Assembly: GCA_027002995.1 (NCBI GenBank)
Contig: JALWZB010000123.1
Location: 1 to 39,933, forward strand
DNA: 39,933 nt
Direction: 5' to 3'
Origin: Desulfurococcales archaeon
GTDB lineage: Archaea > Thermoproteota > Thermoprotei_A > Sulfolobales > NBVN01
Position 1 is the stretch's first letter. Each line of letters begins with the position of its first letter. Of the stretch, positions 1-39,933 are shown one piece after another. The position numbers and the translations under genes are program-made. The notes below the pieces were generated by a model. It did no database searches and was not told the origin of the DNA. It was given only the letters and a program-made list of their open reading frames with translations.

Positions 1-93
1 ACCGTAGAGCTGTGAGCCCCTAGGTAACTAGGGGGTGAGCTACTGCGGTGAGGGGCTCCGAGCGGAAGCGTGATGACCCGCCTACCGTATTAA

Positions 94-952
94 AAATATT
101 CAAAAATAACTAGAAATAACGGTAGACGGAGAACGCTAGGGTTTAACCTGAAGGAAGTGCTGGGGAGGATTAGGAAGATACGTGTGAAGGGCTACGAGAT
201 TGAAGTGGAGCCTACGGCGAGGATTTCCCTCACAACACTGCTTTCCGAAATAGACTTATGGTGTAGAAGGCATGGTATGAGGTTTGTTTTTGTGTTTGAT
301 GAAGCACAGTACCTTAGATTCTCAAATGTAAGATATGATGGGATACTTGCATGGGCTATAGATAACCTTAGCAACGTAATATTCATACATACTTACAGGT
401 AGTGAGGTCGGGGTTTTAAGAGAGTTCCTCAGAGTAGACGATCCCAAAGCACCTCTTTTCGGTAGGTATATGAGGGAAATATACGTTGATAGGTTCACTA
501 GAGAGCAAAGTATGGACTTCCTTATCCAAGGATTTGAGGAGTTAGGGAAGGAGGTAGAGCTAAGGGAAGTGGAGGATGCCGTTGAAACATTCGACGGGCT
601 TGTGGGTTGGCTAACACATTATGGATACTACCGTGCCGTGAGAAAACTTCCGCATAAGAAAGCTATGGCTAAAGTGTTTGAGGAGGGCTCTAAATTAGCC
701 CTAGAGGAGCTAGTGAGGGTTATAGCTCCGTCAAGAAAACGCTACAGCGCCATACTAAAGGCCGTCGCTCACGGCGCCGAATCATGGAGCGACATTAAAG
801 CCTACACAGTAGCGAGAACAGGGCCTATCACGGATAAGAGATTCACAGAACTTCTGAAAAACCTAGTGAAATACGGCTATCTAATAAAAGAGAACAATAA
901 ATACAAAATACCGGATCCCATAATAAAACACCTTGCCACAGAGAAACTATAA
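94..952 (+). pseudogene. Remnant of archaeal ATPase (PF01637-like, AAA family), 5'-truncated and frameshifted
   Basis: ORF 157-402 contains the Walker B-like FVFVFDEAQYL; ORF 470-952 contains the family-typical FGRYM.EIYVDRFTREQSMDFL..GFEELG. They join through TGSEVGVLREFLRVDDPKAPLFGRYM after a +1 frame change at ~385-400. The N-terminal P-loop segment is absent. Confidence 0.8.
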
Positions 953-1087
953 TCCTCCCCCATTCTGCCACCAAACAAACTCCTTAAAGAAAGGATGACC
1001 AAATCTCAAGTCACACTTCAAATCAAGCAACTTTAATGCACAGGGATACGCTCCTAACGTTTAAACCAGGCTTTAGGCAAACGCCCA

Positions 1088-1109
1088 CCCCCCCCCCCCC
1101 CCCCCCCCC
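1088..1109. repeat. Poly-C homopolymer tract (C22)
   Basis: Directly visible: 22 consecutive C on the + strand. Confidence 0.95.
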
Positions 1110-1211
1110 GCTAACGATTTTCCCCCGCAGGATAATTTCTTAGTTAAGTTGAGCTCCATCGGTACTTAAGTAAGCCTAGACTCTGCGGTTCTAGGTTTGA
1201 TCATAGCTGAT

Positions 1212-1267
1212 GATCAGCTGAGACAGGTTTCTTCATTCTTTTAGTCGTTCCTCGTCTCTCATCATCC
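1212..1267 (-). ncRNA. C/D box sRNA (2'-O-methylation guide)
   Basis: Minus-strand reading: ATGATGA (C, 1265-1259), 14 nt guide GAGACGAGGAACGA, CTAA (D', 1244-1241), 4 nt spacer, ATGAAGA (C', 1236-1230), 12 nt guide AACCTGTCTCAG, CTGA (D, 1217-1214). A TAATAAAC TATA-like element lies ~20 nt upstream. Confidence 0.8.
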
Positions 1268-1307
1268 TTGGTTCCTGTTTATTAGCGGGTTAGATATTTG
1301 TTGTGTT

Positions 1308-1368
1308 GAGTGATGATACGACGGTCTCCTGACCTTCGAGGGGGTGATGTGTCTTCTCTTCACTGAGG
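1308..1368 (+). ncRNA. C/D box sRNA (2'-O-methylation guide)
   Basis: GTGATGA (C, 1310-1316), 12 nt guide TACGACGGTCTC, CTGA (D', 1329-1332), spacer, GTGATGT (C', 1344-1350), 12 nt guide GTCTTCTCTTCA, CTGA (D, 1363-1366). AT-rich TAGATATTTG lies upstream. Confidence 0.8.
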
Positions 1369-1430
1369 TTCTTTATTTAAGGGAAATCCTTTATTAGAAC
1401 GTTTTAAGCCCTCATAACTTGAGGTCGGGT

Positions 1431-4400
1431 ATGACGCTTAGGGAGGAAGTTGAGAAGGCGGGTCTCCTGGTCTACGGGCGGGCTTGCCCCAATTGCGGGG
1501 GATTCGTGAGTGATAAACGTTTAGAGAGGGGTTTGCCCTGCTCCTCATGCTTACCTGACCCCCCTGCGGAGCCATCTGTTCATGAGATTTACAGGAGGCT
1601 TAGGGAGCTCGGCACGCTTAAAGCGTATAGGGCGTTGCATGAGGTTACCCGTACATATGAAGAGATCTGTGATTTCTTCAGGAAGTGCGTTGGTAATGAC
1701 CCGTGGAGCATTCAGAGGCTGTGGATTAAGCGAATAGCTAAGAAGGCTTCATTCGCGATGATAGCGCCCACCGGCGTCGGTAAGACGACGTTCGGGGCTG
1801 TCGTAGCACTCTACCTAGCTATGAAGGGACACAAGTCGTACTTCATAGTCCCCACAACCGCCCTAGCCATGCAGCTTGAGAGGAAACTTGAGGAGATGTC
1901 TGCGAGGGCAGGAATAGTCGTTAGGTTTGTTGCGATCCACTCGAAGCTCAAGAAGCGTGAGAGAGAAGCACGGGAGGAAGCCCTAGAGGATCCGCAGGGC
2001 TTCGACATACTCGTGACTACCTCAAACTACCTGCTCCGTAACCCGGATAAGATACTCAAGCACGACTTCAAATTCATCTTCGTTGACGACGTCGACGCCA
2101 TACTGAAGGGATCTAAGGCCATAAACTACGTGCTTCAATTACTGGGATTCACTGAAAAGGACTTAGAACGCGCGTTGCAAGCCATTAAGCTTAAGAGGGA
2201 ACTCGTGTTCAGAGGGGAGAACGCTAAGCTCCTAGAGAAGCTCAATCAGATAGAGGAAGCCCTTGAGCGTAGAAGACGGAAGGTGGATAAGGTACTAATA
2301 ATAGCGTCAGCCACAGGCAATCCACGCGGCACCAGGGTTAAGTTGTTCAAGGAACTTCTAGGCTTTGAGATTGGCGCTAGGCCAGAGTTCATACGTAATA
2401 TCGTGGACACCTACAAGCACCCAGAAGGCGATATTAAGGAAACGATCCTACAGTTAGTTAAGAAGCTTGGTAAGGGCGGCTTAATCTACGTCCCTATAGA
2501 CAAGGGTGTGGACTACGCTATAGAGGTGGCGGAGTACCTGAAGGAACGAGGAGTTAAGGCTGCAGCCGTGCACAGCAGGAACGTCGCAGCCATAGACGAG
2601 TTTGCTAACGGAGAACTTGACGTGTTAGTAGGTGTGGCCACGTACTACGGGATACTCGTCAGAGGTATTGACCTGCCCGAAGTGATCCGCTACGCAATAT
2701 TCGCGGGACCCCCGAGGCACAAGATAAACCTCAGACTAGAAGGCGTGAAGCCCCAAGACGTTCTTAGACTACTTCCTCTTGTTAGGGATGCTGTAGAGAA
2801 TAGTGAGCAACGACGCATGATAGACGCCCACATCGTCAGGCTGAGGAGGTACTTAAGGAGGGCGGGAATGGCCTTAATTCAAGTACTCAATGAAGTGCTC
2901 GAAGGTAAGCGCGAACCAGCAACTGCTGCTGAGAAGGAATTCGTGGAGGCCTACCAGCTGCTCAAGGATCTCCTAACTAAGCCCGAAATCCTTGAAGCAA
3001 TCCGTCGAAACCCCAACGTAGCTGTCTACGAGGAGGACGGCAACCTGTACGTGCTAATACCAGATGCGCCAACCTATATCCAAGCGAGTGGTAGGACCTC
3101 AAGGCTCTACCTGGGAGGCATAAGCAAAGGTCTCTCGGTAGTGATAGTGGATGATGAGAGAATACTTAACGGGCTTGAGAGGAGATTGCGCTGGATGATT
3201 GATGACTTCAAGTTCATACCATTAGGTGAGGTACGTCTAGATGAAGTGCTGTCAGAAATAGACAGGACTAGGGAGTTAATACGTAGGATAAGGGAGGGAC
3301 GAATACCACGTGAAGTGATAGGTAAGGAAGGACCCTTAAGGCTAAAGACGGCCCTCCTAGTGGTTGAGTCCCCAAATAAGGCGAGAACCATAGCTAAATT
3401 CTTTGGCAGACCAAGCGTCAGGGAGTATGGCCGTCTGAAGGTCTATGAAGCAAACCTAGGAAACTATACCCTACTCATAACGGCTAGCGGCGGACATATC
3501 TACGACTTAGTCACGGAGCTGAAGGAGGAGCTACCCACGATCCACGGCATAGTTTGCCGCAGATTAGGCGGTGAGCACGGACCTAGGTTCGTGCCTGTCT
3601 ACACTACGCTCAAGAGATGCAATAATTGCGGTCATCAATTCACGGTCGAGCTGGACGAGCGGAACCCGCGGTGCCCCTACTGCGGATCAACTAATGTAGT
3701 AGACTCCGTCAGGGCTGTCGAGGCGTTAAGGGACGTAGCACTGGAAGTGGATGAAATCCTGGTCGGGACAGACCCGGACACCGAGGGAGAGAAGATAGCG
3801 TTCGACATAACTAACGTGATCCTCCCAGTGAACAGGAACGTGTACAGGGTGGAGTTCCACGAAGTAACGAGGAGGGCAATAATTAACGCCGTGAATAACC
3901 CCAGAAAGATAAACTACGATTTAGTTAAGGCACAACTCGTCAGAAGGATAGAGGATAGGTGGATAGGCTTCTCACTCTCACGTAAATTACAGACGGAGTT
4001 CTGGCATGAGTTCTGTAAAAGGAAGTTAAAGGCACTACTTAAGGCTAAGAGGGACCAGAAGGAGGGTGCACGCATAGACAAAAGAATACTGAATTACCTC
4101 GAGCGGTATGCTAAGCTCTGTAAGGCCAATCCTAAGGAATACAGGAACCTCAGTGCCGGAAGGGTTCAGACGCCAGTACTCGGCTGGATAATAGACGCGT
4201 ATGACCGCCACATGAAGTCAAAGACACTCTTCCTGATCCTGCGGCTTGAAGAGTTAAGGTTGGAGATACCGATACCAGAGGATAAGCGGCGGAAGATACA
4301 CCCAAGTAAGGTCAAGACCGTTATAGCGGAAGTGAAGTACGAGGAGGTCACGGAAACCCAAGTTAACCCGCTACCCCCATACACCACTGACTCAGCACTC

Positions 4401-5348
4401 TACGACATCTCCTCAAAGTACGGCATCCCGGCACCTAAGGCCATGCAGATACTGCAAGACCTGTTCGAGCTTGGCTTCATAACGTATCATAGAACGGACA
4501 GCACTAGGGTCTCGGACGTCGGTATTGGTGTTGCTAGGGAGTACATGAAGGAGAAATTCGGCGATAAGTTCGAGGACTACTTCCAGCCCAGAACCTGGGG
4601 TGAGGGAGGGGCACATGAGTGTATAAGGCCTACCAGGCCTATTGACGCAGAGACGCTAAGGAACCTAATTAATGAGGGGATCATAGAGCCTGTAAGGAGG
4701 TTAACCCGCGCGCACTTTGCTGTGTACGACCTAATATTCAGGAGGTTCATGGCTTCCCAATCAAAGCCCGCGATCGTAAAGAAGGTGAAAGGCGTAGCTA
4801 AGGTGACGGTACTACTTAGTGACGGCACTACAGTGAAGCTTGACCCCCTGAACTTCGAGGTGTATTCCGACGTAATATTCGATGGGTTCACGGCATTCTA
4901 CAGGTACTTCAACGTACGGCGAGTACCTGGGGAAGGGAAGTACGTGATTAGCAGCGGGTTTACGCTTAAGGAATGGTACCGTGAACCCCTACACACTCAA
5001 GCCTCACTTATACGGGAGATGAAGGAGAAGGAGATAGGTAGGCCCAGCACGTACGCTAAGATCGTGGATACGCTCTTTAAGAGGCACTACGTAGCCTACA
5101 TCGCGGTGAAGGAGAAGGGAGGGAGGCGTGAGTTAGGCATAGTGCCACTACCGCTAGGCAGGGAGGTTTACTCCTACTTGCAGTCAGAGTACGAAAAATT
5201 AGTTAGTGAAGAAAGGACAAGGTTCCTTGAGAGGAGAATGAAGGAGGTTGAGGAAGGGAAGGCGAGATATGAGGAGTTACTTGATGAGTTATATGATGAG
5301 TTAAGGCAGTTTAGGATTGTGGAGGGCGAATGCTTTGAGCACGGGTAA
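1431..5348 (+). CDS. rgy: Reverse gyrase
   Basis: N-terminal zinc finger CPNCGG...CSSC, Walker A APTGVGKTTFG, topoisomerase start VVESPNKARTIAKFFG, second zinc finger CNNCGHQF...CPYCG, active site ITYHRTDSTRVS. ATG at 1431 with upstream GAGGTCGG is preferred over the track start at 1419. Confidence 0.97.
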   Translation: MTLREEVEKAGLLVYGRACPNCGGFVSDKRLERGLPCSSCLPDPPAEPSVHEIYRRLRELGTLKAYRALHEVTRTYEEICDFFRKCVGNDPWSIQRLWIKRIAKKASFAMIAPTGVGKTTFGAVVALYLAMKGHKSYFIVPTTALAMQLERKLEEMSARAGIVVRFVAIHSKLKKREREAREEALEDPQGFDILVTTSNYLLRNPDKILKHDFKFIFVDDVDAILKGSKAINYVLQLLGFTEKDLERALQAIKLKRELVFRGENAKLLEKLNQIEEALERRRRKVDKVLIIASATGNPRGTRVKLFKELLGFEIGARPEFIRNIVDTYKHPEGDIKETILQLVKKLGKGGLIYVPIDKGVDYAIEVAEYLKERGVKAAAVHSRNVAAIDEFANGELDVLVGVATYYGILVRGIDLPEVIRYAIFAGPPRHKINLRLEGVKPQDVLRLLPLVRDAVENSEQRRMIDAHIVRLRRYLRRAGMALIQVLNEVLEGKREPATAAEKEFVEAYQLLKDLLTKPEILEAIRRNPNVAVYEEDGNLYVLIPDAPTYIQASGRTSRLYLGGISKGLSVVIVDDERILNGLERRLRWMIDDFKFIPLGEVRLDEVLSEIDRTRELIRRIREGRIPREVIGKEGPLRLKTALLVVESPNKARTIAKFFGRPSVREYGRLKVYEANLGNYTLLITASGGHIYDLVTELKEELPTIHGIVCRRLGGEHGPRFVPVYTTLKRCNNCGHQFTVELDERNPRCPYCGSTNVVDSVRAVEALRDVALEVDEILVGTDPDTEGEKIAFDITNVILPVNRNVYRVEFHEVTRRAIINAVNNPRKINYDLVKAQLVRRIEDRWIGFSLSRKLQTEFWHEFCKRKLKALLKAKRDQKEGARIDKRILNYLERYAKLCKANPKEYRNLSAGRVQTPVLGWIIDAYDRHMKSKTLFLILRLEELRLEIPIPEDKRRKIHPSKVKTVIAEVKYEEVTETQVNPLPPYTTDSALYDISSKYGIPAPKAMQILQDLFELGFITYHRTDSTRVSDVGIGVAREYMKEKFGDKFEDYFQPRTWGEGGAHECIRPTRPIDAETLRNLINEGIIEPVRRLTRAHFAVYDLIFRRFMASQSKPAIVKKVKGVAKVTVLLSDGTTVKLDPLNFEVYSDVIFDGFTAFYRYFNVRRVPGEGKYVISSGFTLKEWYREPLHTQASLIREMKEKEIGRPSTYAKIVDTLFKRHYVAYIAVKEKGGRRELGIVPLPLGREVYSYLQSEYEKLVSEERTRFLERRMKEVEEGKARYEELLDELYDELRQFRIVEGECFEHG

Positions 5349-6168
5349 GGAATATCGCAGGGTGGTGCTTGCAGTAGCCCGCATGAACTTGGATGTAGGG
5401 ACTAGGGAGTTCGTCCGTAAGACTGATGAAATCGCGCAACACCTAAGCAATAGGGTTTCAGCGCTTCTACTGTCGCCACCTGTACTTCCCCTATACGAGG
5501 CACTCATAGGTAAGCGCAGATATGGTAACTACAGAAGTAATCTCAAGACGTTAGTGAGCAGACTTTCTTCAATATCTCGGCGTAGAGGCATAACCTTAGT
5601 GTTGACGCCAGTTCTCCGAAGGGCAGGCAATAAGCTGTACTTAAGCAACGTCCTGATACCCTCGGTGGGGCCGCCCATATTTCGGGGGAAAAGCGTCATA
5701 CCTGTATCAAGTAAGGTTTCCGGAAGCCCGAACATAGAGATGATTACTATAGAGAACGTAAACATATGTTTCGCTATACTTAACGACTTAGAGGTACCTG
5801 AGGTTATGAGGGCTTACGCATTCCTTGGCGGTGACGCGATCGTTGCGGTATCTCCCCCCATAATCACGCGTAGGCGGCCGGAAATGACATTAATGCTCGC
5901 TGCTGCGAGGGCCAACGAGAATGACATACCGATCATAGGGATCGGTGGTTATGCAGAGAATGGTAGCATCCAGCAACCCACGTTCATTATAGAGAGGGGC
6001 GGTCGCGTGGCCGAGGTTGCCAGGGATGCCGAACCAGACATATTCGAAGTTGAGGTACCCTCCATAGGCAGAAGACCTCAGCCAGACATAGCGAAGAAGT
6101 ACCTGAAGTTTGTTAGGGATTACATCGTGAAGAACTATGAGGTCCTAAGGAAGTACCTAATTTTCTAG
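5317..6168 (+). CDS. Nitrilase/carbon-nitrogen hydrolase superfamily-like protein, probably catalytically inactive
   Basis: ICFAILNDLEVPEVMRAYAFLGGDAIVAVSPP resembles the nitrilase-fold C-Y-D-x-E-F-P-E...LGADVLV core. Overlaps the 3' end of rgy. Confidence 0.6.
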   Translation: MWRANALSTGKEYRRVVLAVARMNLDVGTREFVRKTDEIAQHLSNRVSALLLSPPVLPLYEALIGKRRYGNYRSNLKTLVSRLSSISRRRGITLVLTPVLRRAGNKLYLSNVLIPSVGPPIFRGKSVIPVSSKVSGSPNIEMITIENVNICFAILNDLEVPEVMRAYAFLGGDAIVAVSPPIITRRRPEMTLMLAAARANENDIPIIGIGGYAENGSIQQPTFIIERGGRVAEVARDAEPDIFEVEVPSIGRRPQPDIAKKYLKFVRDYIVKNYEVLRKYLIF

Positions 6169-6232
6169 CCCAAAGTAGGTCACACTATCACGCTTATAGC
6201 CCTCCTAACATAAGACTCTGGGGGATAATGAG

Positions 6233-6592
6233 TTGGGCATCTCTGACGTAGGCAGAGCCATCAAGGTTCGAGTAAAAAGCATAAATGACTTAGTCCGCAT
6301 GGCAGCATCGAGCATCGCTATGGGGCAACCTACGTACATACTGCGTTGTGAAAGGGAGGGGAAAACGCTTTACGGCATAATGGCGGTCTTTAGGGATTTC
6401 TACAAGTATTATGGGATACCCCTCTTTTACTATATCATAGATGACAGTAACTCCGTGCCTAAGGAAGCAAACTACGCATTACTACGTAGTAGTGACTCCG
6501 AAGAGAAAATAGAGTTCTCAAAGGCCGCGAAGACAGGCTACGTAATAGTTCCCATAATTAACGTCGCTGAAATGCCTGACTTCCTAGAATAA
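6233..6592 (+). CDS. Hypothetical protein, 119 aa
   Basis: Intact ORF with typical codon usage; no family recognised. Confidence 0.6.
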   Translation: MGISDVGRAIKVRVKSINDLVRMAASSIAMGQPTYILRCEREGKTLYGIMAVFRDFYKYYGIPLFYYIIDDSNSVPKEANYALLRSSDSEEKIEFSKAAKTGYVIVPIINVAEMPDFLE

Positions 6593-6665
6593 CCTCCAAG
6601 GAACAAGCTATGCAACCACTGCTCAAATAATCTTTAAAAATCCCAACTCCCCAAAATTACGGGAA

Positions 6666-6762
<97 letters not shown>

Positions 6763-6841
6763 CACCCTCCAATTATCACAACATCAATTCTCCTGGAAGC
6801 CCGCATTAAACACTTAATTCCTAGGGAGACCTAACGATTAA

Positions 6842-6895
6842 CGGATGACGTGAGATCGCCGGCTGACGCAATGATGACGGCTCGTGTTACTGACA
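6842..6895 (+). ncRNA. C/D box sRNA
   Basis: GGATGA (degenerate C), 14 nt guide CGTGAGATCGCCGG, CTGA (D', 6863-6866), 4 nt spacer, ATGATGA (perfect C', 6871-6877), 12 nt guide CGGCTCGTGTTA, CTGA (D, 6890-6893). Intergenic. Confidence 0.72.
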
Positions 6896-7038
6896 CCCAA
6901 TCACTGGTTTAATGAACTCAAGCCATCCGTATTTAAGGACATTGAACCTCAATATTACCCCGGTAAGGAGGGCTTAACTTCGTATTATTAGGTTACTGAT
7001 ATATGTTTCGTTACGAACCCAGAGTTTAGGGAGGAGAG

Positions 7039-7590
7039 ATGACAGAGGACTGTGTGAAGCTTGCGGAAATCTATCACATGTTGTCGCCCGTGCGTGTAGC
7101 CGTACTTAGGGATCTAGGGAGGCTGCGTGTAGAGGGTGGGTGGGAGACCTACCAACGCGGTGATGAAGCTGGGATACCTTACTGGATGGCTACCTTTTTT
7201 GAGAAACGAGGCGATGTTGAGGTCAGGGAACCTAAGCTGACGGACACTGACATAGGTAAGTACCTGATGATAGAGCGTAGGATGAAAGGGAGTTCCTTCC
7301 ATCCGCTAAAGGAGCGATTCTACTTAGAAGCTAGGGAACTGATAAGGAGACTCAAGGAGGAAGGAAGAGAGAAACCAGAGAACATCATGAAGGCAGTGAA
7401 GGTTGAGGGGAACCTGAGCGACATAGTCAGGATAAGGTTAAGGAAAATACTGAATGCCGCGTTCCTAAGCACTAAGATAGATGAGATAATAGAGAAGCTA
7501 CTACCAGAGGAAAGGGGGCTTCTCCTAGAACTCAGTGCAGTAATTCAAAAATGGTTTGATGAGGTGACGAAAGTTGACCAGCAGTATTAA
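7039..7590 (+). CDS. GINS complex subunit (Gins23-like)
   Basis: Sequence character, and location immediately upstream of and overlapping mcm, a known crenarchaeal arrangement. Confidence 0.75.
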   Translation: MTEDCVKLAEIYHMLSPVRVAVLRDLGRLRVEGGWETYQRGDEAGIPYWMATFFEKRGDVEVREPKLTDTDIGKYLMIERRMKGSSFHPLKERFYLEARELIRRLKEEGREKPENIMKAVKVEGNLSDIVRIRLRKILNAAFLSTKIDEIIEKLLPEERGLLLELSAVIQKWFDEVTKVDQQY

Positions 7591-9727
7591 CTTAGAGGAG
7601 CTCACGAAGGAGGAGGAGATAAGCTCTCTCCAAGCACTCTTCACAGACTTCCTCAGGAATTTCCGGGACAGTAAAGGGAGGTTCAAGTACAGGGAGCGAA
7701 TAAGGGAGATGATACTTCGGGAATCAAAGTCCTTAACAATAGATTACGAGGACCTAATATCCTACGACCCCCACCTAGCGGACATAATTGAGGAGAGTCC
7801 TGACGAGGCGTTCCCAGCACTCAGTGAAAGCATCAGGACGCTAGTGAGGGACGAGAACCCCGAGTATGCTGACAAGGTCTTCAAGTTCTATGCCAGGCTA
7901 AGCGGGTGGGTGAAGTCCACACCAATACGTCACATTAGAAGCGAGCACATAAACAAGTTAGTTATGATTGAAGGAATTATAGTTCGGAGCACCCCCCCAC
8001 GACATAAGCTTTACAAGGCAACATACCTCCACATACTTCCTACCGGAGAGCAACACGAGTTTGAGTGGCCTCCGGGAGAAGGGGAGGAGATAGGGGATGA
8101 ACTCGAGAAACCCACTTACTGCCCCGAATGCGTTGCGGCATACGAGGAGGAGTTAGAGGAAGGGAGCGCTAAGAGAAGACAGCGTGGCATATTTAAGCTC
8201 CTCCCCGAGAAGTCAAAGTACCGTGACTGGCAATTAGTTGTTGTTCAGGAAAGGCCCGAGGAAATACCTGCTGGCCAAATACCTCGATCCATTGAAGTCG
8301 TCTTGGTGGACGACCTAGTTGATGTAGCCAGACCCGGCGATAGGGTCTCCGTCATAGGGATCGTCAGGCTATCCAGAAGTAAGAAGCCCTCGAAACCAAT
8401 ATTCTCTTGCTACATAGAGGCAAACAACATCATCGTCGCGCAGAGATTCCTAGAGGAATTAAAGCTAAGCCCTGAAGATGAGGAGAAGATACTCTCACTA
8501 TCCCGCGATCCCCTCATACGAAGGAAAATCATAGCGAGCATAGCCCCCACCATCTACGGCATGTGGGACATAAAGGAGGCCGTAGCCCTCCAACTATTCG
8601 GAGGAGTATCTAAGGAAGCCCCCGACGGGACTAAGATACGTGGCGAAATACACGTACTCCTACTCGGTGACCCTGGAACCGCAAAAAGCCAAATACTTCA
8701 ATATGTTGCTAGGATAGCGCCTCGAGGAATATACACTACCGGTAAGGGAAGCTCGGCCGCCGGACTCACCGCCGCCGTCATCAGGGATAAGCAAACAGGA
8801 GAGTACTTCCTAGAAGCCGGTGCCATGGTCCTTGGTGACGGCGGCGTCGTGGCCATAGACGAGATAGATAAGATGCGTGAGGAAGACAGGGTAGCGATAC
8901 ATGAGGCCATGGAGCAGGGCACGGTCAGCATAGCTAAGGCCGGTATCGTCGCACGCCTTAATGCGCGGGCATCAGTACTAGCTGCGGGGAACCCCAAACG
9001 CGGGCGTTACGAGCCGGAACTGGGGCTCGCTGGGAACATAAACCTTCCGATCACCATATTATCAAGGTTTGACCTGATCTTCATTTTGAAGGACGTGGCA
9101 GAGATAAAGCACGATGAATCCTTAGTTCGCTATGTGCTCAGAACGCATGAGAGACACGGGTCAGTGACCCCGGAGATACCGCCCGACCTACTTAGGAAGT
9201 ACATCGCCTATGCTAGGAAGAACGTGAAACCCGTTCTCACTAAGGAAGCTCAAGAGATAATTAAGGAGTACTATATAGAGCTCCGCAAGAAGAGCGCTGA
9301 GAACCCGAAAGCACCTCTAGCGATAACTACGAGGCAACTAGAGGCGTTAGTGCGCCTAGCGGAGGCACATGCGAGAATGGCCCTCAAGAACAAAGTTGAG
9401 GCGGAAGACGCTGCGGAGGCGGTGAGGCTCATGAATACCGTCCTACAGAAGGTAGGCATGGATGTTGAGACTGGAGCCTTAGACATAGACACGATAATGG
9501 TTGGAAAGCCTAGGAGCCTGCAGGAGAAGGAAATAGCGCTACTTAACCTAATCAGGGAACTAGCGAAGGAATCGGACTTAGGATGCGTTAGGAGGAAGTA
9601 CTTAAAGGCTAAAGCACTGGAGTTAGGCATAGTTGACGAGAAGACCTTCGATAGGCTCTTAGCAAGCCTCAGGAGAACCGGGGACATCTACGAAAAACGT
9701 GCCCTATGCTACGCACCAACGGATTAA
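7574..9727 (+). CDS. mcm: MCM replicative helicase
   Basis: Walker A GDPGTAKSQ, Walker B VAIDEIDKM, arginine finger SRFDLIF, N-terminal zinc-binding region. Confidence 0.97.
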   Translation: MTSSINLEELTKEEEISSLQALFTDFLRNFRDSKGRFKYRERIREMILRESKSLTIDYEDLISYDPHLADIIEESPDEAFPALSESIRTLVRDENPEYADKVFKFYARLSGWVKSTPIRHIRSEHINKLVMIEGIIVRSTPPRHKLYKATYLHILPTGEQHEFEWPPGEGEEIGDELEKPTYCPECVAAYEEELEEGSAKRRQRGIFKLLPEKSKYRDWQLVVVQERPEEIPAGQIPRSIEVVLVDDLVDVARPGDRVSVIGIVRLSRSKKPSKPIFSCYIEANNIIVAQRFLEELKLSPEDEEKILSLSRDPLIRRKIIASIAPTIYGMWDIKEAVALQLFGGVSKEAPDGTKIRGEIHVLLLGDPGTAKSQILQYVARIAPRGIYTTGKGSSAAGLTAAVIRDKQTGEYFLEAGAMVLGDGGVVAIDEIDKMREEDRVAIHEAMEQGTVSIAKAGIVARLNARASVLAAGNPKRGRYEPELGLAGNINLPITILSRFDLIFILKDVAEIKHDESLVRYVLRTHERHGSVTPEIPPDLLRKYIAYARKNVKPVLTKEAQEIIKEYYIELRKKSAENPKAPLAITTRQLEALVRLAEAHARMALKNKVEAEDAAEAVRLMNTVLQKVGMDVETGALDIDTIMVGKPRSLQEKEIALLNLIRELAKESDLGCVRRKYLKAKALELGIVDEKTFDRLLASLRRTGDIYEKRALCYAPTD

Positions 9728-9787
9728 CGTTAACGGCAATATACAAGCTTAATAAGCCGAACAAACCCTCTCTACTGGGTCGGGATA

Positions 9788-10027
9788 ATGTGTGAGCTAG
9801 TGGTGCGCCTCAGCAGCGGTAAGGAGATACCGATCGATGAGACAACACTATCCATAGTTTACAAGTACATAAGGTCAGTATACACGCTGGAGATGCTGGC
9901 TAGGGACCTAGGACTCGACAGCTGGGAGGAGGCGTACGAATTCATTAAGAGACTCCCGGCTTGGATAGCGTGGACGCCATCATCGTTCTTCGAGTACACG
10001 AAGCGCAGAATCTGCGGCGAGAGCTAA
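9788..10027 (+). CDS. Hypothetical protein, 79 aa
   Basis: ORF directly abuts the next ORF (TAA then ATG). Confidence 0.5.
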   Translation: MCELVVRLSSGKEIPIDETTLSIVYKYIRSVYTLEMLARDLGLDSWEEAYEFIKRLPAWIAWTPSSFFEYTKRRICGES

Positions 10028-10555
10028 ATGACGACACCCTGTGGAGACAGAAACACGTACGTACTAACGGTAAGGTACGGGAAAGAAAGACTAGCGGAGC
10101 TGGAGGTGGGCGACGCTCTTTTCCCCACTGACCCAAGCGTCAAGATAGAGAGAACTGTCTTCGGCGGCGTTTTAGTGCTTTGCACCACGTTACAGTTCGA
10201 CGAACTACTTAACGCTCTACTAGCATTTCCACCAACAACCCTCGAGCGCATAGTTCCAATCATGGCGTGCTGCGATGCGAGTAAGGATAAGGACGACGTT
10301 GTAAAATGTGTGGTCGACGTAGTGCTGAGGGAAGGGTTAAGGTATAGTGAAGTCCGATTCGGCAGACGCGGGTGCTTGAGTAAGGATCAGCTTAGGTCAC
10401 TTGAAAGGAAACTTCGTGAGTTCTCAACACCTTATTCAGACAATACCCTACTTGTTGAACCACTAGATAATGTAGTATGTATCGGAATTGTCAAGGACGC
10501 TATGGATAAATCATTTAAAGAAAAAGTAATGAAAATTCAACCTTACAGGAGGTAG
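10028..10555 (+). CDS. Hypothetical protein, 175 aa
   Basis: Intact ORF in apparent operon with the 79 aa ORF. Confidence 0.5.
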
Positions 10556-10632
10556 GGCCTCATGCATTACTAATCAAGAACGACCAACCAACTTTTTTAG
10601 TAATGTACCGTATTGATAAGGAGGGAGGGCTT

Positions 10633-11127
10633 ATGGGTGAACTAAAGAAGATAGAGGTTATTGACATCCCCGTACCTGAAGGAACTAACGTAATAGTGGG
10701 GCACACTCACTTCATTAAGAGCGTTGAGGATCTCTACGAAACGCTAGTGACGTCCTCAACTTCCATTAAATTTGGCATCGGCTTCGTTGAGGCTAGCGGA
10801 GCAAGGCTAGTACGCTCGGATGGCAACGACCCCGACCTCATTAAGCTGGCGGAAGAGGTAGCGCTGAAGATAGGGGCGGGACACACGTTCGTCATATACT
10901 TAAGGAATGCGTGGCCAATAAACGTCCTCAATGCCGTGAAGATGGTGCAGGAGGTATGCCGTATCTACACGGCAACGGCTAACCCCCTGCAGGTAGTAGT
11001 CGCTGAGACAGACCAGGGGCGGGCCGTCCTCGGCGTTGTCGACGGATATACACCGCTTGGCGTGGAGGACGAGAAAGCGAAGAGGGAAAGACACGAATTC
11101 CTTAGGAAGATAGGGTACAAGCGCTAG
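10633..11127 (+). CDS. Adenosine-specific kinase family (DUF355-like) protein
   Basis: [60 protein letters not shown] typical of the family. Confidence 0.8.
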
Positions 11128-11139
11128 GGGTTTTCTTGA

Positions 11140-11841
11140 ATGGGTGAATACTTATTCAAGTGTTTAGAGCGGGTGGACAAGATTTTTGACGGGAAAGTTC
11201 TCCTTACTGTACTTAAGGAGGCGACTTCGAAAACTGTAAAAATACGGGGTGATCTAGACACTAACCGCATACCAGAGAGCAGGATTAGAAGAATAATCAG
11301 TAATTCCTTCAGTGGAACTAGGTGCGACTACGTATTACTGCTTAATAATGAAGGTAAGACCGAGATACTTGTGCCCGTGAGCGATGCCGCAGTAACTGCT
11401 AGAACAGTGATTTTCCCTCGAATAGCTAGGTTAAAGGGAATACAGCTCCTTAAGAAGCAAGAGAGGGTAGAGTTAGAGGCTAACGCTGTCTTCTCACGAT
11501 CACTAATTAACGAGAACGTGAACGTTGATGACTTCTATTACGTATTCGAAGGACGCGTCGGCTTAGTAGAACCGCATAATGATGTGGTAGCCGTGAGAAT
11601 ACTTACGGATAAAGGGACGAGAGTCATACTGAATGGTGAGCACGTAGAGAAAATCAAGAAGGAGAACATAGAGCTCCTCAAACCACAGCCCCTCCGCCAA
11701 CGCGCCGCGGTTAAGAAGGTAACCAAGAAACGGAAGAAAGCTAAGAGGAGAACAAAGAGGAGGAAAGCATCGAGGAAGAGAAAACCTAAGAGAAAATCAA
11801 GGACTCGAAGGAAAAGGCGGACCTCAAAGAAGAAGCGCTAG
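11140..11841 (+). CDS. Hypothetical protein with very basic Lys/Arg-rich C-terminal tail
   Basis: Intact ORF. Tail KKVTKKRKKAKRRTKRRKASRKRKPKRKSRTRRKRRTSKKKR. Convergent overlap with argF. Confidence 0.7.
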   Translation: MGEYLFKCLERVDKIFDGKVLLTVLKEATSKTVKIRGDLDTNRIPESRIRRIISNSFSGTRCDYVLLLNNEGKTEILVPVSDAAVTARTVIFPRIARLKGIQLLKKQERVELEANAVFSRSLINENVNVDDFYYVFEGRVGLVEPHNDVVAVRILTDKGTRVILNGEHVEKIKKENIELLKPQPLRQRAAVKKVTKKRKKAKRRTKRRKASRKRKPKRKSRTRRKRRTSKKKR

Positions 11842-12789
11842 TATGGCTTTCTGAGCGTGCAACCTGTTCTCTGCCTGATCCCACACTACTGATTGAGGAC
11901 CATCTATAACTTCATCCGTTACTTCCATCCCCCTATGCGCCGGCAGGCAGTGCATGAATATCGCATCGCTCTTCGCTAGGCTCATTAATTCAGGTGTCAC
12001 CCTGAACCTACTCAGATCCTTAATGCGTTTCTCACGCTCAGCTTCCTGCCCCATACTCACCCATACATCAGTGTAGACCACGTCAGCACCCTTCACGGCG
12101 TCTTCAGGGCTTCTCAGCACCTCTATGCTGGCACCGGTCCTGTTGGCGTCCTCCATAGCTAACTTCATGATCTCGGGGTCTGGATCATAGCCTTCGGCCG
12201 TGCCGATCTTTATGTTAATCCCTAGCTTAGCTGAAGCTAGTAACAGGGAATGAAGGACGTTGTCGCCCCCGTCACCCACGAATGCTATGGTGAGGCCAGC
12301 TAATCTCCCCTTCTTCTCAAGTATCGTTAGCATGTCACCAATTATCTGGCACGGGTGTTCTTTATCACTTAAGGCATTAATCACTGGAATAGTCGCGTAC
12401 TTAGCTAACTCAACTAGGTCACCGTGGTTGTACACCCTAGCAACTACTCCGTCGACGTACCTACTGAGAACCCTTGCAGTGTCCGCTATGGTTTCACCTC
12501 GTCCCAACTGCATTTCCTTCCAACCCAGCGATATGACGTAACCACCTAGCTGCACCATTGCTTGCTCGAAGCTTATTCTGGTTCGGGTGCTTGGCTTCTG
12601 GAATATCATTAGGAGGGTCTTCCCCCTTAGTACAGGGATTATCCTCTCACCAGCGTAGAATCTTCTCTTGAAGTCAAGGGCTGTCTGGATAATGAATTGA
12701 AGTTCCTCCGAACTTAGGTCAGCTATGGATATTAAGTCTCTCCCACGAAGGGACTTCACGTTTCTCCCTAGTGCTAGGGACGCGGTCAC
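11824..12789 (-). CDS. argF: Ornithine carbamoyltransferase
   Basis: FQKPSTRTRISFE carbamoyl-phosphate motif, HPCQIIGD, HCLPAHRG. Confidence 0.96.
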   Translation of the reverse strand: MTASLALGRNVKSLRGRDLISIADLSSEELQFIIQTALDFKRRFYAGERIIPVLRGKTLLMIFQKPSTRTRISFEQAMVQLGGYVISLGWKEMQLGRGETIADTARVLSRYVDGVVARVYNHGDLVELAKYATIPVINALSDKEHPCQIIGDMLTILEKKGRLAGLTIAFVGDGGDNVLHSLLLASAKLGINIKIGTAEGYDPDPEIMKLAMEDANRTGASIEVLRSPEDAVKGADVVYTDVWVSMGQEAEREKRIKDLSRFRVTPELMSLAKSDAIFMHCLPAHRGMEVTDEVIDGPQSVVWDQAENRLHAQKAILALLL

Positions 12790-12828
12790 CGTAATAAACG
12801 TTAAACAAGGTAACGCAATATATTAAGT

Positions 12829-13470
12829 GTGCCCGCAATGGACGCTGTGAGAGTCATTGCTGAGATAGCGATGCCGCGCCGGAAGGTTAAACCCAACTTC
12901 ACTCCATACCATGTAATCAAGGCACTCATGATAATTAGCAAGGGCCACGTGGGTCGCCCTAAGCTACGGGAGGAACTTAGGTTAGGGGATGCTAGCACGA
13001 GAACATTGCTCAAACGCCTTAAGGAGGCTAAATTGATAAGGTCGTTCCGCCCAACCGGAACCGAGCTAACAGAGAGGGGGCGTGAAGTTCTCAGGGAAGT
13101 ACTAAGTAGTCTAGTGGTGCTCGGGGAGGTACCTCACGGTAATATCTGCAGTAACTGCGTCACCTCAGCGGTGGTTTTAAGAAATGCTACAAACCTCCTC
13201 AGAAGAATGGGGGTTGTAAGAGTTAGGGATCTAGTAGTTAAGCAGGGGGCGGATGGGGCATTAATACTGCTGGTAGGTCCCGGCGGAAGGATCTTGATGC
13301 CCGTGCAGGATGGGGAGGTACCTTTCACAGACCCACTGGTCTTAGATATAAGGAGAAAGGTTTCGTTGAGGGAGGGCGACGTGATACTTGTCGCTATGTG
13401 TAGCCCTCGTGATGAGTCATGTACTGAGCATGCAGTGAACGCCGCTATCGCAGTGCTGGAGCGGGGTTAG
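12829..13470 (+). CDS. DUF4443-like winged-helix protein
   Basis: N-terminal wHTH plus C-terminal domain ending with CSPRDESCTEHAVNAAIAVLE. Confidence 0.6.
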   Translation: MPAMDAVRVIAEIAMPRRKVKPNFTPYHVIKALMIISKGHVGRPKLREELRLGDASTRTLLKRLKEAKLIRSFRPTGTELTERGREVLREVLSSLVVLGEVPHGNICSNCVTSAVVLRNATNLLRRMGVVRVRDLVVKQGADGALILLVGPGGRILMPVQDGEVPFTDPLVLDIRRKVSLREGDVILVAMCSPRDESCTEHAVNAAIAVLERG

Positions 13471-13474
13471 TGAG

Positions 13475-14170
13475 ATGCGTAAGGCCATAGCGCTTTACAC
13501 GGGCGGGAAGGATTCCCACTACGCGATAATTAAGGCCTTAGAGAAGGGTATTGTGACCACCTGCCTAGTAATAGTGAGGGCTGGCAGGGAGGACTCCTGG
13601 ATGTTCCACACTGTGAATATTGACCGGGCGATTCTCCATGCCAAGTTAATGGGTATACCTTACGTAACAGTGCGAGTGAGCGGCGCGAAGGAAATTGAAG
13701 TCGAAGAGCTTAAGCACGCGTTAGGAACTCAGGCTGTAATGTGCGTCGATGAAGTTGAGTACCTAGTAACTGGCGCTGTGGCCTCAAGATACCAAAAAGA
13801 ACGTGTTGATGTGCTAGCGGAGGAATTGGGTTTAAAGCACTACGCCCCCCTATGGGGTGCTGATCAAGGTAAGTTATTCCTTGAAGAAGCAAGCACCTTG
13901 AGCTTCCTGATAACAGCTGTTCAAGCATATGGCTTGAGTGGCGAGTTACTAGGCAAGCCCGTAACCCCCAGCTTCGCAGCAAAGTTGCTCTCTAGGTTCA
14001 AGCGATATTCCATAAGCCCCGTAGGGGAAGGCGGTGAGTTCGAAACATTCGTTATCTCTTCACCAATGTTTAGGGGAAGATCCATAGCCATACGTAAAGC
14101 CTCAATGATGTGGAACCCGAACACCTTCACAGGGTACTACGTGATTGAGGATGCTGGGATCTTACCTTAA
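13475..14170 (+). CDS. Diphthine--ammonia ligase family (ATP-PPase, DUF71)
   Basis: ALYTGGKDSHYA PP-loop; EGGEFETFV motif near C-terminus. Confidence 0.85.
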   Translation: MRKAIALYTGGKDSHYAIIKALEKGIVTTCLVIVRAGREDSWMFHTVNIDRAILHAKLMGIPYVTVRVSGAKEIEVEELKHALGTQAVMCVDEVEYLVTGAVASRYQKERVDVLAEELGLKHYAPLWGADQGKLFLEEASTLSFLITAVQAYGLSGELLGKPVTPSFAAKLLSRFKRYSISPVGEGGEFETFVISSPMFRGRSIAIRKASMMWNPNTFTGYYVIEDAGILP

Positions 14171-14186
14171 AATTAAAGAAAGGCCC

Positions 14187-15245
14187 CTACTTCTTGAACC
14201 ATGCATCCAATCCCTTGACCCGTACCTTTATGTTCTCCCTGTACGCCTTCCTTAGCCTTTCATATGCGTTCTTAACACGCTCAGGAGAGAAGTCATGCTC
14301 CCTCACGAGTATCTCCATTAACTCCTCTAGGTTTGGTTCACGCCATTCAACCTTGTACTCATCCGTGACTGGCGGGTTAAGGAACAGCTCCTTAATCTTC
14401 TCGGGTGGTACAGGGAAGGACGCGCCTGGGAGAGCCTTAAGCGCCTTCTCCAACGTTCCGTACGTGCGTATTAAGCGATACGCTGTCTTAGGCCCTACCC
14501 CCTTAACACCTGAGGGATTGTAGTCTGTCCCCAGCAATATTGCTATGTCTATTAGCTGCTCCCTCGTGAGGTTGAGTACCTTCAGTAGCGTGTTAAGCTC
14601 TATGATCTCCGGCTTTATTTCTACGTAGACGTTCTTGCGCGGCAACTTCCTCCTTCCTGAGATTGTTAAGTTCCTGAGCAACCGGGGCGCACCGAAGAGT
14701 AGCGAGTCGTAGTCCTGTGAGGCAGCTGCCCAAGCATCACCTTTCTTAGCTAGGTGTGCTGCCTGAGCCTCTCCCTCGGAAGGGGCTTGAACCCACGGGA
14801 CGCCCATGGCGTTAAGCAGTTTCTTCGCATCCTCAACCATTTCATTCGTTAACCTAGAAGACATCTGCGCATATCTTCTGGCCGCCTCTAAGTCACCCTT
14901 ACTCAGTGCTTCAGCGTACTTCTTCGCCGCCTCCTCCCTCACGCTCATCCTCTCAGCTATTTCCTTAGCTTTCAGCTCCGGCGGCTTACCGTCAAACACG
15001 TAGACGGGCTTTATCCCTGCTTCCATAAAGTTAATTGTCCTGTAGAAGAGCCCACTTAAGTGACTAGTTATTCTTCCCTGCCTGTCCTTTAAGGGGGTTC
15101 CGTCAGGTTGCCTTATTGCCGCAAGAAACTGATATAGCGCGTTGTAAGCATCTATAGCCACTACCTTTCCCTTAAGTTCCCTTAGGTCCCCTACAACACG
15201 TACTGCTTCCTGCGGTATTAGTTCCTTCAAATTCACGCCCAACAA
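14187..15245 (-). CDS. fen: Flap endonuclease 1
   Basis: [51 protein letters not shown]. Confidence 0.96.
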
Positions 15246-15338
15246 CTATCCCCATATACCTAACCTCATGGACGTAGTTAAGTATTGCAACTCACCACCG
15301 GATTGTTTTTAAGGCCACCTACTTACCTATGATAGGTC

Positions 15339-15560
15339 GTGAGCATGAGTCAAGCAAGCGAGCAAAGTAAGGGTCCGGTGATAGTTGAGGCTTCAACGCC
15401 GCCAATATGCAGTAGTTGTGGTAGGGTAGTTCCTCCCGGCGAGAAGGCCGTTAAGTTCTACTGCCCGAACTGCGGCACGATATTGATCTGGAGATGTAGG
15501 AAGTGCAGAGAACTAGTGATACCATATAAGTGCCCGAACTGTGGTTTTGAGGGTCCTTAA
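15339..15560 (+). CDS. Zinc-ribbon RNA-binding protein (DUF1610-like)
   Basis: CSSCGR...CPNCG...CRKC...CPNCG; paired with EF-1 beta as in many archaea. Confidence 0.85.
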   Translation: MSMSQASEQSKGPVIVEASTPPICSSCGRVVPPGEKAVKFYCPNCGTILIWRCRKCRELVIPYKCPNCGFEGP

Positions 15561-15563
15561 GAG

Positions 15564-15851
15564 GTGGGTTACATGGCTAAAGTATTGGTTGCGTTAAGGG
15601 TAAATCCCTCAGATGAGAATGTGAATCTTGACAAGTTAGTCGAGGAGGTAAAGAAGAACCTGCCTAAGGATTTCGAGATAGTAAAGCATGAGAAGACATA
15701 CATAGCATTCGGGCTCTACGCACTGAGGTTGTATGTGATAATGCCAGAGGAATTTGAGGGCGGAACCGAGAAGCTGGAAGACTACCTAAAGAGCATCGAA
15801 GGCATATCTTCAGTAGACATAGAATACGTCACTAGAACAGAAGCGTTCTAG
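15564..15851 (+). CDS. ef1b: Elongation factor 1-beta
   Basis: KVLVALRVNPSDENVNLDKLVEEVK... IAFGLYALRLYVIMPEEFEGGTEKLEDYL. Confidence 0.92.
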   Translation: MGYMAKVLVALRVNPSDENVNLDKLVEEVKKNLPKDFEIVKHEKTYIAFGLYALRLYVIMPEEFEGGTEKLEDYLKSIEGISSVDIEYVTRTEAF

Positions 15852-16011
15852 AAAAACAACTCGTTTTTAGGCTAGGGACAGTTGCTTTAAGTCACCAACC
15901 TTAAAACCTGTAGGATATGCTAGCAGGTATTAATTGCATCTCCTCAGATTAGCTTAAGAATAACCAACAATCCCTATAAGCTCTAGAACTACAATCGAGC
16001 TTAGGTAGTGA

Positions 16012-18222
<2,211 letters not shown>

Positions 18223-18278
18223 TGCAACAATAACATCTTTAAGGCTCGGTGGTAGAGGTGTAGCGGAGGGTACGTGGG

Positions 18279-18533
18279 TTGCTGATAACTCGATTTTCTT
18301 CCAACATAGTGTTGAGGATACTGGAGATATTGAATGAGAATACTGGGATAATGAAAGACACTGACCTCTACGAAGCCCTAAGAAGGGAGTTTGACATATC
18401 GTATCACGAGATGATGAGGTACCTAATGATGCTGGAGATCAGGGGATACATCCACGTTTCCTCATCCCGAGAGAACTTGCGGGTAGTATCACTTAACCCC
18501 AGGATTAAGGAGTACTTAACCTCTAGAACTTAA
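18279..18533 (+). CDS. Small winged-helix protein
   Basis: ORF pattern ILEILNENTGIMKDTDLYEALRREFDISYHEMMRYLMMLEIRGYIHV. Confidence 0.65.
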   Translation: MLITRFSSNIVLRILEILNENTGIMKDTDLYEALRREFDISYHEMMRYLMMLEIRGYIHVSSSRENLRVVSLNPRIKEYLTSRT

Positions 18534-19414
18534 GGTGGCTCCACACCGTAGACGTTTGAGATGTTGTCCACCATTACCTTATAAAGGAACTCCTGAAGCT
18601 CAGCATCAGCACTCAGTAGTTGGTTAACCGCCTCCGCTATTTCCCAGGGGTACATGACTACTCCAGGCCTCTTAGGGTCGTCTATATAGTCACTTTCGGC
18701 CTCAACGCATAGGGCACCTAGACGCTTAGCCTGCACTAGGGCCTCACTCCTCCCTACTATCGTAGCACTGAGACCTTTCTTGCATGCGTGAAGCGCCATG
18801 CCTGTTGATGAGTGATGTAGGATCACTAACTTAGTGTTTCGCACTCCCATAGAGTTCACCATGGTTTCCACGGACTCCACTGTTATTTGACCTCCCTGCT
18901 CTAAGTGTAGGTGCAGGACGCCTCCATGATCACGAATAATTTCCAACGCCGTTAACAGCAACGCGTCGTTAGCCGCGAACGACTCAGGTATGCTCTTGTA
19001 GTGTGGCCTGCCGAACTCCCCTATCCCCTGAAGTTTACCTTCGTCAATCATCCTCGCCAGCAACTCCATTACGTTCTCACGCACGAGTGATATTACGTTT
19101 GAGGCGCTACCCCCACTCCTCTTGATTAAATGATCAATGAATGCCGGATGTACCCCTGCAATACATGCAACCTTAACGCCGGCTCTCCTGGCTTCATCGC
19201 ATTGTCTTACATGCAATTCAATAGCCTTGACAGCACCTTCCAGCGTTTGAGGTAAGCCATAGTGTTGCGGTGGGAGCGAGACTAAGGCTATGAACCAGCC
19301 TCCCTGATCCCTGAACTTCTTACTAATGCGGAAAGCACCCAGCCCCAGCGGTGAGGCATGCGCATGCGCGTCCGCTATTGGTACCGTAGCTCTCATGCCT
19401 CTCGTTACCTCCAT
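18530..19414 (-). CDS. TatD-related metal-dependent hydrolase
   Basis: IADAHAHASPLG, VACIAGVHPAFID, IGEFGRPHYK, HLHLEQGG, LHHSST. Confidence 0.8.
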   Translation of the reverse strand: MEVTRGMRATVPIADAHAHASPLGLGAFRISKKFRDQGGWFIALVSLPPQHYGLPQTLEGAVKAIELHVRQCDEARRAGVKVACIAGVHPAFIDHLIKRSGGSASNVISLVRENVMELLARMIDEGKLQGIGEFGRPHYKSIPESFAANDALLLTALEIIRDHGGVLHLHLEQGGQITVESVETMVNSMGVRNTKLVILHHSSTGMALHACKKGLSATIVGRSEALVQAKRLGALCVEAESDYIDDPKRPGVVMYPWEIAEAVNQLLSADAELQEFLYKVMVDNISNVYGVEPP

Positions 19415-19501
19415 AACCTTTGAAAAGATCGTTATGTATTAAACTCCTCCAAACTAAAACTTATTAAGCAATTCCAATCCTACTTTTCACGGTGTTGAAT
19501 A

Positions 19502-19921
19502 GTGTCAATCGTCGTACGTGAATTTAACAGTATTGGTGAATTCATAAAGAGCGTAGATGACGAGTTAAGCGAAATGCGCAGGAAATTGGGAGAGCTTCTA
19601 AGAAGGCTAGAGGAACTCCGTGTGAAGGTGGAGCAAGAACGGAAGATCAAGTCCATACTCAGCAAATTAGGGGCTGCGGCATCGGCTAGCACACAGTCAA
19701 ACGTTGTTGAGCTCAAAACCATTAAGTTAATAATGAACCCTACAGCAGAGCAGGAGGTGTCGGCTTTAGAGCAGGTCGTTGAGATGCTCAACAATAAAAT
19801 CACCCAACTTCAGGCGATCAAGAAAGACTTAGATGTTCTAGGAGGAATGGACATCGAGGTAAAACTCACTGCAATATACATAGACGGATTACCTAAGAAC
19901 ATACTCATAAGAATCATGTAA
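19502..19921 (+). CDS. Coiled-coil hypothetical protein
   Basis: Heptad-rich intact ORF. Confidence 0.5.
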   Translation: MSIVVREFNSIGEFIKSVDDELSEMRRKLGELLRRLEELRVKVEQERKIKSILSKLGAAASASTQSNVVELKTIKLIMNPTAEQEVSALEQVVEMLNNKITQLQAIKKDLDVLGGMDIEVKLTAIYIDGLPKNILIRIM

Positions 19922-20120
19922 GCTACCAACATAATAAGATCAAATTCCCACAGATTTTAAATAAATATTCAGCGAGTCGCCGTCAGAAATATTCAAAAGC
20001 ATTAAACTCTATTTTAAGGTCTTCATCAGGAAAACACGCTATGATAGCATTACGCTTTAGTTAGTGGTCAGATATATAAAACATGAACGATAAAGGTTCT
20101 ATGAAGTCCTTGAGGCCCGG

Positions 20121-23100
20121 GTGGACATCTTGAAAGGTATTTTCCGTGGATTCCGCCTAAAGTTGAAGAGAAAGAAAACGCCCGAGGAGAGAATGAAGGA
20201 AGTTGTTGAGGAAAGAGAAGTTCCTAGGTTAACGATGCGAACACGTACATTCCTCAGCGGTAGGGGGCATTTACTGGCCTCGTACCCTCTCTACGAGCCG
20301 TGGGCATATGCTTTCATAGTTGAGGATCCGAAGACAGGGAAGATAGTGTATAATGTTGAGGAAGTAAGCATGAATGAAACGGAGCTTAAGACGTACAAGG
20401 AAGTTATAGATTACATTACCTGGGAATTGGAGCCACCTGAAGAAATAACTGACGCTAGGGAGTACCTAATAAAGTATGCTCGCAAGGCGATCCGCCTCTT
20501 CCAAATTAAGTTAGGTCGCACACCTGGGCTTTCCTGGGCCAAGATAAGTTACTATGTCGAGCGAGACCTGTTAGGTTATGGCCCTTTGGACCCTATCTTC
20601 AGAGATCCAAACATAGAGGACATATCATGTAACGGTGTGGGGATACCTGTATACGTATGGCATAGAAAGTTCGAGTCCCTTCCCACAAATATCGTCTTCC
20701 GCACTGAGAAGGAATTGGATGAATACATTCTTAAGCTAGCACACATGGCGGGGAAGCACATATCTGTGGCATACCCGATACTTGACGCGATACTTCCGGG
20801 AGGGCACAGAGTTGCTGCTACCTTCCAGAGGGAGGTGTCAACGAAGGGCTCCACGTTCACTATAAGGAAATTCAGGGCTGACCCCATAACCATTATTGAC
20901 TTAATAGATTACCGAACAATATCTCCTGAGATAGCTGCTTACTTCTGGCTAGCCATGGACTACAAGATGACAACACTCATACTTGGAGTTACCGGTGCTG
21001 GGAAAACCAGCACGCTGAACGCCATGGCTAACCTCCTCAGACCCACATACAAGATAGTGACTATAGAGGACACGCCCGAGCTGAGGTTACCGCAGGAGAA
21101 CTGGGTGCAGCTTGTTTCCAGGCCCTCATACCTAGCTACAGGAGGCATAGGTGAGATAACGCTATTCCACCTAGTTAAGGTCTCACTCAGGTACAGACCC
21201 GACGTAATCATAGTAGGTGAGGTCAGAGGCGAGGAAGCATACGTCCTCTTCCAAGCAATCGCCAGTGTCTCGTGGGACACGCCCGTACTAATTAAGGACT
21301 TAAATGGCAACACGTCCCTCGTACCAATTGGTAAGTTCATCGACTCCTTCTACAGGGAAGGGGAGGAAAGGGTCGCTAAGGAAATTAATGGGTACTTCGT
21401 CCTCTCTCACGAAGGCTTCAGGACCGTCTGGAAACCCATCAAATACGTCCTCAGGCACAGTACCGATGAGATCTATGTGATCAAATACGAGGGAGGCGGC
21501 GAGATAAAGGCAACAGGGAGCCACAGCGTATTTGTTCTTGACCCAGAAAGCTTGGAAATCGTCGAGAAGCCCGTCAAAGAGTTGAAACCGGGAGAACTGC
21601 TGGTATCATTCGTAAGGCTTAATCCACAGGATAAGGGAGGGAGTTACCCAATAATCGATGTTATTGAAGAGGTTGGAGACCCTGAAAAGGACTTCGTTGA
21701 CAATGTTCCTGTGCATATTGTAGATAAGGTCAAGAAGAACCCGGTAAGGCTGGCCACGTATCTCCGTTTAGAGCAAGAAAAGAGCTACAGGACGCGGCTC
21801 AAGTTACGTAGGCGGAGAAGCAACGTAGAGATACCTGCAGTGATTACGTTAGACGAGGACCTCGCATTCGTATTCGGTGCTTACCTCGCCGATGGCTCAG
21901 TATACAGGAGGAAAGGAAGCGTCCTCATATTCTCGTTCGGGAAGTCAGAGAAGCAATCAATAGCTGATAGAGTAAGGAGAATCATGAAGGAGAAGTTCGG
22001 TATAGAGCCGTACATGCAGGATAGGGGCACCTACGTCATGTTCTTCTATGACAATACACTATTAGCGGAACTATTCGCGAAAATCCTTGGGAGAACGAGG
22101 CAAGAGAAGAGAATACCACAAGTAATGTGGGAAGCGCCAGCCTCCGTAGTTAAGGCATTCTTTGAAGGACTCAAGACCGACACCAGAAGAACACTAAAGA
22201 GAAGATACACATCTTACACTACATCATCACTTAACTTAGCGCATCAATTAGTATGGTTAGCTAGGATCAACGGTTTCTACGCTACCCTCCAAGTAGAGAG
22301 AGGAACAGGGAAAAACGCTGGAAAAACATACTATACGGTTAATATATACTTCGATACATACTACAGGAAACCTAACACATCAGAAAAAATACCGGCCAAG
22401 GCGATATTAAGACTCATCGAAAAATCACGTGCGAAGAACATGCCGTTTAGGCTGACCTACATTAAGAGAAGAAAGTACCTATCGAAGACTAAGGTAATCG
22501 AAATCCTCGAATGGATCATGAAGGAGGGAGAACTTACACCTGAAGTTAGGGACTTAATAACTAAAGTGAAGAACTTCATGAACGGTAACCTCACTATCGC
22601 AGAAGTTAGGGAAATAAGCAAAGAACCGTATAAGGGTTATGTTTACGACATTTCAGTACCGAACACGGAGTCGTTCTTTGGAGGTAACGTACCCATACTA
22701 CTGCATAACACAGGTCACTCAGGTATGACCACACTACACGCGGAATCAATAGATGCCGCGGTCAAGCGATTAACATCCCCACCCATGAACATCCCGCCAT
22801 CATACATACCGCTCATAAACATCGCCATGGTAATAAAGCGGGTCGTCAGAACAGATGAAACCGGCAGGCCCAGACCAGCCAGGAGAATAACGAACATCTG
22901 GGAAATCGAGGACTACGAGAAATACAAGGAAATAGCCAGGTGGGACCCAATACGCGACACCTTCAGCTTAAAATTAAGCGACAGCATAGTCCTAAAGAAA
23001 ATCAGTGAGCTAACCGGCAAACCAATGGAGAACCTCATAGAAGAGATAGCGCGAAGAAAAGCCATACTGGAATGGCTAGCCGCAAACCGTATCAGATCCT

Positions 23101-23183
23101 ACCGAGAAGTAGCAACGTACGTACAGAAATACTACATAAACCCAAGAGCAGTCCTCAGAGAGATAGGTATAGGCGAAATCTGA
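20121..23183 (+). CDS. Type II/IV secretion system ATPase (TadA/GspE/PilT-like), intein-containing
   Basis: GVTGAGKTSTLNAMANL Walker A, VIIVGEVRGEEAY Walker B region, TGHSGMTTLHAES His box. GTG start; TATA-like ATATATAAAAC upstream. Confidence 0.95.
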   Translation: MDILKGIFRGFRLKLKRKKTPEERMKEVVEEREVPRLTMRTRTFLSGRGHLLASYPLYEPWAYAFIVEDPKTGKIVYNVEEVSMNETELKTYKEVIDYITWELEPPEEITDAREYLIKYARKAIRLFQIKLGRTPGLSWAKISYYVERDLLGYGPLDPIFRDPNIEDISCNGVGIPVYVWHRKFESLPTNIVFRTEKELDEYILKLAHMAGKHISVAYPILDAILPGGHRVAATFQREVSTKGSTFTIRKFRADPITIIDLIDYRTISPEIAAYFWLAMDYKMTTLILGVTGAGKTSTLNAMANLLRPTYKIVTIEDTPELRLPQENWVQLVSRPSYLATGGIGEITLFHLVKVSLRYRPDVIIVGEVRGEEAYVLFQAIASVSWDTPVLIKDLNGNTSLVPIGKFIDSFYREGEERVAKEINGYFVLSHEGFRTVWKPIKYVLRHSTDEIYVIKYEGGGEIKATGSHSVFVLDPESLEIVEKPVKELKPGELLVSFVRLNPQDKGGSYPIIDVIEEVGDPEKDFVDNVPVHIVDKVKKNPVRLATYLRLEQEKSYRTRLKLRRRRSNVEIPAVITLDEDLAFVFGAYLADGSVYRRKGSVLIFSFGKSEKQSIADRVRRIMKEKFGIEPYMQDRGTYVMFFYDNTLLAELFAKILGRTRQEKRIPQVMWEAPASVVKAFFEGLKTDTRRTLKRRYTSYTTSSLNLAHQLVWLARINGFYATLQVERGTGKNAGKTYYTVNIYFDTYYRKPNTSEKIPAKAILRLIEKSRAKNMPFRLTYIKRRKYLSKTKVIEILEWIMKEGELTPEVRDLITKVKNFMNGNLTIAEVREISKEPYKGYVYDISVPNTESFFGGNVPILLHNTGHSGMTTLHAESIDAAVKRLTSPPMNIPPSYIPLINIAMVIKRVVRTDETGRPRPARRITNIWEIEDYEKYKEIARWDPIRDTFSLKLSDSIVLKKISELTGKPMENLIEEIARRKAILEWLAANRIRSYREVATYVQKYYINPRAVLREIGIGEI
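21264..22709 (+). mobile_element. Intein with LAGLIDADG homing-endonuclease domain (~482 aa), in frame in the secretion ATPase
   Basis: Starts SVSWDTPVLIKD, block B KATGSHSVFVL, DOD motifs FVFGAYLADGS and FFEGLKTD, C-terminus GYVYDISVPNTESFFGGNVPILLHN followed by Thr. Excision gives QAIA-TGHSGMTTLHAES. Confidence 0.95.
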
Positions 23184-23206
23184 GTTCCGTATTTCTATTA
23201 AGCACT

Positions 23207-25339
23207 TTATCCTGACTTAGTTAGTAGCCATACATAGAGTGCTGTGAACACCGCTAACGTAGCGTCAAAGTCCGGATCCGTTCCATGCGGATCCTTACCT
23301 GTCCAATCAAGAGGTGGGAGAGAGTTAATTATTATGTATCCGTCACCCTCAGCCCACGCAGCACTAACTATTTTGTTTGCGCTAGCATTTATGTAGAACA
23401 CGTAAGTTGGGTTAGCATTGGGTGAAGTTACCACAACGCTATAGTTGCTCCACACGCTATTCTGTAAGTTATACAAGCTAAACACGTCCACCATGTCCTC
23501 CCAGTTAGCTCCCGCGCTCGCAATGATGTTGCTTGAAGTGTCTATTACAAGGTTTGAGGGATATACTGGTGGCGCCCCAACTATGTTGACCCAAATCCAC
23601 CCGTCATTCTTAACATGATCCATTACTATTGCCGGGTCTATTGGGGACTGCATTCCATGTAGGTTTATTATGATCGCGTTCTTTGGCGGGTTATTAATTA
23701 GCAAATTATCCAGTAAGCTCTCATTATTTATGACTATGTAATTAGATATACCCACTGAAAGAAGTTTATTCTCAACCAGCGATGTCAGCTTCTGGAGATC
23801 CTCAGTTACGTTTCCGCCACCTATTCCTTGAGCCGCATAGTTATTCAGCGCCAGCAGGTAGACTGTCGGGAGATTCTTGAAGTACGGGTTATTAATACCC
23901 CACTCCACAAGTAAGTACTCTAAACCTATGTAGAATTCGTAATACCTACTTCCCGTGTACCTGTATGGATCTAGGAGCATCAAGACCACTCTATAAATGT
24001 CTGACCTATTTAGTGGGAAGAGGGCATCGAATACGAATGATCTAGGTCCGTGCTCGGAGAAGGGCATATCCTTGTAATGCACGAACCTCCAGCCTTGTGG
24101 TGTATACCTGTATATTGCAACGTAGAATATTCTTAGATCCATCCTGTAATTATCCCCGTAGTTCATTATGTGGACGTAGTAATCGTAGGTTATCTTCGCT
24201 GATATCCTAATGTAGTCAGCATTCGTTATATCCTTCCCAATCAATATCTTCATTATCATAACATCATCGTCAAGCCCCCCATAGTTGTCGGCATTACTAT
24301 TTATGGTATCGAGCGCTAATTCCTTCACACCATTATTATCGTAGTCCTCAACAACCCCGAAGCCACCTGGGTAGTTGTATACCTCAACGGGGTTAGTATC
24401 TATCAACATATATGTGTTTCCATAGTCGTAACTGATGTATTCGTTCTGGTAGAAACCATCAATATAGACAAAGTCCGTACCCATGTAAAAAGTACCTAAG
24501 AATCCTGTGTACTTGTAACAGATCCCTGAGGCATAACAGTACCCTACAACGTAATACCCAGGATGATCATAGTCGTCAAATATGAAGGACTTTGATATTC
24601 CACTGATGTAAGCATTCGAAATCCTACCTGTGGGTCTCTCAGCATAGACATCAGCATGCGCAAGAATCTGATCAGCTCCAATTAGCTTGAAACCCGACGT
24701 CGGATAGAACAACCCTCTCCACGTCCCTCCCCCGCCCCCCGCAAGGGTTGCGGGCGGCACTAGGTAAGCTGCTCCCGTACCGGCATTTGGTAGCACGTTA
24801 CCTCTGGCGGTCACTACCCTAAAGTAATATTGACTAGCTTGATCCGTCGGTATGGCTAATTTAATTAATAAGGAGTCGCCGGGTTGAAGAGTAGGGTAAA
24901 TACCCCTTACTAAGGACTCGCGATTAGGTGTCCCTGGGTTTATGACAGCCCACTCCACTATAGATGGCGTTACTTGAGGTGTTCCTATTTGGGAGAAGTC
25001 AATTATGGATACTATCTTACCCGTAGTCTTATTTATCAATATTAACGTGTGTAGCGTTACAGGTACTGAACCTGTGTTATTGATCCAGATCCCAGGGAAT
25101 ATCCCCCTTAAGAGATTCTGTTGAGTCTGCGGAACACCGCTAACCGTTAATGTCTCCTCATTACGTAACTGCAGGAATTTTGCCTTACTAATTATATTCT
25201 CTTGCCTCGACAGCGTGGACATCTGAATACGTAACATTAGCGGTATCACGGCAGTAAATAGGACGGCAAGTATTAATACCCCAGCTATAAGCTCGGACTG
25301 AGCTTTCCTTGACAGACGTACCCTAACACACCTCATCAC
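23207..25339 (-). CDS. Large surface protein with pilin-like N-terminus (710 aa)
   Basis: RLSRKAQSELIAGVLILAVLFTAVIPLMLRI hydrophobic N-terminus after a basic stretch; long N-x-S/T-rich exodomain. Confidence 0.7.
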   Translation of the reverse strand: MMRCVRVRLSRKAQSELIAGVLILAVLFTAVIPLMLRIQMSTLSRQENIISKAKFLQLRNEETLTVSGVPQTQQNLLRGIFPGIWINNTGSVPVTLHTLILINKTTGKIVSIIDFSQIGTPQVTPSIVEWAVINPGTPNRESLVRGIYPTLQPGDSLLIKLAIPTDQASQYYFRVVTARGNVLPNAGTGAAYLVPPATLAGGGGGTWRGLFYPTSGFKLIGADQILAHADVYAERPTGRISNAYISGISKSFIFDDYDHPGYYVVGYCYASGICYKYTGFLGTFYMGTDFVYIDGFYQNEYISYDYGNTYMLIDTNPVEVYNYPGGFGVVEDYDNNGVKELALDTINSNADNYGGLDDDVMIMKILIGKDITNADYIRISAKITYDYYVHIMNYGDNYRMDLRIFYVAIYRYTPQGWRFVHYKDMPFSEHGPRSFVFDALFPLNRSDIYRVVLMLLDPYRYTGSRYYEFYIGLEYLLVEWGINNPYFKNLPTVYLLALNNYAAQGIGGGNVTEDLQKLTSLVENKLLSVGISNYIVINNESLLDNLLINNPPKNAIIINLHGMQSPIDPAIVMDHVKNDGWIWVNIVGAPPVYPSNLVIDTSSNIIASAGANWEDMVDVFSLYNLQNSVWSNYSVVVTSPNANPTYVFYINASANKIVSAAWAEGDGYIIINSLPPLDWTGKDPHGTDPDFDATLAVFTALYVWLLTKSG

Positions 25340-26058
25340 GTACCACCCCCGAGTGGGGTTGAGATCCTCTCAACCCCATAGAACTTCGGACCTATCTGAA
25401 TAAGGGTGTAAAACGTGAAGTCATAATCCTCCCAATCCGGAGGAGCGGTGAATTTAACCATCACGTAAGCGCTTGGGTAAGGAGTGGTATTAAGCGTTGG
25501 AACCCTGTAGATTGGTACTTTGCTTAAACCGAAACTCTTAAGGCTTAAGCCACTAGGCGTTAATAACACATTATCCCCGGACACGTTCTGTGGATTCAAA
25601 ACCACAGGAACATAATCCGTAGAATTAACCTGAACCTTAAGGTAACTAACGTTCAAACCACCCCACAACTGAAGCGTTGGACCACCCTCAACATAAATAC
25701 TCGGCGGAGATCCAAAAGTAATCAACGGCACAACTAAGAAATAATCTCTAGCACCATAACTCAGAAGAACTAACTTAAAGATGAAAGTATGATTATAACC
25801 AGCACTAGGATCGTTAGGGTCAGCCGGAATATAGGAATGATACACTAAAGTCACAAACTCATCAGCGGCCGCCGCATTAACAGCATCCGAAACATCCTCC
25901 TGAGAAGAAATAACCGCAGCCTGACTAGTAAACAACGCAACAATAGCCACACCAACAGCCAACGACGCACCAACAAGCAAGATAACTGCTATAACATTTG
26001 CTTGACCCTCTCTAAGGGATGCGTACAACCTCAATACCTTACTATGCCTCCAACTCAT
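25336..26058 (-). CDS. Type IV pilin-like protein (240 aa)
   Basis: LREGQANVIAVILLVGASLAVGVAIVALFTSQ pilin-like N-terminus; GTGA overlap with the downstream 710 aa gene. Confidence 0.7.
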   Translation of the reverse strand: MSWRHSKVLRLYASLREGQANVIAVILLVGASLAVGVAIVALFTSQAAVISSQEDVSDAVNAAAADEFVTLVYHSYIPADPNDPSAGYNHTFIFKLVLLSYGARDYFLVVPLITFGSPPSIYVEGGPTLQLWGGLNVSYLKVQVNSTDYVPVVLNPQNVSGDNVLLTPSGLSLKSFGLSKVPIYRVPTLNTTPYPSAYVMVKFTAPPDWEDYDFTFYTLIQIGPKFYGVERISTPLGGGT

Positions 26059-26174
26059 AGTCGTTATCCGCTAGATAATTCCTCCCTAAAATAAATAAGT
26101 TTATGGATAAAAACGATTTGAAGATAAATGGGTAATAAATAATTATATCGAGTTGATTGTAGTAAATTGTGAAT

Positions 26175-27521
26175 TTAAGTAATTATTGTTACAAACCAGG
26201 GCAAAACCTTTAGTAAGGCCAGGAGGAGCTGAAGGAACTGAGCTACAACTATAATAATTAGTAATAATTTACCTCTATCCCTAAAGGAAGTCAAGAGAAT
26301 ATCCGACAAAATAAAGTAAAGGAAAGGAATTACGTAGATATAATACCAATCGAGTTCGCCATAAAGCAAATTAATTAACGATAGTGAAGCTACTGCAAGC
26401 ACTAAGGCCCTAAGTCTACATAACTTACCGCTTAATCCTTTCCATAAATAAAAAAGATATGATGGGAAAAGTAGATACCATGAAATCCCTGTAAGCCCAA
26501 TGTAAATAATTAGATAATGCTTATTTACCTGAGTGAATGTCGAGTTAACTATGATAGGAATACTAATTACTGACGAGTTAACAATTGACGTGCTCAGTGA
26601 GATTAATATTGATATGTTACCAGGATAGAACCAATATTCAACCCTACCTAGAAGCTTAAGTAAAGCAATAATAGCTAACGGGAATGAGAGAGGATGTCTA
26701 TGACTCATGTAGGAGATCATCTTAAAATTATGATTAAATATTTCTAAAAAACCATAGCGAACCGCGTCCATAACAAACGCGGAGGAATACACGGTCAGTG
26801 AGGTCAGCAGGAAGACAATGAAATTTAAAATAGCAGTACTACATCCGCAGGATACTTTAGCACCTTCCTTGATACCCTTATGAGTATGGGTAGCAAAATA
26901 CGAGTTAATAAGTTCCCAAAGTAAATATACGGGAATAACTAGTAGCGGAAAGATAGCCTGCCACTTACAAGCTATAGATGCACCAGTGAAAATACTAAAG
27001 GCAATTAAGAACACAACAGATGTCCCTGGCCTCATGCTTTCTTTCTTTTTTACCCATATAAAAAATAGTGCTAGAGAGACTGCAGTAAAACTAAAGGCTG
27101 ATGGGTCTAGTAAGTAGTACCGGAAAACATTAAGGACTAATGAATCAGTAGTAATAAGCAATGTTGTAAAGAAAGCAACATCTCCAGATATCTGACTAAA
27201 AGTTAAGTAAAGAAATAATACCATAACGCCGTAAAGTAGGAAATTAAGTAACCAAGGAACCCCAATACTAAAGAATAAACCAATTAGGTACTTACCCAAT
27301 GGAGGATGCTCAAAATTACATTGTAATGGGGTTAATCCTCGGAAAAGCATTTTCCCGCAGTTAATGTACAGTACTTGATCCATGTAAGAAGGTGGATTGG
27401 AATAAGGAGCTAGGGAAGAAAATAATAAAAAGACAGCTATAGATGCAGAGATTAAAAGAATAACCGGAGGTTGCAACACTTTCCTTAGTACTTCCCTGCC
27501 TGTCAATAAGATCACCACCAA
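26175..27521 (-). CDS. Multi-pass membrane glycosyltransferase, PMT/ArnT (GT-C) type
   Basis: NFEHPPLGKYLIGLF signature, multiple TM segments. Confidence 0.7.
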   Translation of the reverse strand: MVVILLTGREVLRKVLQPPVILLISASIAVFLLFSSLAPYSNPPSYMDQVLYINCGKMLFRGLTPLQCNFEHPPLGKYLIGLFFSIGVPWLLNFLLYGVMVLFLYLTFSQISGDVAFFTTLLITTDSLVLNVFRYYLLDPSAFSFTAVSLALFFIWVKKKESMRPGTSVVFLIAFSIFTGASIACKWQAIFPLLVIPVYLLWELINSYFATHTHKGIKEGAKVSCGCSTAILNFIVFLLTSLTVYSSAFVMDAVRYGFLEIFNHNFKMISYMSHRHPLSFPLAIIALLKLLGRVEYWFYPGNISILISLSTSIVNSSVISIPIIVNSTFTQVNKHYLIIYIGLTGISWYLLFPSYLFYLWKGLSGKLCRLRALVLAVASLSLINLLYGELDWYYIYVIPFLYFILSDILLTSFRDRGKLLLIIIVVAQFLQLLLALLKVLPWFVTIIT

Positions 27522-27635
27522 GATATCATGTCACTTAAAGAATGCTAACCCTAAAAATACCAATTGTCTTATTCGGGTTAACTTAAATATACAAAGCTGT
27601 AAGAGTGTTTCGAAAAACTAAGTTTCTAAACTAGT

Positions 27636-28049
27636 TTAACTCGAACTCGAAGCAGTTATAACTGTTGAGTATACATTACCAGCCGCTGTGTAAACCTTCA
27701 CTTGATAGGATGCTCCAGCTACTATCTGCCCGCTAGCCGCATTAAAACTAATAGTAATTATAGTGTCTGTACCAGGACCTACGGTCGCTGTAGTGGACGT
27801 ACTAAGACCAGTACCTACAATCTCTACTTTATTTATTACAGCGCTGGCTGTTCCTGTGTTCTTTACGTGTAACGATAGTGTTCCATCAGCAGATAGTGTG
27901 GAATCTGGCATTATTTGTAGGGATTCCGTTGATCCGAAGGTACCCCATATTCCCATTATCCATCCTATTACTCCTATTGCTATCACTAGGGTTACCGCTA
28001 TTATGATAACTGTTGCGAGTATTGGTGATATACCTTTCCGTAGATTCAT
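27636..28049 (-). CDS. Archaeal type IV pilin/archaellin-like protein
   Basis: MNLRKG/ISPILATVIIIAVTLVIAIGVIGWIMGIWG class III signal peptide. Confidence 0.88.
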   Translation of the reverse strand: MNLRKGISPILATVIIIAVTLVIAIGVIGWIMGIWGTFGSTESLQIMPDSTLSADGTLSLHVKNTGTASAVINKVEIVGTGLSTSTTATVGPGTDTIITISFNAASGQIVAGASYQVKVYTAAGNVYSTVITASSSS

Positions 28050-28060
28050 TGGACTAACAC

Positions 28061-28097
28061 CATAGTATTTCTTAGGGGGGTATTAAAAAATACTATG
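28061..28097. promoter_or_regulatory. Inverted repeat flanking the putative TATA box of the 137 aa pilin gene
   Basis: CATAGTATTT (28061-28070) / AAATACTATG (28088-28097); minus-strand TTTTTTAATAC lies between arms, start codon ~12 nt downstream. Confidence 0.6.
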
Positions 28098-28165
28098 TTT
28101 AAGGAGTTTGTCCGTGAACAGTTATTACTTTATTAACTTTGTTATCAAGAGAATTATTCGGATAA

Positions 28166-28591
28166 CTATTTTGACTGAATGTAAGTAGTTAGGGCATTAT
28201 AAATGTCACCTGATTTCGTATATATTCTTATAGTATATAACGTGTGGGAGGCATAATTCTTTTTAAGAGTAATATTAACTATCTTCTCTTCCATTGGATT
28301 TACCTTGATGCTTATGTTTATTATTTCTTTACCTACTATTACTACCTTATATATTTCTGCAGGGGAATCACCTTGGTTAAGTAGATGAAGCCTGAGTATC
28401 CATGAGTTGCCTTGCTTTTCTATATAGGTGTCTGTAGCGTATATCTTCAGTATTTCTGGTTGCTTTACATTTGACGTTATAATGCCTTGGAGCCACCCTA
28501 TGAATGCTATTGATATAGATATTGCTACAGCTATTAGTACCATTATCGCAATTTCTTGGGAGATTCCCTTGCTCATTATCACTTTTATCAT
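28166..28591 (-). CDS. Archaeal type IV pilin-like protein
   Basis: MSKG/ISQEIAIMVLIAVAISISIAFIGWLQGI N-terminus. Confidence 0.82.
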   Translation of the reverse strand: MIKVIMSKGISQEIAIMVLIAVAISISIAFIGWLQGIITSNVKQPEILKIYATDTYIEKQGNSWILRLHLLNQGDSPAEIYKVVIVGKEIINISIKVNPMEEKIVNITLKKNYASHTLYTIRIYTKSGDIYNALTTYIQSK

Positions 28592-28729
28592 TCCTCTCCG
28601 AGTGTGGGTTTCCCTAATATGGTAAGTACCGCCTCCAGCTCTACTTAGTAGTTATTCTTTAGGCATAAATACTTCAGTCTTAATTCTAATAATGTATAAT
28701 GAAATAACATTTTGATTTTAGCTGTCCTG

Positions 28730-30529
28730 TTATAACCCGATTAAGGCGAGGGTTGCCAGTATTGTTATTGTTGAGAGTACCACCATTATTGCGGCGTGTT
28801 TGAATCCTGCCGCGACGCTTAACTCGCTTACTTTGCCTGCTACTAGCCCCATTATTACTGCATTGATTAGTGTTCCTGCCGAGAGCACCATTATTAGGGG
28901 TGCTAGGTCGTTAGGTGTTACGTTCTTGGAGCTCTGGAGTAGTAGGTTTATGATAATTATTGGTGACGCTGCTAGGAGCATTGTGCCGAAGTAGGGCATC
29001 ACTACGTAGGCTCTGAGCTTTCTCCTCATCTCTACTTCCGCTTCTGCTAGGTCCTGGGTGAAGCTTGAGAGGGCATCGATTATTTCTGGGGACCCGCCTC
29101 CTACGACTATTGAGTCTGCTAGGAAGCGGAATATCGTTATGACGAACCACTCCCGGACCCTTCTTAAGACCCTCCTTAAGGCGGTCTCTAGGCTCATGCC
29201 CGATGCTAGGGCCACTGCCGCCTTACTCACTATTGGTGTGAGGTTCCCGTAATCCCTGTTTGCTAGGGAAATGATGCATTTTTCTGGGCTAAGCCCTGTT
29301 TTCCTTGCTTCGCTGAGGTCCCTCAGGAAGTCTGCGGTGGCGTTTACTAGTCCTTTGCTTCCCCTCATTTCGCGCGTGTAGCTTATCCATGCTGGGACGA
29401 AAATAACCAGTAGCGCCATTGCTAAGGAGATTGTTACTGACTTTGCTTCTAACATGCCTATTCGCCCAGAGAAGATCCTATAGCCCCCTGTTACTACTAA
29501 TGTAGTGGCGAATGCTACGAAGGCGAAGGGTAGTGCCGTTAGTGCCACTAGGTAAGGACCGTATCTCTTTACGGGGGTTTTTGGTTGTGATGCGTGGGCC
29601 ATGAATAGCGTCATAGTGCCTAGTGCGGGTAGGCCTATGAAGTTATAGAGTGCGGGCATTAGTAAGTTGATTCTCGCAGTGCCGGAAAGCCTGCTGGCTT
29701 GTATGGCTGATAGCGTGCCGGATACTGAGAAGAACACGAATATAGTTATCGACATTATTACTCCTAGGATTATGTAAACCTCTAGGAAGGACCCTAATCT
29801 CTCTATTATTGCTTTAAGCTCCGTTGTCCTAGCTGCAAAGAGTTCCCTTGTCCTTGTTTCTAGGTAGTGAACCACGTCACCGCCACTTCTTAGGGTAGTT
29901 ACGTAGCCAAGCATCGTGTCCCTGAACTTCGTGCTTGGGTGGTACTTAGTGACTGCCTCTATTGCTGATAAGGGGTCCTTACCAAAGAACTTCATCTCCA
30001 TGACTATTCTTTTAGCTTCTTTCCTTATGGCTTTGAACACCTTTAGTTCGGAGACCCGCTCAAGGATCTTGTCGACGCTTACACCTCCTTTAACCATTGT
30101 TGAGACATACGCCATGAAGAATGGGAGTTCATTATCTACCTCAGCTTTCCTGGAGGATGCCAGGCTCGCCGGGTAGCCTATACCTATAGCGAAAACCATT
30201 GCGGGGACAACAGCTTCAATTATTAACATTATTACTAACGTGACCGTAGTTATGGGAATCACTAAGGTAAGCGTCGCTAATATTATGCCTAGTATAAATG
30301 CTGCTAATGCCGTGTACAAGATTATTCTTGAGGCAAATATCACTGGATGCTCGCTGATCCCTGCCTTGAGAATCGCCTTATCGAGTTCAAATTTCTTCGC
30401 TAGACCCTTCCCCCACTTCTCAAAGAGTGCTAAAGCTACAGCATCCAGAACCTCCCTAGTTGTCGGCTTCCTAACCTTTAAGCGCCTCCTCGAGATCCCT
30501 GCTGCATGCGACCCCATCCCGGCAAGCAC
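28730..30529 (-). CDS. Archaeal TadC-like type II secretion F-domain membrane protein
   Basis: Two T2SF-like segments (PFFMAYVSTMVKGGVSVDKILE and FLRDLSEARKTGLSPEKCI), multiple TM helices, pilus locus context. Confidence 0.88.
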   Translation of the reverse strand: MLAGMGSHAAGISRRRLKVRKPTTREVLDAVALALFEKWGKGLAKKFELDKAILKAGISEHPVIFASRIILYTALAAFILGIILATLTLVIPITTVTLVIMLIIEAVVPAMVFAIGIGYPASLASSRKAEVDNELPFFMAYVSTMVKGGVSVDKILERVSELKVFKAIRKEAKRIVMEMKFFGKDPLSAIEAVTKYHPSTKFRDTMLGYVTTLRSGGDVVHYLETRTRELFAARTTELKAIIERLGSFLEVYIILGVIMSITIFVFFSVSGTLSAIQASRLSGTARINLLMPALYNFIGLPALGTMTLFMAHASQPKTPVKRYGPYLVALTALPFAFVAFATTLVVTGGYRIFSGRIGMLEAKSVTISLAMALLVIFVPAWISYTREMRGSKGLVNATADFLRDLSEARKTGLSPEKCIISLANRDYGNLTPIVSKAAVALASGMSLETALRRVLRRVREWFVITIFRFLADSIVVGGGSPEIIDALSSFTQDLAEAEVEMRRKLRAYVVMPYFGTMLLAASPIIIINLLLQSSKNVTPNDLAPLIMVLSAGTLINAVIMGLVAGKVSELSVAAGFKHAAIMVVLSTITILATLALIGL

Positions 30530-30753
30530 CTCAAACTACTAACCTCTTAGTCAGGAACACTCAAAACTTTTCCTATTCCTCACATGACTTCTTTGGTTCT
30601 TAAACCTTAATGTTCTCCTATCAAATCAAATAGCTTTTTAGAACATTCTCTTAAAACCTTATAGTAGAAATGAAATGATAATCAAACTTAAAAGTAAGGT
30701 ATCTTTTATTTTTCTTGACGTAGGATACGCAGTAAGATTGGGGGGTAACGAGC

Positions 30754-33700
30754 TTGAGGAGGAGCATGAAATTCTGCTTACCTGTGGCGATTTCCCTTAT
30801 ACTTATTTCTGTGGCTTCCTACTTCTTACTAGTCCTTAGCAGTGTAACCACTGCAGAGGTGGTAACTAATCCCTATGCGTACAGCGTGAATATCTCCATA
30901 AAGCCTGTTGCGGTATACGCGTTGTCTCCGCAGAAGGTATTCTTGGTAGGTACCGCCAACGGATCCACAGTTGTTGAGATACTAAATGTAAGTAATCCCC
31001 TAGCACAACCTGAGGTGTTACAATCCTACCCGCTCGTAGGTAATCCAACGGTCGTTGCGACAAACGGCTACCCCGTGGCGCGAATAGCTGTTGGAACAGA
31101 TGCTGGTGACTTAGTTCTTTTCAAGGTGGATGGCGGGAGAGTATATTTGCTTCTTCACGCCGTACTAGGAACTGACTTCTCAATAAGCAAGTTATTAATA
31201 CTTAAGGGCACAAAGGATTACAAACTCGCCGTAATGGCTGTTGAAGGCAAAGCACCTAAAGGAGGTGTATGCACGAAGTGTCATGTCTACGTGTTTGACG
31301 AACTATCAGGCGGTGCGATGAGGATAGGGCTTAATGAAGGAAACGCATCTCTTACAATAAATAATGTGTTACCACAGGACATCTCAGCCGCACTCGTCGT
31401 AAGTAATGGTAATTACTATTACGATGCGCAAAAGTTCGTTGTTACATGGTTACCAGCTAAATTCTACATAATCTTAGTGAATGCAACATATGTAACTAAA
31501 AACGGCACTATAGAGAAAGCAAGACACGCCTTAGTAGACATCATTACGTATAATAAGGAGTTACATGAAATGTACCACTACGGCATCAACCTAGGGAGAG
31601 ACGGCACGGCAGAAATACCGGTTCCCTGGGGATTTGATGCTAACTTAACACTTATGGATGTAGACGGAAGAAAGTATACTAAACATATTGAGGCTCCGAA
31701 CATAAGCGAGGTGACTAAGGTTTATGTGTCCTTCAAACTCAATGCTCCACCAGTAACTGCCGAAGCATCAACATTATATACCGTTCCCCCATATGAACTG
31801 GCAACTCCCCACATAATCAACGTTAACAACATACCAAATTCATTTAATACCGTAACATCCCTTAATGACACCCGAATAAACCCGGCGTCAACAGGGCTCT
31901 CCTTACTTAAAGGTGCCAGTTCATCTAACTTTGTCCTCTACTACTATGATCCATCCACAGGAGAGGCCCACATTGAGGTTTATACTCCATCATTCGAAAA
32001 ACTAAGCGAAGTCTCTGACTACGTTGGCGTTAAGCTAAATTCTTTAGGTGCTTTCACGTACCCCGACGAGAAAATCGTCATAACAGCGTACAAGGAAGGC
32101 AAGATAAAATATTACATAGCGTCTGATGATTCGTACAAATTCTTCTACGAACTAACACTCGGAGGCACATTAAATAAGGTGGAAATAGTCCCATCCACCG
32201 AAGGTTACTACTATATAGCCCACACAACTACAGGACTTCAGGTGGTTCGCACATACCCATACCAAGTACCTATCCTCAGGTACGGAACTAGAGTAAATTA
32301 TGCAGAGGGATCCATAGACGGCGACATCGGCGGGAACTTAAATTACGGTGTCGTGGCGTACAGTAATCGCCTTATTGTTCTGCGGAATATTGCCCCACTA
32401 ATTAAAGGAGGGAAACCCACTAACTTAGAATCAATAAGTGTGCCGAAACTCTACGTGAAGGTGAATCCTCCTGAAGGCTTATCTGTGAATGGAACTAAGG
32501 TTTCCTTAATATATCCTGGAGGGATCTTAGAGAAAATCTTGAAGAAAAGCGATATCGCCGTATTTCCAAACATACTGCCTAATGAAAATTACACGTTGAT
32601 TGTGAACTACACCGAGCCTTATGTGAATAAAGTTGTGTTGAACATCACTCCAACAGAATATAAGGACATATATATTACAGTAAACCTTACCTATAAACTG
32701 TATTCCTTAAAGCTGAACATCAGAGACTCTGTGAGTGGTACTGAAATAATAGCCCCTTATGATGTCCTAGTCGACAATAAAGTTGTGTTGAAGAACATAA
32801 AGGATAGTACATTAACACTCCCCGTGGTCTACGGGAACCACACCATAACCATTAGGCCAGCAAGCGGCTACGAGAATGTTTATGAGGAATCAACCATACA
32901 TACGTACGTAACAGGGAACACTACTGCTAACATTACGTTAACCAGGAAGAAGTACACTCTCAACGTCGTGGTGATGGATAAGTATTCGAAGAGATTACTT
33001 GCACCAGTAGTTGTTGAAGTAGCTAAAGGTGTGTCAAAGATCATTGGTTTCGGTGGAACTAAGGCGTCATTCATACTACCATACGGTAATTACGTTATTC
33101 ACGTCTCGCCCTTGAAGGGATATAGTAATATATACCTGCCCACTACTGCGAGCGTTACGCTAAATAAGCCGAGTACCGTGACATTAGTCCTTGACAGAGT
33201 GAAATATACTCTCAACATATCCATTAAAGACGTAACAACTGGTGTCCTAGCGGGGTTATTCGATGTTTACGTTAATGGAAGTAAGGTTGCATCAGGTGTG
33301 AGGAGCCTAACCAATATTACCCTACCATACGGCGTTTACGTAGTATCAGTAACTCCGGAACCTAAGTACGCAAACGTTTACAGTACCCCCCGCCCACAGA
33401 CCGTCAAAGTATTCAATAACACTGAAGTTACCTTTAAGTTAAGTAGGAAGTTCTTCAAGATAAAAATCATTGTTGTCGACGATGTGGGGGCACCTATAAA
33501 GAATGCTGAGGTGAGATTCTTCAGCATAGACAAGGGCACTTATATCTCAACACTACTGACTGACGCTTCAGGAACTGTTCAAGGATCACTATTTTATGGG
33601 GGTTACAGGATTGATATCCTAGCTAAAGGGTTCTACCCCGCCCACCGGAACCTTATATTGAATAAAGATACTGAACTCACAATAACGCTTCAGCCACAAT

Positions 33701-33828
33701 TACTCACTGTAATAATGCGGTACGCAATAATAATTATAGTAGTGTGTATAGCTGCAATAGCAATAGTAGCCATCCTTAAGATAAAGGCCAAGATTGCTGA
33801 AAGATTACCTAAGGAGGAACTCTTTTAA
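30754..33828 (+). CDS. Large secreted, membrane-anchored surface protein (1024 aa) with tandem beta-sandwich (PEGA/CarboxypepD_reg-like) repeats
   Basis: N-terminal signal/TM, many N-x-S/T sequons, repeats starting LYSLKLNIRD, KYTLNVVVMD, KYTLNISIKD, FFKIKIIVVD, C-terminal TM YAIIIIVVCIAAIAIVAIL. Confidence 0.75.
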   Translation: MRRSMKFCLPVAISLILISVASYFLLVLSSVTTAEVVTNPYAYSVNISIKPVAVYALSPQKVFLVGTANGSTVVEILNVSNPLAQPEVLQSYPLVGNPTVVATNGYPVARIAVGTDAGDLVLFKVDGGRVYLLLHAVLGTDFSISKLLILKGTKDYKLAVMAVEGKAPKGGVCTKCHVYVFDELSGGAMRIGLNEGNASLTINNVLPQDISAALVVSNGNYYYDAQKFVVTWLPAKFYIILVNATYVTKNGTIEKARHALVDIITYNKELHEMYHYGINLGRDGTAEIPVPWGFDANLTLMDVDGRKYTKHIEAPNISEVTKVYVSFKLNAPPVTAEASTLYTVPPYELATPHIINVNNIPNSFNTVTSLNDTRINPASTGLSLLKGASSSNFVLYYYDPSTGEAHIEVYTPSFEKLSEVSDYVGVKLNSLGAFTYPDEKIVITAYKEGKIKYYIASDDSYKFFYELTLGGTLNKVEIVPSTEGYYYIAHTTTGLQVVRTYPYQVPILRYGTRVNYAEGSIDGDIGGNLNYGVVAYSNRLIVLRNIAPLIKGGKPTNLESISVPKLYVKVNPPEGLSVNGTKVSLIYPGGILEKILKKSDIAVFPNILPNENYTLIVNYTEPYVNKVVLNITPTEYKDIYITVNLTYKLYSLKLNIRDSVSGTEIIAPYDVLVDNKVVLKNIKDSTLTLPVVYGNHTITIRPASGYENVYEESTIHTYVTGNTTANITLTRKKYTLNVVVMDKYSKRLLAPVVVEVAKGVSKIIGFGGTKASFILPYGNYVIHVSPLKGYSNIYLPTTASVTLNKPSTVTLVLDRVKYTLNISIKDVTTGVLAGLFDVYVNGSKVASGVRSLTNITLPYGVYVVSVTPEPKYANVYSTPRPQTVKVFNNTEVTFKLSRKFFKIKIIVVDDVGAPIKNAEVRFFSIDKGTYISTLLTDASGTVQGSLFYGGYRIDILAKGFYPAHRNLILNKDTELTITLQPQLLTVIMRYAIIIIVVCIAAIAIVAILKIKAKIAERLPKEELF

Positions 33829-33910
33829 ACTCACCAGACGATGCTAAGCAACGACCTTTCTTAGGCGATAAAATCACAACCCGAAAATTAAATAACGTAA
33901 ATAATTACGG

Positions 33911-34384
33911 TTGAGACTTACTTTATCGGGTAGTAACACCAAGGTGTGCGCGGTGAAGGGCGGAAGTCCTGCCATATCATCTCTGGTTGTTGAGATCTTA
34001 ATACTGATCCTTACGGCAATACTTGTGCCCTTAGTTATCATGTGGGTTATAGGGGTCTGGCAAACAACAGAAGAATCTTTTTCACTAACGCCCACCTTAC
34101 ACGTCGCCCAGAACTCTACAGGCAATCCAATCCTGGTACTACACATCACTAATAATGGGAAGGACTCTGATGCTATAATACGTATAGCTATAAAGGCGGG
34201 TAATGGTTACTACATCAACACCACAACGATCAGCATACCCGGAGGGTTCACAGGGTCCGTAATCGTAGGGGGTTGGGAAATAAGCGGTAACCCGCAAGCG
34301 CTAAAACCTGGTGAAACGTACCGTGTGTACATATATACGAAAGTACATGGCATGTTACTTTATGATGTAGTAGCCTCGACATAG
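33911..34384 (+). CDS. Archaeal type IV pilin-like protein
   Basis: KGGSPAISSLVVEILILILTAILVPLVIMWVIGVWQ; true start probably a downstream GTG. Confidence 0.75.
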   Translation: MRLTLSGSNTKVCAVKGGSPAISSLVVEILILILTAILVPLVIMWVIGVWQTTEESFSLTPTLHVAQNSTGNPILVLHITNNGKDSDAIIRIAIKAGNGYYINTTTISIPGGFTGSVIVGGWEISGNPQALKPGETYRVYIYTKVHGMLLYDVVAST

Positions 34385-34445
34385 CCTCCTCCCTGTTCTC
34401 AATAGCATATTAATCACTACTTACCTAAACTAGAGGGAGGACATA

Positions 34446-35744
34446 ATGTTCGCACACACGTTGCTGAATAAAGTCATTGAAATCACACGCAACCACAACC
34501 GATGGAGAAGAATTGAGTGTATTAATTTGATAGCGTCTGAGAACGTCATGTCTCCCTTGGCGGAGGCCGCATACTTTACTGACATGATGCACCGGTACGC
34601 AGAGGGCAAGCCTGGGAAGAGGTACTACCAGGGCAACATCTACACTGACCAGATAGAATTGCTGGTGATGGAGCTCATGTCTAACTTGCTTCAGGTGAAG
34701 TATGTCGAGCCTAGACCCATAAGCGGGACAATAGCCAACGCGGTCGTGTTCAGGAACCTCGCTAATCCAGGTGATAAAGCACTAATAGCGCCTGTTCAGG
34801 CTGGTGCACACGTTTCACACACGCGTTTCGGTACATTAGGTGCGTTAGGCATCGAACAGGTAGAGTTACCCTTTGACATGGAGCGCTGGAATATAGACGT
34901 TGATAAGGCTGTTAAGATGATTGAGGAAGTGAAACCTAAGTTCGTTACCTTAGGCGCTAGCGTCTACATGTTCCCTCACCCAACTAAGGAGATAGCCGAG
35001 GCAGCACACGCTGTCGGTGCTAAGGTAGTCCATGACGTTGCCCACGTTCTAGGACTAATAACCGGTAAGAGGTGGCCTAATCCCGTACATGAGGGTGCCG
35101 ATGTTGCCACATCGTCAACACATAAGACATTTCCGGGCCCGCAGGGCGGGCTGATATTCACAAATGATAAGGCACTATATAAGGCAGTAGCTAAGACCGT
35201 ATTCCCGTGGTTCGTCAGCAACCACCACCTTCATAGATTGCCCGCGATGGCTGTAACCGCCATTGAGATGATGGAGTTCGGTGAGGCGTATGCTGACCAG
35301 ATAGTGAGGAATGCTAGGGCATTCGCGGAGGCACTGGCGGAGGAGGGCTTCAAGATACCGACAGAACACCTAGGTTTCACACAGTCCCACACCTTCGTAG
35401 TTGACGTGAGGGAATTAGGTGGCGGGGCTAAGGCAGCTAAGCTACTGGAGGATGCGAACATCATACTGAACAAGAATCTACTCCCATGGGACCCGCCTGA
35501 AGCCGTTAAGAACCCCAGCGGCTTGAGGATAGGTGTGCAAGAGATGACTAGGTTCGGCATGAAGGAAAGCGACTTCAAGGAACTGGCTAGGTTCTTCAGA
35601 GAAGTGCTAATAGAGGGCAAGGATCCGGCAGAGATCAAGAAGAAAGTCATAGAATTCCGGAAGAACTTCCTGGAGGTTAAGTACGGATACGACATACCTG
35701 AGGAATTCCAAGACAGCTCACTGAAGGTGCCGATGCTGTTATGA
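34446..35744 (+). CDS. glyA: Serine hydroxymethyltransferase
   Basis: [36 protein letters not shown]-lysine motif. Confidence 0.96.
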
Positions 35745-36565
35745 CCCTCACTAGGGAGCATACGGGTAAGGTTCACTGGAACCTTCTCAAGTGGGTGGAG
35801 CTCGCTGAGGATCTTAGGAGGATTAAAACGCACGCCATTTTCTTCCCTGTAGGTAGCGTAGAACAGCATGGTCCGCACCTCCCCCTAGGTCTTGACTACA
35901 TCATAGCAGACGAGGTCAGCAGTAGGGCATGCCGGAAGTTACAGGCGAGGGGTATCCTGGCGTTGAAGCTCCCTCCACTACCCTTCGGCATGAGTAGCAT
36001 GTGGGGAGCATACCCTGGCACAATAACGCTCTCGGCCGAAACACTGTACGGCGTAGTGAGAGATGTCCTGCACTCACTATGGAAGTCGGGCGTTAGGCTC
36101 GTGGTAATAGTGAACGGCCACGCCGGTAACGCGGACCTGCTTAGAGTGGTTGCTAGGGACTCTGCTGAGGGGTTCGAGGGCTTGACCGTAGCTGTAGTCA
36201 CTGTGTGGGAGATTGTTGGCGACTTAATCAAGGAGTTGTTCCAGACACCGTTCTTCCACGCCGACGAAGTTGAGACAAGCGTTGCGTTGGCCCTTAACTT
36301 GCCCGTTGGCGAGCCTCCGAGAAGCGCTCCTCAACCAAGTGAGTTTAGGATGTATAGTGAGGAGTGGCACTCACTGGATCTAACGACCCGGCCCAAAGCG
36401 TATGTGTACTCAAAGGAATCCTCGAGAGTTGTTGGTCTCGGCGCCTTCGGCTCACCGTCCTTAGCAACCAAGGATAAAGGTCTGAAACTTCTGGAGGGGA
36501 TGGAGTCTAGGATCGTCAAATTCGTAACCGACTTACTCCACGGACTTGAACGTAAAATGATTTAA
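35741..36565 (+). CDS. Creatininase family protein
   Basis: [48 protein letters not shown] overlap with glyA. Confidence 0.9.
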
Positions 36566-36567
36566 CA

Positions 36568-37248
36568 CTAACCTATAATCCGGTATTCTCTGCCTGCGTG
36601 AAGGTACACTAGTCCCTCCTTAATTAGGGAGTCGAGCAAGCCCCTCTCCTCGGGACTCATCTTCTCAATTTCACCAACACTTAACGGAAACTTTTTCTTG
36701 AACTTGTCAAGGAACTCTGGATTAACTAAGTAATCCCCAATGGGTATCGCTACACCCTCATTGACGTACACTTCAATAGGTTTGCTCGCAAGTTTCCTGG
36801 CCTCACTTAGCGTGACCAGACCCTTGCTGGACAAGATACTTAATAACGGATCAGTGGCTTTCTTGTCTTTCCTCTGTCTTGCCTTATGTGTCGGTATACC
36901 CTTCTTTAGTAAGTTTATTTCCTGCTCTAACCGATCAACCCTGGCTTTAAGTTCCATCACCATTGATTTTAGTTCCTCAATAACGCCAACAAGTTCAGCT
37001 ACCGAAGCACTGGATCGCGAGTCGCTGCCTCCGCCTTGAGTTGCTTCAACATCGTCCAACGCTGGGAAACCCACTCTAACTAAGTACCCGCCTCTCGACG
37101 AGCGTATCACGTAGCCAGCTTCCCTAAGCCTGAGTAACGCATGACGAACAACATTGTAGGGCAGACCTAAGGCGTCTGCTACCTCCCTAGGTGTGGCGCC
37201 CGGATTGTTCTTCAGGAACGCTAGTACTTTTCTGTCAACGCCGCTCAA
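36568..37248 (-). CDS. Winged-helix transcriptional regulator with central coiled coil
   Basis: VLAFLKNNPGATPREVADALGLPYNVVRHALLRLREAGYV then a coiled coil. Confidence 0.75.
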   Translation of the reverse strand: MSGVDRKVLAFLKNNPGATPREVADALGLPYNVVRHALLRLREAGYVIRSSRGGYLVRVGFPALDDVEATQGGGSDSRSSASVAELVGVIEELKSMVMELKARVDRLEQEINLLKKGIPTHKARQRKDKKATDPLLSILSSKGLVTLSEARKLASKPIEVYVNEGVAIPIGDYLVNPEFLDKFKKKFPLSVGEIEKMSPEERGLLDSLIKEGLVYLHAGREYRIIG

Positions 37249-37302
37249 GACATCATCAAGAGATATAGGTTTGCTAACCTAATAAAGTGTGGTCGAAGGT
37301 GC

Positions 37303-37647
37303 ATGGGCAGGTCAACGGAGGAGAAGGTTCGAGAGATCGTTGAACTAATTGATGAGAGTGATGATTACTGGCGTAAGGCCGCATTCTACTCTGACCCTGA
37401 CGTCAGCGCGCTACTCGATAGCCTTTACGAAAGGTGGGAATCCAGTAACATGCAGGGGGTCCCCCTAGACTACGCGACTGATGAGGAGGTGGACTTCCTT
37501 TACCATAAGGCTAAGTCATTGACGCGTGAGGACGCGAGAAGGAGTGAACGTGCATTTATTAAAAAGTCCATGGGTATTGACGAGGGAATTCATAAGGGTA
37601 GTAGTGAGAAGCGTCGTAAGAGAAGGTTTTTCGGTCTGCTCCCTTAA
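37303..37647 (+). CDS. Hypothetical protein, 114 aa
   Basis: Intact ORF, divergent from the regulator. Confidence 0.5.
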   Translation: MGRSTEEKVREIVELIDESDDYWRKAAFYSDPDVSALLDSLYERWESSNMQGVPLDYATDEEVDFLYHKAKSLTREDARRSERAFIKKSMGIDEGIHKGSSEKRRKRRFFGLLP

Positions 37648-39017
37648 GCCTTCTTCCTGGGGTAGATGTAATCTTTAGGTGCTTTGCTGAAGGGTTCTAG
37701 GTATTTCCTCAGAACCTTCGGTATTTCTACAACCCCGTCCTCCCTCTGGTAATTCTCTAAGATGGCAGTTATTGTTCTAGTGCTTGCTATCGCTGTTGAG
37801 TTCAGCATGTGCACGAAGTCCCTAACCATTCCCTTCCTCCTAAGGTACTTTACATTAAGCTTGTATGCCTGCCAGTCGAGGACGTTGCTACAACTCACGA
37901 GTTCCCTGAACTTACCCTGTGCTGGGTACCACGCCTCTAAGTCGTACTTCATGGCCGCACGGAGATTTAGCTCGCCTGAGGCAATGTTAACTACCCTGAA
38001 CGGTATTCCGAGGCCCTTGTAGAGTTCCTCGGCATTACCTATTAGGAGGTCGAATACTTCCCAGCTCTGCTCTGGCAGGGTATACGCGAATTGCTCGACC
38101 TTATGGAACTGGTGAACCCTGAATATTCCTTTAATGTCCCTGTTAGCTGCTCCGGCCTCCTTGCGGAAGCATGGACTGACACCCACGTACAGTAGCGGGA
38201 GGTCTTCCTCTGGTATTACCTCACCTGCGTGAAGCGCTGCCAGCGGGTGTTCGGCCGTCGCTATTAGATATAGGTCCTCGCCATCTATCTTGTAGAGGGC
38301 GTCCTTGAATGCCTCAAACTCCTCGACTGCCCGCATGTACTTGCCTTTGAGGAAGTATGGCGGGAGGACTAGCCTGAATCCCTTACTCGTTAGGTAGTCT
38401 ATGGCGTATGAGAGGAGCGCCATGTCTAGCCATACTAGGTCGTCGAAGAGGTAGTAGAACCTGGAACCCGCTACTTCGCCAGCCTTTAACGTGTCACCTA
38501 GCTTCAACACGTTCTCGAGCATATCCGCGTGACCCACGATCTCCCTATCAGTAACCTCATACTCCATCTTAACGCCCTTGCCCTCAGTCTCGGCGAGGAA
38601 GTCCTTAAGGTGCTTACGCTGCACTAAGGCCTTACCCCATACCCTCACGACCGCGTTGTACGAGTCGTCAGGCCCTATAGGCACTGACTCATGAAGTAAG
38701 CTGGGCATCTGATCAAGTATCTGCTTTCTTCGGGTTTCAGCCTCCTTCAGCCTCGCCTCATACTCCCCTATTTCCTTCAGCAGTTCCTTAGCCTTCGCTA
38801 TTAACTCACTCCTCTCCTCAGGCTTAGCCTTCGCTATACGTGAGCTTATCACATTATGCTCGTGTCTGAGCTTATTCAGCTCCGTCTGCAACCTACGCCA
38901 CTCAGCATCAACTCTCAGGAACTCATCCACTAAGCCGGGATCCATGAACCTTTTCCTGAGGTTCTCCCTCATTAAGTCCGGATTCGTTCTCAGTGTTTGT
39001 AGGACAGACCAAGGCAC
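37644..39017 (-). CDS. serS: Seryl-tRNA synthetase
   Basis: N-terminal coiled coil, FRKEAGAANRDIKGIFRVHQFHKVEQF, NSTAIASTRTITAILENYQ. Confidence 0.96.
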   Translation of the reverse strand: MPWSVLQTLRTNPDLMRENLRKRFMDPGLVDEFLRVDAEWRRLQTELNKLRHEHNVISSRIAKAKPEERSELIAKAKELLKEIGEYEARLKEAETRRKQILDQMPSLLHESVPIGPDDSYNAVVRVWGKALVQRKHLKDFLAETEGKGVKMEYEVTDREIVGHADMLENVLKLGDTLKAGEVAGSRFYYLFDDLVWLDMALLSYAIDYLTSKGFRLVLPPYFLKGKYMRAVEEFEAFKDALYKIDGEDLYLIATAEHPLAALHAGEVIPEEDLPLLYVGVSPCFRKEAGAANRDIKGIFRVHQFHKVEQFAYTLPEQSWEVFDLLIGNAEELYKGLGIPFRVVNIASGELNLRAAMKYDLEAWYPAQGKFRELVSCSNVLDWQAYKLNVKYLRRKGMVRDFVHMLNSTAIASTRTITAILENYQREDGVVEIPKVLRKYLEPFSKAPKDYIYPRKKA

Positions 39018-39094
39018 CTAAATCCACCTCTTTACTCTCACTAGGCTGTTTCAAATTTAACGATACGTTTAAATGCTTTTGATTTTTCAATTGC

Positions 39095-39310
39095 TTGATG
39101 CGTGTGTTCGATGACCCGCTTCGCGGTGAGGCATCCATCCCTCAGATGGGAGCCGCATGCCACTCGGCTCGACCCCCATGGCTCCGCACCCTATGAAAAG
39201 AGGGGTGCGAACGAGGAGAGAACCAATGAAAACCGTATCACAATGAAAAACTACAGTGATACGGTTAGAGGAAGCGGAAACGCTAAGTCTGAACCTGAAG
39301 ATATATCTCT
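39095..39310 (+). ncRNA. Candidate structured non-coding RNA, family unknown
   Basis: TATA-like GTTTAAATG at 39067-39075, then successive hairpins: CCGC/GCGG, CCATC/GATGG, GAGCCG/CGGCTC, GCACCC/GGGTGC, AACCGTATCAC/GTGATACGGTT (11 bp) and AGCG-GAAA-CGCT. Ends at T-rich CTCTTTTCC. Confidence 0.5.
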
Positions 39311-39368
39311 TTTCCGGTTGTTCAATGCGCCTTACTGTCCTGTAGACCCCTTACCTCCTTATCCTTAA

Positions 39369-39933
39369 TTAGGATTTCCAGAATCTCCTAGTTCTTATGA
39401 AGTTTCTCTCAAGGTCGTATAGGCCCATGTAGAAATCTGAACCTTCCTTACCAAGAACCCTTTTCGCTGTACTTGGACCTACGCCGTACATGGCAAGCGC
39501 CTCAACCGCCTTCCTACCATATGTTAGCACGAGTTTCGCAGAATCAAGTAATTCTTCGAAAATCTTCCTTTCCTCACCACTTAATACGAATTTATAGTTA
39601 CGGCCTCCACTTAATCCCCTCCTAGCTATGCCTAATACGCGTTCTCTGTCCTTCCCAAAGTACGGCGCTACTAAGCCGCAACCGCATTTAGGGCAGGTAA
39701 TCCGTTCGGGAAGTTCCCTTACCTTAACTACCCACGTATGCGTACACATCATGCATATCATGTACGCCTCCTTAGCCTGAATTCTCCTCTTAACTAATTC
39801 CACCAGCGTGCTACTCGGCAACACGCTAGAACGTGCAACACCAGTCACTACCTGACCAGCGTATCTCAGTAAATCACTCACGATGACTGAGGGCTTCATT
39901 AGGGACACGTAAGTTAGCTTCACTGACCCGTCG
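39369..39933 (-). CDS. C-terminal part of Lhr-like/large ATP-dependent helicase (continues past window edge)
   Basis: Zinc motif CMMCTHTW...CPKCGCG and DLERNF terminus; no stop between the annotated start and the window end. Confidence 0.6.
   Translation of the reverse strand, partial: DGSVKLTYVSLMKPSVIVSDLLRYAGQVVTGVARSSVLPSSTLVELVKRRIQAKEAYMICMMCTHTWVVKVRELPERITCPKCGCGLVAPYFGKDRERVLGIARRGLSGGRNYKFVLSGEERKIFEELLDSAKLVLTYGRKAVEALAMYGVGPSTAKRVLGKEGSDFYMGLYDLERNFIRTRRFWKS

Follow-up and report, generated by a model that had tools for sequence, protein, structure and literature searches.

Divergent box C/D sRNA genes with abutting predicted targets in 23S helix 93, conserved as a pair and often found beside reverse gyrase

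Results

A divergent pair of box C/D sRNA genes upstream of reverse gyrase

A mechanical scan for box C/D architecture across the window (the whole stretch of 39,933 nucleotides that was analysed, contig C123 of a Desulfurococcales metagenome-assembled genome) returned four candidates. The two that fit the boxes best lie back to back at 1310-1366 on the plus strand and at 1214-1265 on the minus strand, with mismatches summed over all boxes of one and two respectively; the two others are weaker box matches located elsewhere in the window. The plus sRNA, whose architecture recurs in 32 genomes, consists of a C box GTGATGA (1310-1316), a D' guide TACGACGGTCTC (1317-1328), a D' box CTGA (1329-1332), a linker (1333-1343), a C' box GTGATGT (1344-1350), a D guide GTCTTCTCTTCA (1351-1362) and a D box CTGA (1363-1366). 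The minus sRNA is composed of a C box ATGATGA (1265-1259), a D' guide of 14 nt (1258-1245), a D' box CTAA (1244-1241), a C' box ATGAAGA (1236-1230), a D guide AACCTGTCTCAG (1218-1229) and a D box CTGA (1217-1214). Both display the ordered boxes (C/C' RUGAUGA, D/D' CUGA) and the guides of 9-14 nt by which archaeal box C/D sRNAs are recognised, the boxes of the plus sRNA being canonical and the D' and C' boxes of the minus sRNA degenerate. An earlier note on this DNA had proposed two divergent C/D sRNAs at this place with about 40 nt between their C boxes; both were recovered by the scan with the guides that it quoted, on opposite strands and separated by a spacer of 44 nt (1266-1309). No open reading frame of at least 60 amino acids covers either gene, and neither sRNA reaches the gathering score of any Rfam family (best sR-family score at most 13.5 bits, for cut-offs of 38-45), their homologues likewise matching no family above cut-off.

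Two features absent from the earlier note are the plus D guide, with its predicted site at G2056, and the adjoining reverse gyrase gene. The latter occupies 1431-5348 on the plus strand (ATG at 1431; Pfam domains Topoisom_bac, Toprim, DEAD and zf_Rg) and is the downstream neighbour on the plus-sRNA side. On the other side, a run of 22 C residues at 1088-1109, just upstream of the sRNA pair, is missing in three homologous contigs, and upstream homology to one relative stops near 958, close to this run, which could possibly be an assembly artefact or a recent rearrangement. Further along the window, ARAGORN called a tRNA-Ala(AGC) at 6666-6762 (plus strand), with an anticodon unlikely in archaea; judged by eye, GGCTCTTAACCCGTAG resembles a tRNA-Lys(CUU) whose intron precedes the anticodon.

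The spacer holds one TATA-like element for each direction, TTTATTAG at 1278-1285 on the plus strand and CAAATATCTAA at about 1301-1291 on the minus strand. Archaeal TATA boxes are expected at such positions provided that transcription of the RNAs begins near their C boxes. When the 32 divergent pairs (see below) were compared with shuffled spacers, the TATA-like score had a maximum upstream of each C box, at 28 nt for the plus sRNA (z 6.2) and at 29 nt for the minus sRNA (z 3.6). The z values are inflated because the 32 genomes are related, and on the minus strand another peak, about as high, stands at 15 nt. These peaks lend statistical support to the idea, already put forward in the earlier note, of a shared promoter region.

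Two guides pair with the whole of helix 93

The Rfam LSU model detected no 23S gene in the organism's own genome, and a pattern search located a fragment on contig C98 that matches a same-genus 23S sequence at 94-99% and carries the helix 93 (H93) region as TTTAGACCGTCGTGAGACAGGTCGG (G000:C98:1110-1134). The fragment covers H93, the 2056 region lying outside it. In the 23S genes of 12 relatives the H93 region likewise reads TTTAGACCGTCGTGAGACAGGTCGG, with a few variants, so that the sequence around A2602 quoted in the earlier note proved correct both in relatives and in the genome itself. This 23S gene is also interrupted near E. coli position 2540 by about 760 inserted bases (G000:C98, about 310-1070). 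The insert has an open frame of about 200 amino acids, ends about 40 nt before the H93 target and is probably an archaeal rRNA intron whose ORF is of the homing-endonuclease type.

Positions 2-11 of the plus D' guide pair with AGACCGUCGU (2587-2596, E. coli numbering) and positions 2-11 of the minus D guide with UGAGACAGGU (2596-2605). Against the organism's own 23S, and against those of relatives, each of the two duplexes comprises 10 Watson-Crick pairs out of 10, free of mismatches and G-U pairs and flanked by mismatches at positions 1 and 12, and in both sRNAs the complementarity lies directly upstream of the D or D' box. The two targets overlap by a single base and jointly cover helix 93. 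Alignment to E. coli rrlB places the sites predicted by the N+5 rule at C2590 and G2599. Shuffled guides equalled the real rRNA match in just 3 of 1000 trials for the plus D' guide and 2 of 1000 for the minus D guide. The main expectations of the earlier note are thereby borne out: back-to-back targets with one or two terminal mismatches, predicted modification sites near 2590 and 2599, and complementarity of at least 9-10 bp with the genome's own 23S.

The other guide halves are less clear-cut. The plus D guide pairs with 23S GGAGAGAAGAC through nine pairs and one G-U, with G2056 as the predicted site; in the second family pairing is confined to positions 2-10 (9 bp), and shuffled guides did as well in 129 of 1000 trials, so that the pairing alone is not beyond chance. 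This guide is conserved in two families, and a similar form occurs in a third. For the minus D' guide no rRNA target was found in the expected register. A stretch of 10 nt at another place in the D' region fits rRNA with a single G-U, a match that we judge weak. Both the minus D' guide and the D' box differ between genera. A third guide against H93, directed at C2606, has been reported in all six thermophiles of PMC4644070; searched in one register and box form, the corresponding pattern AGTCCGACCNCTGA was found in 1 of 31 genomes and nowhere in the organism's own.

Guides and target have changed together

The guides were sought in 231 sampled genomes from the same class, and the H93 pattern search gave matches in 72 genomes. 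Five genomes (four of genus g10 and one of g2) carry G2590-C2604 in place of C2590-G2604. In every one of them the plus sRNA contains ACGACGCTCT and the minus sRNA AGCTGTCTCA, with the divergent pair intact. None of the 226 other genomes has the altered plus guide. The altered minus guide was found within a C/D architecture in one more genome of g10 (G174), the 23S of which is not readable; three further matches to AGCTGTCTCA, outside the switched genera, lack C/D architecture and were discarded. Being related, the five genomes represent one or two switches, not five, and trees of reverse gyrase and 23S do not separate these two counts. In a same-genus metagenome-assembled genome a second 23S sequence (G002:C44:733-757) has A2590-U2604, as in E. 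coli, and probably belongs to a contaminating bacterial contig.

A second change concerns family f11, probably the Sulfolobaceae, as judged partly by Rfam sR14 matches. The one 23S aligned from this family has C2596, and a pattern search found the U2596 form in none of its 31 genomes; the G2599 guide is correspondingly of the G-type (CCTGTCTCG) in 26 of 31 and of the A-type in none, with C/D boxes around the guide in the loci read. This switch at 2596 is independent of the G2590-C2604 switch, and the minus D guide co-varies with both 23S positions 2604 and 2596. In f11 loci L151-L162 (about 1500-1800) the G2599 sRNA and a small ORF overlap at the 3' end of the latter. Four of the f11 loci were scanned, and in each of them sR14 is found some 200 nt from the G2599 sRNA, on the other strand; as sR14 lacks a 2590 guide, this arrangement is not the pair described here.

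Guide conservation or co-variation with the target, a hallmark of archaeal C/D sRNAs, is found here for both H93 guides. The evolutionary events are few, yet in each of them a base-paired position has changed and the partner has changed with it in trans. Because both guides have changed with the hairpin in related species, we regard the two sRNAs as almost certainly real 2'-O-methylation guides of the known class.

The pair is conserved and its linkage is not obligatory

Of the 231 genomes, 42 contain the plus guide together with its box and 124 the minus guide. They form a divergent pair in 32 genomes of two families, altered guides included, and one of these genomes is probably that of Ignisphaera aggregans. 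These real guides might owe their position to nothing but inherited linkage upstream of reverse gyrase, functionally meaningless, their abutting targets being a coincidence in a hotspot; we give this explanation slightly less than an even chance. It draws on the description of helices 90-93 as an archaeal C/D guide hotspot (PMC4644070, available text) and on the position of reverse gyrase, which adjoins the pair within about 0.6 kb in 25 of the 32 genomes (on the minus-sRNA side in two of these). Moreover, nine genomes with both guides, from one genus of the family and from two other families (three families in all), carry the two sRNAs on different contigs, and linkage is therefore not obligatory. 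On the other hand, the pair is kept in six of the 32 genomes with no reverse gyrase nearby and where reverse gyrase is on the other side (G019, G175 and G012, the last at 1.6 kb), and the spacer between the C boxes is held at 34-78 nt in 30 of 32 pairs, the remaining two having 214 and 230 nt.

Discussion

An RNP of L7Ae, Nop5 and fibrillarin that methylates the target at N+5 is established for this class of sRNA. We consider it very probable, from guide complementarity and co-variation, that the locus encodes a divergently transcribed C/D sRNA pair directing methylation of C2590 and G2599, and probably of G2056, with guide duplexes that would open helix 93. We infer that the two genes are transcribed and co-expressed from overlapping promoters and that each sRNA is bound by L7Ae, Nop5 and fibrillarin. 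The assembled plus RNP would methylate the 2'-OH of 23S C2590 by means of its D' guide and probably G2056 by means of its D guide, and the minus RNP would methylate G2599 through its D guide. The duplexes at 2587-2596 and 2596-2605 would together unfold the whole helix 93 hairpin of the peptidyl-transferase centre, and the two RNPs would likely act in turn on nascent 23S, keeping the hairpin open before it folds. As the duplexes meet at U2596 and span H93 from end to end, both could be complete at once only with one pair frayed, which suggests sequential or competitive action.

The same geometry would suit RNAs acting mainly as chaperones that keep H93 unfolded, methylation being secondary; the plus RNA would do the same for the 2056 strand of helix 73. 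We think this rather unlikely. In its favour, the two duplexes span the entire hairpin, and the plus RNA would bridge 2052-2062 and 2587-2596, regions far apart in sequence and near each other in secondary structure, a class of guide proposed in the available text of PMC4644070. The change of rRNA base 2590 is matched at guide position 5, the methylation position, which speaks for modification; it does not decide between the two roles because duplex stability is also preserved.

A stronger reading would make the pair a functional unit of divergent, co-expressed guides acting on one hairpin in order or in competition, since their targets share one base, held together by selection and perhaps tied to the expression of reverse gyrase, such that methylation of the rRNA core and DNA topology would be adjusted together at high temperature. 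This is speculative and, in our opinion, unlikely to be true as a whole. Still more doubtful is that the plus sRNA, or its kink-turn, doubles as a regulatory leader of reverse gyrase, on which L7Ae might act, for instance, by binding a read-through transcript. In most genomes the plus sRNA does precede reverse gyrase on the same strand by about 100 nt, regulation by L7Ae via k-turns has been proposed (PMC5539422), and in Nanoarchaeum equitans the N-terminal half-gene of reverse gyrase lies between two C/D sRNAs (PMC3491384). However, several genomes that keep both guides intact have lost or inverted this arrangement, and on inspection the gap between sRNA and reverse gyrase has a TATA-like sequence that could be the gene's own promoter. 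Finally, although C/D boxes are short and weaker matches to them occur elsewhere in the window, a chance resemblance or non-functional remnant has a negligible probability given the conservation in 32 genomes, the exact pairing and the matching guide changes, and is refuted by guide-target co-evolution.

Archaeal C/D guides are described as fast-evolving, and most guide-target pairs rest on prediction alone. A natural double mutation of an rRNA stem matched in two separate guides is evidence, drawn directly from evolution, for the importance of both interactions. With targets that overlap by one base, the two sRNAs lend themselves well to the question whether guide RNPs compete or alternate on one hairpin, and the pair's family probably includes a cultured type strain, I. 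aggregans. If the prediction is true, methylation of C2590 would be common to archaea and eukaryotes at the catalytic centre of the ribosome.

Comparison with known systems

The two RNAs resemble the archaeal double-guide, fibrillarin-dependent box C/D sRNAs, which likewise have C, D', C' and D boxes, 10-bp guides, the N+5 rule, lengths of 47-64 nt and targets in the rRNA core; they differ in that two genes are here fixed back to back with abutting targets. In a genome that we take to be that of Ignicoccus hospitalis the guides for 2590 and 2056 occur in combination, with no G2599 sRNA linked to them. Both sRNAs described here have a TATA-like motif, unlike most catalogued archaeal sRNAs, of which about 20% have one of their own (PMC7994747, available text). 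According to the available text of PMC4644070, I. hospitalis sR124/sR127 and Pyrobaculum calidifontis sR30 have a predicted target at alignment position C2864, which corresponds to E. coli 2590 because the anchor 2880 in that work equals 2606. P. calidifontis sR30 couples this site with C2880 (2606), whereas the plus sRNA couples it with 2056.

Among eukaryotic snoRNAs, yeast snR73, human U35A,B and Dictyostelium CD23 guide methylation of the equivalent C. The predicted site of the plus D' guide falls by alignment on the position addressed by snR73/U35-type guides, a likeness of site for which we claim no homology to the snoRNAs. Its equivalence to yeast Cm2959 and human Cm4506 is based on numbering and on the sequence GACCGUCGUGAGACAG, which we take to be conserved at this site in eukaryotic rRNA. 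These residues are methylated under the guidance of snR73 and U35 respectively (PMC8817022, PMC5199042, available text), and the snR73/U35/CD23 literature searched, as far as its text was available, yielded no partner snoRNA guiding the G2599 equivalent. For archaea, the available text of the literature searched makes no mention of methylation at G2599, a site that the supplementary list of PMC4644070 may already include. C/D sRNAs 23 and 24 of Nanoarchaeum equitans also lie at reverse gyrase; there, according to the available text of PMC3491384, the gene is split, the sRNAs flank a half-gene and one of them is permuted. The likeness drawn here is one of position.

In view of the methylation of C2590 in eukaryotes and the archaeal predictions in the available text of PMC4644070, the sRNA class, the hotspot in helices 90-93 and one of the two H93 sites are already known. 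As far as could be checked, the novelty lies in a divergent pair that is conserved and has abutting targets, in the double co-evolution of guides and target, and in the reverse-gyrase neighbourhood.
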